DNA from: an uncultured Bacteroidales bacterium
GTDB lineage: Bacteria; Bacteroidota; Bacteroidia; Bacteroidales; P3
DNA length: 64,000 bases
Direction: 5' to 3'
NCBI GenBank assembly: GCA_946183915.1
Contig: CAMHDJ010000002.1
Location: forward strand, 1 to 64,000
Shown here: positions 1-64,000 of the stretch, piece after piece
Layout: each line of letters begins with the position of its first letter
Position numbering within the stretch: the first letter of the stretch is position 1
Made by a program: the position numbers and the translations under genes
Notes under the pieces: model-generated
Told to the model about the DNA's origin: nothing
Database searches by the model: none
Seen by the model: the letters and a program-made list of their open reading frames with translations, nothing else

Positions 1-293
1 ACACCTTGCCGTCGCCCGCCCCCTGTAGGGACGCGGCGTGCCGCGTCCGCAGTAGACCATCCCCCCGTTTGTCCACGCTGTTGTAGGGACGCGGCGTGCC
101 GCGTCCGCAGTAGCCCTGCGGTACCCTCCGCCCACACCTTGCCGTCGCCCGCCCCCTGTAGGGACGCGGCGTGCCGCGTCCGCAGTAGACCATCCCCCCG
201 TTTGTCCACGCTGTTGTAGGGACGCGGCGTGCCGCGTCCGCAGTAGCCCTGCGGTACCCTCCGCCCACACCTTGCCGTCGTCCGCCGACCAGC
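1..293. repeat. 133-bp tandem repeat carrying four REP-like palindromes
   Basis: A 133-bp unit occurs at 1-133 and 134-266, and a third copy breaks off after about 27 bases. Each unit contains two copies of a palindromic core, GGACGCGGCGTGCCGCGTCC, in the same orientation, at about 25-55, 83-113, 158-188 and 216-246. The core is self-complementary except for its central two bases. The same core recurs at 42672-42697, 51730-51800 and 52950-52975. This looks like a REP (repetitive extragenic palindrome) family. No REP-associated transposase gene is present in the window. Confidence 0.9.
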
Positions 294-316
294 AGGTATC
301 CCCTCTCTATAATCGC

Positions 317-393
317 ACTATACTCACCCTATACGTACCTTATACCGACGTAAAAGGTGAGCAAAGTTTGAGTAAAAGGGGAGTAAAACCTAT
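317..393. repeat. Period-11 tandem repeat array
   Basis: Seven consecutive 11-nt units can be laid out here. The first three have the form CTATACnnAC and the next four the form GTAAAAGGGGA. The unit sequence changes part-way but the 11-nt phase is kept. The array lies between the REP array and the stop codon of the first gene. Confidence 0.75.
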
Positions 394-428
394 AGACTTG
401 TTAATCCCTATGTTTTATGATGTTGCCA

Positions 429-2000
429 TTACCGCAGCGGCGTGAGGGTGGTGCGGCGGTTGGCGGCGCGGCCTTCGGGGGTGTCGTTGTTGGCCACGGG
501 GCGGCTTTCGCCGTAGCCGCGATAGGTGAGGCGGTCGGCGCTGACGCCGCTGAGGATCAGGTAGTCGTAGACGGCCTTGGCGCGCCGCTCGCTGAGGACC
601 AGGTTGTCGGCATCAGAACCCACGGCGTCGGTGTGGCCACCCACCTCGAGGCGCAGCGTCGGGTGTCGCTGCAGGGCTTCGGCCAGACGGTCCAGCTCGG
701 CCAGCGAGGTCTCGTAGAGCTCGGCGCTGGCGGTGTGGAAGAAGATGTTTTTCAGCGTGACGGTGTCGCCCAGGGTGAGCAGGTTCTCGGCCTGCCGCAC
801 GGGGTCGATGAAGGTGATGGCCTCCGGCCGCGCCGGGGCGGGCAGGACGAAGCTGTAGAGGTCCTGCTGGCCGTAGCCGTCGCTGCGGTCGCTGGCGAAG
901 AGGGCCGTGCGGCCGTCGGGGGCCACGATGAGGCTGGCCTCGTCGCCAGAGGTGTTGATGGGGTAGCCGAGGTTCTTCACCTCGCCCCAGGTGGTGTCGT
1001 CGATGCGCTTGGCCACGTAGAGGTCGGCGCCGCCCATGCCAAGATGACCGTTGGACGAGAAGTAGAGCGTCCGGTCGTCGAAGTGTATGTAGGGCGAGGT
1101 CTCGTCGCCGGGGGTGTTGATGGCGGGGCCCAGGTTGCGGGGCTCGCTCCAGCGGCCCTCCTCAAGGGTGCTGCACCAGATGTCGGTGCCGCCGTAGCCG
1201 CCCCGCCGGTTGGAGGCGAAGTAGAGCGTGTAGCCGTCGATGGAGAGCGAGGGGAACGACTCCCAGTAGGTGCTGTTCACCGGCGCCCCCAGGTTGCGGG
1301 GCTTGCCCCAGCGCTTGCCCTGCCTCACGCTGAGGTAGAGGTCGCAGCCGGTGGGTTCGTTGTTGCGGCCGCAGGCGGTGAAGATGACCACGCGCCCGTC
1401 GTGCGAGAGGGTCTGGGCCCCCTCGTTGGCGTTGCTGTTGAGGGGCTCGGGCATGCGCTCGGCAGGGCCCCAGTTGAGTTCCATGGTGTCGTAGAGCGAG
1501 ATGTAGAAGTCCTCCTCCTGCGGCAGGTCGCGGCGGGTGGTGGCGCGGCGCGGCACGCGCCGCGTGAAGACCAGCATCCGGTAGTCGGCCGTCAGGGCTG
1601 GCATGTACTCGTCGGCCTCGCTGTTGACGTTGGGCCCCAAGTTGACGGGCCGGAAGGGCACAGGGTGCTCCACGGCATGCTGGCGCCACTCGGCCGTCCG
1701 GATGCCGTCGCGGGCCTCCTGTACCCAGCGGCTGCTAGTGGGATTCAGGTCTAGGCACTGCCGGTAGCAGTCGATGGCCGTCGCGAACTGCTCCAGTAGC
1801 AGGTGCTGGTTGCCTAGCAGCAGATACGCTTCGGCGTAGGTGGGGTCCACCTTGATGGCCTTGTGCAACAGCTTGATGGTCTCCTCGTACTGGCCCACGA
1901 TGCTCTTCTCCACGGCCTGCTCAAACAGCGGCTCGCTCTTCTTGTTCTGCCCCAGCGCCGCCAGCGGCAGCAGAAGCAGCAGTATGATGTATCGCTTCAT
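429..2000 (-). CDS. TPR / beta-propeller / OmpA-domain envelope protein (PorE-like)
   Basis: About 523 aa from the ATG at 2000; an upstream ATG at 2018 would add six residues before the signal peptide MKRYIILLLLLPLAALGQ. After cleavage come TPR-type helices (about residues 20-95), then repeated PD40/WD40-like strands (about 120-380) with recurring LYF(A/S)SN and GDE motifs, then a C-terminal OmpA peptidoglycan-binding domain (about 405-520) with the signatures GGHTDAVGS, LSERRAKAV and GYGES. This order matches PorE-type proteins, which anchor the type IX secretion machinery to peptidoglycan, although many Bacteroidota encode paralogues of other function. It lies 27 bp downstream of a T9SS cargo gene on the same strand, which fits a T9SS link. 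The domain call is firm; the PorE role is inference. Confidence 0.85.
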   Translation of the reverse strand: MKRYIILLLLLPLAALGQNKKSEPLFEQAVEKSIVGQYEETIKLLHKAIKVDPTYAEAYLLLGNQHLLLEQFATAIDCYRQCLDLNPTSSRWVQEARDGIRTAEWRQHAVEHPVPFRPVNLGPNVNSEADEYMPALTADYRMLVFTRRVPRRATTRRDLPQEEDFYISLYDTMELNWGPAERMPEPLNSNANEGAQTLSHDGRVVIFTACGRNNEPTGCDLYLSVRQGKRWGKPRNLGAPVNSTYWESFPSLSIDGYTLYFASNRRGGYGGTDIWCSTLEEGRWSEPRNLGPAINTPGDETSPYIHFDDRTLYFSSNGHLGMGGADLYVAKRIDDTTWGEVKNLGYPINTSGDEASLIVAPDGRTALFASDRSDGYGQQDLYSFVLPAPARPEAITFIDPVRQAENLLTLGDTVTLKNIFFHTASAELYETSLAELDRLAEALQRHPTLRLEVGGHTDAVGSDADNLVLSERRAKAVYDYLILSGVSADRLTYRGYGESRPVANNDTPEGRAANRRTTLTPLR

Positions 2001-2027
2001 AATATACAGGTTGGGCAAGGTCGGGTT

Positions 2028-3245
2028 TTATTTTTTAACCAGTCGGCGGGTGGCTTGGCCGCAGCGCAGGAGGTAGGTGCCGGCGGGCAGGGTATGGAGG
2101 TCGAGGCGGGCGCTGCCGTGGACGGTGCGGCGCAGCAGTTCGCGGCCCTGCAGGTCGGTGAGCAGCACGAGTCCCTCGGCTTGGACGGTGACGTGGTCGG
2201 TCGTGGGGTTGGGGTAGACGCGGAGGGATGCCGGGGCGACGGGGCTGTCGATGCCCACGGGACCGGGTTCGCCGTGGATGAGACGCACGGTGTAGGTGCG
2301 GACGGTGACGCCGTCTTCGGCGGTGACGGTGATGACGAAGAGGGCCGACTCGGGGATGGTGTCCACCGCCATGCGCTCGATGCCGACGGTGGCGTCGGAG
2401 GCCTCGGTGGTCACCGTCACGCTGCCGTCAGCCAGCAGGCTCGCGTCGTCGACATGCAGGGTGTAGTCGAAGCGCCCCTTCTGGAACCCTTCTATCGGCT
2501 GTCCGCCAACGCTGATGCCGGTGAGCCAGGCGCTGTAGACGAACTCGATGTCGTCGATCGAGAGCGAGTCGTTGCCGTCGCCGCCGCCGGGGGTGGCGTT
2601 GGTGGTGAGGTTGACCAACATGTAGCGGGGTGCGGCGTTGCCGTCGTAGACGAACGGCACCTTCATCTGCTGCCACTGGTAGCTGTGGGCCGACGAGGTG
2701 GTGCGGCCGAAGCGGGCCACCGCCTTGGCGCAGTAGAGGCTGGCGTCGCCCTCCTGGTTGGGGGCGCGGAAGTCGTTGTCGCCGTGCAGGATGGCCGACA
2801 CCTGGGCCTGCGAGCCGGCATCGGCGGCATAGTAGCTCACCCACACATACATCGAGTCCGGCGTGCCCGTGAAGGGCAGGCTGTGGTCGGCGTTCGAGCG
2901 CTGGGTGTAGTTGTAGTTTTCGCTGCTCGTGGCCGTCATTGAGCCGGCGTGGATGCGGCCGGTGGTCATGTTGCCGTTGGCCTTGATGCCGAGGATGGAC
3001 TGCGTGTAGAGGGTCAGGAAGTGGCTGCCCGCGGTGCCCGGCCGACCGCCGTTGCGGCGGTAGTGGTGGTTCGACGAGGCCAAGGTGGCGTAGCTGCCGT
3101 CCGACGAGCTGAAGGTGTTCCAATGGGTAGGCTCGGAGGTGTTGCCGCCGTCCCACTGCTCGAAGCCCGCATTGGGCAACTGATACTGCGCCGTGGCCGC
3201 CACCGCTGCCACCAGCAGAAACAAGAATATGACGCTTTTCTTCAT
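2028..3245 (-). CDS. Secreted PCMD-like protein with T9SS type A sorting domain
   Basis: 405 aa with signal peptide MKKSVIFLFLLVAAVAATAQ. The mature N-terminal two thirds resembles the PCMD (putative carbohydrate metabolism) fold: an early NAGFEQWD strand and a late SLSIDDIEFVY strand, followed by an Ig-like module around residues 235-320. The last 75 or so residues are a T9SS type A sorting domain, with VYPNPTTD, LTDLQGRELL and LPAGTYLLR and a basic C-terminus. The protein is therefore predicted to be exported across the outer membrane, and probably binds or processes glycans. It precedes the OmpA/propeller gene on the same strand. Confidence 0.85.
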   Translation of the reverse strand: MKKSVIFLFLLVAAVAATAQYQLPNAGFEQWDGGNTSEPTHWNTFSSSDGSYATLASSNHHYRRNGGRPGTAGSHFLTLYTQSILGIKANGNMTTGRIHAGSMTATSSENYNYTQRSNADHSLPFTGTPDSMYVWVSYYAADAGSQAQVSAILHGDNDFRAPNQEGDASLYCAKAVARFGRTTSSAHSYQWQQMKVPFVYDGNAAPRYMLVNLTTNATPGGGDGNDSLSIDDIEFVYSAWLTGISVGGQPIEGFQKGRFDYTLHVDDASLLADGSVTVTTEASDATVGIERMAVDTIPESALFVITVTAEDGVTVRTYTVRLIHGEPGPVGIDSPVAPASLRVYPNPTTDHVTVQAEGLVLLTDLQGRELLRRTVHGSARLDLHTLPAGTYLLRCGQATRRLVKK

Positions 3246-3261
3246 AGTGCCCTAATAACGC

Positions 3262-3293
3262 AGTCCCGCCGCACTTTATTGTGCGGCGGGACT
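3262..3293 (-). terminator. Hairpin downstream of ackA
   Basis: A perfect 13-bp inverted repeat, AGTCCCGCCGCAC and its complement, surrounds a 6-nt loop (3275-3280). It sits between the ackA stop codon and the next minus-strand gene. There is no long U-tract on the minus strand, so it may slow or process the transcript rather than fully terminate it. Confidence 0.6.
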
Positions 3294-3321
3294 CGTTCAG
3301 TTATACTGTTGCCGGGAAGCC

Positions 3322-4530
3322 TTACTTCACCAGGCTGTAGGTGTCGCTGGCGATGACGTACTCCTCGTCGGTGGTGACCACCACGACGGCCATCTTCGAC
3401 TCGGGGGTCGAGAGGATGATGTCCTCGCCCATCACGTTGTCGTTTTTGCTGAAGTCCACCTGGATGCCGAGGCACTCCATGTTCTCCAGGATGGGGCGGC
3501 GCATGAACCAGGCGTTCTCGCCGATGCCGCCGGTGAAGAGCAGCAGGTCGCAGCCGCCCATCTCGGCCATGTAGCCGCCGATGTAGCGCTTCACGCGCTG
3601 GGCAAACATGTCGAAGGCGTAGGTGGCGCGCACGTCGCCGGCGTCGCGGCCTGCGCGGATGTCGCGCATGTCCTGCTTGCCGCCGCTGATGCCCACCAGA
3701 CCGCTCTGCTTGTTGAGGATCTTGGTGATGTCCTTCCAGTCCTTGCCGTTCTCGACGATCTCCTTCTTGATGATGAACTCGATGACGCCGGGATCCACAT
3801 CGCCGGGGCGCGAGCCCATGATGAGGCCCTCCAGCGGGGTCATGCCCATGGTGGTGTCGAAGCTCTTGCCGTGGTCGATGGCGCAGATCGAGGCGCCGCT
3901 GCCGAGGTGGCAGGAGATGATCTTCAGGTCGTGCCAGTCGCGGCCGATCATCTTGGCGGCCTTCTCGGCGACGAACTTATGGCTGGTGCCGTGGAAGCCG
4001 TAGCGGCGCACGCCGTACTTCTCGTAGTACTCGTAGGGCACGCCGTAGAGGTAGCTCTTCGGGGGCAGGGTGCTGTGGAAGGCGGTGTCGAACACAGCCA
4101 CCTGGGGCACGCCGGGCAGCACCTCGCGCATGGCGTAGATGCCGGCCAGGTTGCCGGGGGTGTGCAGCGGAGCCAGCGGCGTCAGGGCCTTGATCTTCTC
4201 GATCACCTCGTCGGTGACGACGACGCTCCGGTCGAACGTCTCGCCGCCATGGGCCACGCGGTTGCCGACGGCACCGATCTCCTTGAAGTCCTTGATGACT
4301 CCCATCTTCGGGTCGATCAGCGCATTAAGCACGATCTTGATGCCCGCCGTGTGGTCGGGGATGGGCAGCTGCTCGTAGTGCTTCTGGCCGTTCCACTTGT
4401 GGGTGAACTCACCCATTTCGAGGCCGATACGCTCCAACAGACCCTTGGCCATCACCTGTGCGTTGTTGGCCATGTCGACCAGCTGATACTTGATCGACGA
4501 ACTTCCGCAGTTCAAAACTAATATCTTCAT
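3322..4530 (-). CDS. ackA: Acetate kinase
   Basis: 402 aa, the normal family length. Acetate kinase makes ATP from acetyl phosphate and ADP in the fermentative acetate pathway. Diagnostic segments are the N-terminal NCGSSSIKYQL phosphate-binding loop, RVAHGGE, FDTAFHSTLPP, RRYGFHGTSHK, SCHLGSGAS and FTGGIGEN. The usual partner phosphotransacetylase (pta) is not adjacent; the upstream sequence holds only a promoter and a repeat array, so ackA appears to be transcribed alone from its own promoter at about 4592-4624, possibly reading through a hairpin into the downstream T9SS gene. Confidence 0.97.
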   Translation of the reverse strand: MKILVLNCGSSSIKYQLVDMANNAQVMAKGLLERIGLEMGEFTHKWNGQKHYEQLPIPDHTAGIKIVLNALIDPKMGVIKDFKEIGAVGNRVAHGGETFDRSVVVTDEVIEKIKALTPLAPLHTPGNLAGIYAMREVLPGVPQVAVFDTAFHSTLPPKSYLYGVPYEYYEKYGVRRYGFHGTSHKFVAEKAAKMIGRDWHDLKIISCHLGSGASICAIDHGKSFDTTMGMTPLEGLIMGSRPGDVDPGVIEFIIKKEIVENGKDWKDITKILNKQSGLVGISGGKQDMRDIRAGRDAGDVRATYAFDMFAQRVKRYIGGYMAEMGGCDLLLFTGGIGENAWFMRRPILENMECLGIQVDFSKNDNVMGEDIILSTPESKMAVVVVTTDEEYVIASDTYSLVK

Positions 4531-4591
4531 ATTCTTTTATATGTTTGATTTTTATCGTCTTATCTTTACATCGCCCTTGTGTTGGGACGGT

Positions 4592-4624
4592 CAAAGATAC
4601 GAAAAAAAAGCGATCGGCCGACAA
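4592..4624 (-). promoter_or_regulatory. Bacteroidota-type promoter for ackA
   Basis: On the minus strand a TATCTTTG -7 box (4592-4599) is preceded by a TTG -33 element (4622-4624) with a 22-nt spacer. It lies about 60 nt upstream of the ackA start codon. Confidence 0.75.
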
Positions 4625-4665
4625 AAATATTCCTCATCGCTGCGTTTTTTCCCTCCAGCCACCGT

Positions 4666-4722
4666 AGTTGGTCCGCGGTAGGTCCGCAGTAGGTCCGCGG
4701 TTGGTCCGACAAACTGCGGAGT
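4666..4722. repeat. Period-11 array of GGTCCGCGGTA-like units
   Basis: Four or five consecutive 11-nt units of the type GGTCCGCGGTA, GGTCCGCAGTA and GGTCCGCGGTT lie upstream of the ackA promoter. The unit is close to those of the arrays at 11413, 42981 and 48672. Confidence 0.8.
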
Positions 4723-4847
4723 TGTCTCGGTGCAGGCATGGAGATGTTCCGTACAAGTGGCTGTGTGTCAGCGGCATGTGGTTTTGTTGATAGCCTATCG
4801 TGTTGATAGCTATGGCGTTGCGTATGCGGCGGGTGGGCGAAAAAGTG

Positions 4848-4879
4848 TTTGGCCGAATGGGGGAAAATGTCTATATTTG
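4848..4879 (+). promoter_or_regulatory. Promoter for the 4958 lipoprotein gene
   Basis: TTTG (4848-4851) and TATATTTG (4872-4879) are separated by 20 nt, a good match to the Bacteroidota primary sigma consensus. The gene start lies 79 nt downstream of the -7 box. Confidence 0.75.
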
Positions 4880-4957
4880 CAGTTGGAAGGCCACGGGGCA
4901 TCAGCGCGCAAAGCGCTGGGCGTCATGGCAATAAACTGTTTTAGAAAGGCGTTGGAT

Positions 4958-5731
4958 ATGAGAAATAGACTCAAAATATGGCTCCTGCCGCTGGCGGTGT
5001 GTGTGTTGCTGACGGCGGGATGCAACCGCGACAGGTGTAAGTTGCTCCTGATTGCCAGCCCGATGGCTTACGGCATGGTGGAGGGTGGCGGCGAGTACCG
5101 CATCGGCACGGAGGTGACCATCCGCGCGTTGCCCGACGAGGGCTACCGCTTCGTGAAGTGGAGCGACAACAACACGCAGAATCCGCGTGTGCTGGTGCTC
5201 TCGGGCAATATGTCGCTCACGGCGTATTTCGCCGAGCAGTCGGCGCCCGGGCCGGGCCCCGAGCCGGGCGGCGAACCCAACCGCAACATGGCGGTCACCT
5301 TCGACGGCACGACGTGGTACGGCTGCGGGGTGTTGATGTTCGACATGGAGGTGGGCTACCCGATGGTGCAGCTGCAGGTGCTGCGCTCCGACGAGGACCT
5401 GACGCAGCCCATCGCGGGCTTCAACCTGCCGCCGCAGACGGGCAGCTACGGCTCGCACGGCGACACGGTCTACTCGTGCTTCTACCTGGAGCACGGCGAG
5501 GCGGACATGGTCAGCTACGGCGGCGAGTCCTACCCGCGCTGGATCGCGCTGAACCGCGACGGGCAGCTCTACTGCACGGGCTCCGTCAGCGCCCTCGACC
5601 TCAACGCCTGCACGGTGAGTATGACGCTGCAGGCCACGATGCTCAACATGTACAACGTGGCCAACGGCCTCGACGAGGAGCTCCGCACCCTGACGGTGGC
5701 CCTCAACGGGGTGCGCTTCGTGCAAGCGTAG
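4958..5731 (+). CDS. Lipoprotein with InlB-type B-repeat domain
   Basis: 257 aa. The ATG at 4958 is chosen because it directly precedes a lipoprotein signal (basic MRNRLK, hydrophobic stretch, lipobox LTAGC) and lies downstream of a good promoter; upstream in-frame codons are not needed. Residues of about 25-90 match a divergent InlB B-repeat (Listeria-Bacteroides type), ending GYRFVKWSDN and LTAYF, a small beta fold common in surface proteins. A linker rich in Pro, Gly and Glu leads to a C-terminal beta-rich region without a recognised family. Probably surface or periplasmic; function unknown. Its stop codon lies 2 bp from the convergent SMR gene. Confidence 0.8.
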   Translation: MRNRLKIWLLPLAVCVLLTAGCNRDRCKLLLIASPMAYGMVEGGGEYRIGTEVTIRALPDEGYRFVKWSDNNTQNPRVLVLSGNMSLTAYFAEQSAPGPGPEPGGEPNRNMAVTFDGTTWYGCGVLMFDMEVGYPMVQLQVLRSDEDLTQPIAGFNLPPQTGSYGSHGDTVYSCFYLEHGEADMVSYGGESYPRWIALNRDGQLYCTGSVSALDLNACTVSMTLQATMLNMYNVANGLDEELRTLTVALNGVRFVQA

Positions 5732-5733
5732 CG

Positions 5734-6063
5734 CTATTCGGGCGAGAGCATCTTCAGCCCGACGATGGAGATGACCAGCGTCGTGATGAAGAAGAGGCGC
5801 CAGAAGGTGGCAGGCTCGTGGAAGACGAAGATGCCCAGCAGCACCGAGCCGAGGGCTCCGATGCCGGTCCAGACGGGATAGGCGGTGCCTATGGGGAGCG
5901 CCTCGGTGGCCTTGGCCAGCAGCACGGCGCTGAGGATGTAGAAGACTACGAAACCGCCCATCCATTCCCAGTAGGGCAGTCCGACGAGACCTTTGGCTTT
6001 GCCCAGGCAGAAGGCGAATCCTACCTCGCAGAAGCCCGCAATGATGAGTATGATCCAGTGCAT
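5734..6063 (-). CDS. Small multidrug resistance (SMR) family exporter, SugE/Gdx-like
   Basis: 109 aa with four transmembrane helices, the normal SMR size. The essential helix-1 glutamate is present in AGFCEVGFAF, and the conserved helix-2/3 segment LPIGTAYPVWTGIGALGSVLLG is typical of the family. The GTAYPVWTGIGA form fits the SugE/Gdx (guanidinium exporter) branch better than EmrE, but sequence alone does not fix the substrate. It starts 12 bp after the SprT-like gene and is the last gene of the minus-strand operon. I see no guanidine riboswitch upstream. Confidence 0.88.
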   Translation of the reverse strand: MHWIILIIAGFCEVGFAFCLGKAKGLVGLPYWEWMGGFVVFYILSAVLLAKATEALPIGTAYPVWTGIGALGSVLLGIFVFHEPATFWRLFFITTLVISIVGLKMLSPE

Positions 6064-6075
6064 TTTGCTTGTTGA

Positions 6076-6732
6076 TTAGTTGTCTTGGTTGAGAGTTATC
6101 TCGGCGTTGGCGCTGACGGTGTAGCGGCGGCCGGTGGCGGGCTCGAGGCAGAGCCAGCGGGTGCGGCGGCGCTCGAGGGGCAGCAGCTCCATGTCGGGCC
6201 GGCTCTTCAGCCGGAAGCGTATGTCTGTGGGATTGGGGCGTCCGGCGAGCAGGCGGTCGAGCGTCTGGTGCTCCTCGGGGCGGTAGCCGTCGTCGTGGTG
6301 GTGCAGCGTCTCCTCGATCTGCCTGAGCAGGGGGCGGCTCAGGGGGATGCGCCGCACGTAGCGTGCCAGCAGACCCTGCACCTCGGGCGGGAAGCAGTGG
6401 GCGTGGTCGGCGATGAGGCGGGCGTACTCGCCCTGCCACTCGTGGCCGTGGGGGGCGGCGCCGGGGTGCTTGAGGTGGGTCTCGAGGTGGGCCGCCTCGT
6501 GCAGGAAGACCCAGAGGAAGAGGTAGCGGTTGAGGTCGCCGTTGACGCTGATCTCGTGGTAGTCGTGTCCGCCGGCGGCTTGCGGCCAGCGGTAGTCGCC
6601 CAGCTTGCTGGTGCGCTGGCGCGTGATGTGGAAGTGCACCCGGTGGCGGTCGAGGTAGCTGTAGACCCAGTCGACCGCTTGCGGGGGCAGGTGGTTCGAC
6701 AGGATGCGGCGGTATTGTTCTTGGGTGGTCAA
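6076..6732 (-). CDS. SprT-like zinc metalloprotease domain protein
   Basis: 218 aa. The active-site motif HEAAH (residues 78-82) and a downstream HGHEWQGEYARLI segment are those of SprT-like metallopeptidases, which include SPRTN-type proteases of DNA-protein crosslinks. The bacterial substrate is not established. The C-terminal part resembles the small beta domain that in some relatives binds zinc, but no CxxC pair is seen. The start is TTG at 6732, within the TTGA overlap with the stop codon of the upstream 40-aa lipoprotein gene. There is no usable ATG nearby, so translational coupling is likely. Confidence 0.8.
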   Translation of the reverse strand: MTTQEQYRRILSNHLPPQAVDWVYSYLDRHRVHFHITRQRTSKLGDYRWPQAAGGHDYHEISVNGDLNRYLFLWVFLHEAAHLETHLKHPGAAPHGHEWQGEYARLIADHAHCFPPEVQGLLARYVRRIPLSRPLLRQIEETLHHHDDGYRPEEHQTLDRLLAGRPNPTDIRFRLKSRPDMELLPLERRRTRWLCLEPATGRRYTVSANAEITLNQDN

Positions 6733-6851
6733 AACGTGGGGCAGTCGCAGTGGCTGCGGTTGTGTCGGTACATGTGGTCGTTCGAGCTGCAGGCCGTGCC
6801 GAGCAGTGCGGCCACCAGCAGGAGGGCGACGAGGAGGAGCTTTTTCTTCAT
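6729..6851 (-). CDS. Small Cys-rich lipoprotein (40 aa)
   Basis: A 40-aa gene between the LolC/E-like and SprT-like genes. It has a basic N-terminus (MKKK), a hydrophobic stretch and a lipobox LGTAC at residues 17-21. The mature peptide is only about 20 residues, ending HCDCPTF. Its ATG overlaps the stop codon of the upstream permease gene (ATGA) and its own TGA overlaps the TTG start of the next gene, which argues strongly that it is real. Similar tiny lipoproteins ending in a CPxF/W-type motif occur in Bacteroidales; no function is known to me. Confidence 0.75.
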   Translation of the reverse strand: MKKKLLLVALLLVAALLGTACSSNDHMYRHNRSHCDCPTF

Positions 6852-8071
6852 ATCTTGGCGCGTTGAACGGTGAGGGTTACGGAGGCGGTGCTGATGGCCA
6901 TCACCAGCAGGAAGGTGGCCGCGAAGTCGATGCCGCGCATGGCTATGGGGAAGGTGCTGACGACGAAGTTGCCGTCGCCCATGCGGATGATGCCGAACTG
7001 CTGTTGCAGCCAGCAGACCACGAAGCCGATGACCAGTCCGGCCGCCACGGCCACGGTACAGATCAGGATGCCCTCGGCCCGGAAGGTGCGGCGCAGGCGT
7101 TGCCGCGTGAGACCCATGCTCTGCAGGATGAAGATGTCGCGTCGCTTGTTGATCACCAGCAGCGAGAGCGAGGCCACCAGCGAGAGGGTGGAGATGAGCA
7201 CGATGAGCGAAAGGATCAGGTATATGCCCAGGCGCTCCGAACGGAATATCTTGTAGTAGAGCGGCTGCTGGTCGTAGCGGTCCTTGACAACGAGCGGTTG
7301 GGCGGCTGTGCGGTCGAGGTGTGCGGCCACGAGGCGCTTGACCTTACGCGGATTGGCTCCGGGATTGAGCTTGATGGCCAGGGCGCTCACCTCGTCGGGG
7401 GCATAGTCCATCAGGCGACGCACGAAGTCGATATCGGTGACCACGTACTGGCGGTCGATGTCCTGCTGGATGAAGAAGTAGGCCGCCGGATAGGCGTAGC
7501 CGCTGTTGAACGCTTGGTCCATGGTGAACCCCATGGCGGTGCTGCCGCGCTTGGGGATGTGGATGGCGGCCGCGTGGTTGGAGTGCAGCCGCATGGCGAG
7601 AGTGTAGTAGACCTCGCCCCCGACGAGCAGATAGGTGAGCCCGTCGGCCCCCTCGCCGAGGCGGTAGGTGCCCTCGGTGAGCAGGGTGTCGAGCCCGCTG
7701 ACGAGGCGGTAGTCGGCGTCGACGCCCCGCAGGCGTACGATCGCCTGGTTGCTTCCGTAGGTGATCCAGGCGGTCTCGTTCACCATCTGCGACACTGTCG
7801 CCACCCCCTCGCTGCCGGCAAGGCCATCCATGTCAAGGTCGCGCGTATGGAAGGTCTTGCCTTCGGCCGGCTCGACGACCAACTCGGGGTCGAAGACTCC
7901 GAAGAGGCTCTTGGTCAGGTCGCCGATGCCGTTGTAGACCGACAGCACGATGATGAGTGCCGCCGTGCTGACCATCAGCCCGATGAGCGACACCCACGAG
8001 ATCACTGTCACCACCGACCGCTGACGGCGGCCGAAGAGGTAACGCACGGCGATGAGATGTTCCAGCCTCAC
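6848..8071 (-). CDS. LolC/LolE-like ABC transporter permease
   Basis: 407 aa. The N-terminus MRLEHLIAVRYLFGRR leads into transmembrane helix 1, followed by a periplasmic MacB-type domain (about residues 45-265) and three C-terminal helices of the FtsX/MacB permease fold (270-405), including SLLVINKRRDIFILQSMG. This is the lipoprotein-releasing (Lol) layout. The start is GTG, overlapping the rbfA stop by 4 nt. An rbfA-permease pair is common in Bacteroidota. No ATPase subunit is next to it, so a LolD partner must be encoded elsewhere. Confidence 0.88.
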   Translation of the reverse strand: MRLEHLIAVRYLFGRRQRSVVTVISWVSLIGLMVSTAALIIVLSVYNGIGDLTKSLFGVFDPELVVEPAEGKTFHTRDLDMDGLAGSEGVATVSQMVNETAWITYGSNQAIVRLRGVDADYRLVSGLDTLLTEGTYRLGEGADGLTYLLVGGEVYYTLAMRLHSNHAAAIHIPKRGSTAMGFTMDQAFNSGYAYPAAYFFIQQDIDRQYVVTDIDFVRRLMDYAPDEVSALAIKLNPGANPRKVKRLVAAHLDRTAAQPLVVKDRYDQQPLYYKIFRSERLGIYLILSLIVLISTLSLVASLSLLVINKRRDIFILQSMGLTRQRLRRTFRAEGILICTVAVAAGLVIGFVVCWLQQQFGIIRMGDGNFVVSTFPIAMRGIDFAATFLLVMAISTASVTLTVQRAKI

Positions 8072-8412
8072 TGTTGAAGCAGGCGGTTGATGTTATCCAT
8101 GTAGTCCAGCGTGTCGTCGAGGAAGAACTCCAGGTGGGGGATGATGCGCAGCTGCTTCCCTTCGCGCATGCCTAGACGTCGACGCAGGTCGGAGGTGTTC
8201 TCCCGGATCAGGGCCAGGACGCCGTCAGGCGTGCCCTGGCCAATCACCATGATGCTGACGTAGATGCGTGCAATCGACAGGTCGGGGGTGATGGTGACGT
8301 GGGTGACGGTGATCAACGACGGGCCCAGCACGGGCTTCATCTCCTTCAGGAAGATGTCGCTCATGTCCTGCTGGATCAGTCGGCATATCTTGTTTTGACG
8401 TGTACTCTGCAT
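8068..8412 (-). CDS. rbfA: Ribosome-binding factor A
   Basis: 114 aa, full length. RbfA binds immature 30S subunits and helps 16S rRNA 5'-end maturation. The sequence shows the KH-like fold pattern: N-terminal helix KICRLIQQDMSDIF, strand ITVTHVTITPDLSIARIYVS, and C-terminal LRIIPHLEFFLDDTLDYM. It overlaps the permease gene downstream and lies 23 bp after the barrel gene upstream. Confidence 0.95.
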   Translation of the reverse strand: MQSTRQNKICRLIQQDMSDIFLKEMKPVLGPSLITVTHVTITPDLSIARIYVSIMVIGQGTPDGVLALIRENTSDLRRRLGMREGKQLRIIPHLEFFLDDTLDYMDNINRLLQQ

Positions 8413-8435
8413 TTTCCTTTCGTTTTCTCGTTACA

Positions 8436-9050
8436 CTACCAGCGCCAGCCCACGCGGACGGGCAGGATGACGGTCTGTTGCAGGTAGGCCACGCCCACGG
8501 TGGCGTAGAAGGAGTGCCAGTTGTGCCCCATGTTGCGAAGGCCGTGCATGTAGTACCAGTTGACACCGCCGTAGAGTTCGGCCAGGGGTGTGATCGGCGA
8601 GCCGTAGGCGGGGTGGTCGAGCAGCAGGCTCACACCGCCGCGCAATCCGATCACCGGGGCCCACTTGATGGTGGCCGGCTGGTAGTCCAGGCCCATCAGA
8701 CCCTGCCAGATGGGTCGGAAGTCGACGTCGGCGAAGACGTTGACGCCCATCATCGGCGTCACCACGCCCTGCTGCAGGTTGTGGTAGTAGTTGAAGCCGG
8801 CGCCGCCGCCCACAAACCAGTCCTGGCTCAGGTTGACGCCTGCCATGGCGTTGAAGCCCGCGGCGTTGTGGAACTTGTCCAGGTTGTAGCCTGCCTCGCC
8901 GGCCACGCCGACGTTGCCCATGAAGGGGGCGTAGCCCAACTCGAGCTTGAGCATGAACTGGTAGTCTTTCTCCAGTTGCGAATACTGCGCGGTGGCGTTC
9001 ACCGCGAGGGCCGTCAGCACGGCGGCCATGAAGAGTTTTCTTATTGTCAT
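8436..9050 (-). CDS. Outer-membrane beta-barrel protein
   Basis: 204 aa with a signal peptide (about residues 1-21, ending VNATAQ), then alternating amphipathic strands rich in Gly and aromatic residues and a C-terminal aromatic residue (VRVGWRW), typical of small outer-membrane barrels. No specific family is recognised. Its ATG overlaps the stop codon of the M1 peptidase gene (ATGA), and a promoter inside that gene's 3' end can drive it separately. Confidence 0.75.
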   Translation of the reverse strand: MTIRKLFMAAVLTALAVNATAQYSQLEKDYQFMLKLELGYAPFMGNVGVAGEAGYNLDKFHNAAGFNAMAGVNLSQDWFVGGGAGFNYYHNLQQGVVTPMMGVNVFADVDFRPIWQGLMGLDYQPATIKWAPVIGLRGGVSLLLDHPAYGSPITPLAELYGGVNWYYMHGLRNMGHNWHSFYATVGVAYLQQTVILPVRVGWRW

Positions 9051-11341
9051 AGCACTATCAATTTCGACTGCAAAGATACGAATTTATTTTCAATCTGCAC
9101 CAAATATGTGCCCGGAGCCAGCTGGGGATTGATGCTGAGGCCGTTGCGGCAGCCGCGTCGTTGCCACACGCGCCGACCCAAGGCGTCGAGTACGCGCACC
9201 GTGAAGCTGCCCTCGACGGGCACCTGCAGGCCGATCGCCTCGCCCTGCTTCACCGGGTTTGGGAAGAGCCCAAGGCCGCCATCGGGAGCCTCGGCCGCGG
9301 GAGCGATGCCGAGCAGGGCGGTGTCCACCACCGCCAGCGCGTACTCGCCCGGCCGCAGGTTGTCGACCAGGAAGTAGCCTTCGTTGTCGTCGCCCGAGCG
9401 CCGATGCGACACGGCGCGCCACACGTCGTGGCGGTTGGCGCGGTAGAACATGGCCAGCGAGTCGAGCACATGGACGCCGTCGATGAAGCCCCGGTCGAGG
9501 TGGCTGTAGTTGCCGCCCACATAGCCCTCACGCACAAATTGGAACTGGCCCTGCAGGCCGTCGTACTGGCTGTGCGGACCGCGCACAATCCAGTAGCGCC
9601 CCGCCGGCCGCACCACGCCCTCGACGCCCGCTAGGTCCCACGGGCGGCCCCAGTGGTGCTCCACGACGAAGGGCAGGCTGTCCGGCAGCGGACCGTTGAA
9701 GCGGAAGTGGGTCAGCAGGTTGGAGCTCGACGTGCCCCGCCGGAAGGTGGCCACCGTGGCGGCGTCGGAGAGCTCCATGTCGTAGTCGATCACGAAGTAG
9801 GCCGGCACAAACGGCAGGCGCACGGTCTGCGTGGCATAGGCATCCTCGAACTGGAGCCAGCACTTGCTCTGGCGGCCGTTCCCGTCGAAGAAGGTGATCG
9901 GCAGGCGGCTCGAGCGCACGCTGTCGCTGCCGCCGACGGTCTGCTGGCGGATGCTCAGGCCGACGACCTCGCTGACGCAGTTGGCCGTCTGCAGGTCGAC
10001 GTGGTAGTCCACAAAGCCCGGGCTGAAGACGTGGAAGTCGAAGAAGCCCCCCAGGTCGACCCCGCTGTAGGCGCTCAGCGAGTCGCGCACCGTGGCAGCG
10101 TCGACGTTGCCGAAGGCCATCCGCTCCATCAGGCGCTGCATCGAGCTGTAGAAGAGCGAGTCGCCCAGGTAGCCGCGCAGCGAGTGCCACACGAGGGCGC
10201 CCTTGTCGTAGGTGGTCGAGCCGTAGGTGTACTGGTGCGGCATGGGGCTCAGCGGGCGGTAGCCGTCGTCGGTGACGTGCGCCTCGCGCAGCACGGCCTC
10301 CAGGTTGGTCTGGTAGTACTTGCTGGCCGCCGCGCGCCCCTTGTTGGCCTCCATGGCCAGCTCGCTGCAGAACGAGGCGCCCCCTTCGTTGAACCACATG
10401 TCCTCCTCGCCGGCGCAGGTCAGGAGGTTGCCGAACCAGGCGTGCCCCAGCTCGTGGGCGATGGTCATCTGGCCCCGCTCCGTGGTGCCGGTCATGAAAT
10501 CGCGCGCCAGGGCGATGTTGTTCACGTGCTCCATCGAGCCCTTGCGCGTGGCGATGTATCCGATGCGGTCCCAGCGGTAGGGGCCCAGGCAGCGCTCGTA
10601 CATGGGCACCACCGAGTCCAGCTCGGCGAAGGCGCGGCTCACGGCGCCGCTGTCCTGCGTGGTGAAGCCCAGGGTCAGCGGGTAGGTGCCGTAGAGCGAG
10701 CTGACGCTGCTCTCGATGCGGCGCCAGGCGGCCTGGCTGACGCTGACCAGGTAGGTCGGCGTCGGGTGGTCGAGGCGCCACACCGACTCCTCGCAGCCGT
10801 CGGCCCCGACGCTGCGCGCCTGCAGCAGGCCGCCGCACTCGGCCGTCCAGCCCGCGCGGGTGCGCACCCGCAGGGTGTAGGTGGCCTTGTCGTGGAAGTT
10901 GTCGCGGCAGGGCATCATGGCGGCCCCCAGCACGTGCGGGTCGACGTTGAAGCCCACGCCCAGGTTGTAGCTCATGTCGCTGTCGAAGTGGAACCCGCCC
11001 CAGCCGCGGCTCTCCACGAAGCCCTGGCCGTGGTAGCACACGCGCACGGTCAGCGTGTCGCCCGCGCCGTAGGCGCCGGTGCCGATGCTGTCGAGCCGCG
11101 TGCCGACGGCCGTGCCGTCGACCCACATCGAGTCCACCGTCCCCCGCAGGCTGAGCCCGATCGAGGGGCAGGGCTGCAGCAGGCGCAGCTGCAGCGTGGC
11201 GTCGCCCGCAAAGGGGCACCCCGCGCTGAGGTCGAGGCGCACATCGTAGTCCAGCACGTCGACCGAGTCGGCCACCTGGGCCCCGGCGGGCGCCGAAAGC
11301 AGAGCCAGCGCCATGATTGATAATAATTTAATGTATTTCAT
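9047..11341 (-). CDS. Secreted M1-family metallopeptidase with T9SS type A sorting domain
   Basis: 764 aa with a signal peptide ending about AGAQ. The catalytic centre is HELGH (residues 296-300) with the third zinc ligand Glu319 in FNEGGASF, 18 residues later as in M1 aminopeptidases. A GSMEH segment (268-272) stands where the GxMEN exopeptidase motif lies. The N-terminal saddle domain covers about residues 25-220. The C-terminal 75 residues form a T9SS type A domain (LGLFPNPVKQGE, VLDALGRRVW, LAPGTYLVQI). Predicted to be exported to the surface or medium and to release N-terminal amino acids from peptides. First gene of a seven-gene operon. Confidence 0.9.
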   Translation of the reverse strand: MKYIKLLSIMALALLSAPAGAQVADSVDVLDYDVRLDLSAGCPFAGDATLQLRLLQPCPSIGLSLRGTVDSMWVDGTAVGTRLDSIGTGAYGAGDTLTVRVCYHGQGFVESRGWGGFHFDSDMSYNLGVGFNVDPHVLGAAMMPCRDNFHDKATYTLRVRTRAGWTAECGGLLQARSVGADGCEESVWRLDHPTPTYLVSVSQAAWRRIESSVSSLYGTYPLTLGFTTQDSGAVSRAFAELDSVVPMYERCLGPYRWDRIGYIATRKGSMEHVNNIALARDFMTGTTERGQMTIAHELGHAWFGNLLTCAGEEDMWFNEGGASFCSELAMEANKGRAAASKYYQTNLEAVLREAHVTDDGYRPLSPMPHQYTYGSTTYDKGALVWHSLRGYLGDSLFYSSMQRLMERMAFGNVDAATVRDSLSAYSGVDLGGFFDFHVFSPGFVDYHVDLQTANCVSEVVGLSIRQQTVGGSDSVRSSRLPITFFDGNGRQSKCWLQFEDAYATQTVRLPFVPAYFVIDYDMELSDAATVATFRRGTSSSNLLTHFRFNGPLPDSLPFVVEHHWGRPWDLAGVEGVVRPAGRYWIVRGPHSQYDGLQGQFQFVREGYVGGNYSHLDRGFIDGVHVLDSLAMFYRANRHDVWRAVSHRRSGDDNEGYFLVDNLRPGEYALAVVDTALLGIAPAAEAPDGGLGLFPNPVKQGEAIGLQVPVEGSFTVRVLDALGRRVWQRRGCRNGLSINPQLAPGTYLVQIENKFVSLQSKLIVL
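9071..9104 (-). promoter_or_regulatory. Promoter inside the 3' end of the M1 peptidase gene
   Basis: Minus strand TTTGG (9100-9104) and TATCTTTG (9071-9078) are spaced 21 nt, just upstream of the barrel gene start at 9050. It would let barrel-rbfA-lolE-lipoprotein-sprT-SMR be expressed without the peptidase. Confidence 0.65.
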
Positions 11342-11360
11342 ATATTATATATATCTTTTG

Positions 11361-11394
11361 CAAAGATAGTAATTTTTTCTCATATCGGAACAAA
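11361..11394 (-). promoter_or_regulatory. Promoter of the M1 peptidase operon
   Basis: Minus strand TTTG (11391-11394) and TATCTTTG (11361-11368) with a 22-nt spacer, 20 nt upstream of the start codon. Confidence 0.7.
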
Positions 11395-11412
11395 TAATTC
11401 ATCGGCGGCCCG

Positions 11413-11620
11413 ATGTCCGCTCCAGGTCCGGCTGTGTCCGCTGTTGGTCCGTGAGTGTCCGCCGGGGTGTCCGCTCGGGGTTGACGGGGCATCACCGATG
11501 CATCTGCTCCGCCCGTGGACCGCTGTTTGTCCGCCCGCGGGCGGACTATCCGCGGACTATCCGCGGACCTAACGCGGAGGAAGGGCGGACATGAGGGGGC
11601 ACGACGGGGGTGCGAAGGGG
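11413..11620. repeat. Period-11 arrays with TCCGCGGAC units
   Basis: The first part (11413-11480) has GTCCG every 10-12 nt. The second (11528-11610) is in strict 11-nt phase, with units such as CGCGGACTATC and CGCGGACCTAA followed by CGCGGAGGAAG and GGCGGACATGA. Nothing else is visible between the M1 peptidase promoter and the next gene. Confidence 0.8.
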
Positions 11621-11640
11621 GGGATGGGAGGGGGGCCGGG

Positions 11641-14559
11641 TCAGCGGACGAGGGTGACGGTGCCGGTGGCTGTGCGCCAGATGCCGGGGTGGAGGTCCGA
11701 CTGGTAGCGGAGGTGCCACACGTAGGCCCCCTGGGGGCAGGGGGTGCCGTCGCGGGTGCCGTCCCAGCCGGTGGTGAGGTCGTCGGTGCGGTGCACGAGG
11801 AGGCCCTGGCGGTTGTAGATGCTGAGGACGGCGGCGGTGAGGCCGGTGGCCACGGGGGCGAAGCGGCTGTCGGGGTCGGTGGCGACGAAGATGTTGGGGG
11901 CCCAAAGGAGGTGCCGCACGAAGGGGACGGTGCGGCTGGCGGTGTCGGCGCAGTAGTTGTCGCCGATGGCCAGGACGACGGTGAGGCTGTCGAGCCCGAC
12001 GAGGGGGGCCTGCCAGCTGAGGGTGGGGCCGCTCTCGGCGGGGCGCAGGCTGTCGGCCGCGGGGTAGGGGACGAGGATCCACTGCCGGCGGGTGGTGCGG
12101 CGGCTGTTGTCGTGGGCGGTGAGGAGGGGGTGGTCGTAGGTCAGGGCCTCGGGCTGCACGGTGAGTCGGGCTTCGGGGAAGACGACGGGGGTGAGGCGGA
12201 TGCGGCCGACGGCGGGGCAGTCGAAGGCGGCGGTGGTGTCGGCCAGGAGGGTGTAGAGGATGGTGTCGTAGGGTTTGACGGCGATGGGGTTGTCCGCCTC
12301 GTGGCCTTCGACGAGGGGGTCGGCGGGCTCGGAGCTCCACTGCAGGAAGGGGAGGTCGGTGACGGCGTGGAGGGTGTAGGTGTTGCTCTGGCAGTCGGGC
12401 TCGTAGTGGAAGGTGAGCGGGGGCGGTGGCATCTGCACGAGGGGCAGGACGACGAGCGAGTCGCAGCCGCTGGCGGAGGTGAGCGTGTCGACGAGGGTGG
12501 AGTGGGCGGGGCGGGTGATGGTGTCGTGGCCCTCGCCGGCGGTCTGTCCGCGCCAGTGGTAGGGGTCGCGGTAGCAGAAGGTGTCGGGCTCCAGCAGGGT
12601 GCTGATGTAGGGTATGACGTGGAGGTCGAGGGTGACGAGGGTGTCGCAGTCGTTGGTGTGGTGGATGCGGTAGGAGGGGCCGAGGGTGTCGTGGGTGTAG
12701 ACCGCGCCGCCGAACACGATCGAGTCGCAGGCGAAGGTGTCCTTGGTGATGGGGATGTAGAAGTCGGGGATGTGGACGATGTACTCGGTGGTGTCGCTGC
12801 ACTGTCCGCCGGCGATGCTGGCGATCATGCGGACGGTGTAGTCGCCGCTGTCGCGGTAGGTGTAGACGGGCGAGTATTCGAACGAGATGTGGCCGTCGCC
12901 GAAGTACCAGATGGCCGACTCGCAGGGTTCGCCGGTGGAGATGCCGGCGTCGTTGATGACGGTGCTGCGGTTGGTGAAGTAGACGCGGTGGCCGTCGCAG
13001 CCGAGCGACTCGGTGGCGAGGGTGTCGATGACGGCCTGGGCGTAGCGGTGGCCGGCATAGGTGTTGAGGGTGACGTAGCAGTTGGGATTCTCGGTCGAGA
13101 TGAGGCGGCAGTTGAGCAGGGCGTCGTTGTTGGTGAAGTGGACGGTCTGATTGGTGGAGACGGTGTCGGTGGGGTCGTCGTAGTACCAGAGGTAGTAGAA
13201 GCCGTCCGGTGCGGTCATGACGTTGCTGTCGGCCGAGGCGCAGTACTGGGCCTCGGCCACCTTGAGGCGGCACTCGCTGCTGAAGTAGGCGTAGCCGAAG
13301 TGTCCGCCTTCGGTGCAGTCGTAGGTGGTGAAGCGCAGGGTGACGTCCTGGCCGTGGTAGGGGGTGAGGTCGTAGCCGACGGTGGTCCAGTCTTTCCACA
13401 GGCCATAAGAAGACGTATTCCATCCGAGCGAGGAGCTGGCATGGTAGTCGGCCGCCCCGCAGGCGGGGTCGATAATTTGGTTGGCGGAGTCGAGGATCTC
13501 GAACTTGAAGCGGGGTTGGGCTTCGTAGCTGTGGTCGGGATTCTGCAGCACAACGGCGTAGTGCATCAGGAAGAGGGCGTAATAGGTGGTGTCGATGTGG
13601 AGGGAGTAGGAGAGGGCTTCGGCTCCGGAGCCGACGATGTTGTCGCCGAGCCGCACGGATGATGACATGCCGGGGTAGACGGTGCGTAGCTGGTTGTCAG
13701 TCCTGGGGTCGCGTTCGCTGGTGTCGGTGCAGACGAGATGCCGGCCATCGGCCAGGCCGATGTTTTTGTAGGGGTTGTTGGTGTTGCCGTAGTAGGCACG
13801 GACATAGTCGCCGTTGAGGTTGGCCAGGTTGGGGCATCCGATGTGGGGTACAGGGTTGGTGAGGAAGGGGATCAGGGCGTGACAGCAGGGGTGGTCCTTC
13901 TCGTTGATCAGACAGACGTCGGCCGTGTAGGACTGGTTGGTCTCGAGGCCGTCGATGTGGAGGGTGTCGCCGTAGCCGTAGACGACGGTGTTGCCGATGG
14001 TGGCGCAGGCCTGGTGGCCGTCGTGGGCCCAGACGATGTCGACCGAGTGGTCGGTAATATTCTCGATATGGAAGGCGTCGGGCGCGCTGGTGCAGTAGGA
14101 GGCTGTCGAGGGTGTGTGCCAGTTGATGATGTTGTAGCAACTGTGGAGGCTGGAGTCGGCTTGAATGTGGAGGGCAGCGGTGCCGCTGTTGGCGGTGAAT
14201 GAAGAGGTGGGGAAATAAACCTGCTGGGAGTATGTACTATTGTGCAGCACGGTGCCGGTCGACGGGGAACCGTCCCAGAGGGTGATGTGGTAGTTGACGG
14301 ATAGGGAGGCATCCAGAGATTGGGATTGTATGTTGGGCGTGATGGTGATGGCCTGTCCGTCTCCGTCGAAGAACACCCAAAAGTCGATGCTGTCAAGGAC
14401 ATGGCCAGAGAATCGGAGAGTGCTGCTGGTGGTGCGGCAGTTGCTGACGTAGACGGTGTCGTGGTTGACGAGGTCAATCACCTCCTGGGCATGACAGAAA
14501 GACCCTCCTGTTGCTGTCAGCAGCAACAACAGAAGGGTCATATGTGCCAGGGATCTCAT
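11641..14559 (-). CDS. Large secreted protein with PKD domain and T9SS type B (gliding-motility-type) C-terminus
   Basis: 972 aa with signal peptide ending about CHAQ. Repeated beta-sandwich segments follow. A PKD-like domain sits around residues 550-610 (AIWYFGDGHISFEYSP, YTYRDSGDYTVRM). The last 85 or so residues match the gliding-motility-associated/T9SS type B domain (LWAPNIFVATDPDSRF, IYNRQGLLVHR, GWDGTRDGTPCPQGAYVW). Predicted to be a surface-exposed adhesin-like or matrix protein. It begins 6 bp after recQ ends and is probably co-transcribed with it. It resembles the 786-aa protein at 48834 in C-terminal architecture. Confidence 0.88.
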   Translation of the reverse strand: MRSLAHMTLLLLLLTATGGSFCHAQEVIDLVNHDTVYVSNCRTTSSTLRFSGHVLDSIDFWVFFDGDGQAITITPNIQSQSLDASLSVNYHITLWDGSPSTGTVLHNSTYSQQVYFPTSSFTANSGTAALHIQADSSLHSCYNIINWHTPSTASYCTSAPDAFHIENITDHSVDIVWAHDGHQACATIGNTVVYGYGDTLHIDGLETNQSYTADVCLINEKDHPCCHALIPFLTNPVPHIGCPNLANLNGDYVRAYYGNTNNPYKNIGLADGRHLVCTDTSERDPRTDNQLRTVYPGMSSSVRLGDNIVGSGAEALSYSLHIDTTYYALFLMHYAVVLQNPDHSYEAQPRFKFEILDSANQIIDPACGAADYHASSSLGWNTSSYGLWKDWTTVGYDLTPYHGQDVTLRFTTYDCTEGGHFGYAYFSSECRLKVAEAQYCASADSNVMTAPDGFYYLWYYDDPTDTVSTNQTVHFTNNDALLNCRLISTENPNCYVTLNTYAGHRYAQAVIDTLATESLGCDGHRVYFTNRSTVINDAGISTGEPCESAIWYFGDGHISFEYSPVYTYRDSGDYTVRMIASIAGGQCSDTTEYIVHIPDFYIPITKDTFACDSIVFGGAVYTHDTLGPSYRIHHTNDCDTLVTLDLHVIPYISTLLEPDTFCYRDPYHWRGQTAGEGHDTITRPAHSTLVDTLTSASGCDSLVVLPLVQMPPPPLTFHYEPDCQSNTYTLHAVTDLPFLQWSSEPADPLVEGHEADNPIAVKPYDTILYTLLADTTAAFDCPAVGRIRLTPVVFPEARLTVQPEALTYDHPLLTAHDNSRRTTRRQWILVPYPAADSLRPAESGPTLSWQAPLVGLDSLTVVLAIGDNYCADTASRTVPFVRHLLWAPNIFVATDPDSRFAPVATGLTAAVLSIYNRQGLLVHRTDDLTTGWDGTRDGTPCPQGAYVWHLRYQSDLHPGIWRTATGTVTLVR

Positions 14560-14565
14560 GGGTGG

Positions 14566-16770
<2,205 letters not shown>

Positions 16771-16818
16771 CGGTTAGGCAATAATTTGAGTAAAGGTACG
16801 TTACCTAATTCAGTTTTA

Positions 16819-16848
16819 CAAAGGTACTAAAAAACTTCGAACTGACAA
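16819..16848 (-). promoter_or_regulatory. recQ promoter
   Basis: Minus strand TTG (16846-16848), 19-nt spacer, TACCTTTG (16819-16826), about 50 nt before the recQ ATG in the divergent spacer with kdsD. Confidence 0.7.
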
Positions 16849-16860
16849 AAAAAAATCTAC

Positions 16861-17823
16861 GTGAAAAGTCGGGAAGAGATAAAACAGATTGCCAATCAGG
16901 TGATTATGGATGAAAAAAAAGCCATCGAGAACCTGAAGGAATATATAGATGACAGCTTTGCAGAGGCTGTCGAGATACTGTTTTCTGCCACCGGACGTGT
17001 GGTGGTGACGGGTATCGGCAAGAGCGCCAACATCGCCACTAAGATCGTTTCCACATTCAACTCGACCGGCACTCCGGCCTTGTTTCTCCATGCCGCCGAC
17101 GCCATCCATGGCGACCTGGGCATGGTGCGCCCCGGCGATGTGGTGATATGCGTGTCCAAGAGCGGCGACACCCCCGAGATCAAGGTGCTGGTACCGCTGA
17201 TCAAGAACTTCGGCAACAAGATCATTGCCATCGTGGGTAACACCGACTCCTTCCTGGCGCGCGAGGCCGACTTGGTACTCAACACCACCGTTGAGCACGA
17301 GGCTTGTCCCAACAACCTGGCCCCTACCAGCAGCACTACGGCCCAGCTGGTGATGGGCGATGCCCTGGCGGTGGCCCTCATCGAGTGCCGCAACTTCTCG
17401 GCACGCGACTTCGCCCGCTTCCATCCCGGCGGGGCTCTCGGCAAGAAGCTTTACCTCCGGGTGGCCGACCTCTACGTGCAGAACGAACGTCCCAGCGTGA
17501 ATCCCAACACGTCGATCCCTGACACCATCCTGGAGATGACGTCCAAACGCCTGGGATGCACGGTGGTCGAAGAGGGTGGCGAGATACGCGGCATCATTAC
17601 CGACGGCGACCTGAGGCGCATGATGCAGACATTCCATGAGCCCAAGTGTGCCGCCGACATCATGCACAGCCACCCACGCTGCATCCTAGACAGCGAGTAT
17701 GCCGTCACCGCCCTCCAGATGATGCGTGCCAACTCCATCACACAGCTGATCGTTGTCGACGCCGATGGCCGCTACCTTGGTATCGTACACATACACGACA
17801 TTCTTAGAGAAGGAATCATATGA
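16861..17823 (+). CDS. kdsD: Arabinose-5-phosphate isomerase (KpsF/GutQ family)
   Basis: 320 aa from a GTG start. Interconverts ribulose 5-phosphate and arabinose 5-phosphate, the first step of Kdo synthesis for lipid A-core. The SIS domain (about 35-170) shows VVVTGIGKSANIATK, SKSGDTPEIKVL and NLAPTSSTTAQLVMGDAL; two CBS domains follow (about 200-320), with IRGIITDGDLRRMM and YLGIVHIHDILREG. It overlaps lptB by 4 nt, so the two are translationally coupled. Confidence 0.95.
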   Translation: MKSREEIKQIANQVIMDEKKAIENLKEYIDDSFAEAVEILFSATGRVVVTGIGKSANIATKIVSTFNSTGTPALFLHAADAIHGDLGMVRPGDVVICVSKSGDTPEIKVLVPLIKNFGNKIIAIVGNTDSFLAREADLVLNTTVEHEACPNNLAPTSSTTAQLVMGDALAVALIECRNFSARDFARFHPGGALGKKLYLRVADLYVQNERPSVNPNTSIPDTILEMTSKRLGCTVVEEGGEIRGIITDGDLRRMMQTFHEPKCAADIMHSHPRCILDSEYAVTALQMMRANSITQLIVVDADGRYLGIVHIHDILREGII

Positions 17824-18641
17824 AACTATATACCGACCAGGTCGTCAAGGTCTACCGTTCGCGCACGGTGGTGAAGCAGGTCTCCGTCGAGGTGAGCCAA
17901 GGCGAGATTGTGGGCCTGCTGGGTCCCAATGGCGCCGGCAAGACGACCACGTTCTACATGGTGGTGGGCATCATCAGGCCCAACTCTGGCAGTGTCTACA
18001 TGGAGAGCACCTGCGAGGCCGACCGCGAGCACCCCGTCTTCCGCGAGAGCAAGGCCGAGTGTCCGGCCGAAGGCCCCTGGCGCCTCCGCATCACCGGCCT
18101 GCCGCAGTACCGGCGCGCCCAGTTGGGCGTCGGCTACCTGGCCCAGGAGGCCTCGGTCTTCCGCCAGATGAGTGTGGAAGACAACATCGCCTCGATCCTC
18201 GAGTTCCGCAAGGACCTCAACAAGGAGCAGCAGCGCGAGAAGCTGGAGTCGCTCCTCGACGAGTTCCGCCTGCAGCACATCCGCAAGAGCAAAGGCATCC
18301 AGCTCAGCGGTGGCGAACGCCGCCGCACCGAGATCGCTCGCGCCTTGGCCAACGACCCCATGTTCCTCCTCCTCGACGAGCCCTTTGCCGGCGTCGACCC
18401 CATCGCGGTGCAGGACATCCAGGACATCGTGGCCCACCTCAAGGAGCGCAACATCGGCATCCTCATCACCGACCACAACGTGCGCGAGACCCTCGCCATC
18501 ACCGACCGGGCCTACCTCCTCTACGAGGGTACTGTGCTCCACCACGGTACCCCCGAGCAGATGGCCGCCGACCCCGACGTGCGCGAGAAGTACCTCGGCC
18601 GCGACTTCGAGCTGCGCCGCGCTCGGACCGTGGAGATATAG
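17820..18641 (+). CDS. lptB: LPS export ABC transporter ATP-binding protein LptB, with an insertion
   Basis: 273 aa, against about 240-250 usual. LptB powers LPS extraction from the inner membrane with LptFG. Walker A GPNGAGKTTTF (about 35-45), Q-loop GYLAQEASVFRQMSVEDN, signature LSGGERRRTEIARAL and Walker B MFLLLDEPFAGVDP are intact. About 28 extra residues (62-90, beginning ESTCEADREHPV) lie between the Walker A strand and the conserved LPQYRRAQLGVGYL segment. The insertion falls in a surface loop region and the rest is uninterrupted, so the protein is probably functional. Confidence 0.93.
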   Translation: MKLYTDQVVKVYRSRTVVKQVSVEVSQGEIVGLLGPNGAGKTTTFYMVVGIIRPNSGSVYMESTCEADREHPVFRESKAECPAEGPWRLRITGLPQYRRAQLGVGYLAQEASVFRQMSVEDNIASILEFRKDLNKEQQREKLESLLDEFRLQHIRKSKGIQLSGGERRRTEIARALANDPMFLLLDEPFAGVDPIAVQDIQDIVAHLKERNIGILITDHNVRETLAITDRAYLLYEGTVLHHGTPEQMAADPDVREKYLGRDFELRRARTVEI

Positions 18642-18701
18642 CATCGTCAAAAACTCATGGATTGTACAACGACAAGAATATAAACCCTAAAACCCGAATA
18701 T

Positions 18702-19757
18702 ATGGAGAGATACTGTGTTATCATGGCCGGCGGCATCGGCAGCCGTTTCTGGCCGTTGAGCAAGAATAACTACCCCAAGCAGTTCCTCGACGTGCTGGGC
18801 ACGGGCAAGAGCTTCATCCGCTCCACCTTCGAACGCTTCCTGCCGCTGGTGCCGGCCGAGCACTTCCTGGTGGTCACCAACGCGGCCTACAAGCACCTCG
18901 TCCTCGAGCAGCTGCCCGAGCTGAAGCCCGACCAGGTGCTCTGCGAGCCCATGCGCCGCAACACCGCCCCCTGCATCGCCTACGCCACCTGGCATATCCT
19001 TTCGCAGTGCCTCGAGGCCTCCGTGGCCGTTACGCCGGCCGACCACCTCGTCACCAACGAGCGCGAGTTCCAGCGCGTCGTCGGACAGGGACTCGACTTC
19101 GTGGAGCAGCACCGCGAGGCCCTCATGACCATCGGCATCCGCCCCTCGCGGCCCGAGACAGGCTATGGCTACATCGAGGTGGACAGCGCCCATGCTGCCA
19201 CGCCCGGCGACATCGTCCCGGTGGCCACCTTCAAGGAGAAACCCGACCTCGAGACCGCCAAGCAATTTGTGGCGGCCGGCAACTACTACTGGAATTCCGG
19301 CATCTTCCTCTGGAGCACCGACGCCATCATGGCCGCCTTCCGGCAGTACCTGCCCGACATGGCCGCCCTCTTCGACGAGGGACGCTCCGCCTTCGGCACC
19401 CCCGACGAGCAGGCCTTCATCGACCGCCAGTTTGAGCGTTGTGAGAACATCTCGATCGACTATGGCGTCATGGAGCGCTCGCGCAGCCGCTACACCGTGG
19501 CCGCCGACTTCGGCTGGAGCGACATCGGCACCTGGGGCTCGCTCTACACCCATGCGGCCCACGACGTGGCCGACAACGCCGTGGGCGGCCGCGCCGTCGT
19601 GGTCGACACCCGCAACAGCGTCGTCAACATCGAGCCCGGCTACGAGGCCATCGTCCAGGGACTCGACCACTGCCTGGTGGCCCTGCGCGACCACTCGCTG
19701 CTGGTCTGCCGTCTCGACGACGAGCAGCAGATCAAGCACTGGGTCGAGCGCCTCTGA
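18702..19757 (+). CDS. manC: Mannose-1-phosphate guanylyltransferase
   Basis: 351 aa, the short single-domain form without the phosphomannose isomerase half. Makes GDP-mannose from mannose 1-phosphate and GTP for polysaccharide synthesis. The nucleotide-binding motif MAGGIGSRFWPLSKNNYPKQ is at residues 8-27; VTPADHLV, FKEKPDLETAKQFV, YYWNSGIFLW and the later FGWSDIGTWGSL are all diagnostic. It lies 60 bp after lptB and ends at a strong terminator. Confidence 0.95.
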   Translation: MERYCVIMAGGIGSRFWPLSKNNYPKQFLDVLGTGKSFIRSTFERFLPLVPAEHFLVVTNAAYKHLVLEQLPELKPDQVLCEPMRRNTAPCIAYATWHILSQCLEASVAVTPADHLVTNEREFQRVVGQGLDFVEQHREALMTIGIRPSRPETGYGYIEVDSAHAATPGDIVPVATFKEKPDLETAKQFVAAGNYYWNSGIFLWSTDAIMAAFRQYLPDMAALFDEGRSAFGTPDEQAFIDRQFERCENISIDYGVMERSRSRYTVAADFGWSDIGTWGSLYTHAAHDVADNAVGGRAVVVDTRNSVVNIEPGYEAIVQGLDHCLVALRDHSLLVCRLDDEQQIKHWVERL

Positions 19758-19773
19758 CCGCAGAGGTCCATAC

Positions 19774-19809
19774 AAAGGGGCGGGCCGGCATTCGCCGGCC
19801 CGCCCCTTT
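19774..19809. terminator. Bidirectional terminator between manC and the 53-aa gene
   Basis: A perfect 16-bp GC-rich inverted repeat with a 4-nt loop (19790-19793), flanked by AAA on the left and TTT on the right. It can end transcription from manC and from the convergent small gene. Confidence 0.88.
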
Positions 19810-19833
19810 CTGTTGGCTTGTTCGCGCCTCGCC

Positions 19834-19995
19834 TCAGTTGAGGAAGAAGTCGACGCTCACACCCTCCACCTCCACGCGCTGGAAACTGCGGGCGAAACTG
19901 CGGATGTTCTGGAGCGTACGTTCCGAGGGTTGTATGTCTGTGCTTGCAGCCGAAAATGTGTCTGTGCTGTGTGTAAAATCGTAATGCTGCTTCAT
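19834..19995 (-). CDS. Conserved-looking 53-aa small protein
   Basis: 53 aa, MKQHYDFTHSTDTF at the N-terminus and RVEVEGVSVDFFLN at the end, with a central PSERTLQNIRSFARSF helix. No signal peptide, membrane segment or cysteines. I recall similar short proteins with a YDFTHSTxTF start and an SERTLxxIxxFAR helix in Bacteroidales; their function is unknown to me. The gene ends 25 bp from the shared terminator, which supports it. No clear TAnnTTTG promoter is seen upstream. Confidence 0.7.
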   Translation of the reverse strand: MKQHYDFTHSTDTFSAASTDIQPSERTLQNIRSFARSFQRVEVEGVSVDFFLN

Positions 19996-20386
19996 ACGCG
20001 CCTTCTTTGGTTGAACATGCTATATGGGTTTGAATTTTTTACCCCATTTAAACGTCGATCATTCTTTTTAATTGTGTCAAAGTGAAAATTTAACATTTTA
20101 TTTGTATTCTCCACCCCGATATCCCCTGGTGCGACCGCCCCCGCCAAGCACCTGAATGTCCCCTCGATTCGTTAAAAAGCATTAAAAGTACTAAAAAAGT
20201 GTTAAAATTCGACCTGGGATGTTAAAAAATTCCCCTTTGGGGGGCTTATATATAGTGAGAGATCTCTCTTTTACCCCACCCTTTCACTCCACCCCTGCCG
20301 CTCCCCGAGGAGAGGATGTAGATAGGTCTGTTATGCGTCAGCCGCCCCCTCCCAGGAGAGGACCAGGGGAGAGGGGAGGAATCACG

Positions 20387-20652
20387 ACCCCTCCAAAACG
20401 CCCATGGTTCCTAGGTGGCTCCGTGATGACTCCCTGATGACTCCCTGATGACTCTCTTAAAACCAGGGCAAAACCCTTGCCCTGTCAGCGTTTTGCGAGT
20501 TTTCCAGCATGGTTTGCACACTTCCGAAGTGCTAGACGTCTCGTTTAGAAATAGTTAAAGGTGCAAATTAGATCGTGCACGATCTAATTTTTTAACCTAA
20601 ATTAACTTAATTTAGTGGGTAGTGGGCAGTGGATAGTGGGTAGCACATGGGT
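20387..20652 (+). repeat. 266-bp dispersed repeat, copy 1
   Basis: Nearly identical in length and order to 56699-56964, with scattered substitutions. It contains, in order, three GATGACTCCCT-type 11-mers (about 20425-20457), a hairpin CAGGGCAA / TTGCCCTG, the 24-nt palindrome (20566-20589), a short AT hairpin, and four heptamers of GTGGGTA type (20615-20642). No coding potential. Confidence 0.9.
20566..20589. repeat. 24-nt perfect palindrome centred on GTGCAC
   Basis: AATTAGATCGTG followed by its exact complement. Further full or near copies are at 42934-42957, 43245-43268 and 56879-56901, with a half copy at 20926-20945. All are intergenic. It could be a protein-binding site or an RNA hairpin. 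Confidence 0.9.
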
Positions 20653-20662
20653 CTTTTTTTGT

Positions 20663-20860
20663 TAACGGCGAATTACTCGAATTTAACGAAGCTACGCAGG
20701 TCGCTAGGTTATCTTTTTGTTTTGCGAATTACTCGAATGCTTGCGCAGGCCATTCGAGTAATTCGCTGAAATCAGCCTGCGTAGCTTTCGCGTAATTCGC
20801 ATAATTCGCCGTTATAAAAGCCTGCGTAGCTTCGAGTTATTCGAGTCATTCGCCGTTAAA
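20663..20860. repeat. MITE-like element with about 38-bp inverted ends, copy 1
   Basis: The left end reads TTAACGGCGAATTACTCGAA and continues to GCTACGCAGG; the right end (20821-20860) is its near-complement. Inside is a 16-bp perfect hairpin, GCGAATTACTCGAATG and its complement (20724-20766), and a further partial copy. There is no ORF. A second element of similar size is at 43962-44152 and a solo end at 57016-57053. Confidence 0.85.
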
Positions 20861-21145
20861 ATCCTTGTTTGGGGTGGGTCGTTCTCCGCTTCGCTATCGG
20901 AAGCCTCCACAGGAGGCTCCCTTCACGTGCACGATCTAATTTTTTGACTTAAATTAACTTAAATCCGAACTATCGTCGGTTGAAAACCGTCCCGGGCGGC
21001 AGGTGGCGCGGCGGGCTGTTGAAAGCTGTTGATAAGTGGCGGTAGTGTGGGGGTGAAAAAGTGTTAAATTAATTCTATAAGTCATTGATCTATAGTAGTG
21101 CGGTAAAATTTTAAGATTTTTTAACAGAACTATTTTCATGCAGTG

Positions 21146-21177
21146 TTTGGCGGGATGGAAAAAAGGTTGTATTTTTG
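21146..21177 (+). promoter_or_regulatory. Main promoter of the ribosomal block
   Basis: TTTG (21146-21149), 20-nt spacer, TATTTTTG (21170-21177), 78 nt upstream of rpsL. The leader begins with a small hairpin, CGCTTT / AAAGCG (21184-21201). Confidence 0.8.
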
Positions 21178-21254
21178 CATTTCCGCTTTGGGTGTAAAGC
21201 GCCCGGCGATATGATTGAAAAACAGATAAATAAAATAAAAATAACGAAGAAAAA

Positions 21255-21638
21255 ATGCCAACAATTCAGCAATTAGTTCGCAAAGGACGTCAGCAGATGG
21301 AGTACAAGAGTAAGTCTCCCGCCCTCGACAGCTGCCCGCAGCGTCGCGGAGTCTGCACGCGTGTGTACACCACGACCCCCAAGAAACCTAACTCGGCCAT
21401 GCGTAAAGTGGCCCGTGTGCGTTTGACCAACGGCAAGGAGGTGAATGCCTACATTCCGGGTGAGGGTCACAACCTGCAGGAGCACTCGATCGTGATGATC
21501 CGTGGAGGCCGTGTGAAGGATCTCCCGGGCGTGCGTTATCACATCATCCGCGGAGCGTTGGATACGAGCGGTGTCGACGGCCGTCGTCAGCGTCGTTCGA
21601 AATATGGTGCCAAGCGTCCGAAACAGGCCGGCAAATAA
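21255..21638 (+). CDS. rpsL: 30S ribosomal protein uS12
   Basis: 127 aa. Decoding-centre protein. Lys43-Lys44 in [11 protein letters not shown] and Lys88-Asp89 in [11 protein letters not shown] are the wild-type residues at the sites of streptomycin-resistance changes, so no resistance substitution is seen. First gene of the 33-gene block; rpoB and rpoC, often just upstream in other bacteria, are absent here. Confidence 0.98.
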
Positions 21639-21639
21639 G

Positions 21640-21672
21640 TTGAAAGTTAAACGTTGAAAGTTAAAAGTTTTT
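21640..21672 (+). repeat. Heptamer array in the rpsL-rpsG spacer
   Basis: GTTGAAA, GTTAAAC, GTTGAAA, GTTAAAA and GTTTTTT in exact 7-nt phase fill the spacer between rpsL and rpsG. Confidence 0.8.
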
Positions 21673-21679
21673 TAGCAAA

Positions 21680-22147
21680 ATGAGAAAAGCTAAGCCCAAG
21701 AAAAGAATCATCCTTCCGGATCCGAAATACAATGATGTGCAGGTGACCAAGTTCGTCAACAACCTGATGATGGGTGGCAAGAAGACCATCGCCTACCGTA
21801 TTTTCTACGATGCCATCGACGTGGTGAGCGAGCGTACGAAAGAGGACGGTCTGGAGGTGTGGAAGAAAGCCCTGGCCAATGTGACGCCGAGCGTCGAGGT
21901 GCGCAGCAAGCGCATCGGCGGTGCCACGTTCCAGATCCCGACCGAGATCCGCGCCGAGCGCAAACAGAGCATCGGCATGAAGAACCTGATTGGTTTCTCG
22001 CGCAAGCGCAGTGAGAAGACGATGGCCCTGAAACTGGCCGCCGAGATCCAGGCCGCCTACAAGGAAGAGGGTGCCGCCTTCAAGCGCAAGGAGGATATCC
22101 ACCGCATGGCCGACGCCAACAAGGCTTTCTCGCACTTCCGCGCGTAA
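21680..22147 (+). CDS. rpsG: 30S ribosomal protein uS7
   Basis: 155 aa. Primary 16S rRNA-binding protein that nucleates the 30S head. [10 protein letters not shown]-terminus and [33 protein letters not shown] and [20 protein letters not shown] are diagnostic. Separated from rpsL only by a heptamer array; fusA follows after 26 bp. Confidence 0.98.
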
Positions 22148-22173
22148 TACATTATATATAGAAAGAAAAAAGC

Positions 22174-24261
22174 ATGTCAGACCTACACTACACCCGCAAC
22201 ATTGGCATCATGGCCCATATCGACGCCGGCAAAACGACGACGACGGAGCGCATACTCTTCTACACTGGCAAGAACTACAAGCTCGGCGAGACCCACGAAG
22301 GGAGCGCTACGATGGACTGGATGGTGCAGGAGCAGGAGCGTGGCATCACGATCACCTCGGCTGCCACCACGGTGTATTGGGACTGGCACAACAACCGATA
22401 CAAGTACAACATCATCGACACTCCGGGCCACGTGGACTTCACCGTCGAGGTGGAGCGCTCGCTGCGCGTGCTGGATGGCGCCATCGCCATCTTCTGCGCC
22501 GTCGGCGGCGTGGAACCGCAGAGCGAGACTGTCTGGCGCCAGGCCGACAAGTATGAGGTGCCGCGCATCGCTTTCATCAACAAGATGGACCGTGCGGGTG
22601 CCGACTTCTTCTCGGTGGTGAACCAGATCAAGGAGCGCCTCGGCGCCAACCCCATCCCGATCGAGATCCCGATCGGCCAGGAAGATCTGTACAAAGGCGT
22701 TGTGGACCTGATCTCGAACAAGGCCCTGGTGTGGGACGAGAGTTCCAACGGCCAGCGCTTCGAGGAGATCCCCATGCCGGACGACCTGAAAGAAATTGCG
22801 GCCGAGTACCGCCAGAAGCTGGTCGAGGGTGTGGCCGAAGAGAACGAGGAGTTGATGATGAAGTTCTTCGACGACCCCGACTCGATCACGGCCGATGAGA
22901 TTATCGCCGAGATTCGTAAAGCCACGCTGGCGCGCAAGATCGTGCCGGTGATGTGCGGTTCGGCCTTCAAGAACAAAGGTGTGCAGACACTGCTCGACGC
23001 GGTGGCCGCCTTCCTGCCGAGTCCGCTGGACAAGCCGGAGGTGACGGGTGTGAACCCCAAGACCGAAAAGGAGGAGACCCGCAAGGTGGACGTCAAGGCG
23101 CCGTTTTCGGCCCTGGCCTTCAAGATCGCCACCGATCCCTATGTGGGCCGCCTGTGCTTCTTCCGCGTGTACAGCGGTTCGCTGGAGAGCGGCTCGTATG
23201 TCTACAACGCCAACACCGGCAAGAAGGAGCGCATCTCGCGCATCATGCAGATGCACTCGAACAAGCAGAACCCCCTCGACCGCATCGAGGCCGGCGACAT
23301 CGGCGCCGCGGTGGGCTTCAAGGACATCAAGACGGGCCACACGCTCTGCGACGAGCAGCACCCGATCGTGCTGGAGTCGATGAAGTTCCCCGAGCCGGTG
23401 ATCAGCATCGCCGTGGAGCCTCACACGCAGGCCGACATGGACAAGATGACCAACGCCCTGATGAAGCTCGTCGAGGAGGATCCCACCTTCCGCGTGAAGA
23501 CCGACGAAGTGAGTGGCCAGACCGTGATCAGCGGTATGGGCGAGTTGCACCTGGACATCATCATGGATCGTCTGCGCCGCGAGTTCGGTGTCGACGTGAA
23601 CCAGGGTCGTCCCGAGGTGGCCTACAAAGAGGCCATCACCACCACGGTGCAGCACCACGAGATCTACAAGAAACAGACCGGCGGCAAGGGTAAGTTTGCC
23701 GATGTGCTGTTCGAGATCGGTCCCGCCGATGAGGGCGTTATGGGTCTGCAGTTCGTCAACGAGGTGAAGGGTGGCAACATTCCGAAGGAGTTCATGCCCG
23801 CCATCGAGAAGGGTTTCCGCGAAGCCATGCAGAACGGCGTGCTGGCGGGTTACCCGATGGACTCGATGAAGGTGCGTGTGATCGATGGCTCGTTCCATCC
23901 GGTCGACTCGGATCAGCTGAGTTTCGAGCTCTGCGCCAAGATCGGCTTCAAGGCTGCCTGCCGCAAGGCCAACCCCGTGCTGCTGGAGCCCATCATGAAG
24001 CTTGAGGTGTTGACTCCGGACGCCTATGTGGGCGATGTGACGGGCGACCTCAACCGCCGCCGCGGCGTGCTGGAGAACATCACGGCCAAGGTGGGGGTGC
24101 AGGCCATCCACGCCAAGGTGCCCCTGGAGCAGATGTTCGGCTATGTCACCTCGCTGCGCACCATTACCTCGGGCCGTGCGAACTCGACGATGGAGTTCTC
24201 GCACTATGCCGAGTTGACGCGTGAGCAGCAGGAAGCTATACTGAAGAATAAAAATAATTAA
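22174..24261 (+). CDS. fusA: Elongation factor G
   Basis: 695 aa, full length. GTPase driving ribosome translocation. G1 [15 protein letters not shown] (about 13-27), switch [11 protein letters not shown]3 DTPGHVDF, G4 NKMDR, and domain IV-V segments [11 protein letters not shown] and [11 protein letters not shown] are all present. It sits between rpsG and rpsJ, the usual str-operon place. tuf does not follow, as it would in many proteobacteria. Confidence 0.98.
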
Positions 24262-24274
24262 ATAATAAATAACA

Positions 24275-24583
24275 ATGAGTCAAAGAATCAGAATCAAGCT
24301 CAAATCTTACGACCACAACCTCGTCGACAAATCGGCCGAGAAGATTGTGAAGACCGTTAAGATGACTGGTGCAGTGGTCAATGGCCCCATACCCCTGCCT
24401 ACCAACAAAAAGATTTTCACGGTGAACCGCTCGACCTTCGTCAACAAGAAGTCGCGTGAGCAGTTCGAGCTGAACACCTACAAGCGCTTGATGGACATCG
24501 AGATCAACGATCGCGCCAAGACCATCGACGCTCTGATGAAGCTCGAGCTTCCCAGCGGTGTGGAAGTGGAAATCAAAGTGTGA
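24275..24583 (+). CDS. rpsJ: 30S ribosomal protein uS10
   Basis: 102 aa. 30S head protein that also serves in NusB-NusE antitermination. [37 protein letters not shown] and the [12 protein letters not shown] terminus match the family. It opens the S10 part of the block, 13 bp after fusA. Confidence 0.98.
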
Positions 24584-24653
24584 GTCTAATCAGCCTATGT
24601 CAAGACAGATAAGCTGAATTGTCAAACAAAAAAGAACAAATCCAACTAAAGAA

Positions 24654-25283
24654 ATGTCAGGATTAATCGGAAAGAAAATCGGAATGACCAGTCTTTTTGA
24701 TGCCGACGGAAAGCAGATTCCGTGCACAGTGATTGAAGCTGGTCCTTGTGTTGTGACACAAGTGAGAACTATCGAGAAGGACGGCTACGAAGCCATCCAG
24801 CTTGCTTTCGGCGAGAAGAAGGAAAGCCGTACGAGCAAGCCCATGCGCGGCCACTTTGCCAAGGCCGGCACCACTCCCAAGCAGTATGTGGCTGAGTTCA
24901 GCCGCTTCGAGGAGGGTCACAAGAAGAAATACGGTGAAGTGCTCACCGTCGAAGTGTTCCAGGAAGGCGAGTTTGTCGACGTCGTCGGCACCTCGAAGGG
25001 TAAAGGTTTCCAGGGTGTCGTAACGCGCCACGGTTTTGGTGGTGTCGGCGACAAGACTCACGGTCAGCATGACCGTCTGCGTGCCCCGGGTTCGATCGGT
25101 GCATCGTCCTACCCCTCGCGTATCTTCAAGGGCATGCGTATGGCTGGTCAAACCGGTAATCACCGTGTGAAGGTGCAGAACCTGCAGGTGGTGAAGATCA
25201 TCGCTGAGAAGAACCTCATGCTGGTCAAGGGCTCGGTGCCCGGCCCCAAGGGTTCTATTGTCAAACTTGAAAGATGGAGTTAA
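24654..25283 (+). CDS. rplC: 50S ribosomal protein uL3
   Basis: 209 aa. Binds near the 3' end of 23S rRNA and reaches the peptidyl transferase centre. [28 protein letters not shown] and the long loop [20 protein letters not shown] are diagnostic; the loop contains the glutamine that is methylated in some bacteria (GQHDR). Followed by rplD after 6 bp. Confidence 0.98.
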
Positions 25284-25289
25284 TAAGAC

Positions 25290-25922
25290 ATGGAGATTAA
25301 AGTTTATAACATCAACGGAAGCGAAACCGGTAGAACCATCACGCTCGACGATTCTATCTTCGCCATCGAGCCCAACGACCACGCCATCTACCTCGATGTC
25401 AAACAGTATCTGGCCGACAATCGCCAGGGTACCGCCAAGGCTAAGGAGCGCAGCGAGAACGCCCACAGCACTCGCAAGCTGAAACGCCAGAAGGGTACCG
25501 GTGGTGCTCGCTCGGGTGATTTGAAGAGCCCCGTGTTTGTCGGTGGCGGCACCATCTTTGGACCCAAGCCCCGCGACTACCGCTTCAAACTGAACATCAA
25601 GGTCAAACGTCTCGCCCGTCGCAGTGCCCTCGCCTACAAGTGCAAGGACAATGCCATGACCGTTGTCGAGAACTTCGCCTTCGAAGGCCCCAAGACCAAA
25701 AAGATGGTCGAGGTGCTCAACAATTTGAAGTTGAACGACAAAAAGTCGCTTTTTGTGCTTGAGAATCAAAATAATTTCGTATCTTTGTCCGCTAGAAACC
25801 TCAAGAACGTGAAGGTGGTAAACGTGTCGCAATTAAATACTTACGACATTGTTAACGCCTCCAATATCGTCGTTTGTGAGGGTTCTTTGAACGAGATTAA
25901 CCGCGTTTTGGCAACAAAATAA
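25290..25922 (+). CDS. rplD: 50S ribosomal protein uL4
   Basis: 210 aa. Lines the exit tunnel and in some bacteria represses its own operon. [23 protein letters not shown] is the conserved tunnel loop; [18 protein letters not shown] is the C-terminal signature. The 3' part contains a good promoter-like sequence (25759-25787) that falls within codons for NNFVSLSA. Confidence 0.97.
25759..25787 (+). promoter_or_regulatory. Possible internal promoter in rplD
   Basis: TTG (25759-25761), 18-nt spacer, TATCTTTG (25780-25787), a strong -7 match inside the coding sequence. It would transcribe rplW onward. Confidence 0.4.
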
Positions 25923-25958
25923 GGGGAGAGAGTTTAACGATTTAAGAAAGTTTAACAA

Positions 25959-26312
25959 ATGATGAACATTATAGTAAAACCGCTGATTAGTGAAAAGATG
26001 ACCCGTCTCACCGAGGCTGCCGCGAGCCCCGTGCAGACGCGCATCCAGCGTCACAAAGGCATCGCCGCCGCTCCTGCCCGCAACCGCTACGGTTTTGTTG
26101 TCGACAAACGCGCCAACAAGATCCAGATCAAGGCTGCTGTAGAGCAGTTCTACAACGTGAAGGTTGTTGATGTGAACACGATGAACTACTCGGGCAAGGT
26201 GAAATCGCGCTACACGAAGGCCGGTTTCCTGACGGGCCGCACCAATGCCTTCAAGAAGGCTATCGTGACCCTCGCCGAGGGCGACAGCATTGACTTCTAC
26301 GCCGGTATCTAA
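25959..26312 (+). CDS. rplW: 50S ribosomal protein uL23 with an internal insertion
   Basis: 117 aa, against about 96-100 in other Bacteroidota. Exit-tunnel rim protein that docks trigger factor and SRP. The start IIVKPLISEKMTRLTE and the later NRYGFVVDKRANKIQIKAAV, VVDVNTMNYSGKVKSRYTK and EGDSIDFYAGI are normal. About 20 extra residues (20-40, AASPVQTRIQRHKG and an Ala-rich tail) separate them, enlarging the loop after the first helix. The reading frame is intact. Confidence 0.96.
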   Translation: MMNIIVKPLISEKMTRLTEAAASPVQTRIQRHKGIAAAPARNRYGFVVDKRANKIQIKAAVEQFYNVKVVDVNTMNYSGKVKSRYTKAGFLTGRTNAFKKAIVTLAEGDSIDFYAGI

Positions 26313-26380
26313 CAATTAGTCAAGGAAAGAAAGTTAATAATAGTAAGGTCCACTGATAAGAGACCAATAAGAAAAAAGAA

Positions 26381-27205
26381 ATGGCTTTAAAGAAAATTAA
26401 ACCTACAACTCCCGGTCAGCGTCACAAGCTGGTGGTCACCAACGACGACATCACCGCTACCCGTCCGGAAAAGAGCCTGGTCTACGGTGTCCGCAAGAGC
26501 GGTGGCCGCAACAACCAGGGTAAGATGACCATGCGCTACATTGGCGGTGGCCACAAGAAACTGTATCGTTTCGTCGACTTCAAGCGTAACAAAGATGGTA
26601 TTCCCGCTGTGGTGAAGACCATCGAGTATGACCCCAACCGTAGTTCCCGCATTGCGCTGGTGTGCTACGCCGACGGTGAGAAGAGCTACATTCTCTGCCC
26701 GCAGGGTTTGAAGGTGGGTCAGACCGTGATGTCGGGTGCCGGTGTGGCCCCCGAGATCGGTAACACGCTGCTGCTGTCGGAGATTCCCTTCGGTACGCTG
26801 ATTCACAACATCGAGCTTCGTCCCGGTCAGGGCGCCAAGATGGTTCGTTCGGCTGGTGCTTATGCTCAGTTGATGTCGCGCGACGACAAGTATGCCATCA
26901 TTAAGATGCCCAGCGGTGAAATGCGTATGATCCTGCAGGCCTGCCGTGCTACGGTGGGTATCGTCAGTAACCCCGAGCATAACCTCGAGGTTGGTGGTAA
27001 AGCCGGTCGTAACCGTCACCTCGGCCGTCGTCCGCGCAACCGTGGTGTTGTCATGAACCCTGTGGATCACCCGATGGGTGGTGGCGAGGGCCGTCAGACT
27101 GGTGGTCATCCTCGTTCGCGCAAGGGTATTCCGGCCAAGGGCTACAAGACTCGCGCTCCCAAGAAGCAGTCGAGCAAGTACATCGTCGAAAGAAGAAAGA
27201 AGTAA
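26381..27205 (+). CDS. rplB: 50S ribosomal protein uL2
   Basis: 274 aa. Core 23S-binding protein needed for subunit association and peptidyl transfer. [37 protein letters not shown] and the C-terminal [13 protein letters not shown] motif with the critical histidine are present. Follows rplW by 68 bp. Confidence 0.98.
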
Positions 27206-27225
27206 CTCAGTAAAAAGAAGAAACA

Positions 27226-27504
27226 ATGAGTCGTTCATTAAAGAAAGGTCCTTATATCTTCCACAAGCTGGAGAAGAGAGTAATCGAGGCGCAGCAGTCG
27301 AACAAGAAGGTTACCATCAAGACGTGGTCGAGAGCTTCGATGATTTCGCCCGACTTTGTGGGGCAGACTATCGCCGTGCATAATGGCAATAAGTTCATAC
27401 CTGTGTACGTCACCGAGAATATGGTGGGTCACAAACTCGGCGAATTTGCTCCCACCCGCACCTTCCGCGGCCATGCAGGATCTAAAGATAAAGGTAAAAA
27501 GTAA
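27226..27504 (+). CDS. rpsS: 30S ribosomal protein uS19
   Basis: 92 aa. 30S head protein contacting uS13 and bridging to the A-site t[34 protein letters not shown] and [16 protein letters not shown] are diagnostic. Spaced 20 bp after rplB. Confidence 0.98.
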
Positions 27505-27517
27505 ACATTGAAAAGAA

Positions 27518-27955
27518 ATGGGACGTAGAAAACATAATAGTGCAGAAGCACGCAAAGAGGCCAACAAGACCCTCTATGTGGCCAAGTTGATGAATAATCC
27601 CACCTCGCCTCAGAAGACCCGTCTTGTTGCCGACCTGGTCCGTGGAGTCGATGTAGAGAAAGCCCTTGGTATCCTTCAGTATAATCCCAGAGAGTCCGCT
27701 CCGAAGATGCGTAAGCTCCTTCTCTCCGCCATTGCCAACTGGCAGGCGAAGAATGAGGGTGTTCGCATGGAAGACGCCAAATTGTATGTCAAGCAGATCA
27801 TGGTGGACGAGGGTCGCACGATGAAGCGTATGCGCACGGCTCCCCAGGGGCGTGGTTACCGTATTCGCAAGCGTAGCAACCATATCACGATGATTCTTGG
27901 CAGCCGTCTTGAGGATACTCCTGTCGCCAAGGCTGAAACAGAAGAAACAAAATAA
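27518..27955 (+). CDS. rplV: 50S ribosomal protein uL22
   Basis: 145 aa, longer than the 110 or so of enteric bacteria because of an N-terminal MGRRKHNSAEARKEAN stretch and a charged tail. The exit-tunnel beta-hairpin APQGRGYRIRKRSNHITMIL is intact. 13 bp after rpsS. Confidence 0.97.
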   Translation: MGRRKHNSAEARKEANKTLYVAKLMNNPTSPQKTRLVADLVRGVDVEKALGILQYNPRESAPKMRKLLLSAIANWQAKNEGVRMEDAKLYVKQIMVDEGRTMKRMRTAPQGRGYRIRKRSNHITMILGSRLEDTPVAKAETEETK

Positions 27956-27981
27956 AGAATTAAAAGAAGAAAGAATCAACA

Positions 27982-28734
27982 ATGGGACAAAAGACTAACC
28001 CTATTGGAAACAGATTAGGTATCATCCGCGGATGGGATTCCAACTGGTTCGGCGGTAGAAAGTTCGAACAGAAACTTGTTGAGGACGATAAGATTCGCAA
28101 GTACCTCAATGCCCGTCTTGCTAAGGCTGGTATTTCTAAGATTTACATTGAGCGCACGCTTAAGATGCTCACTGTTACGATCAATGCAGCCCGTCCGGGT
28201 CTGATTATTGGTCGTGCCGGTTCGGAGGTCGACAAACTGCGTGAAGAGCTTAAGAAACTGACGAGCAAGGATGTTCAGATCAACATCAGTGAAGTAAAAC
28301 ATCCGGAGATGGATGCTGTTCTTGTTGCTCAAAATATCGCCAAACAGATTGAGGGTCGTATTCAGTACCGTCGTGCTATTAAGAACGCCATTACTACAAC
28401 CATGCGTACCGGTGCCGAAGGCATCAAGGTTTCTATTAGCGGTCGTATTGGTGGTGCTGAGATTGCTCGTAGCGAGCATTTTAAAGAAGGTCGTACTCCG
28501 TTGCACACTCTCCGTGCTGACATTGATTACGCTAATGCTGAGGCTCACACGACTTATGGACGTATCGGTATTAAGGTTTGGATTTGCCGTGGAGTCATTT
28601 ACGGCCGCCCTGAACTGGTTTCGTCGACTATTGGTGGTCAGCAGCGTGAACATCGTGCCGGTATCGGTGGTAGCCGTCGTCCCGAAGGTGCCCCCCGTCG
28701 TCGTCAGGGTGCGAGAAATAACAATAGTAAATAA
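27982..28734 (+). CDS. rpsC: 30S ribosomal protein uS3
   Basis: 250 aa. KH-domain protein at the mRNA entry. KH motif [18 protein letters not shown] and the C-domain [19 protein letters not shown] are diagnostic; the C-terminal tail is basic and Gly/Arg/Asn-rich. Codon use is visibly more T-ending here than in the flanking GC-rich genes, which fits high expression. Confidence 0.98.
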
Positions 28735-28760
28735 CATCGGTTTAGTAGATAGCGTTAAAG

Positions 28761-28788
28761 CACTAAACACTAAACACTAAACAATAAG
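28761..28788 (+). repeat. Heptamer array in the rpsC-rplP spacer
   Basis: Three CACTAAA units and a degenerate CAATAAG, in 7-nt phase, in the 59-bp spacer upstream of rplP. Confidence 0.75.
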
Positions 28789-28793
28789 AAGAA

Positions 28794-29216
28794 ATGTTAC
28801 AACCCAAGAAAACAAGATATAGAAAGCAGCAGAAAGGCAAGATTAAAGGAAATGCTTTCCGTGGTCATGAACTTGCTTTCGGCACCTTCGGAATTAAGTC
28901 GCTAGAGACATGTTTTATTACTGGACGTCAAATTGAAGCTGCCCGTCAAGCTGTCACGCGTCATATGAAACGTGAGGGTCAAATATGGATCCGTATCTTC
29001 CCGGACAAACCCATCACTAAAAAACCTAACGAGGTGCGTATGGGTAAAGGTAAAGGTGCTCCCGAGTACTTTGTGGCCCGCGTGATGCCCGGTACAATGT
29101 TGTTCGAGTGTGAAGGAGTCCCTATGGATGTTGCAAAAGAGGCTTTGCGTCTTGCCGCCCAAAAACTTCCGATCTCGACTAAGTTTGTAGTAAAAAGAGA
29201 CTATATCGAAGAATAA
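28794..29216 (+). CDS. rplP: 50S ribosomal protein uL16
   Basis: 140 aa. Lies at the A-site and helps tRNA accommodation. [31 protein letters not shown]-type region [13 protein letters not shown] and [15 protein letters not shown] are diagnostic. Confidence 0.98.
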
Positions 29217-29237
29217 TCAAGTAGTACCCCAACAGTC

Positions 29238-29441
29238 ATGAAGAACGAAATCGTATTAAAGGAGCTCTCGACTGCCGAACTGAAGGAGAAACTCGACACT
29301 GAGCGTGCTAATTATCAGAAAATGATAATGAGCCACGCTGTCTCGCCCCTCGAGAATCCCAATAAAATCAAAGAAAGTAGAAAAAATATTGCCCGCTGCC
29401 TTACAGAGCTCCGTGCGCGAGAAATCGCCGACCAAAAGTAA
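29238..29441 (+). CDS. rpmC: 50S ribosomal protein uL29
   Basis: 67 aa, two long helices as expected. Sits beside uL23 at the tunnel exit. The second helix carries the conserved NPNKIKESRKNIARCLTELR segment. Confidence 0.95.
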   Translation: MKNEIVLKELSTAELKEKLDTERANYQKMIMSHAVSPLENPNKIKESRKNIARCLTELRAREIADQK

Positions 29442-29472
29442 GCATGGCAACTGAAGTAAAATCCAACTGAAG

Positions 29473-29727
29473 ATGGAAAGAAATTTAAGAAAAGAAAGAA
29501 TCGGTGTTGTAGTGAGCAACAAGATGGAGAAATCCATTGTGATTCTTGTCGAACGTAAGGTGAAACACCCGAAGTATGGCAAGTTCGTCAAGAAATCCAC
29601 TAAGTTCATGGCCCACGATGAAAAGAACGAAGCCGGTATTGGCGACACCGTTCGTATCATGGAGACTCGCCCGCTGAGTAAGAACAAATGCTGGCGTCTC
29701 GTCGAGATCGTTGAGAAGGCTAAGTAA
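29473..29727 (+). CDS. rpsQ: 30S ribosomal protein uS17
   Basis: 84 aa OB-fold protein binding 16S rRNA early in assembly. [39 protein letters not shown] and [16 protein letters not shown] are diagnostic. Confidence 0.97.
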
Positions 29728-29760
29728 ATCTACTACCTAATTAGAAAAAAGTAAAAAGAA

Positions 29761-30129
29761 ATGATACAACAAGAAACCAGAATGACGGTTGCCGATAACA
29801 GCGGTGCAAAAAGCGCGCTGTGCATCCGCGTCCTCGGTGGAACCAAGAAGCGGTATGCTTCTATTGGTGATACCATTGTGGTGGCTATTAAGGATGCCAT
29901 TCCTTCAGGCAACGTGAAGAAGGGTAGCGTATCGAAGGCAGTCGTCGTGCGCACCAAGAAAGAGATTCGTCGCAATGATGGCTCATACATCCGCTTCGAC
30001 GATAATGCTTGTGTATTGCTCACCGCATCTGATGAGCTTCGTGGTACTCGTATTTTTGGCCCGGTAGGCCGTGAATTGCGCGAGAAGCAGTTTATGAAGA
30101 TTGTTTCACTCGCTCCCGAAGTATTGTAA
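29761..30129 (+). CDS. rplN: 50S ribosomal protein uL14
   Basis: 122 aa, invariant length. Forms an intersubunit bridge and is the binding site of Rsf[18 protein letters not shown] and [17 protein letters not shown] match the family signature. Confidence 0.98.
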
Positions 30130-30152
30130 ACAATAAAAAGAAAAAGAGAACA

Positions 30153-30467
30153 ATGAAATTGCACGTTAAAAAAGGGGATATGGTCCAGGTGATCGCTGGT
30201 GACGACAAAGGTAAAGTCGCCAAGGTCTTGAAGGTCATTCCCGAAAAGAACCGCGCCATCGTCGAGGGTGTCAACGTGAACAAGAAGCATACAAAACCCA
30301 ATGCCAAGAACACTCAGGGAGGTATCGTTGAGCAAGAGGCTCCGATACACATCTCCAACCTGATGGTTGTAGTTGGAAAGACTCCTACGAAAGTTGGCCG
30401 TCGCGTTGATGAAAAGACTGGTAAATTAGTCCGTTATTCTAAAAAAACAGGAGAGGAGATTAAGTAA
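30153..30467 (+). CDS. rplX: 50S ribosomal protein uL24
   Basis: 104 aa. Assembly initiator protein. The KOW motif [20 protein letters not shown] is near the N-terminus; [16 protein letters not shown] follows. Its TAA overlaps the rplE ATG by one base. Confidence 0.97.
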
Positions 30468-31027
30468 TGGCATACATTCCGACATTAAAGACAAAATATA
30501 AAGAGGAAATAGTTGATGCTCTAATGAAAGAGTACAACTATAAGACTGTTATGCAGTGCCCTCGTCTGCTCAAAATCACCCTTAATCAAGGTCTTGGTAA
30601 GGCCGCTATTGCAGATAAAAAGGTAATTGACAAGGGTATTGAGGAAATGACTGCCATCACGGGCCAGAAGGCCGTCGCCACCAAGTCGCGTAAGGATATT
30701 TCGAACTTCAAGCTGCGCCGTGGCATGCCGATTGGTGTTCGTGTTACTCTCCGTGGCGAGCGTATGTACGAGTTCTTGGAGCGCCTTGTGACCGCTTCGA
30801 TTCCTCGTATTCGCGATTTCCGTGGTATCAACGACAAGGGCTTTGACGGCAAGGGTAATTATACATTCGGTATCGCCGAGCAAATTATTTTCCCTGAGAT
30901 TGATATCGACAAAATTGACCGCATTCAGGGTATGGACATTACCTTCGTCACCTCGGCCAAGACCGACAAGGAGGCCATGTCGTTGCTCAAACAGTTTGGT
31001 TTACCGTTCAAGAATCAACAAAAATAA
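30467..31027 (+). CDS. rplE: 50S ribosomal protein uL5
   Basis: 186 aa. 5S rRNA-binding central-protuberance protein. Visible are [53 protein letters not shown] and [16 protein letters not shown]. Coupled to rplX by a 1-nt overlap. Confidence 0.98.
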
Positions 31028-31032
31028 GCATA

Positions 31033-31332
31033 ATGGCTAAAGAATCAATCAAAGCAAGAGAACGCAAAAGAGCTAAAATGGTCGCTAAGTACGCTGCCAA
31101 GCGCGCTGCTCTGAAAGAAATTGTTCGCACTGGCGAACCCGAAGAGGTGGAGAAGGCCGTCATCGCCCTTCAGAAGCTTCCGAAGAATGCCTGCCCTATT
31201 CGTCAGCATAACCGCTGCCAGCTCACCGGCCGTCCGAAAGGTTACATGCGTCAATTTGGCATTTCGCGTATAAACTTCCGTGAGATGGCTGTTTCCGGCC
31301 TTATCCCCGGCGTCAAAAAGGCTAGTTGGTAA
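31033..31332 (+). CDS. rpsN: 30S ribosomal protein uS14
   Basis: 99 aa, the long zinc-independent form. [32 protein letters not shown] and the terminal [11 protein letters not shown] are diagnostic; the four-cysteine zinc ribbon of the short form is absent. Confidence 0.98.
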
Positions 31333-31414
31333 ACCAGAATAAAAGAGTAAATTATTGGTAGCTTTGCAAGTTGGCATAACACCAATACTACAAAACTTAA
31401 AATCAAGATTTAAT

Positions 31415-31816
31415 ATGGTAACAGATCCTATTGCAGATTACTTGACCCGTATGCGTAATGCAATCGCGGCAAAACACCGAGTGGTTGAGATACCGGGCTC
31501 CAAGTTAAAAAGAGAGATGACCAAAATTCTCTTCGAGAAAGGTTACATTCTAAACTACAAGTTTGAGAATGAAGGAGCACACAATCAGAATATCAAGATC
31601 GCACTAAAGTATCACCCCGTCACTAAACAATCAGCCATTTCCGAGTTGAAGCGCATCTCCAGCCCTGGTTTGCGCAAATATGTCTCGGTTGATGAGATGC
31701 CCCGCGTCCTCAATGGACTTGGAATCGCTATTGTGTCCACGTCGAAAGGTCTGATGACCGACAAGGAAGCCCGCACTTTGAACGTTGGCGGTGAGGTGTT
31801 ATGTTACATCAGTTAA
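31415..31816 (+). CDS. rpsH: 30S ribosomal protein uS8
   Basis: 133 aa. The ATG at 31415 is chosen because [17 protein letters not shown] is the family N-terminus; an ORF start 60 nt upstream only adds spacer translation. Central 16S-binding protein and, in E. coli, the spc operon repressor. C-terminal [23 protein letters not shown] is normal. Confidence 0.97.
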
Positions 31817-31824
31817 TCAAATAG

Positions 31825-31830
31825 AGGAGG
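31825..31830 (+). promoter_or_regulatory. Shine-Dalgarno sequence before rplF
   Basis: AGGAGG with 9-nt spacing to the rplF ATG. Most genes of the block instead have A-rich leaders, normal for Bacteroidota. Confidence 0.7.
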
Positions 31831-31839
31831 AAACAGACA

Positions 31840-32394
31840 ATGTCTAGAATAGGTAAAATGCCCATCCACCTGCCCAAAGGTGTAGAGGTGAAGATTTCTG
31901 ATGACAATATGCTGACTGTCAAAGGTCCCCTGGGAGAGCTTCAGCAAAAGGTCAACCCCATGATTGAAATGAAGGTCGAAGATGGTACGTTGCATTTCAA
32001 CCGTCCGAACGACGAGAAAGAGACCAAAGCCATGCACGGCCTTTACCGTGCGCTTGCTGCCAATATGGTGAAAGGCGTGAGTGAAGGTTTCAAAACCGTG
32101 CAGGAAGTTATTGGTGTTGGCTACAAAGTCCAGGCTAATGGCAACGTGATGGAGATGGATCTCGGCTATTCACACAAAATTTTCTTCGAGTTAGCTCCCG
32201 AAATTAAAGTGGAAACTGTCACTGAGAAGGGTAAAAACCCCATTATCACCATGACTAGTTGCGATAAGCAGATTCTGGGTCAGGCAGCCGCCAAGATCCG
32301 TTCGCTCCGCAAGCCCGAGCCGTACAAGGGCAAGGGTATCCGCTTCCAGGGTGAGGAGATCCGCAAGAAAGCTGGTAAAGCTGCAGCCAAATAA
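31840..32394 (+). CDS. rplF: 50S ribosomal protein uL6
   Basis: 184 aa, two related domains. MSRIGKMPIHLPKGVEV at the N-terminus and the C-terminal RKPEPYKGKGIRFQGE signature. Preceded by an unusual strong Shine-Dalgarno sequence. Confidence 0.98.
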   Translation: MSRIGKMPIHLPKGVEVKISDDNMLTVKGPLGELQQKVNPMIEMKVEDGTLHFNRPNDEKETKAMHGLYRALAANMVKGVSEGFKTVQEVIGVGYKVQANGNVMEMDLGYSHKIFFELAPEIKVETVTEKGKNPIITMTSCDKQILGQAAAKIRSLRKPEPYKGKGIRFQGEEIRKKAGKAAAK

Positions 32395-32434
32395 ATAGAG
32401 GATAAGAAATCTGAAAGCCAAAAGAAACAAAGAT

Positions 32435-32788
32435 ATGGCAACAAAGAAAGATATAAGAAGAACAAAAATTAAATTCCGCATCCGTCATAAAGTCAGCGGT
32501 ACTGCTGAGATGCCCCGCCTGTCGGTGTTCAGAAGCAATAAAGAAATCTACGCCCAGGTGATTGACGATGTAAAAGGTGTGACACTGGCCGCTGCCTCTT
32601 CTCATGAGAAGGGCTTCGAAAAGAGTGGCACAAAGAGCGAAGTGGCAGTCAAAGTCGGCAAAGCCGTTGCCGAACGTGCTGTTGCTGCTGGAATCAATGC
32701 CGTTGTATTTGACCGTAATGGTTACCTCTATCATGGCCGTGTGAAGAGCTTGGCTGATGGTGCCAGAGAAGGTGGTTTAAAATTTTAA
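32435..32788 (+). CDS. rplR: 50S ribosomal protein uL18
   Basis: 117 aa. 5S rRNA-binding protein. [40 protein letters not shown] and [19 protein letters not shown] are diagnostic. Confidence 0.98.
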
Positions 32789-32794
32789 TGAGTC

Positions 32795-33313
32795 ATGGCA
32801 GAAGTAAACATCAACAGAGTTAAATCGAGCGAAATCGAGTTTAAAGACCGTCTCGTTGCTATTAATCGCGTTACGAAAGTGACCAAAGGTGGCAGAACTT
32901 TCACTTTTGCTGCCATCGTCGTCATAGGAAATGAGAATGGCGTGGTCGGATACGGTTTAGGTAAGGCTAAAGAGGTCCAGGCTGCTGTGCAGAAAGGCGT
33001 GGACGATGCCAAGAAAAACCTTATCCGTGTTCCTGTTTTGAAGGGCACTATCCCCCACGAGCAGATGGGCAAGTACAGTGGTGCTAAGGTGTTTTTGAAA
33101 CCTGCTGCCCCCGGTACTGGTGTTATTGCTGGTGGTGCTATGCGCGCCGTCCTGGAGAGTGTGGGTGTGAAGGATGTGTTGGCCAAGTGCAAGGGATCCT
33201 CGAATCCCCATAGTGTGGTGAAGGCCACTATCAATGCTCTGCTCCAGATGAAGGATCCTTATATGGTGTCCCAGCTCCGTGGAGTATCCCTCGACAAAGT
33301 TTTTAACGGTTAA
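32795..33313 (+). CDS. rpsE: 30S ribosomal protein uS5
   Basis: 172 aa. Accuracy and spectinomycin-site protein. [19 protein letters not shown] is the N-terminal dsRBD-like motif with the spectinomycin loop; [18 protein letters not shown] and [16 protein letters not shown] follow. Confidence 0.98.
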
Positions 33314-33316
33314 AAT

Positions 33317-33322
33317 AGGAGG
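33317..33322 (+). promoter_or_regulatory. Shine-Dalgarno sequence before rpmD
   Basis: AGGAGG followed by T, with 8-nt spacing to the rpmD ATG; atypical for this phylum. Confidence 0.7.
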
Positions 33323-33330
33323 TAATTGTT

Positions 33331-33513
33331 ATGGCAGAGAAACTTAAAATCAAACAGGTTAGAAGTATCATCGGTCGTCCTGCCCGTCAGAAACGTACCA
33401 TGGAGGCCCTTGGTCTGCGTCGAATCAACCATACTCGCGAGGTGGTAGCCACTCCTCAGATTCTGGGTATGATTGAAAGTGTCAAGCACCTCATTACCGT
33501 CGAAAAAATTTAA
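33331..33513 (+). CDS. rpmD: 50S ribosomal protein uL30
   Basis: 60 aa. MAEKLKIKQVRSIIGRPARQ and TMEALGLRRINHTREVVATP are diagnostic. Preceded by AGGAGG. Confidence 0.97.
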   Translation: MAEKLKIKQVRSIIGRPARQKRTMEALGLRRINHTREVVATPQILGMIESVKHLITVEKI

Positions 33514-33541
33514 TTTTGTAAACTAAGAAAGGAAACAGATA

Positions 33542-33991
33542 ATGAACTTAAGTAATCTCAAACCCGCTGAAGGCTCTATCAAACACTCGAAGCGCATTGG
33601 TCGTGGTGCCGGTTCCGGTAAGGGTGGTACTTCTACGCGCGGTAACAAGGGTGCCAAGGCTCGTTCGGGCTATCACCAGAAGGTGGGCTTTGAAGGTGGC
33701 CAGATGCCTCTTTATCGCCGTGTTCCCAAGTTCGGTTTCAAAAATATCAACCGTGTTGAGTATGTGGGTATCAATATTGATACACTCAATACGTTGGCTG
33801 AAGCGAAGAACATTACTGATTTCAATATTGATGTGCTGAAACAGAACGGTTTGATCTCCGGTAAAGATCGTATCAAGATTCTTGGCCGCGGCGAGCTTTC
33901 CAAAGCCCTCAATGTTACTGCCCACGCTTTTTCGGCTACAGCCAAGAAAGCCATCGAAGACAAGGGCGGTGTCGCCACTGTTATTGAATAA
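33542..33991 (+). CDS. rplO: 50S ribosomal protein uL15
   Basis: 149 aa. Late-assembly 50S protein. MNLSNLKPAEGSIKHSKRIG, the Gly/Lys-rich GRGAGSGKGGTSTRGNKG, and GFEGGQMPLYRRVPKFGF are diagnostic. Confidence 0.98.
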   Translation: MNLSNLKPAEGSIKHSKRIGRGAGSGKGGTSTRGNKGAKARSGYHQKVGFEGGQMPLYRRVPKFGFKNINRVEYVGINIDTLNTLAEAKNITDFNIDVLKQNGLISGKDRIKILGRGELSKALNVTAHAFSATAKKAIEDKGGVATVIE

Positions 33992-34006
33992 AACAAAACT
34001 GTTACA

Positions 34007-35362
34007 ATGAAGCGATTTATACAGACACTTAAAAACATCTGGTCAATCGAAGACTTGCGGAAGCGTATACTTTATACCCTCGGGTTAGTGCTCGTGTACC
34101 GTATTGGTTCCTATGTCGTTTTGCCAGGTGTTGACCCCTCGCAGTTGCAGGGATTGCAAAAACAGGGCTCCGAGGGCCTCATGGGACTTCTTAATATGTT
34201 CTCGGGTGGCGCTTTCTCCAATGCCTCTATTTTTGCACTGGGTATCATGCCGTACATCACCGCATCGATCGTGATTCAGCTGTTGGTGATGGTTGTGCCT
34301 TATTTCCAGAAGATGCAACGCGACGGTGAAAGTGGCCGTAGAAAGATGAACCAGATTACCAGGTGGTTGACCGTCATCGTGACTGCCATGCAGGCTCCTG
34401 CCTACATCACCAACATGATGTATCAGTTGGGCGCCTCGTCCACCGCAATCTATCCGTTCGATGGTAGCGCTCCCTCCCCGTTCTTCTGGGTGAGCAGCAT
34501 TATCATTCTTATCAGCGGTACGCTCTTTGTGATGTGGCTCGGCGAGCGCATCACCGACAAGGGTGTGGGTAATGGTATATCGCTCCTCATTATGATTGGT
34601 ATCATTGCTCGACTGCCGTTTGCCCTTTCGGCCGAGTTCGCTTCGCGTTTGTCGGAAGGCGGCGGTCTTGTGATGTTCCTCTTTGAGCTGGTTGTTCTGC
34701 TGGCTGTCATTCTGTTGGTCATCCTGTTGGTACAGGGTACCCGCCGCATCCCGGTGCAGTATGCAAAGCGTATTGTCGGCAACAAGCAGTATGGCGGTGT
34801 CCGTCAGTACATCCCGATCAAGGTGAATGCTGCAGGTGTCATGCCTATCATTTTCGCTCAGGCAATCATGTTCCTGCCTATTACCTTCATGGGATTTTCC
34901 GGCAACAGCAGCTCCAAGTTTGCCATGGCCTTTGCCGATTATAACAGTTTCTGGTACAATTTGGTCTTCGCTATCCTTGTGATTGTGTTCACCTACTTCT
35001 ACACCGCCATTGCCATCAACCCCAACCAGATGGCTGACGATATGAAGAAGAACGGTGGCTTTATACCCGGTGTGAAACCAGGTAAAAAAACTGCTGAGTA
35101 TCTCGAAGGTATCCTTTCGAAGATAACCCTTCCGGGTTCCATTTTCCTGGCAATTGTGGCCATCCTGCCTGCCATCATCCGCTTGTTTGGTGTGAACACG
35201 CAGTTTGCCCAGTTCTACGGTGGTACTTCTCTCCTCATCCTTGTGGGTGTCATTCTTGACACGTTGCAGCAGATTGAGAGCCACCTGTTGATGCGCCATT
35301 ATGATGGCTTGACCAAAACCGGTCGTATCAAAGGACGTACCTCCATGTCTATCCAAGCTTAA
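34007..35362 (+). CDS. secY: Protein translocase subunit SecY
   Basis: 451 aa, ten transmembrane helices. Channel of the Sec translocon, exporting the signal-peptide proteins seen elsewhere here. LQGLQKQGSEGLMGLLNMFSG includes the plug region; GERITDKGVGNGISLLIM, RRIPVQYAKRIV and FIPGVKPGKKTAEYLEGIL are diagnostic. adk, which often follows secY, is absent; map follows directly. Confidence 0.98.
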   Translation: MKRFIQTLKNIWSIEDLRKRILYTLGLVLVYRIGSYVVLPGVDPSQLQGLQKQGSEGLMGLLNMFSGGAFSNASIFALGIMPYITASIVIQLLVMVVPYFQKMQRDGESGRRKMNQITRWLTVIVTAMQAPAYITNMMYQLGASSTAIYPFDGSAPSPFFWVSSIIILISGTLFVMWLGERITDKGVGNGISLLIMIGIIARLPFALSAEFASRLSEGGGLVMFLFELVVLLAVILLVILLVQGTRRIPVQYAKRIVGNKQYGGVRQYIPIKVNAAGVMPIIFAQAIMFLPITFMGFSGNSSSKFAMAFADYNSFWYNLVFAILVIVFTYFYTAIAINPNQMADDMKKNGGFIPGVKPGKKTAEYLEGILSKITLPGSIFLAIVAILPAIIRLFGVNTQFAQFYGGTSLLILVGVILDTLQQIESHLLMRHYDGLTKTGRIKGRTSMSIQA

Positions 35363-35379
35363 AATAGAGACGGAAGAGA

Positions 35380-36156
35380 ATGATATTGCTCAAAACCAAA
35401 GAAGAAATCGAGCTCATACGTGATGCCGGCCGCCTCCTCGGGGAAACCCTCGCGGAGGTGGGCCGTCACATCCGTCCGGGGGTGACCACCGCTTATCTTG
35501 ACCAGATCGGCGAGCAGTTCATCCGTGATCATGGGGCCAAGCCCTTGTGCAAAGGTTTCGAGGGATTTCCAGCGGCATTCTGCATATCAGTCAATGATGT
35601 GGTTGTTCATGGTATACCTGGTGAGAGTTTTATCAAAGATGGTGATAACGTAACGCTTGATTGCGTCATTGAGCTCAACGGCTATGTGGCCGATTCCGCA
35701 TATACATTTGCGGTTGGTGAGGTCAGTCCGGAAGTCAAGCGGTTGATGAAAGTCACCCGCGAAGCGCTTTATATTGGTCTAGATCAATGCAAAGAGGGCA
35801 ACCGGGTGGGTGACATCAGCCATGCGGTTCAAATGCATTGCGAGAAGAACGGCTACTCTGTGGTGCGTGAATTGTGTGGTCACGGCGTGGGATTCCAGAT
35901 GCATGAATCGCCCAATGTGCCCAACTTCGGTGTTAAAGGCACCGGCCCCCTCCTCAAGGAGGGCATGGTGATTGCTGTCGAGCCGATGGTCTGCATGGGT
36001 TCCAAGAACGTCAAGTTTTCCAAAGAGGACGGATGGAATTGTCGCACCCGCGACGGCAAGCCGGCGGCACACTTCGAGCACACTGTGGCCATCACTGCCC
36101 AGGGCCCCGATATTCTCACCACCTTCGACTATATTGAAAACAGCAGTAAACAATAA
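35380..36156 (+). CDS. map: Methionine aminopeptidase, type I
   Basis: 258 aa. Removes the initiator methionine. Metal ligands are found in NVTLDCVIELNGYVADSA, ELCGHGVGFQMHESPNV, VIAVEPMV and the terminal HFEHTVAI. No N-terminal zinc-finger extension. Confidence 0.97.
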   Translation: MILLKTKEEIELIRDAGRLLGETLAEVGRHIRPGVTTAYLDQIGEQFIRDHGAKPLCKGFEGFPAAFCISVNDVVVHGIPGESFIKDGDNVTLDCVIELNGYVADSAYTFAVGEVSPEVKRLMKVTREALYIGLDQCKEGNRVGDISHAVQMHCEKNGYSVVRELCGHGVGFQMHESPNVPNFGVKGTGPLLKEGMVIAVEPMVCMGSKNVKFSKEDGWNCRTRDGKPAAHFEHTVAITAQGPDILTTFDYIENSSKQ

Positions 36157-36174
36157 ACGGTAAGCAAGAAAAGA

Positions 36175-36393
36175 ATGGCAAAACAGGCATCCATACAGTT
36201 AGACGGCACGGTCACCGAATCGCTCGGCAACGCCATGTTCCGTGTCGAATTGGAAAACGGACATCAGATCATTGCCCACATCTCCGGCAAGATGCGTATG
36301 CACTACATCAAGATCCTACCCGGAGACAAGGTGCAGATCGAGATGTCGCCCTACGACCTGTCGAAAGGACGTATCACTTACCGTCACAAGTAG
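36175..36393 (+). CDS. infA: Translation initiation factor IF-1
   Basis: 72 aa S1/OB-fold protein that blocks the 30S A-site in initiation. [37 protein letters not shown] and [11 protein letters not shown] are diagnostic. It lies between map and rpmJ. Confidence 0.98.
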
Positions 36394-36436
36394 CCCTACA
36401 AGAAAGAAACAACAACACGATTAATAATTACACAAA

Positions 36437-36553
36437 ATGAAAGTAAGAGTTTCAGTCAAGAAAAGATCGCCCGAGTGCAAGGTGGTGCGCCGCCACGGTG
36501 TGGTCTATGTAATCAACAAGAAGAATCCTAAGTTCAAACAGAGACAAGGATAA
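36437..36553 (+). CDS. rpmJ: 50S ribosomal protein bL36
   Basis: 38 aa, [19 protein letters not shown] and ending NPKFKQRQG. Only one of the four zinc-ribbon cysteines of the C+ form remains, so this is the zinc-independent type usual in Bacteroidota. Confidence 0.96.
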
Positions 36554-36581
36554 TTTAAAAACAAAACAGTAAAAAGAATTT

Positions 36582-36959
36582 ATGGCACGTATTGCAGGTA
36601 TTGACTTACCCAAGAACAAAAGAGGAGAGATAGGCTTGACCTATATCTACGGAATCGGACGTAGCACCGCCAAAGAGATCCTGGCCAAGGCCGGTATCGA
36701 CGAGGCCAAGAAAGTGCAGGACTGGACCGATGACGAGCAGAACACCCTCCGCAACATCATCAACGATGAGTACAAGGTGGAAGGCGCCCTCCGCTCCGAG
36801 GTGCAGATGAACATCAAGCGACTGATGGATATCGGCTGCTACCGTGGCATCCGTCACCGCCTGGGTCTTCCCCTCCGTGGACAGAGCACCAAGAACAACG
36901 CTCGCACTCGCAAGGGTAAGAAGAAAACTATCGCTAACAAGAAGAAAGCTACCAAGTAA
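36582..36959 (+). CDS. rpsM: 30S ribosomal protein uS13
   Basis: 125 aa. Contacts P-site tRNA and uS19. [34 protein letters not shown] and the C-terminal [18 protein letters not shown] are diagnostic. An 89-bp spacer follows. Confidence 0.98.
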
Positions 36960-37048
36960 GTAAAGGTTGTAGCGCCCCAGTCGCGGACCAGAATGTGACC
37001 CCAGAAGCGATTGGCAGTAAAGAAACAAAGTAAATCAAGCAAAAAGAA

Positions 37049-37438
37049 ATGGCAAAAACTTCCAAACCGACTAAAAAGAGAGTCGTAAAAGTTGAACCTC
37101 AGGGAAGAGCATGCATCTTTGCATCCTTCAACAACGTCATCGTCTCGTTGACGAACAACGCCGGTCAAGTGATTTCTTGGTCGTCTGCCGGAAAAATGGG
37201 CTTCCGCGGATCGAAGAAAAACACTCCGTATGCCGCTCAGATGGCTGCGGAAGATTGCGGCAAAGTTGCTTATGATTTGGGCCTAAGAAAAGTCAAGGTC
37301 TTTGTCAAAGGACCTGGTCAAGGACGTGAATCTGCAATCCGCGCAATCAACACCTGCGGTATCGAGGTGACCGAGATTACCGACATCACCCCGCTGCCCC
37401 ACAATGGTTGCCGTCCCCCGAAGCGTCGTCGCGTGTAA
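37049..37438 (+). CDS. rpsK: 30S ribosomal protein uS11
   Basis: 129 aa. Platform protein at the mRNA exit. [38 protein letters not shown] and the terminal [15 protein letters not shown] are diagnostic. Confidence 0.98.
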
Positions 37439-37466
37439 TTATTAATCAAAAAAGAACAAGTAAACA

Positions 37467-38072
37467 ATGGCAAGATACACAGGTCCGAAGACCAAAATCG
37501 CAAGAAAGTTCCACGAGCCTATCTATGGCCCGGACAAAAACTACGAGAAGAAACCCTATGCCCCTGGCATGCACGGCCAGAACCGTCGCCGCGGCAAGGT
37601 GTCCGAGTACGGCACCCAGCTCAACGAGAAGCAGAAGGCCAAATACACCTACGGCATCCTCGAGCGCCAGTTCCGCAAACTCTATGCCGAAGCCTCCCGT
37701 CGCGGTGGCATCACCGGTGAGGAACTGATGAAACTCATCGAGGCCCGCCTCGACAACGTGGTCTACCGCCTCGGCATCGCCCGCAGCCGCGCCCAGGCCC
37801 GCCAGCTGGTTTCGCATCGTCATATCGCTGTCAACGGCGAGGTGGTCAACGTTCCCTCCTACTCCCTCCGTGAGGGCGACGTCATCTCCGTCCGCGAGCG
37901 CAGCAAATCGCTCGAAGTCATCACCGACTCGCTGGCCTCGCGTGCCAACAACTACCCCTGGCTCGAGTGGGACGGCGCTTCCATGAGCGGCAAGTTCGTC
38001 AGCTACCCCCAGCGCAGCGACATCCCCGAGACCATCAACGAGCAGCTCATCGTTGACCTCTACTCGAAGTAA
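37467..38072 (+). CDS. rpsD: 30S ribosomal protein uS4
   Basis: 201 aa, without the N-terminal zinc-binding cysteines of some species. Nucleates the 30S body. The S4 RNA-binding domain (about 90-155) is seen as [20 protein letters not shown] followed by [14 protein letters not shown]. Confidence 0.98.
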
Positions 38073-38146
38073 TTAGCCTCACAGCGAGGTAACGGCCCGG
38101 ACACGCCGTCCGGACATAAACCCAAAAAAGAAAGAAAGGATAACAA

Positions 38147-39139
38147 ATGGCAATTTTATCATTCCAGAAACCCGACAAGGTGGTCATGCTCGAGGCTGAC
38201 GACTTCCGTGGCACTTTCGAATTCCGCCCACTGGAGCCCGGCTACGGCACAACCATCGGTAACGCTTTGCGTCGCGTCCTTCTCTCTTCGCTCGAAGGCT
38301 ATGCCATCACCTCGGTGCAGATCGACGGTGTCGACCACGAGTTCTCGTCGCTCCCTGGAGTGGTCGAGGACATGACCGACATCATCCTGCGCCTGAAGCA
38401 GATCCGTTTCCGTCGTCAGCTCGAGGACACCGAGCATGAGAAGATCTCGTTCACCGTCAAGGGACAGACGATCTTGAAGGCCGGCGACCTCAACAGCAAC
38501 CTCAATGGCTTCCAGGTGCTCAACCCCGAACTGGAACTCTGCCACATGGAGCCCACCACCGAGTTGCACATCACCCTCAGCATCGACAAAGGCCGCGGCT
38601 ATGTGCCTGCCGACGAAAACAAGCGCCCCACCGACCCCATCGGTGTCATCGCTATCGACTCCATCCACACCCCCATCAAGAAGGTCATGTATGCCGTCGA
38701 CGACTACCGCGTCGAGCAGCGCACCGACTACGAGAAGCTCACCTTCGACATCGAGACCGATGGCTCCATCCATCCGAAGGAGGCCCTCAAGGAGGCTGCC
38801 ACCATCCTCATCCAGCACTTCATGCTCTTCTCCGACGAGCGCATCACGCTCGACGTCGAGACCAAGCCCGTGCAGGAAGAGTTTGACGAGACCACGGCCC
38901 ACGTGCGCCAGCTCCTCAAGACCAAGCTCATCGACCTCGACCTCTCCGTGCGCGCCCTCAACTGCCTGAAGGCCGCCGAGGTGGAGACCCTGGGCGACCT
39001 CGTGTCGTTCAACAAGAGCGACCTTCTGAAGTTCCGCAACTTCGGTAAAAAATCACTCACCGAGCTCGAAAACCTCGTGGCTTCGAAGAACCTCGAGTTC
39101 GGTATGAATGTTACAAAGTATAAACTTGATAAAGAATAA
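38147..39139 (+). CDS. rpoA: DNA-directed RNA polymerase subunit alpha
   Basis: 330 aa. N-terminal dimerisation domain (about 1-235) with [20 protein letters not shown] and EVQ-type loop residues; C-terminal DNA/activator-binding domain (about 250-325) with [20 protein letters not shown] and [16 protein letters not shown]. Confidence 0.98.
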
Positions 39140-39147
39140 CAAAGAAT

Positions 39148-39633
39148 ATGAGACACGGTTGCAAAGTAAATCATCTGTCAAGAACCCACGCCCATCGCGT
39201 CGCTATGCTTTCCAACATGGCCACCTCGCTTATCATGCATAAGCGCATCGAGACCACCGTTGCCAAAGCCAAGGCCCTCCGCGTTTACGTCGAGCCCATC
39301 ATCAACCGCTCGAAGGAAGACTCCACCCACAACCGCCGTATCGTCTTCAGCTACCTGCACAGCAAAGAGGCCGTCAACGAACTCTTCCGCGAAGTGTCGC
39401 AGAAGGTCGCCAACCGCCCCGGTGGCTACACCCGCATCCTGAAGACCGGCATCCGTCACGGTGACAACTCCGAGATGGCCATCATCGAGCTCGTCGACTA
39501 CAACGAGAACATGCTCAAGGAGAGCACCTCGAAGAAGGCCAAGAGCACCCGCCGTTCGCGCGCCAAGAAGGCCGAGGCCGCTCCCGCTGCCGAAGCCCCC
39601 GTCGCCGAGGCCGAGGCTCCCAAAGCCGAGTAA
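39148..39633 (+). CDS. rplQ: 50S ribosomal protein bL17 with Ala/Glu-rich tail
   Basis: 161 aa. The conserved 115-residue core ([25 protein letters not shown]-like [26 protein letters not shown]) is followed by a Lys/Arg then Ala/Glu/Pro-rich tail ([19 protein letters not shown]), usual for Bacteroidota. Last gene of the ribosomal block. Confidence 0.97.
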
Positions 39634-39655
39634 GCACTCTTGACAATACAAAACG

Positions 39656-39687
39656 AAGGCCCGCTGCCATCCGGCAGCGGGCCTTTT
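39656..39687 (+). terminator. Intrinsic terminator of the ribosomal block
   Basis: A 13-bp stem, AAGGCCCGCTGCC and its complement, with a 4-nt loop, ends in TTTT. It lies 23 nt after the rplQ stop codon. Confidence 0.92.
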
Positions 39688-39718
39688 CTGTTTCCATGCG
39701 CCGATGGGTGGCGATCCC

Positions 39719-39895
39719 TTACCGGATCACCACCACCCGACGTGCAGGGTAGTCGCCCACCTTGACCAGGTAGACACCGCTGGCCGGCGCCGCCATACGG
39801 GCCTCGCCATGGGCAAGTGTGGCCGATGCAATCCGACGTCCCATCATGTCAAACATGACTGCCTCGGCGGCGGGCGGCGACAGGAATTTGGTTTG
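39719..39895 (-). pseudogene. Remnant of a T9SS type A sorting domain
   Basis: On the minus strand the frame ending at 39719 reads AEAVMFDMMGRRIASATLAH and then GVYLVKVGDYPARRVVVIR before the stop, the last 50 or so residues of a T9SS type A domain. Upstream there is no YPNP motif, no start codon and no passenger; the open frame ends at a stop near 39960. This is a decayed 3' end of a secreted-protein gene. Confidence 0.75.
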
Positions 39896-39973
39896 CAAGT
39901 TCTCGGATGAATAATTTTTCCTCTCGCAGAAAACGCAGAAATCGCAGATTCGACGAAGTCAATTTTGGGAAAT

Positions 39974-40001
39974 GTAGAGACGTAGCGCGCTACGTCTCTA
40001 C
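39974..40001. repeat. 28-nt perfect palindrome (REP-like) at the MATE gene 3' end
   Basis: GTAGAGACGTAGCG and its exact complement. Compared with the GTAGGGACGCGGC family, every difference is a transition and most are paired so that the palindrome is kept. It includes the TAG stop codon of the MATE gene (39998-40000), and read as RNA it would make a stable hairpin. Confidence 0.85.
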
Positions 40002-41740
40002 TCCTTTTTTGTTCGATTTGGAGTTTTGTCCCATACTATAGTTGTTACATTCATCGTGAACATGTAGCGGTAGGTGGCGGTGCGGGCGCCTACCGATGCG
40101 GCGTCCATGCCGTTGTGCACCGGGTCGTAGGGGCGGCCGCAGTCTTTGATGGTCATCTGGATGCCGTCGTCCAACTCGGTGAGCGAGACATCGAGATATT
40201 TAAGCTGACTGCTTCTGCGCTCCCGGGCATTGTCGACGAGCATCTGGATGGTGGCTAACATCCTAGCGCTCACCTCGTCGCTCATCTCGCAGGTGTCGGC
40301 AAACAGATTCATCAACTTTTTCATCTCGTCATAATTGCGTTGTTCGTAATCCAACGAGCATTCGAACTTGATGCACGACGGCAGCTTGTCAACCAACGAG
40401 AACTTCGTATAGTACGGGTGCTTGCGGTGTTCCCAGTAGCCGTTGGCCAAGCTGGCCACAAGGATGGGCACACCGCCCGCAATCATTCCCAGCCACATGG
40501 CATCAGCGCTGACCTTCGAAAGGCCAAGCATGCCCAGATAGGCCAGGATGCCCATGGTGAACACCAGCACTATCTTGGCCGCCACATGACCCGCCAGCTG
40601 CAGCACAACGGTGACATACACCGACACCACGCAGAAACAGAAATAGTAGATGCCAAAGCAGGTGAACACCCTGCGTGCCAGGGCGATATCGATGCTTCCG
40701 CTGAGACCGAAGCACCACAGGAAAAGCTGTGGCACGGCCACCAGCAACAGCAGCAGCACGCCGTAGAACCCCACCACGATGCGGGCCGTGTTTTTCATGA
40801 TGCGCTGCAGCCCGTCGCTGTCGCCGCCGGCACGCATGTAGGTGATGTGCGAGATTCCGGCAATACAGAGTCCGACAACGACCGAGAAGGTGGCCGACTG
40901 TATCTGCAGGCACACATCGAAGAGCGTCAGCCCGTCATGTCCTGCCACCTTCAGCACCAGCGCGTTGCCCAGCAGCATAAAGGCGTTCACCACGATAAAG
41001 AACACGTTGAAGCCGAAGCCGTGCTTGAGGTTCTCGCCGAGGATGGCGCCGAGGTCGCCCTGCGGTCGCGCCAGTCTGCACTGGCTCTTGCCCTTGAGGA
41101 AAAAGGGCGCGATAAGTGCCAGGTTGATAAGCCCCGAAGTGACCGTGCCCCATGCCGCACCCCTGATGCCCATGCCGAGGACACCGATGAAAAGGATGTC
41201 GAACATCACATTGGCCGCACTGCCCGCAACCACGGCCCGGGTGGCCAGTTGCGGAAAGCCCTCCTGCGTGGCAAAGTCGTTGAACGTGTTGTTTAGCGGC
41301 AGGATGAGCAGGTAGATCACAATCACCTGCAGGTATTCGCGGGCATATGCTGCGCTCTCGGGCCTGCCGGTCAGCCCCAAGGCGATGCTGTCGAGGTTCG
41401 TCCAGATGCCCACCGCCGCCGCTACCGCCACCAGCACCGCCGAGGCGAAAGCCGCCGTGTAGATGCGGTTGGCCTTGTCGCGGTTGCCCTTGGCCAACTG
41501 ACCCGCCGCAAGCACCGAGCCGCCGCGTTCGCATATCATCGTCAGCACGCTCACCGCGTTGACCAAAGGCAGCGCCACACTCACCGCGATGAAGGCATCG
41601 TTGCCCAACAAGTTGCTCGAGAAGAGACCGTCGACCAGCGTAGCGACAAGCGGCGCCAGTGCCGTAAGCGTCACGCTCACCAGTGTTAGCCGATAAGACT
41701 TGTCAATAAGATAGCTGTTACGAAATTTGGTAATATTCAT
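39998..41740 (-). CDS. MATE-family transporter fused to an RsbW-like (HATPase_c) domain
   Basis: 580 aa. Residues 1 to about 440 form a MATE (MOP-superfamily) transporter with 12 predicted helices, beginning LVATLVDGLFSSNLLGNDAF and including the internal repeat near 235-430. After a short linker, residues 455-570 match an anti-sigma-factor/RsbW-type GHKL ATPase: helix MLATIQMLVDNARER with the N-box Asn504, and IKDCGRPYDP (531-540) as the G1 box, then YRYMFTMNVTTIVW. A drug/Na+ antiporter tied to a GHKL ATPase is not the usual 440-460-aa MATE layout; the ATPase could be a regulator or serine kinase. The stop codon lies in a REP-like palindrome. Confidence 0.85.
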   Translation of the reverse strand: MNITKFRNSYLIDKSYRLTLVSVTLTALAPLVATLVDGLFSSNLLGNDAFIAVSVALPLVNAVSVLTMICERGGSVLAAGQLAKGNRDKANRIYTAAFASAVLVAVAAAVGIWTNLDSIALGLTGRPESAAYAREYLQVIVIYLLILPLNNTFNDFATQEGFPQLATRAVVAGSAANVMFDILFIGVLGMGIRGAAWGTVTSGLINLALIAPFFLKGKSQCRLARPQGDLGAILGENLKHGFGFNVFFIVVNAFMLLGNALVLKVAGHDGLTLFDVCLQIQSATFSVVVGLCIAGISHITYMRAGGDSDGLQRIMKNTARIVVGFYGVLLLLLVAVPQLFLWCFGLSGSIDIALARRVFTCFGIYYFCFCVVSVYVTVVLQLAGHVAAKIVLVFTMGILAYLGMLGLSKVSADAMWLGMIAGGVPILVASLANGYWEHRKHPYYTKFSLVDKLPSCIKFECSLDYEQRNYDEMKKLMNLFADTCEMSDEVSARMLATIQMLVDNARERRSSQLKYLDVSLTELDDGIQMTIKDCGRPYDPVHNGMDAASVGARTATYRYMFTMNVTTIVWDKTPNRTKKE

Positions 41741-41796
41741 AATTGTTTCGGTTTCATTAAACTGTTTAATAGAGGTTTCATAGTGATGAGTTTTTG

Positions 41797-41829
41797 CAAA
41801 AATACAATTTTTAATCTAATCAACACAAA
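41797..41829 (-). promoter_or_regulatory. Promoter for the MATE fusion gene
   Basis: Minus strand TTTG (41826-41829), 21-nt spacer, TATTTTTG (41797-41804), 56 nt before the start codon. Confidence 0.65.
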
Positions 41830-41847
41830 TTAAGTAGATAGTCAAAA

Positions 41848-42051
41848 TTAAGCTGCATGCTTGAGCCATTTGCTCACGGTGTGCTGTTCCATCTCTGTCC
41901 TTTCGCCAACTTTCGCGGCGGACAGTCCCTCCGCTTTCAGGAGTATGGCCAAACACCTCATCCTGAAACAGTGTTTCTTTCCCAGACGGTATCCTCTTTC
42001 GAGTTCCATCCGCTGGGCTTCGTTTAGTTCTAATCGTCCTGCTTTTCTCAT
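41848..42051 (-). pseudogene. IS630-type transposase N-terminal remnant
   Basis: 67 aa: RLELNEAQRMELERGYRLGK, RMRCLAILLKAEGLSAAKVG and EQHTVSKWLKH make the N-terminal helix-turn-helix of IS630-family transposases. It stops at WLKHAA where full proteins run on to a second HTH and the DDE domain. No inverted repeats or DDE domain are visible nearby, so this is a decayed fragment. The preceding region is AT-rich. Confidence 0.7.
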
Positions 42052-42218
42052 ATCCAGTAAGGTTTGTATTGGAATAACGAGAATCGCTGCCTAATAGTAT
42101 TAATAGAAAACTATTATTATTATTTGAATTTAGTTTAACTTCCAATACCACTCAATTTAATATAGTATCGAAGCCAAAAAAATTCAAAATAAAATGACAG
42201 AAAAATGCTAAAACAGTT

Positions 42219-42518
42219 TTACCGATATGTATTTGGTGTTGTGAGGCCGCTGCAACCACTGAAGGCATAGTCGCCGATGGCGGTCACGGCATATTTGATG
42301 CCGTTGTGGGTCACCGTGTCGGGAATGGTCAAATCCCCAGATACGTAGCTGTAGTATGACACGCTAAAAGGATCGACTATACTTACACTATTATTGCCGA
42401 TGGTGTAGAAGAGCGTCTGCCCAGAGGGGGCAGTAGCGGAGAAATCGTAGGCCTGCACTGCCTGTGGGAGGCACAGCACCGACAGCAGGAGGACGAGAAG
42501 GGATACTTTGTGTTTCAT
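42219..42518 (-). pseudogene. Truncated BspA-like leucine-rich-repeat surface protein
   Basis: 99 aa from MKHKVSLLVLLLSVLCLPQA, a clear signal peptide. The mature part starts AYDFSATAPSGQTLFYTI and has the BspA/LRR_5 entry DLTIPDTVTHNGIKYAVTAI followed by one repeat (GDYAFSGCSGLT), then stops. Full relatives have many repeats, so it is a truncated gene. The longer upstream frame (to 42722) is rejected because it runs through a REP palindrome and lacks a signal at its N-terminus. Confidence 0.7.
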
Positions 42519-42671
42519 CTTGTCTATTGTATATTTGTTTATATTCTTTTGCCAACAGACATAAAAAAAAGCGCGGGTTAAGAACTCTTGCTTATCCCGC
42601 ATCTCAGGCTCTCGCATTGCCTTTTGGTATAGAATAAGCAATGCCGAAGCCCACGCATGCAACCGTATATG

Positions 42672-42697
42672 GCGGACGCGGCACGCCGCGTCCCTAC
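42672..42697 (-). repeat. REP-like palindrome, solo copy
   Basis: GCGGACGCGGCACGCCGCGT and the following CCCTAC give the same core as the array at 1-266, in inverse orientation. Confidence 0.9.
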
Positions 42698-42933
42698 GAT
42701 GCAACCAATGGACGTTGTACATTGCGCTATTGCGGAATCAAATAGAATTTGCGAGATTCATACGCCGCAGATAAACGCTGTTACACGTCTCTTTTAATAT
42801 GTCCTGCCGTTCCCGCCCGCAAGTCCCATCGCTCTCGAAGGGGCTTCGGCTGTGTGGGAAACGACGATGCAAAAGTACAAACTTTTTCCGACATGGCAAA
42901 ATAAAAATGCGGCGGCGCGGGGGCGGGACGGAC

Positions 42934-42957
42934 AATTAGATCGTGCACGATCTAATT
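42934..42957. repeat. 24-nt GTGCAC palindrome
   Basis: Exact match to the palindrome at 20566-20589, here alone and without the surrounding 266-bp repeat. Confidence 0.9.
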
Positions 42958-42980
42958 TGGGTCATGGCCGCCATCGCCCC

Positions 42981-43070
42981 GCGGCAACTCCGGGGATGGT
43001 CCGCCCGCGGGCGGACCATCCTCGGACCATCCTCGGACCATCCTCGGACATGACGCGGAGATGGTGCTGT
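42981..43070. repeat. Period-11 array, CCATCCTCGGA-like units
   Basis: Consecutive 11-nt units: three CCTCGGACCAT-type units, then CCTCGGACATG and ACGCGGAGATG. The last two match units of the arrays at 11528 and 48672. Confidence 0.85.
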
Positions 43071-43244
43071 GTTTGAGGGGGTTAGGGCGTGCGCACCGGG
43101 TGCGGTGGCACTAACAGCGGTGGTTGTCAGGCGGTTACGGCTGTTTGGGTGCCTGCGGCGGGTCCGGAGGGGGGCGGCGCGGAGGGGACGCGGCGGGGCG
43201 TCGGACGGGCAGGAAGAGGGGGGCGGAAGGGGGGTGGAAACGGT

Positions 43245-43268
43245 AATTAGATCGTGCACGATCTATTT
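43245..43268. repeat. 24-nt GTGCAC palindrome, one-base variant
   Basis: Left half is exact; the right half lacks one A, so the outer pairs are lost. Confidence 0.8.
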
Positions 43269-43439
43269 TTTCCGTCCGAAGCGCCGCCGACGCATGGGGG
43301 GCGAAAAACGGCGGAAATCGGTCCGGTGAGGGGCCTTCTGCGGGCGGTTCGGGCGGGGTGGGGGAGAATTTTTTTGGTTGTGTAAGCGGTTGGTTGTCAG
43401 TGTGTGTGTGGAAAAAGTGGGGCGGTGGGTGAAAAAAAA

Positions 43440-43471
43440 TTTGGCCAGTTCGGAAAAAGGTCGTACTTTTG
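43440..43471 (+). promoter_or_regulatory. Promoter of the tRNA-Ala genes
   Basis: TTTGG (43440-43444), about 19-nt spacer, TACTTTTG (43464-43471), 35 nt before the first tRNA. Confidence 0.75.
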
Positions 43472-43505
43472 CACCCGCTTTCGACAGAGGAAGTATAGCA
43501 AGAAT

Positions 43506-43579
<74 letters not shown>

Positions 43580-43623
43580 CACCAAGAGAGGGTCGCAGCG
43601 ACGGCCCTTTTTTAGTAAGAGGA

Positions 43624-43696
43624 GGGGTAGTAGCTCATCTGGTAGAGCATTTGGTTCGCAATCAAAAGGTAGTGGGTTCGAGTCCCATCTACTCCA
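43624..43696 (+). tRNA. tRNA-Ala (CGC)
   Basis: Acceptor GGGGTAG with CTACTCC, D-stem GCTC/GAGC, anticodon stem TTTGG/TCAAA with loop TTCGCAA (anticodon CGC at 43657-43659), T-arm GTGGG TTCGAGT CCCAT. G3-U70 supports alanine identity. CCA is not encoded. It reads GCG codons, common in this GC-rich genome. Confidence 0.9.
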
Positions 43697-43914
43697 CAAA
43701 AAAGGGAGAGCGCATTCGCGTTCTCCCTTTTTGCGTAGCAGATGGTCCAAAAGGTGCGGGTTGTCGGCAGAGCCGACGGTGCACCACGAGTCCCATCTAC
43801 TCCACAAAAAAGGGAGAGTGCATTCGCGCTCTCCCTTTTTGCGTAGCAGATGGTCCAAAAGGTGCGGGTTGTCGGCAGAGCCGACGGTGCGCCACGAGTC
43901 TCCATCTACTCCAC
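43679..43914 (+). repeat. 108-bp tandem duplication of tRNA 3' end plus terminator
   Basis: The segment starting at the tRNA T-loop (CGAGTCCCATCTACTCCAC) is repeated at 43787 and partly at 43895, with an exact 108-nt period. Each unit carries a terminator-like hairpin (first at about 43698-43732, AAAGGGAGA with its complement and a T-run) and a GTCGGCAGAGCCGAC hairpin. The extra 3' ends have no 5' half, so they are not tRNA genes. Confidence 0.9.
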
Positions 43915-43920
43915 ACGACG

Positions 43921-43952
43921 AAGAGATCCGCAACGGCGGGTCTCTTTTTTTA
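43921..43952 (+). terminator. Terminator after the duplicated segment
   Basis: AGAGATCCGC pairs with GCGGGTCTCT around a short loop, followed by a run of seven or more T. Confidence 0.8.
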
Positions 43953-43961
43953 TTTACTTGG

Positions 43962-44152
43962 TAACGGCGAATGACTCGAATTACTCGAAGCTACGCATTT
44001 TTTTTTAACGGCGAATTATGCGAATTACGCGAATGCTACGCAGGTTATGAGTAGCGAATTACTCGAAGCTACGCAGATTTTTTTTAACGGCGAATTATTT
44101 GAATGTTGCTAACTTGCGTAGCTTAGAGTAATTCGAGTAATTCGCCGTTAAA
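43962..44152. repeat. MITE-like element with inverted ends, copy 2
   Basis: Left end TAACGGCGAATGACTCGAAT continuing to GCTACGCA; right end (44115-44152) is the near-complement. Two more direct copies of the arm lie inside, each preceded by a T-run. Matches the element at 20663-20860. It ends 19 bp from the rsgA stop codon. Confidence 0.82.
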
Positions 44153-44170
44153 AATGTATGATTTGCCGTC

Positions 44171-45214
44171 TCAGTCGGTGGTCTCGATGTCGTCGAGGAT
44201 GGAGAGGTAGCTCTGGTAGCGGCTGGGGCTGATGCGGCCGTCGTCGAGGGCGGCGAGCACGGCGCAGCGGGGCTCGTGGCGGTGGGTGCAGTTGGCGAAG
44301 TGGCAGTCGTGGAGCACGGCCCGCATCTCGGGGAAGAAGTGGGAGAGCTCCTGGGCGCTGAAGTCGACCATGCCGAACTCTTTGATGCCGGGGGTGTCGA
44401 TGAGGTAAGTGGGTAGCGCTTGTTCGCGGGTGCTGTCCACTATCCACTGTCCACTGCCCACTTGCACGGGGAATATTTCGGCGAAGGTGGTGGTGTGGCG
44501 GCCTTTGAGGCTCCAGTCGGAGAGTTGTCCGACGCGGAGGTCGAGTCCCGGGCAGAGGGCGTTGAGGAGGGCGCTTTTGCCGACGCCGGAGTGGCCGCTG
44601 AAGAGGACGGTGCGGCCGGCGATGAGGTCGCGGAGGCTGTCGAGGCCGAGGCCGGTGAGGGCGGAGACTTCGAGGACGGGGTAGCCGACGGCGCGGTAGA
44701 GGCTGACGAGTTCCTGCTGGGCTTCGCGGAGCTCGGGGTCGACGAGGAGGTCGCTCTTGTTGAAGACGATGGCGGTGGGGATGTGGTAGGCTTCGGCGGT
44801 GACGAGGAGGCGGTCGATGAAGCCGGTGGAGGTGCGGGGCAGGCCGAGGGTGGCGACGATGCAGAGGCGGTCGATGTTGGCGGCGATGACGTGGGTCTGC
44901 TTGCTGAGTTTGGTGGCGCGGCGGACGATGTAGTTGCGGCGGTCGGCCACGTCGTGGATGACGCCGGTGCCGTCGGCCTGGCGTTCGAAGCTGACGCGGT
45001 CGCCGACGGCCACGGGGTTGGTCTGCTTGTTGCCGCGCAGGCGGTAATTTCCGCGCAGACGGCAGTCAACCGCTTGAGTGTTAAGTGTTAAGTGTTTAGT
45101 GTTTAGTTGATTATCGATGGGGTGCGTAGCCCCGCTGAACACTGAACACTGCTCACTGAACACTAGTACGCGGTACCAGCTGCCGGTGGTGCGTATGACG
45201 AGTCCTTCTTCCAT
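44171..45214 (-). CDS. rsgA: Ribosome small subunit-dependent GTPase A, with repeat insertions
   Basis: 347 aa from the ATG at 45214 (MEEGLVIRTTGSWYRVLV); upstream in-frame codons would run into or past the -7 box. RsgA is a late 30S maturation GTPase. OB-fold VAVGDRVSFE, NKSD (G4), P-loop SGHSGVGKSALLNAL, DTPGIKEFG (G3) and zinc ligands DCHFANCTHRHEPRC show the circular permutation typical of the family. Two insertions are encoded by heptamer arrays: about 35 residues after the first strand (FSEQCSVFSG, NTKHLTLNTQ) and about 12 residues (VGSGQWIVDST) just before G3. Both keep the frame and fall in loops. Confidence 0.93.
   Translation of the reverse strand: MEEGLVIRTTGSWYRVLVFSEQCSVFSGATHPIDNQLNTKHLTLNTQAVDCRLRGNYRLRGNKQTNPVAVGDRVSFERQADGTGVIHDVADRRNYIVRRATKLSKQTHVIAANIDRLCIVATLGLPRTSTGFIDRLLVTAEAYHIPTAIVFNKSDLLVDPELREAQQELVSLYRAVGYPVLEVSALTGLGLDSLRDLIAGRTVLFSGHSGVGKSALLNALCPGLDLRVGQLSDWSLKGRHTTTFAEIFPVQVGSGQWIVDSTREQALPTYLIDTPGIKEFGMVDFSAQELSHFFPEMRAVLHDCHFANCTHRHEPRCAVLAALDDGRISPSRYQSYLSILDDIETTD
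44434..44461 (-). repeat. Heptamer array inside rsgA (before G3)
   Basis: TGTCCAC, TATCCAC, TGTCCAC and TGCCCAC on the plus strand. Its complement is the GTGGACA/GTGGATA family of the intergenic arrays at 20615 and 56927. Confidence 0.85.
45075..45162 (-). repeat. Two heptamer arrays inside the rsgA 5' region
   Basis: 45075-45106 holds TAAGTGT/TTAGTGT units; 45135-45162 holds CTGAACA units, on the plus strand. Their units are related by complement (AGTGTTA versus TGAACAC). Both are translated in frame. Confidence 0.85.
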
Positions 45215-45233
45215 AGTCGGCATTTTCGGGCTG

Positions 45234-45241
45234 CAAAAGTA
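45234..45241 (-). promoter_or_regulatory. rsgA -7 box
   Basis: Minus strand TACTTTTG, 19 nt before the chosen start. The -33 element is weak. Confidence 0.5.
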
Positions 45242-45261
45242 CACATTTTTTCCGAACTTGG

Positions 45262-48621
<3,360 letters not shown>

Positions 48622-48671
48622 GGGGGCCGACACCCTCCGGGAAGAGTCCCCCCGGGCGAGGCGTCATGTCC

Positions 48672-48790
48672 GCCTCACCTCCGGGGATGGTCCGGGGATG
48701 GTCCGGGGATAGTCCGACCGCAGGCGGACATGACGCGGAGTTGAGGCGGACATGAGGCGGAGGTGATGCTGAGGTGAGAGCGCTCGGAGG
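48672..48790. repeat. Period-11 array, nine or more units
   Basis: GGTCCGGGGAT twice, AGTCCGACCGC, AGGCGGACATG, ACGCGGAGTTG, AGGCGGACATG, AGGCGGAGGTG, ATGCTGAGGTG and AGAGCGCTCGG follow one another without a phase break. The clearest example of the class in the window. Confidence 0.9.
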
Positions 48791-48833
48791 GGTGGCGATA
48801 ACGGATTGAATACCAACTAGTGACAACGACGAT

Positions 48834-51194
48834 ATGAACACAAAACAAATCCTCATGCTCTTGGCGGCGCTGCTCTCGCTGGCGGCGCGGGGGCAGTGCG
48901 ACCTGCCGTTGCCCTACACGACCGACCTGACCACGGGCTTCCAGCCGCCGGCAGACCCTCAGCAGGTGGTCTATCCGTGGGTCGAAGGGGTGAATATCGA
49001 GAACTGCTGGACGGGTTACCTCGACTATGGGGGTGATGCTGTTAGCCCTGGCCTCCCCGACTCCCGCTATTCGGCGCGTGGGCGGTTCGGCTATTGGTAT
49101 CCCCTCGACGACGGCACTCTGTGGCTGGAGGAGGCCGAGATTGCCGTCAAGGATACGCATCACAACGGCACGGCCATGCTCATCGCCCCGCGGTTCGTCG
49201 CCACGCCGGCGGCGATGCGGATGACGGTGAAGCTCCAACGTTGGGTCGGTGGAAGCTACACAGGGGATGACCTCTTTTGGGCGTATGTCGACGTGGGGTG
49301 GGTGACCGATGTGTTGCATCCCGGCGCGACGTTCCTCCAGACGGGTACGTTCGCCATCCAGAGCCAGCACCTGCTGGATACCGCCTGGTACGAGTATTGT
49401 CTGCCGGTGCCTGACGCTCCTCCTGCCGGCGGCCGTTTTGCCCTGCGGCTGCGCAGCAAGGCCAACGGTCCGGCGCCGAACCTGGTTCCAATCTATCATT
49501 TTCACTACGAGTTTATGTTCCGGAGGGTGGTGATGGACACGGCCGTGTGCCAGCCGCCCCTGTCGACGGACACGGTCTATGTCGGCGACACCGTCTGCCA
49601 GCACAGCCCCTACCAGGGGTACGGTCTTTTCCTGACGGCCGGCCAGACGGCCGATACCGGCACGCACTCCTTCGTGATGCACAGCTACGAATACCTCGCG
49701 CCCGACTCCTGCCTGTGCCATGTGAAGGTGCTGACGCTGACGGTGCTGCCGTCGGACATCACCTTCCGGCAGGACAGCATCTACCCCGGCGAGGCCTATA
49801 CCTTCGGCGGCCGCGAGCTGACGCTGGCGGGCACCTACGTCGACGACCGCGGGCCGAACGCCTACGGCTGTCCGCAACGGGACTCGCTGGTGCTCAGCAT
49901 CAGGCCCCTGCCGCCGATGCCCTGCGGCGCGGTGATCGAGACGGAGCGCACGGAGTTCTACCTCACGCAGCCGGCGGAGGTGCATCTGTGGACTGAGAGC
50001 GAGGGCACCCGCTACCGGTGGCAGGCCGACAGCCTGGCGGGCGACAGCACACAGCGCGACGCCTACGTGACGCTGCTGCCCGACAGCCAGCAGCGCGTGC
50101 GGCTCGAGGTGGAGCGCATCGACACGGTGAACCACATCTACCGCGGGGCGTCGGTGGACACCTCCTACTACGGCTTCTTCCAGCTGACGGTGCCCGTCGA
50201 GCCGCACACGCGCTATTTGCTCGAGGCGGCGGCCTCCGACCCGGTGGGGCTGACGGTTTACAACCAGACGCCGGCCGACCTGTCGTGGGCCGACAGCCTG
50301 CTGCGGGCCACCTTCTCCACCGGCCAGAACAGCACGGCGGAGCTGATCTTCCATGCCACGGTGCCGCTGCGCCTCTCGCAGCTCAGCCTGCGGCGCTACT
50401 GCCTTGCGGCCGACACGGTGCTCCTGGTGGCCCACAGCATACAGCCTGTGATTGTGGCCGAGGGGGCTGTCCTCTGCCTGGGCGACAGCCTGGTGCTGCG
50501 GGGCGAGCAGACCGACAGCTTCCAGTGGACCTCCACGCCGCCCGATGCCGCCCTCGACAGCCAGCAGGGCAGGGCGGAGGTGACGGTGAGCCCCGTCCGG
50601 ACCACCACCTACTACCTCCTCTGGCCGTCGGGCGAGGTGGCCGACAGCTTGACGGTGCAGGTGCTTCCGCCGCCGCAGATGATGGTGGTGGCCGACCGCG
50701 AGGCGGTGAACCTGGCCGACCCCGTGCTCACGCTCGAGGAGCAGTCGGCGGAGATCGTCCGCTCGCGCTGGACCTTCAGCGACGGCGACCGGGCCGAGGG
50801 GCGGCGGGCAAACCACCTTTTCGCCCTGGCCGACCGCGACAGTGTGTGGGTGCTGGCCGAGGGGTGCAGCGCCGAGGGCTGTTGCGCCGACACGCTGCTG
50901 CGCTTCGCCGTGGCCAACCTCTCGGCGTGGTTCCCCAACGTCTTCACCCCCGGTGCCGACGCCAACAACCGCTTCGGCATGGCGGCATCGGTGGAGGTGG
51001 TGGAATACGAGCTGCTGATCTACAACCGTCACGGCCTGCTGATCTACCACAGCGACGACCCCGCCGCCCCGTGGGACGGCCGGGGCCCCGACGGCAAGCC
51101 CTGCCAGCAGGAGGCCTACACCTACCTCTGCCACTACCGCCTGGCGGGCGACTACCCGCGTCACCAGGTGGGCACGGTGCTCCTGCTGCGGTGA
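48834..51194 (+). CDS. Secreted beta-rich protein with T9SS type B C-terminal domain
   Basis: 786 aa with signal peptide ending AARGQ. Regions of beta-sandwich type (including a PKD/Ig-like RSRWTFSDGDRAEGRRAN around 640-690) lead to a gliding-motility/T9SS type B domain in the last 85 residues: AWFPNVFTPGADANNRFGM, LLIYNRHGLLIYH, PWDGRGPDGKPCQQEAYTY. Same plan as the 972-aa protein at 11641. Probably a surface protein; substrate or partner unknown. Confidence 0.87.
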   Translation: MNTKQILMLLAALLSLAARGQCDLPLPYTTDLTTGFQPPADPQQVVYPWVEGVNIENCWTGYLDYGGDAVSPGLPDSRYSARGRFGYWYPLDDGTLWLEEAEIAVKDTHHNGTAMLIAPRFVATPAAMRMTVKLQRWVGGSYTGDDLFWAYVDVGWVTDVLHPGATFLQTGTFAIQSQHLLDTAWYEYCLPVPDAPPAGGRFALRLRSKANGPAPNLVPIYHFHYEFMFRRVVMDTAVCQPPLSTDTVYVGDTVCQHSPYQGYGLFLTAGQTADTGTHSFVMHSYEYLAPDSCLCHVKVLTLTVLPSDITFRQDSIYPGEAYTFGGRELTLAGTYVDDRGPNAYGCPQRDSLVLSIRPLPPMPCGAVIETERTEFYLTQPAEVHLWTESEGTRYRWQADSLAGDSTQRDAYVTLLPDSQQRVRLEVERIDTVNHIYRGASVDTSYYGFFQLTVPVEPHTRYLLEAAASDPVGLTVYNQTPADLSWADSLLRATFSTGQNSTAELIFHATVPLRLSQLSLRRYCLAADTVLLVAHSIQPVIVAEGAVLCLGDSLVLRGEQTDSFQWTSTPPDAALDSQQGRAEVTVSPVRTTTYYLLWPSGEVADSLTVQVLPPPQMMVVADREAVNLADPVLTLEEQSAEIVRSRWTFSDGDRAEGRRANHLFALADRDSVWVLAEGCSAEGCCADTLLRFAVANLSAWFPNVFTPGADANNRFGMAASVEVVEYELLIYNRHGLLIYHSDDPAAPWDGRGPDGKPCQQEAYTYLCHYRLAGDYPRHQVGTVLLLR

Positions 51195-51237
51195 AAAAGA
51201 GAAACCAATAAAAGAGAGATACAATATGACAGCTACA

Positions 51238-52941
51238 ATGAAAAGACTCCTGTGTGTCGCGCTGGCGCTGCTGACGCTGACGGCCGCGGCGCAGAATGTG
51301 AAGATCCCGAAGGGTGCCAACGTGTTCACCTACCACCAGATCGAGTACGGCGAGCGGAACGACACGTCGGTGATAACGGTGTACCGCGAGGGCGACGTGA
51401 TCACCATCGTCACCCCGCAGCCCGAGGGTAAGCTCATCCCCGGCTATGCCCAGACCGTCACCGAGGTGGACTATGCGCAGGACAGCATCACGGTCAGCGC
51501 CTACTACGACGACTCCGTCTACTTCTACCGCACCGCCTTCTCGCGCAGCGACCTGGAGTGGCGCCGCGACGCGGGCCGCCACATCTGCTCCGTCAACAGC
51601 AACACCTTGGAGTTCGAGATGGACGAGAAGGCGCCCGTCAATGTCAACCCGCTGCCCTACTACGGGCTGACGAAGGGCGTGCTGCGCTCGTTCACACGCA
51701 ATGGGCAGAAACGCCTTGTGCTGGCCAGCGTAGGGACGCGGCGTGCCGCGTCCGCAGTCAATGGCTCGTCGCTTGCGGACGCGGCACGCCGCGTCCCTAC
51801 GATGCGCCGCGTCTCGCCGCGCGAGCTTGACCGCATCATGAAGGAGCGTCTGGTGGTCACCACCCGCATCTTCGACCACGAGCAGATATGCTGGGGCAAG
51901 AAGAATGCCCATATCGACGGCGGCCTGCAGGCTGTGCCCAACGACACGGTGCTGCACTACGCCGGCGGCACCCTCATACTCAAAAAGGTCAAATTGCCCC
52001 GTCTGCCGCACCACTACCAGCACTTCGTGGAGATACACCAGCAGAGCAATGGCGACGCCTACGACCGCACGGGGTCGCTCTTCATCGTCACACCGGGCTT
52101 CTTCGAAGGCATCAACCATCATCCCGACTCGCTGCCCACCTTCGTCGGCCGTGACGGCCAGCGCTACCAGGGCATGATCTCGCAGACAGGCTACGATGCA
52201 CCGCTCGAGCTGGTGCGCTTCTTCACCCCCTTCGGCGTGGGCCACTTCAACGAGCGCATGGCCGGCTACGGCATCGACTGGCGTGACGAGACCTATTACC
52301 GCCAGGAAATCACCGACCTTTATCACTTCGACGACGACGTGGTCATCGGCGCTTGGATAGGCAACTACGACGGCGGCGGTCACATCGTCACCGTCGACAT
52401 CAAGTCGTATCCCAACGACTATACTATTCCCGAGGACAACACGGAGGTATCAGGGCTAGCGCTGCCGTGCTTCAACACCTGCAATGTCCTCGAGATGGCT
52501 GGTCAGAACTACGGCAAACTGTTCGCCACCGACTCGCTGACGGTTATCTTCAAATTATATCCAGAGACGAAATCGGCCAAGCTCCGCTACATCAGCACCG
52601 GCCACGGCGGCTGGGGCGAGGGCGACGAGTTCGTGCCGAAGACCAACACCATCCTTATCGACGGCAAGCCCGCCTTCACCCACACCCCCTGGCGGCAGGA
52701 CTGCGGCTGCTACCGCGACCTCAACCCCGTCAGCGGCAACTTCTGGAACGGCCTCAGCAGCTCCGACTTCTCGCGCAGCGGCTGGTGCCCCGGCACGGCC
52801 ACGCAGCCCGTCTACTTCGACCTCTCGCCCTGGGCCGACGGCCGCGAGCACACCCTCACCGTGGCCATCCCGCAGGGCAAGCCCGTCGAGGGCATGTTCA
52901 GCCACTGGGCCGTCAGCGGCGTGCTCATCGTGGAATATTAG
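51238..52941 (+). CDS. PNGase F-like peptide-N-glycosidase with in-frame REP insertion
   Basis: 567 aa from the ATG at 51238 (MKRLLCVALALLTLTAAAQ signal); an ATG 12 nt upstream is possible. The C-terminal half matches PNGase F-type amidases: LRYISTGHGGWGEGDEF, PWRQDCGCYRDLNPVSGNF, GLSSSDFSRSGWCPGTA and VYFDLSPW. The extra N-terminal domain is as in PNGase F-II-like enzymes. It would release N-glycans from glycoproteins outside the cytoplasm, fitting with the GH2 gene nearby. Residues about 165-190 (GTRRAASAVNGSSLADAARR) are encoded by a 71-bp REP inverted pair and look like an addition between the two domains. Confidence 0.85.
   Translation: MKRLLCVALALLTLTAAAQNVKIPKGANVFTYHQIEYGERNDTSVITVYREGDVITIVTPQPEGKLIPGYAQTVTEVDYAQDSITVSAYYDDSVYFYRTAFSRSDLEWRRDAGRHICSVNSNTLEFEMDEKAPVNVNPLPYYGLTKGVLRSFTRNGQKRLVLASVGTRRAASAVNGSSLADAARRVPTMRRVSPRELDRIMKERLVVTTRIFDHEQICWGKKNAHIDGGLQAVPNDTVLHYAGGTLILKKVKLPRLPHHYQHFVEIHQQSNGDAYDRTGSLFIVTPGFFEGINHHPDSLPTFVGRDGQRYQGMISQTGYDAPLELVRFFTPFGVGHFNERMAGYGIDWRDETYYRQEITDLYHFDDDVVIGAWIGNYDGGGHIVTVDIKSYPNDYTIPEDNTEVSGLALPCFNTCNVLEMAGQNYGKLFATDSLTVIFKLYPETKSAKLRYISTGHGGWGEGDEFVPKTNTILIDGKPAFTHTPWRQDCGCYRDLNPVSGNFWNGLSSSDFSRSGWCPGTATQPVYFDLSPWADGREHTLTVAIPQGKPVEGMFSHWAVSGVLIVEY
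51730..51800. repeat. REP inverted pair (BIME-like) inside a coding sequence
   Basis: Two 27-bp arms, the first starting GTAGGGACGCGGCGTGCCGC, are perfect complements and flank a 17-nt spacer. Each arm is also a palindromic REP core. The element adds no stop codon in the frame used by the PNGase-like gene. Confidence 0.92.
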
Positions 52942-52949
52942 CCACTGCG

Positions 52950-52975
52950 GCGGACGCGGCACGCCGCGTCCCTAC
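52950..52975 (-). repeat. REP-like palindrome, solo copy
   Basis: Same core and orientation as 42672-42697, 9 nt after the PNGase-like stop codon; may act as a 3'-end hairpin. Confidence 0.9.
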
Positions 52976-52986
52976 ATCTCATAGGC

Positions 52987-53054
52987 GTATATGCAGAGAT
53001 GATGCAGAGGGGATGCCTAGATGATGCCTAGATGATGCCTGGAGGATGCCTGCC
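52987..53054. repeat. Period-11 array, GATGCCTAGAT units
   Basis: Units ATGATGCAGAG, GGGATGCCTAG, ATGATGCCTAG, ATGATGCCTGG and AGGATGCCTGC follow in strict 11-nt phase between the PNGase-like gene and the sigma-factor operon. Confidence 0.88.
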
Positions 53055-53160
53055 GCATGGGGTGAAAAAAAGTGGTGTTTTTTACCCTTGAGGTGTGAGA
53101 TTTCGATTTTTTGAGCGTTTATACTAGATGTAAAGGTGTCACGCTCACGCCACGGATACC

Positions 53161-53637
53161 ATGGACGAACATCCCTACATAGAACTCATCGAACGCCACC
53201 GGGCCGCCATCGGCCGCATCTGCCGCTCGTTCGGCCGCACGGTCGAGGATCGCGAGGACCTGCGGCAGGAGATACTGCTGCACCTGTGGCAGGTGTGGAA
53301 GCGGCGGCGGCCGGCCCGGGTCGACTTTGCATGGCTCTACCGCGTGGCGCTGAACACGGCCATCGACTGGCGGCGCCAGCGACAACGGCAGGTGCCGACG
53401 GTGCCGCTCGAGGGGTTCGACCTGCCCGACGACCCCCTCCTGCGCGAGCAGGCGGCCCACCTCAGGGCCCTGGTGGCGCAGCTTCCCGCAGCCGAGCGGC
53501 GCCTCATCGAGCTCTACCTCGACGGCTTCTCTGCGCGCGAGTCGGCCGCCCTGCTCGGCATCAGCCCCTCCAATGTGGACACACGCATCGGGCGCATCAA
53601 GGAAAAACTACGCAAAATGAACGAACAATGGATATGA
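53161..53637 (+). CDS. ECF-type RNA polymerase sigma factor
   Basis: 158 aa. Sigma region 2 (about 10-75: EDREDLRQEILLHLWQVW, then FAWLYRVALNTAIDWRRQ) and region 4 (about 100-152: LPAAERRLIELYLDGFSARE, LLGISPSNVDTRIGRIKEKL) are clear; region 3 is missing, so it is ECF class. It overlaps the next gene by 10 nt and heads a four-gene operon ending in an outer-membrane receptor. No Bacteroidota -7 box is seen upstream, which would fit autoregulation. Confidence 0.92.
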   Translation: MDEHPYIELIERHRAAIGRICRSFGRTVEDREDLRQEILLHLWQVWKRRRPARVDFAWLYRVALNTAIDWRRQRQRQVPTVPLEGFDLPDDPLLREQAAHLRALVAQLPAAERRLIELYLDGFSARESAALLGISPSNVDTRIGRIKEKLRKMNEQWI

Positions 53638-53921
53638 ACGACACGATAGAACGGATACACGAGGCCAACGCCGCCAAGCGGAGAGTGGAGAGTGGAGAGT
53701 GGAAAGCGGAGAGTGGAAAGTGGAGAGTGGGGCGGTGGCTGGCGCCGGCGGCGGTGGCGGCCGCTGCGGTGGTGCTGCTCGTGGTGCTGCCGCGCGGCAA
53801 TGCGACGCAGGCCGCTCCCGCCGTGGCGGGCGTCTACTGCAACAGCCAGTGCAACCCCGACGACGTGATGGTCCTCATCGACAACCAGATCAACCACATC
53901 AAAACCCTCCAAATATCATGA
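53628..53921 (+). CDS. Single-pass membrane protein, anti-sigma-like, with heptamer insertion
   Basis: 97 aa from the ATG at 53628. A short cytoplasmic N-terminus (MDMNDTIERIHEANAAKRR), then residues 18-34 (RRVESGEWKAESGKWRVG) encoded by a heptamer array, one transmembrane helix (about 39-58, APAAVAAAAVVLLVVLPRG), and a short periplasmic tail with two cysteines (YCNSQCNPDDVM). Position right after an ECF sigma gene suggests an anti-sigma role, but no known anti-sigma domain is recognised. Overlaps the sigma gene by 10 nt and the following gene by 4 nt. Confidence 0.65.
   Translation: MDMNDTIERIHEANAAKRRVESGEWKAESGKWRVGRWLAPAAVAAAAVVLLVVLPRGNATQAAPAVAGVYCNSQCNPDDVMVLIDNQINHIKTLQIS
53680..53728 (+). 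repeat. Heptamer array inside the anti-sigma-like gene
   Basis: Seven consecutive GGAGAGT-type units (GGAGAGT, GGAAAGC, GGAAAGT) in 7-nt phase lie in the cytoplasmic segment before the membrane helix. Confidence 0.9.
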
Positions 53922-54454
53922 AACGGACACTCTTTTTGTTGGCCCTCGTGGCCCTGAACCTCGGCCTTCAGGCCCAGACGGGCCTCTACAAGCGCTACGC
54001 CTCGCGCCCCGGCGTGCAGGCCTACTGTGTCGAGCGCTACCCCCTGAGCGGGGGCGACAGCGCCTGCGTCACCCTGCTGCAGACCGACGACTCCGCCGTC
54101 TACCGCACCCTCTGCCGCGAGCTGCATGCGCTTCCCTACACCACTACGCGCCCCCACATCGACGGCACGATAAGCATCGAGTCGGACGACCTCGACTCGC
54201 ACCCCAAGATACCCGACGGGACGATGCAACAGATGAAGCAGAAGGCCGACTCGCTGCAGCGGTACTGGCGCGAACACAAGCACCTGGTGGTCTTCAACGC
54301 CGACGGCCTGCCGGGCGACCGTGGCCACTACACCATCTACTGCCCCTCCGACCGCATGGTCGTCCTGGCCTTCCTCGTCGGCAGCGACGCCGAGAGCCTC
54401 AAGGTGGCAGGCCACATGCTGTCGACCGAGTTTAAGAACGAAAAAGAGAAATAG
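53918..54454 (+). CDS. Secreted protein of the ECF operon, function unknown
   Basis: 178 aa from the ATG at 53918, overlapping the previous stop codon (ATGA). Signal peptide MKRTLFLLALVALNLGLQAQ. The mature part is mixed alpha/beta with a repeat-free middle (DDLDSHPKIPDGTMQQMKQK) and ends in a charged NEKEK tail; I recognise no family. The longer upstream frame is rejected because it lacks a signal peptide. Predicted periplasmic, possibly a sensor or effector of the sigma pathway. Confidence 0.72.
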   Translation: MKRTLFLLALVALNLGLQAQTGLYKRYASRPGVQAYCVERYPLSGGDSACVTLLQTDDSAVYRTLCRELHALPYTTTRPHIDGTISIESDDLDSHPKIPDGTMQQMKQKADSLQRYWREHKHLVVFNADGLPGDRGHYTIYCPSDRMVVLAFLVGSDAESLKVAGHMLSTEFKNEKEK

Positions 54455-54456
54455 CC

Positions 54457-56682
54457 ATGCGAAAGACCCTGCTACTCGCCCTGGCACTGCTCCCCGCACT
54501 GGCCTGGGCCCAAAGCACCGATAGCGTAAGCCAGGCAAAACTGGACAGCATCGACGCCAAGATGCAGCTCATGAAGCTGAAGGAAATCAGCATTTCCGCC
54601 CCCAAGCCTGTCTACAGCATGACCGGTGAGGTGGTCAACTACAACGTCGAGAACGACGAGACGGTGGCTGGCCTCACCGCCTGGGATGCTATCCGCAATG
54701 CACCCTCGGTGCAGGTCGACCTGGAAGGGAACCTCTCCATGCGCGGCTCCGACCATGTCGACGTGTGGCTCAACGGCCGCCCCACCGGCATGAACGGCCC
54801 CACGCTGAAGGCCTTTTTCGAGAGCATGCCCGCCGAGGCGCTGACCCGCGTGGAGGTCATCAAGAACCCCTCGGCCAAATACATGGTGGCCGAAGGACAC
54901 CACATACTCAACATCGTCACCTCGGCCCGCCTGCGCACCAGCGAACTCTGGCTCCTGGGCCTCAGCGGCAACACGCGCCCCTACTACTCTCCGTGGTTCA
55001 GCTACGTGCGCAACACCGACCGCCTGAAGTTCTCCTTCCACCTGGCCGGCAGCCGCAGCCATTTCATCAACGACGGCCAAGGAGGCTACACCCTCACCTC
55101 CGGCGACGACACCACCAGCCAACGCACCTACCGCAGCCACTCCGACGGGTCGAGCTATTTCGGGAACAACAACATCCACATCGACTACAAGATCGACTCC
55201 CTCACCGACTTCAGCCTCATGTCGTGGAACATGCTGCAGGGCCGCTACAACGACCACCTCGGCTACCGCTACGAGCAGTGGGACTACCTGCCCGACACCG
55301 CCCACTACCGCTACCTCGACACCTCCGACAGCCGATACTACAGCGTCAACGGCTTCACCAATTTCGACATCAAGCGTCGCCTGCCCGGCCGCAAGGGGCA
55401 CAACATCACTTTCGGCGGCACGTGGAACTATCTGTTCAGCGCCCATCACAACGAGAGCCAACGCCTCATCTCCCTGGCCGAAGGCAACCCCGCAGCCCTC
55501 CTCCTCGAGCCCTACGACCGCACCAACGACAACCACTACAACCGCAACACCGTCGACCTCTCGCTGCGTTACAACCGACCCCTCGGTCCCCACGACGAGC
55601 TCTCCATCCGCCTCGGCGGCCGCCCCTACGGAAACAGCCACCGCGACCGCAACATTCGCATCGCAACCCCCGGTGCGGGGACGCAGCCCGACACGCTGCG
55701 CAACTACGTGAGCGACTACCACACCCGAAGCCTCTATGCCAGCCTCTCGTTGCGCCACGAGTGGGAACGCACCACCCTGGGCGCCGACCTCCATGCTTCG
55801 CACGACTGGCTCCGCATCGTGGGCCGCGGTCTCTTCCCCGACGACACTCTCTTCCGCTTCGTCGCCCTCGAACCCTCCTTCTCGCTCACCCATCGCACCC
55901 CCTCCATGCACTATTTCCGCTTCCACTACTCCTACTCCGTCTCCACCCCCTCGGGTGGCGACCTCACCGTGAGCCGCATTTATGGTGACGACTCCTACTC
56001 CGTCGGCAACCGCCATCTCGGCAACGCCGCCACCCACAAGGCCTCGCTCTCCTGGAACCGCTACTTCGAGCGGTTCGGCAACGTCAGCATCGAAGCCTAC
56101 GCCAATAGCACCTCGGGCGGTATCGAGAGCATCACCGCCTCGACACCCGCGGCCGACCCCTACCTGGGACGCGTCATCACCTACTCCATGCCCTTCAACA
56201 TCGCCTCCTCCTACAAGGTGGGAGCCGACGCCAACATCACCTACCGCCCCGCCGCCTGGGCCAGCCTGAGCCTCAACGCCAGCCTCTTCCGCCAGGGCTA
56301 CCGTGTCGAGGACGAGCCCTGGCAGGAGCGCCTCTCGTGGACGCTCTACGCGCGCCTCTGGGCCAAGGTGGCCAAGCTGGTCAACCTCGACGCCAACGTC
56401 AACTACGGCACGCCCACCCTCGGACTCTACACCACCCGCGAGCGTAACCTCACCGTCGACCTGGGCCTCTCGGCCACGTTGCTCGACGGGCGTCTCTCGC
56501 TGCGCGCCAACGTCAGCGACCTCTTCGACAACAACCGCTACTTCGAGACCGTCAACGCCCCCACCGTGGCTACCAGCGAGACGTCGCACTCCGCCTACCG
56601 CTTCGTCACCTTCGGTATCACCTACCGCTTCGGCAAGCTCGACCTCGAGTGGCAGGCCCGCGGCGGCGCCGCCGGACAGTGA
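54457..56682 (+). CDS. TonB-receptor-like outer-membrane beta-barrel protein
   Basis: 741 aa with signal peptide ending AWAQ. A plug-like domain (about 40-150) shows VYSMTGEVVNYNVENDE, AWDAIRNAPSVQVD, VDVWLNGRPTGMNG and LTRVEVIKNPSAKYM, followed by a large barrel (about 155-741) of the outer-membrane beta-barrel family 3 type. No N-terminal CarboxypepD-like domain, no clear TonB box and no SusD partner. It may be a receptor or transporter under control of the ECF sigma factor. Starts 2 nt after the previous gene. Confidence 0.85.
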   Translation: MRKTLLLALALLPALAWAQSTDSVSQAKLDSIDAKMQLMKLKEISISAPKPVYSMTGEVVNYNVENDETVAGLTAWDAIRNAPSVQVDLEGNLSMRGSDHVDVWLNGRPTGMNGPTLKAFFESMPAEALTRVEVIKNPSAKYMVAEGHHILNIVTSARLRTSELWLLGLSGNTRPYYSPWFSYVRNTDRLKFSFHLAGSRSHFINDGQGGYTLTSGDDTTSQRTYRSHSDGSSYFGNNNIHIDYKIDSLTDFSLMSWNMLQGRYNDHLGYRYEQWDYLPDTAHYRYLDTSDSRYYSVNGFTNFDIKRRLPGRKGHNITFGGTWNYLFSAHHNESQRLISLAEGNPAALLLEPYDRTNDNHYNRNTVDLSLRYNRPLGPHDELSIRLGGRPYGNSHRDRNIRIATPGAGTQPDTLRNYVSDYHTRSLYASLSLRHEWERTTLGADLHASHDWLRIVGRGLFPDDTLFRFVALEPSFSLTHRTPSMHYFRFHYSYSVSTPSGGDLTVSRIYGDDSYSVGNRHLGNAATHKASLSWNRYFERFGNVSIEAYANSTSGGIESITASTPAADPYLGRVITYSMPFNIASSYKVGADANITYRPAAWASLSLNASLFRQGYRVEDEPWQERLSWTLYARLWAKVAKLVNLDANVNYGTPTLGLYTTRERNLTVDLGLSATLLDGRLSLRANVSDLFDNNRYFETVNAPTVATSETSHSAYRFVTFGITYRFGKLDLEWQARGGAAGQ

Positions 56683-56698
56683 CCTCCGCTCTCCCTCC

Positions 56699-56964
56699 AC
56701 CCCTCCAAAACGCCCATGGTTACTAGGTGGCTCCGTGATGACTCCCTGATGACTCCCTGATGACTCTCTTAAAACCAGGGCAAAACCCTTGCCCTGTCAG
56801 CGTTTTGCGAGTTTTCCAGCATGGTTTGCACACTTCCGGAAGGCTAGAGGTCTCGTTCTGAATGGTTTAAATGTGCAAAATAGATCGTGCACGATCTAAT
56901 TTTTTAACCTAAATTTACTTAATTTAGTGGATAGTGGGTAGTGGACAGTGGGTAGCACGTGGGT
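56699..56964 (+). repeat. 266-bp dispersed repeat, copy 2
   Basis: Same order of parts as 20387-20652: three 11-mers (about 56737-56769), hairpin CAGGGCAA/TTGCCCTG, GTGCAC palindrome (56879-56901), AT hairpin, and four GTGGGTA-type heptamers (56927-56954). It starts 16 nt after the receptor stop codon. Confidence 0.9.
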
Positions 56965-57116
56965 AAATGGGAGCGGACTGAACGTCCCCGTTGGGGTGGC
57001 AGCAGATCTTTATTGTTTAGCGGCGAATTATTCGAATTAAACTAATCTACGCAGGTCAATATGTGCACTTTATTACTTTGATTATGAGTCAATTTCGTAC
57101 CCCCCCCACAAAAAAA
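56965..57116. other. Noncoding spacer with a solo MITE-like end
   Basis: 57016-57053 matches one arm of the MITE-like element (AGCGGCGAATTATTCGAATT to CTACGCAGG) without a partner. A run of eight C at about 57101-57108 precedes the next promoter. Nothing else is visible. Confidence 0.65.
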
Positions 57117-57146
57117 TTGCCGGTTTAAAAAATAGTTGTATCTTTG
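57117..57146 (+). promoter_or_regulatory. Promoter of the radical SAM/lipoprotein pair
   Basis: TTG (57117-57119), 19-nt spacer, TATCTTTG (57139-57146), 28 nt before the lipoprotein start codon. Confidence 0.78.
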
Positions 57147-57174
57147 CACCGGAAATGACAAAATACATCAACGA

Positions 57175-57558
57175 ATGAAACTGTTAAGAAAACTGCTCAA
57201 GGGCGTGTCGCTGACGGCGGCCATGTTCGTCTTCCAGGCCTGCTACGGCACGGAACCGGATTATTGTGTGAGCGAGATGACCTTCCGTGTGGTGTCTGAC
57301 AAAGACCAGACGCCGCTGCCCGACATCAAGGTGATGGCGCAGCGGCAGAGCGGCTCGGACGACTGCGTGTACAGCTGGAGTCTGGGCGACTATACCGATT
57401 CGAACGGAGTGGCCCGTGTGCAGGTGGACCTTTGGGAGTGTATCGAAGCCGACTACAAGTTCCGTTTCTCGGACGAGCAGTCGCAGTACGAGCTGCTGGA
57501 CACGGTGATCCACGTCGGCGAGCCTGATACTGTCGACATAGTCCTCCACCGCATCTGA
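57175..57558 (+). CDS. Lipoprotein partner of a radical SAM enzyme
   Basis: 127 aa from the ATG at 57175, chosen because it directly precedes KLLRKLLKGVSLTAA, the signal, with lipobox FQAC, and because the promoter lies just upstream of it. The mature part is a small beta-sandwich of transthyretin or CarboxypepD-regulatory type (MTFRVVSDKDQTPLPDIKVM, YTDSNGVARVQVDL, DTVDIVLHRI). From memory it fits the putative-lipoprotein family of the rSAM/lipoprotein system (TIGR04134-like). Its TGA overlaps the radical SAM ATG by one base. It is probably the substrate or partner of that enzyme; the modification is unknown. Confidence 0.82.
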   Translation: MKLLRKLLKGVSLTAAMFVFQACYGTEPDYCVSEMTFRVVSDKDQTPLPDIKVMAQRQSGSDDCVYSWSLGDYTDSNGVARVQVDLWECIEADYKFRFSDEQSQYELLDTVIHVGEPDTVDIVLHRI

Positions 57559-58637
57559 TGACGGGCACACCCATTCGTGATTTCCTGCATCGTCGCTTCC
57601 GCGACATGGAGGTGCGCACCCACGAGCTGAACTACCTCTTCTGGGAGTGCACGACGCGGTGCAACCTGCACTGTCGCCACTGCGGCAGCGACTGCACTGC
57701 GCCGGGCGGCGAGCCCGACATGCCGCTGGAGGACTTCCTGCGGGCCTTCGACACCATCCCGGAGCGGGAGCGCCAGCCGGGCTTCACGGTGGTGGTGACC
57801 GGCGGCGAGCCGCTGCTGCGCCCCGACCTGTGCGAGCTGGGCGTGGCGCTGAAGAAGAGGCATGTGGGCTGGGGCATCGTCAGCAACGGGTGGCTCTACG
57901 ACCGCGACATGCATCGCCGCCTGATGGAGGCGGGCCTGGGTGCCCTCACCATCAGCCTGGACGGCCTGGAGGCCGAGCACGACTGGATGCGGGGTCGCGA
58001 GGGGAGCTACGGCCGCACGCTGGAGGCCATCGCCATCGCCGCGCGCGAGCGGCGCCTCAACTTCGACGTGGTCACCTGCGTCAACCAGCGCAACCTGCCG
58101 CAGCTGCAGGCCATCCACGACCGACTGGCGGCGCTCGGCGTGCCGCAATGGCGCCTGTTCACCATCATCCCCATCGGGCGCGCCGTGGGCCAGCCGGAGC
58201 TGCATCTCACCGACGAACAGTTCTGCCAGTTGATGGACTTCATCGAGGCCAAGCGCGAGCGGCCCGAGAGCCCGATGCGGGTCACCTTCAGCTGCGAGGG
58301 CTACCTGGGGCGCTACGAGCGCCGGGTGAGGCCGAACCCCTACTTCTGCCATGCCGGCATCAACATCGCCTCGGTGCTCATCGACGGCACCATCAGCGCC
58401 TGCCCCAACATCGACCGGCAGGCCTTCGGCCAGGGCAATATCTACAACGACAGCCTGTGGGAGGTGTGGCAGACGCGCTTCGAACCCTTCCGCAACCGTC
58501 GCTGGGCACGTCGTGGCATGTGTCGCGACTGCAAGATGTTCGGCAACTGTCTGGGCGGCGGCATGCACAACTGGCATGGCGACTGCGCCGAGGTGCTCAA
58601 CTGCCACTACCGGAAAACACTCGGCAAAGGAAAATAA
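57558..58637 (+). CDS. Radical SAM/SPASM enzyme of the rSAM/lipoprotein system
   Basis: 359 aa. The 4Fe-4S/SAM motif is CNLHCRHC (Cys35, Cys39, Cys42), followed by VVTGGEPLLRPDL. The C-terminal SPASM region has the expected cysteines: CHAGINIASVLIDG, ISACPNID, then MCRDCKMFGNCLGGGMHNW and a late CHY for auxiliary clusters. Such enzymes modify peptides or proteins, e.g. anaerobic sulfatase maturation or RiPP cross-links. The adjacent lipoprotein, rather than a sulfatase or short RiPP precursor, marks the TIGR04133-like group. It is cytoplasmic, so it would act before lipoprotein export. Confidence 0.88.
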   Translation: MTGTPIRDFLHRRFRDMEVRTHELNYLFWECTTRCNLHCRHCGSDCTAPGGEPDMPLEDFLRAFDTIPERERQPGFTVVVTGGEPLLRPDLCELGVALKKRHVGWGIVSNGWLYDRDMHRRLMEAGLGALTISLDGLEAEHDWMRGREGSYGRTLEAIAIAARERRLNFDVVTCVNQRNLPQLQAIHDRLAALGVPQWRLFTIIPIGRAVGQPELHLTDEQFCQLMDFIEAKRERPESPMRVTFSCEGYLGRYERRVRPNPYFCHAGINIASVLIDGTISACPNIDRQAFGQGNIYNDSLWEVWQTRFEPFRNRRWARRGMCRDCKMFGNCLGGGMHNWHGDCAEVLNCHYRKTLGKGK

Positions 58638-58639
58638 AT

Positions 58640-58670
58640 TTTGCCAGTTTCAAAAAAAGGTGTATCTTTG
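58640..58670 (+). promoter_or_regulatory. rimP operon promoter
   Basis: TTTG (about 58640-58643), 19-nt spacer, TATCTTTG (58663-58670), right after the radical SAM stop codon. Confidence 0.8.
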
Positions 58671-58681
58671 CATCGGAATAG

Positions 58682-58705
58682 GAGAGGTCGAAAGCCTCTC
58701 TTTTT
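58682..58705 (+). terminator. Leader hairpin with T-run before rimP (possible attenuator)
   Basis: GAGAGG pairs with CCTCTC around a 7-nt loop, followed by TTTTT, within the leader 12 nt after the -7 box and just before the rimP ATG. Confidence 0.6.
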
Positions 58706-58712
58706 GTTGGTT

Positions 58713-59156
58713 ATGATAGAGAAAATCAAGATATTAGAACTGGTGAACCAGGCGCTGGAGGGGACCGATAAGTTCCTCGTGAACCTCAAAGTGACGCCTG
58801 ACAACCGCATTTATGTCGACATCGACGGCGACAATGGCATCACGGTGGACGACTGCATCGAGTTGAGCCGTGCCATCGAAAGCCAGCTGGACCGCGACGT
58901 GGAGGACTTCGCGCTGGACGTGAGTTCGGCCGGAGCCGACCAGCCGTTGAAACTGACGCGCCAGCTGGTGAAGAACATCGGACGCGACGTGGAGGTGCTG
59001 GCCCTCGACGGCGAGAAGACCGAGGGCACCCTGACGGCGGCCGACGAAGAGCGCCTGACGCTGCATGTGCCCGCCAAGGGCAAGAAAAACCCTGCCCACG
59101 ACGTGGAGATGGCCCGCCGCGACGTGAAGTCGGTGCGGGTGGTGATCAAATTCTAG
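58713..59156 (+). CDS. rimP: Ribosome maturation factor RimP
   Basis: 147 aa from the ATG at 58713; the longer frame is rejected because it would begin upstream of the promoter's transcript start. RimP aids early 30S assembly. N-domain VYVDIDGDNGITVDDCIELS and VSSAGADQPLKLTRQLVKNI, and a C-terminal Sm-like domain ending VKSVRVVIKF. It precedes nusA and infB as in many bacteria. Confidence 0.95.
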   Translation: MIEKIKILELVNQALEGTDKFLVNLKVTPDNRIYVDIDGDNGITVDDCIELSRAIESQLDRDVEDFALDVSSAGADQPLKLTRQLVKNIGRDVEVLALDGEKTEGTLTAADEERLTLHVPAKGKKNPAHDVEMARRDVKSVRVVIKF

Positions 59157-59232
59157 TACGGACATAACGTGTCGGCGCACGGCTGAACGCTCGTGCCGGC
59201 GCTAAACGAGAAAAGAATAAACAAACAACGAT

Positions 59233-60471
59233 ATGGCAAAGAACCAAGACCTGAGCAGCTCCTTTCAGGAGTTCAAGGAGTTTAAGAACATCGACCGCGA
59301 GACGCTGATGCGCATCTTGGAGGAGGTCTTCCGTGCCGCGCTGGCCAAGCATTTCGGCTCGGAGGACAACTTCGACATCATCGTCAACATCGACAAGGGC
59401 GACCTGGAGATCTTCCGCAACCGCACCATCGTCGAGGACGGCGAGGTGAAGGATCCGACGCGCGAGATCGCCCTGAGCGACGCCCTGAAGATCGAGGACG
59501 ACTTCGAGGTGGGTGAAGACCTCTCGGAGCCCATCCCGATGACCGAGTTCGGCCGCCGCGAGATCCTCAGCATCCGCCAGAACCTGGTGGGCAAGATCCA
59601 GGACTACGAGAAGAGCCTCGTCTTCCAGAAGTACAAGGAGAAAGTGGGTGAGATCATCGTCGGCGAGGTCTACCAGCCCTGGAACAAGGAGATTCTGGTG
59701 CTCGATGAGGAGAAGATCGAGCTCATCCTGCCCAAGAGCGAGCAGATCCCCAGCGACCACTACCGCAAGGGCGACACCGTGCGTGCCGTGGTGCTGAAGG
59801 TGGAGATGAAGAACAACAACCCGATCATCATCCTGAGCCGCACGACGCCTATCTTCCTGGAGCGTCTGCTCGAGGCCGAGGTGCCGGAGATCTACGACGG
59901 CTTGATCACCATCCGCAACATCGTCCGCCAGCCGGGCGAGCGCGCCAAGGTGGCCGTGGAGAGCTACGACGACCGCATCGACCCCGTCGGAAGCTGTGTC
60001 GGCGTCAAGGGCGGCCGCATCCATGGCATCGTGCGTGAGTTGCGCAACGAGAACATCGACGTGCTGAACTACACGCCGCGTGTGGATCTCATGATCCAGC
60101 GCGCCCTCAGCCCCGCCAAGGTGAGCAACATCAAGATCAACGAAGAGGAAAAGAAGGCCGAGGTGTTCATGCAGCCCGACCAGGTGAGTCTGGCCATCGG
60201 CAAGGGCGGCTACAACATCAAGTTGGCCTCGAAGCTGGTGGGCTACGAGATCGAGGTTTACCGCGACACCGACGAGGACTTCGACGATGTGGCGCTGACC
60301 GAGTTCAACGACGAGATCGAGCAGTGGGTCATCGACGAGCTGATCAAGATTGGCTGCGACACTGCCAAGAGCGTGCTCGCCCTGTCGAAGGAGGATCTTA
60401 TTGCCCGCACCGACCTCGAAGAGGAGACCATCGACCACGTGCTCGAGGTGCTCAACGCAGAGTTTGAATAA
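59233..60471 (+). CDS. nusA: Transcription termination/antitermination protein NusA
   Basis: 412 aa. N-terminal RNA polymerase-binding domain (about 15-135), S1 domain (about 140-210, GEIIVGEVYQPWNKEILV), KH1 (about 230-300, GSCVGVKGGRIHGIVREL) and KH2 (about 305-375, VSLAIGKGGYNIKLASKL). A short acidic C-terminus (LALSKEDLIARTDLEEETID) is a reduced HhH-like repeat, usual for Bacteroidota. Confidence 0.97.
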   Translation: MAKNQDLSSSFQEFKEFKNIDRETLMRILEEVFRAALAKHFGSEDNFDIIVNIDKGDLEIFRNRTIVEDGEVKDPTREIALSDALKIEDDFEVGEDLSEPIPMTEFGRREILSIRQNLVGKIQDYEKSLVFQKYKEKVGEIIVGEVYQPWNKEILVLDEEKIELILPKSEQIPSDHYRKGDTVRAVVLKVEMKNNNPIIILSRTTPIFLERLLEAEVPEIYDGLITIRNIVRQPGERAKVAVESYDDRIDPVGSCVGVKGGRIHGIVRELRNENIDVLNYTPRVDLMIQRALSPAKVSNIKINEEEKKAEVFMQPDQVSLAIGKGGYNIKLASKLVGYEIEVYRDTDEDFDDVALTEFNDEIEQWVIDELIKIGCDTAKSVLALSKEDLIARTDLEEETIDHVLEVLNAEFE

Positions 60472-60489
60472 TTGAAGTCCAAGTTATTT

Positions 60490-60515
60490 CAATTTTCAAT
60501 TTTCAATTTTCAATT
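60490..60515 (+). repeat. Heptamer array in the nusA-infB spacer
   Basis: CAATTTT three times and CAATTCA in 7-nt phase, filling the short spacer upstream of infB. Confidence 0.85.
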
Positions 60516-60538
60516 CAAAAAAGAAAGGACTCGACAAT

Positions 60539-63439
60539 ATGGCAAGTTTCAGACTGAATAAAGTAGCCAAGGACTTGAACGTGGGCATCCAGACCCTCGT
60601 GGAGTACCTGGCCAAGAAGGGGCATCAGGTGGACTCGAACCCCAACACAAAGATCAGTGAGGAACAGTACGAACTGTTGGCCACCGCGTTCCAAGGGGAG
60701 CGCAAGGTGAAAGAAGAAGCCGACAAGATAGAGCTGATGACCAGCGGTGCCAACCGTGTGGTGGAGGCCAGTAGTAGGCCGGAAGCCGAGCCCGAGACGG
60801 AAGAGGTGGTCATCAAGAGCTTCAAGGCCACCAAGACGACGCCTGCAGCAGCGGCTCCGGAACCCAAGCCGGTCGAGGAGTCTGCCCCCGTGGTGGAAAA
60901 AACGCCCGCCGTGGAGGAAATGGATGAGCCCGAAGCACCGGAAGAGAGTGCTTCTGTCGTGGAAATGGCCGACGAAGAGGTGGCCGATACCGAGTCGCAA
61001 TCGTCCCCGTCGGAAAGCAGCCCCTTCAATGTGGTTGGCAAGATCGACCTCAGCGCCATCAATCAGCGCATGCGTCCCGACAAGAAGAAGAAAGCCAAGA
61101 AGGGCGAGAAGAAAGAGGAGCCCAAGCCAGCCCCCGCTCCCAAGGCCCCGCAGCCGGTTGAGTCCAAGCCGGCTCCGGCTCCCGAACCGGTGGAGGAAGC
61201 CCCCAAGCCCGCCGTCGAGCCCGCCAAGCCCGAGCCCGAGTTTATCGAGACTCAGTACACCAAGCTGGAGGGTCCCAAGGTGCTCGACAAGATCGACCTC
61301 AGCCAGTTCAAGAAAGATGGTGCCGACACACCCGGTAGCAAGCGCAAGCGCAAGCATACCAAGAAGGAGGCTGTCAGCGCCCAGGAGGTGAAGAAGATCG
61401 GCGCCGAGGTGGCCAAGAAGGAAAACAAGGAGAAGGAGAAAGCCAAGAAGGAAAGCCAGAAGAACGCTGCCGCACAGCAACAGGGTGCCGGCAAGAAGAA
61501 GAAAAAGAAAGAGGAGAAGAAGCCCGTCGAGATAGACGACAACGAGATCGAGAAGCAGATCCGCGACACGCTGGCCCGCCTCTCGCCCCTCGGCAAGTCG
61601 AAGACCTCCAAGCACAACCGCGAGAAGCGCCAGAAGGTGCACGCCCAGATGGAAGAGGAGCTCCAGCACGAGATGGAGCAGCAGAACGTGCTGCAGGTGA
61701 CGGAGTTCGTCACCGCCAACGAGCTGGCCACCATGATGAACGTGCCGGTGACCAAGATTATCGCCACCTGCATGTCCGTCGGCATCTTCGTCAGCATCAA
61801 CCAGCGTCTCGACGCCGAGACCATCAAGCTCATCGCCGACGAGTTCGGTTTCGAGGTGAACTTCGCCTCCGAGGATGTGGTCAACACCATCCACAAAATC
61901 GAGGAAGAGGACCGTCCCGAGGACCTCGTGCCCCGCAACCCCATCATCACCGTTATGGGCCATGTGGACCACGGTAAGACGTCGCTGCTCGACTATATCC
62001 GCAAGACCAACGTCATCGCCGGCGAGGCGGGCGGCATCACCCAGCACATCGGTGCCTACGAGGTGCAGACGGCCGACGGCCGCAAGATCACCTTCTTGGA
62101 TACTCCCGGCCACGAGGCCTTCACCGCCATGCGTGCCCGTGGTGCCAAGATGACGGATATCGCCATCATCGTCATCGCCGCCGACGACAAGATCATGCCG
62201 CAGACGGTCGAGGCCATCAACCACGCCCAGTCGGCTGGTGTGCCCATCGTCTTCGCCATCAACAAGATCGATAAACCCGGCGCCGACCCCGACCGCATCA
62301 AGACCGAGCTGGCCAATATGAACCTGCTCGTCGAGGAATGGGGCGGCAAATACCAGAGTCAGGACATCAGCGCCAAGAAGGGCATCGGTGTCGAAGAGCT
62401 GCTGGAGAAAGTCATCCTGCAGGCCGACATCATGGAGCTCAAGGGCAACCCCAACAAGCGCGCCAAGGGTGTGGTCATCGAGAGTGCCCTCGACAAGGGC
62501 CGTGGCTACATCGCCAAGCTCCTCGTGCAGGACGGCACCATCCGCAAGGGCGACCCCATCGTGGCCGGTGCCATCGCTGGCCGCGTGCGTGCCATGTACA
62601 ACGAGCGCAACCAGGAGGTCATGTCCGCCGGTCCCTCGCAGCCTGTGCTGCTGCTGGGCCTCACCGGCGCCTGCCAGGCTGGCGACACCTTCAACGTCAT
62701 GGAGAACGAGAAGGAAGCCAAGGACATCGCCGCCAAGCGTACTCAGCTGGCCCGCGAACAGGGCCTGCGCACCCAGACGCACCTCACCCTCGAGGAAATC
62801 GGCCGTCGCCGCGCCCTCGGCAACTTCAAGGAACTCAATATCATCGTCAAGGGCGATGTGGACGGCTCCGTGGAAGCCCTCAGCGACTCGCTCATCAAAC
62901 TCGGCACCGAGGAGGTGCAGGTCAACGTCATCCACAAGGGCGTGGGCCAGATCTCGGAGAACGACGTCACGCTGGCCATGGCCTCCGACGCCATCATCAT
63001 CGGCTTCCAGGTGCGTCCCTCCGTTGGCGCCCGCCGCATGGCCGAAACCGAGCACATCGACATCCGCCTCTACAGCATCATCTACGACGCCATCAACGAG
63101 CTCAAGGACGCCATCGAGGGCATGCTCGCCCCCGAGACGCAGGAGAAGATCGTGGCCAACCTCGAGATTCGCGAGACCTTCAAGATCAGCAAGGTGGGCA
63201 CCATCGCCGGCTGTATGTGCCTCGACGGCAAGATCAACCGCCAGAGCAACATCCGCATCATCCGCGACGGTATCGTGGTCTACACCGGCAAGCTCGCCTC
63301 CCTCAAGCGCTTCAAGGACGACGTCAAGGAGGTGGTCAGCGGCCAGGATTGCGGCCTGAACATCGAAAACTACAACGACATCAAGGTCGGCGACATCGTC
63401 GAAGCCTACGAGGTCATCGAAATAAAGCGCAAGCTTTAA
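60539..63439 (+). CDS. infB: Translation initiation factor IF-2
   Basis: 966 aa. IF2-N domain (about 1-60), then a long Pro/Ala/Glu and Lys-rich linker (about 70-375), the GTPase domain with G1 [12 protein letters not shown] (about 475-486), [13 protein letters not shown], and domains II-IV to the C-terminus ([20 protein letters not shown], initiator fMet-tRNA-binding). The linker is low-complexity and normal for the family. Confidence 0.97.
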
Positions 63440-63445
63440 GAATGC

Positions 63446-63467
63446 GTTAATGTGTTATTGCGTTAGT
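63446..63467 (+). repeat. Left 22-bp inverted repeat flanking the four-helix-bundle gene
   Basis: GTTAATGTGTTATTGCGTTA and the following GT are a perfect complement of 63827-63848. The unit is built of 8-mers (GCGTTAAT, GTGTTATT, GCGTTAGT). Confidence 0.9.
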
Positions 63468-63470
63468 GGA

Positions 63471-63839
63471 ATGAGAACACAAGGTGTGACATACGAAAAA
63501 ACCAAGGCATTTGCTATCGAAGTGATTGCGTTATGCAATGAACTCCGTGACAAGGGTGAGTATGTCATGTCGAAACAAATCCTGAAAGCAGGAACGAGTA
63601 TTGGAGCCAACTACTGTGAGACCCTGGGATCCGAAAGCCCGCAGGACTTTGTCCACAAGCTCTCCATTTCACTAAAGGAAGCCAATGAGACTTACTTCTG
63701 GCTTGACATACTCCACACAAGTGGGTATATTGACACAGATAGGTTCGACACTATGAAAGCCCAGCTTGAAGAAATATACAAAATGATGAACTCCGCCTCA
63801 ATCACAGTCAAAAAACGTAACAACATACTAACGCAATAA
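63471..63839 (+). CDS. Four-helix-bundle protein (S23/IVP-like)
   Basis: 122 aa from the ATG at 63471, which lies just after the left inverted repeat. VTYEKTKAFAIEVIALCNEL, MSKQILKAGTSIGANYCETL, QDFVHKLSISLKEANETYFW and the DTMKAQLEEIYKMMNSASIT helix define the TIGR02436-type four-helix-bundle family, found within 23S rRNA intervening sequences and as free cassettes; function unclear. The right inverted repeat encodes the last residues LTQ and the stop codon. This suggests a small mobile cassette inserted between infB and tRNA-Arg. Confidence 0.88.
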   Translation: MRTQGVTYEKTKAFAIEVIALCNELRDKGEYVMSKQILKAGTSIGANYCETLGSESPQDFVHKLSISLKEANETYFWLDILHTSGYIDTDRFDTMKAQLEEIYKMMNSASITVKKRNNILTQ

Positions 63840-63899
63840 CACATTAACACAATAACGCAATCAAAAACACTAACGCAATAACACAATCACACAATAACA
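63827..63899 (-). repeat. Right inverted repeat and degenerate 8-mer tail
   Basis: 63827-63848 complements the left repeat; 8-mer-like units (TAACGCAA, TAACACAA) continue to about 63899, right up to the tRNA. Confidence 0.85.
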
Positions 63900-63902
63900 A
63901 CA

Positions 63903-63974
63903 GCTCCTGTAGTTCAATGGATAGAATAGAGGTTTCCTAAACCTTTGATCAGGGTTCGATTCCCTGCGGGAGTA
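63903..63974 (+). tRNA. tRNA-Arg (CCT)
   Basis: Acceptor GCTCCTG with CGGGAGT (two G-U pairs), D-arm AGTTCAATGGATAGAAT, anticodon stem GAGGT/ACCTT with loop TTCCTAA (anticodon CCT), T-arm CAGGG TTCGATT CCCTG. The next bases are CCA, perhaps by chance. It reads AGG codons. Confidence 0.9.
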
Positions 63975-64000
63975 CCAAAAAGAAGAGCACACGCTTTACA

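Follow-up and report, generated by a model that had tools for sequence, protein, structure and literature searches.

What does a radical SAM/SPASM enzyme do to the lipoprotein that is encoded directly before it, and at which residues does it act? This question is raised by a pair of genes in a stretch of 64,000 nucleotides from an uncultured Bacteroidales bacterium (referred to here as the window). The two families concerned, TIGR04133 for the enzyme and TIGR04134 for the lipoprotein, are catalogued; their models give no function, and no paper naming either of them was found in the literature library searched. An earlier note on this DNA had suggested the lipoprotein's beta-domain as the part that the enzyme modifies before export. 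Our comparison, which covered about 130 enzyme/lipoprotein pairs overall, points to another part of the protein. We propose, with a probability of roughly 0.55, that the lipoprotein is the substrate of the enzyme in the manner of a RiPP precursor and that the Tyr-Gly pair beside its lipid anchor is modified, most likely by excision of tyramine. The features on which this proposal draws are listed in Table 1.

Table 1. Features of the gene pair and its surroundings (positions in the window)
Feature	Position	Strand	Remarks
Promoter-like element	57117..57146	+	Putative; -33 TTG (57117-57119), 19 bp, -7 box TATCTTTG (57139-57146); matches the Bacteroidota-type consensus
Lipoprotein gene	57175..57558	+	127 aa; ATG at 57175, TGA at 57556-57558; TIGR04134-like
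Signal peptide, residues 1-22	57175..57240	+	KLLRKLLKGVSLTAAMFVFQA; unusually conserved; proposed recognition leader
C23-Y24-G25	57241..57249	+	Lipobox cysteine followed by invariant Tyr-Gly; proposed modification site
Predicted beta-sandwich domain, residues 30-124	57262..57546	+	CnaB/transthyretin-like fold; AlphaFold mean pLDDT 88.5
Radical SAM/SPASM enzyme gene	57558..58637	+	359 aa; ATG at 57558-57560; TIGR04133
N-terminal helix, residues 4-22	57567..57623	+	Present in TIGR04133, mostly absent from PlpX-type enzymes; low model confidence
CxxxCxxC radical SAM cluster motif (C35, C39, C42)	57660..57683	+	Invariant in alignment A2
GYLGRYE motif, residues 248-254	58299..58319	+	Related to GYYGPYE of PlpX-type enzymes
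SPASM region	58347..58604	+	Invariant C264, C282, C322, C325, C331, C349; Pfam, alignment A2
Promoter-like box TATCTTTG	58663..58670	+	Before rimP-nusA-infB; marks the end of the unit

The stop codon of the lipoprotein gene and the start codon of the enzyme gene have one base in common. Among the close relatives of the window enzyme (clade A, see below) such coupling goes beyond chance, since 61 of the 69 partners on the same strand end between a 60 nt overlap and a 30 nt gap from a possible enzyme start. The coupled two-gene unit described in the earlier note is thus borne out, and so are the two families that it named. In HMM searches against NCBIfam the enzyme scored 447.4 bits with TIGR04133, above the cut-off of 425, whereas the lipoprotein reached 34.6 bits with TIGR04134 and stayed just below the cut-off of 39.8, although its gene directly adjoins a TIGR04133 enzyme gene, the arrangement typical of the family. 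The enzyme also matches the Radical_SAM and SPASM models of Pfam, and it carries both the CxxxCxxC motif and the SPASM cysteines of radical SAM/SPASM enzymes. As there is a promoter-like element upstream of the pair and a second box of the same kind before rimP, a separate transcription unit for the two genes is plausible from the sequence. Of the claim that the unit has its own promoter, the consensus match stands, and use of this promoter is putative.

Upstream of the pair lie genes for an outer-membrane beta-barrel protein and an ECF sigma factor, downstream the rimP-nusA-infB genes. No sulfatase or peptide exporter gene was present among the neighbours tested (48.8-63.8 kb), as the earlier note had stated. 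A grouping of the enzyme with sulfatase-maturases, which by that note would have spoken against its reading, was not seen: no such family appears among the best 25 NCBIfam matches of the enzyme, and on this ranking and the neighbours tested we rejected that identity. The overall predicted fold does resemble that of anaerobic sulfatase-maturating enzymes (TM 0.70), as it would for any SPASM enzyme.

A TIGR04133 enzyme is present in 54 of the 247 genomes sampled from this order; Parabacteroides distasonis is one cultivable commensal with the pair. In the genome from which the window comes (2.2 Mb, 99.85% complete), contig C29 carries a further TIGR04133 locus, a canonical one, and contig C32 a solitary TIGR04134 lipoprotein. 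The C29 locus consists of three genes, which encode a 184-aa lipoprotein with LMYGVP, a 57-aa mini-lipoprotein (L203, G000:C29:28509-28679; mature part CEKMYGCPEDEITPMYGVPSTEYNDSLVDKP) with two MYGxP motifs, and the enzyme. Within TIGR04133 the window copy falls into a distinct clade, clade A (support 99/99 in the first tree), in which the YG of the partner abuts the lipobox cysteine. A DNA pattern search of the window's genome for a second substrate of the clade-A type gave nothing but a match by chance, which lay in a secreted protein rich in repeats.

For clade A, 80 close relatives of the enzyme were collected by a genome scan. At 75 of these loci there was a partner sharing the signal peptide, and five of them had two partners, so that 80 partners were compared in all, 11 of them encoded on the opposite strand; of the five loci without a pattern match, one is cut by a contig end. 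In the 52 full-length partners the signal peptide and CYG were on average 71% identical versus 28% for the remainder, with the reservation that the search pattern took in the end of the signal peptide and slightly favoured conservation there. In 99.6% of the 1326 pairs the signal peptide and CYG were more identical than the mature part. BamD, an ordinary lipoprotein of the same order, behaved in the opposite way (signal peptide 23%, mature part 42%; signal peptide higher in 3% of pairs); since the BamD set is more divergent, the argument is carried by the internal comparison. The signal peptide and CYG are as conserved as the enzyme itself (69%). Yet 53% of the codons for identical residues differ, and therefore selection acts on the protein and not on the DNA. 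Seven columns are invariant in the 34 full-length partners of alignment A1: F18, F20, Q21, C23, Y24, G25 and G78. The window lipoprotein reads CYGTEP instead of CYGxP, the proline being shifted by one residue.

The adjacent Cys and Tyr are invariant in clade B as well. In clade C the signal peptides show no unusual conservation, and the cysteine is often distant from the YG. Judged from these sequences, the idea that the signal peptide serves as a leader would hold for clades A and B, and not clearly for clade C. The logic of a RiPP-like precursor, with a conserved leader, a small core motif and a variable rest, is found in clade A, and in clade C only the core motif.

Beyond clade A, the partners of TIGR04133 enzymes have no common fold. 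Some are beta-domain proteins, others are coiled coils in which VYGSPE is repeated; the 57-aa lipopeptide is a further type, and there are short proteins whose one to three YG motifs lie centrally or at the C terminus. At 28 of 30 canonical loci there was an ORF with a signal peptide and YGxP, and in one of the other two loci the contig breaks off; the background for YGxP is 0.12 motifs per 1000 residues. Another 20 loci were selected on the enzyme match alone; 18 of these had a partner, and all 18 partners carried ACYGxP. What is constant across the family is thus an exported protein with xYG, usually xYGxP. This short motif can be searched for and also reaches partners that are too short or too divergent for the TIGR04134 model. 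A complete TIGR04133/lipoprotein pair (L185), with TSCYGMPENYY in the lipoprotein, was also found near a DNA invertase gene on plasmid pTS1 of the spirochaete Treponema saccharophilum, suggesting horizontal transfer.

Which reaction could take place at such a motif? PlpX-type spliceases, the family IPR026482 (PMC11002830), excise tyramine at XYG, with MYG and LYG as natural sites (PMC10533398; PMC10373908). For spliced GYG, trapping of the ketone with tetrazine is reported (PMC10533398). An XYG is present in the window lipoprotein in the form of C23-Y24-G25. We take IPR026482 to be TIGR04103, an assignment backed by how a locus on a Nostoc plasmid is annotated: its Nif11 precursor ends in IALYGLPPELF and is accompanied by a TIGR04103 enzyme and, where PlpY would lie, by a 71-aa gene. 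In Bacteroidota, TIGR04103-like enzymes adjoin proteins that end in LLYGTPPVPLYQAPSK (L178) or have six KYGYP repeats (L180). L177 comes from a second species of the same genus as L178 and has the same enzyme and neighbour; its neighbour lacks the motif (TVLYMAHSK). The 214-aa protein with the six repeats (L180:2949-3599) has no Pfam match, adjoins a TIGR03913/TIGR04103-like enzyme and is likely a multi-site precursor.

The trees place TIGR04133 close to these enzymes. In a tree of 53 enzymes, TIGR04133 and the PlpX-type enzymes were split from MftC, TIGR04053, TIGR04347, NirJ and one Paenibacillus enzyme with a support of 98/99; in an earlier tree with longer branches a sister relation of the two reached only 92/71. 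Both trees have few outgroups, long branches and no sulfatase-maturase, and outgroups were taken from plasmids because TIGR04053 and AhbD (TIGR04545) are nearly absent in Bacteroidota. Besides the SPASM subgroup, the two families share the XYG of the substrate, with YGxP also in a TIGR04103 precursor, and, as far as clades A and C are concerned, a similar motif of the form G[YF][YLV]Gx[YF]E. The GYLGRYE motif was dropped as a universal mark, as clade B has EGW[LIV]P at this place, and it gives partial support only. There are clear differences as well. With TIGR04103 the window enzyme scored 127.9 bits, far below the cut-off (725 bits), and its scores with other SPASM families are nearly as high. 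TIGR04133 has a glycine at the fourth cysteine of CX2CX5CX3C and the extra N-terminal helix, and its substrates would be exported lipoproteins, whereas those of PlpX-type enzymes are Nif11 or nitrile-hydratase-leader peptides. No small, RRE-like gene of the PlpY kind lies between or beside the window genes. A PqqD/RRE partner was considered and rejected, the one clear PqqD protein of the window's genome being encoded elsewhere. The GDL motif peptide maturase TIGR03913 falls into the same subgroup of the tree, and its small DUF1843 partners have PYG or LYG near the N terminus; unlike the TIGR04133 partners they show no signal peptide, and their YG is not strict (several have YA).

Coupling, family membership, the constancy of signal peptide and YG, and the kinship to PlpX-type enzymes all emerge from sequence comparison, and on this basis the Tyr-Gly next to the lipobox cysteine is probably the modification site. 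Given this site, we infer excision of tyramine at about even odds. In the cytoplasm, before export, the enzyme would recognise the conserved signal peptide; in clades A and B this peptide would double as the leader. It would then modify Y24-G25 directly after C23, perhaps by cutting a tyrosine fragment from the backbone, and the modified lipoprotein would be exported, lipidated and cleaved as an ordinary lipoprotein. That the enzyme acts on the lipoprotein before export, as the earlier note supposed, thus seems right. One may speculate that the ketoamide so formed, a reactive group close to the membrane, might capture a protease or some other nucleophile. Only tentatively do we suggest that TIGR04133 could be a large, unrecognised splicease family of gut Bacteroidota that excises tyramine beside a lipid anchor, leaves an alpha-keto-beta-amino acid as a warhead and uses a signal peptide as RiPP leader.

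Instead of tyramine excision, the reaction at the same Tyr-Gly could be a crosslink that joins the tyrosine ring to a residue nearby as a cyclophane or an ether. Crosslinking is common among SPASM enzymes, and the nearest solved folds to the predicted enzyme structure (pLDDT 85.6) include the crosslinking maturases SkfB and SuiB; the comparison of predicted folds did not separate the SPASM subfamilies. Crosslink partners could be T, V, S or C and the P after the YG, or, in clade C, the aromatic residue that about two thirds of the motifs have at +7. However, the position that follows YG is variable, with T, V, S, C, A or I, and the glycine is strictly kept, as for splicing, and the kinship of the enzyme is to PlpX-type enzymes. 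We therefore regard a crosslink as unlikely.

Slightly less probable still is that the lipoprotein is not a substrate at all but a partner in export or sensing, that the enzyme acts on something else and that CYG is a sorting signal. In other bacteria the residues following the lipobox cysteine do steer sorting. Against this reading stand the repeats of the YG motif, which 13 of 54 partners at canonical loci have more than once, and its position at the C terminus of some partners. Tandem partner copies speak against it too, as does the motif in partners that are not lipidated: those of L111, L113 and L144 have no lipobox cysteine, and where signal peptidase is likely to cut they read AQYG[VA]P.

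These three partners, together with the remote cysteine of clade C, also make it very improbable that the lipobox cysteine is bonded to the tyrosine next to it, through a thioether or otherwise, invariant neighbours though the two residues are in clades A and B; moreover, the thiol of this cysteine is needed for lipidation.

Least probable is the beta-domain as the target, for which the invariant G78 and the presence of the domain in most partners could be adduced, since this part is the least conserved, is missing from 25 of the 80 clade-A partners and is absent or replaced by unrelated mature parts elsewhere. Foldseek matched the domain model to CnaB2 (E 6.5e-5) and also to transthyretins. 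The clade-A partners without it, among them the types L048 and L053, keep the signal peptide and CYG and have instead an acidic, proline-rich tail, with 38-52 residues from the lipobox cysteine on. Comparison of the predicted proteins thus shows the beta-domain to be dispensable in relatives.

TIGR04133/TIGR04134 is a common and widespread pair of gut bacteria, and the comparison narrows the modification to one residue pair and one predicted mass change, which for excision of tyramine would be a loss of 135.08 Da. If this is true, backbone splicing would take in anchored lipoproteins of gut commensals besides peptide natural products. Scott et al. (Chem 8:2659, 2022) reportedly described ribosomal beta-amino acids as widespread in peptides and proteins; TIGR04133-type enzymes might already be listed there, which would lower the novelty.

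Some further features were noted along the way. A CHU_C type IX secretion cargo protein (window 48834-51194) adjoins a homologue of peptide-N-glycosidase F (51226-52941; PF09112, PF09113), and a 23S rRNA intervening-sequence-type protein (63477-63839; PF05635) is encoded at a place that is not within an rRNA gene. Short intergenic tandem repeats of TGATGACTCCC units lie at 56736-56772 of the window, and intergenic tandem repeats of GATGATGCCTG-like units were found on other contigs of the same genome (L002, 3428-3607; L182, 1873-2151).
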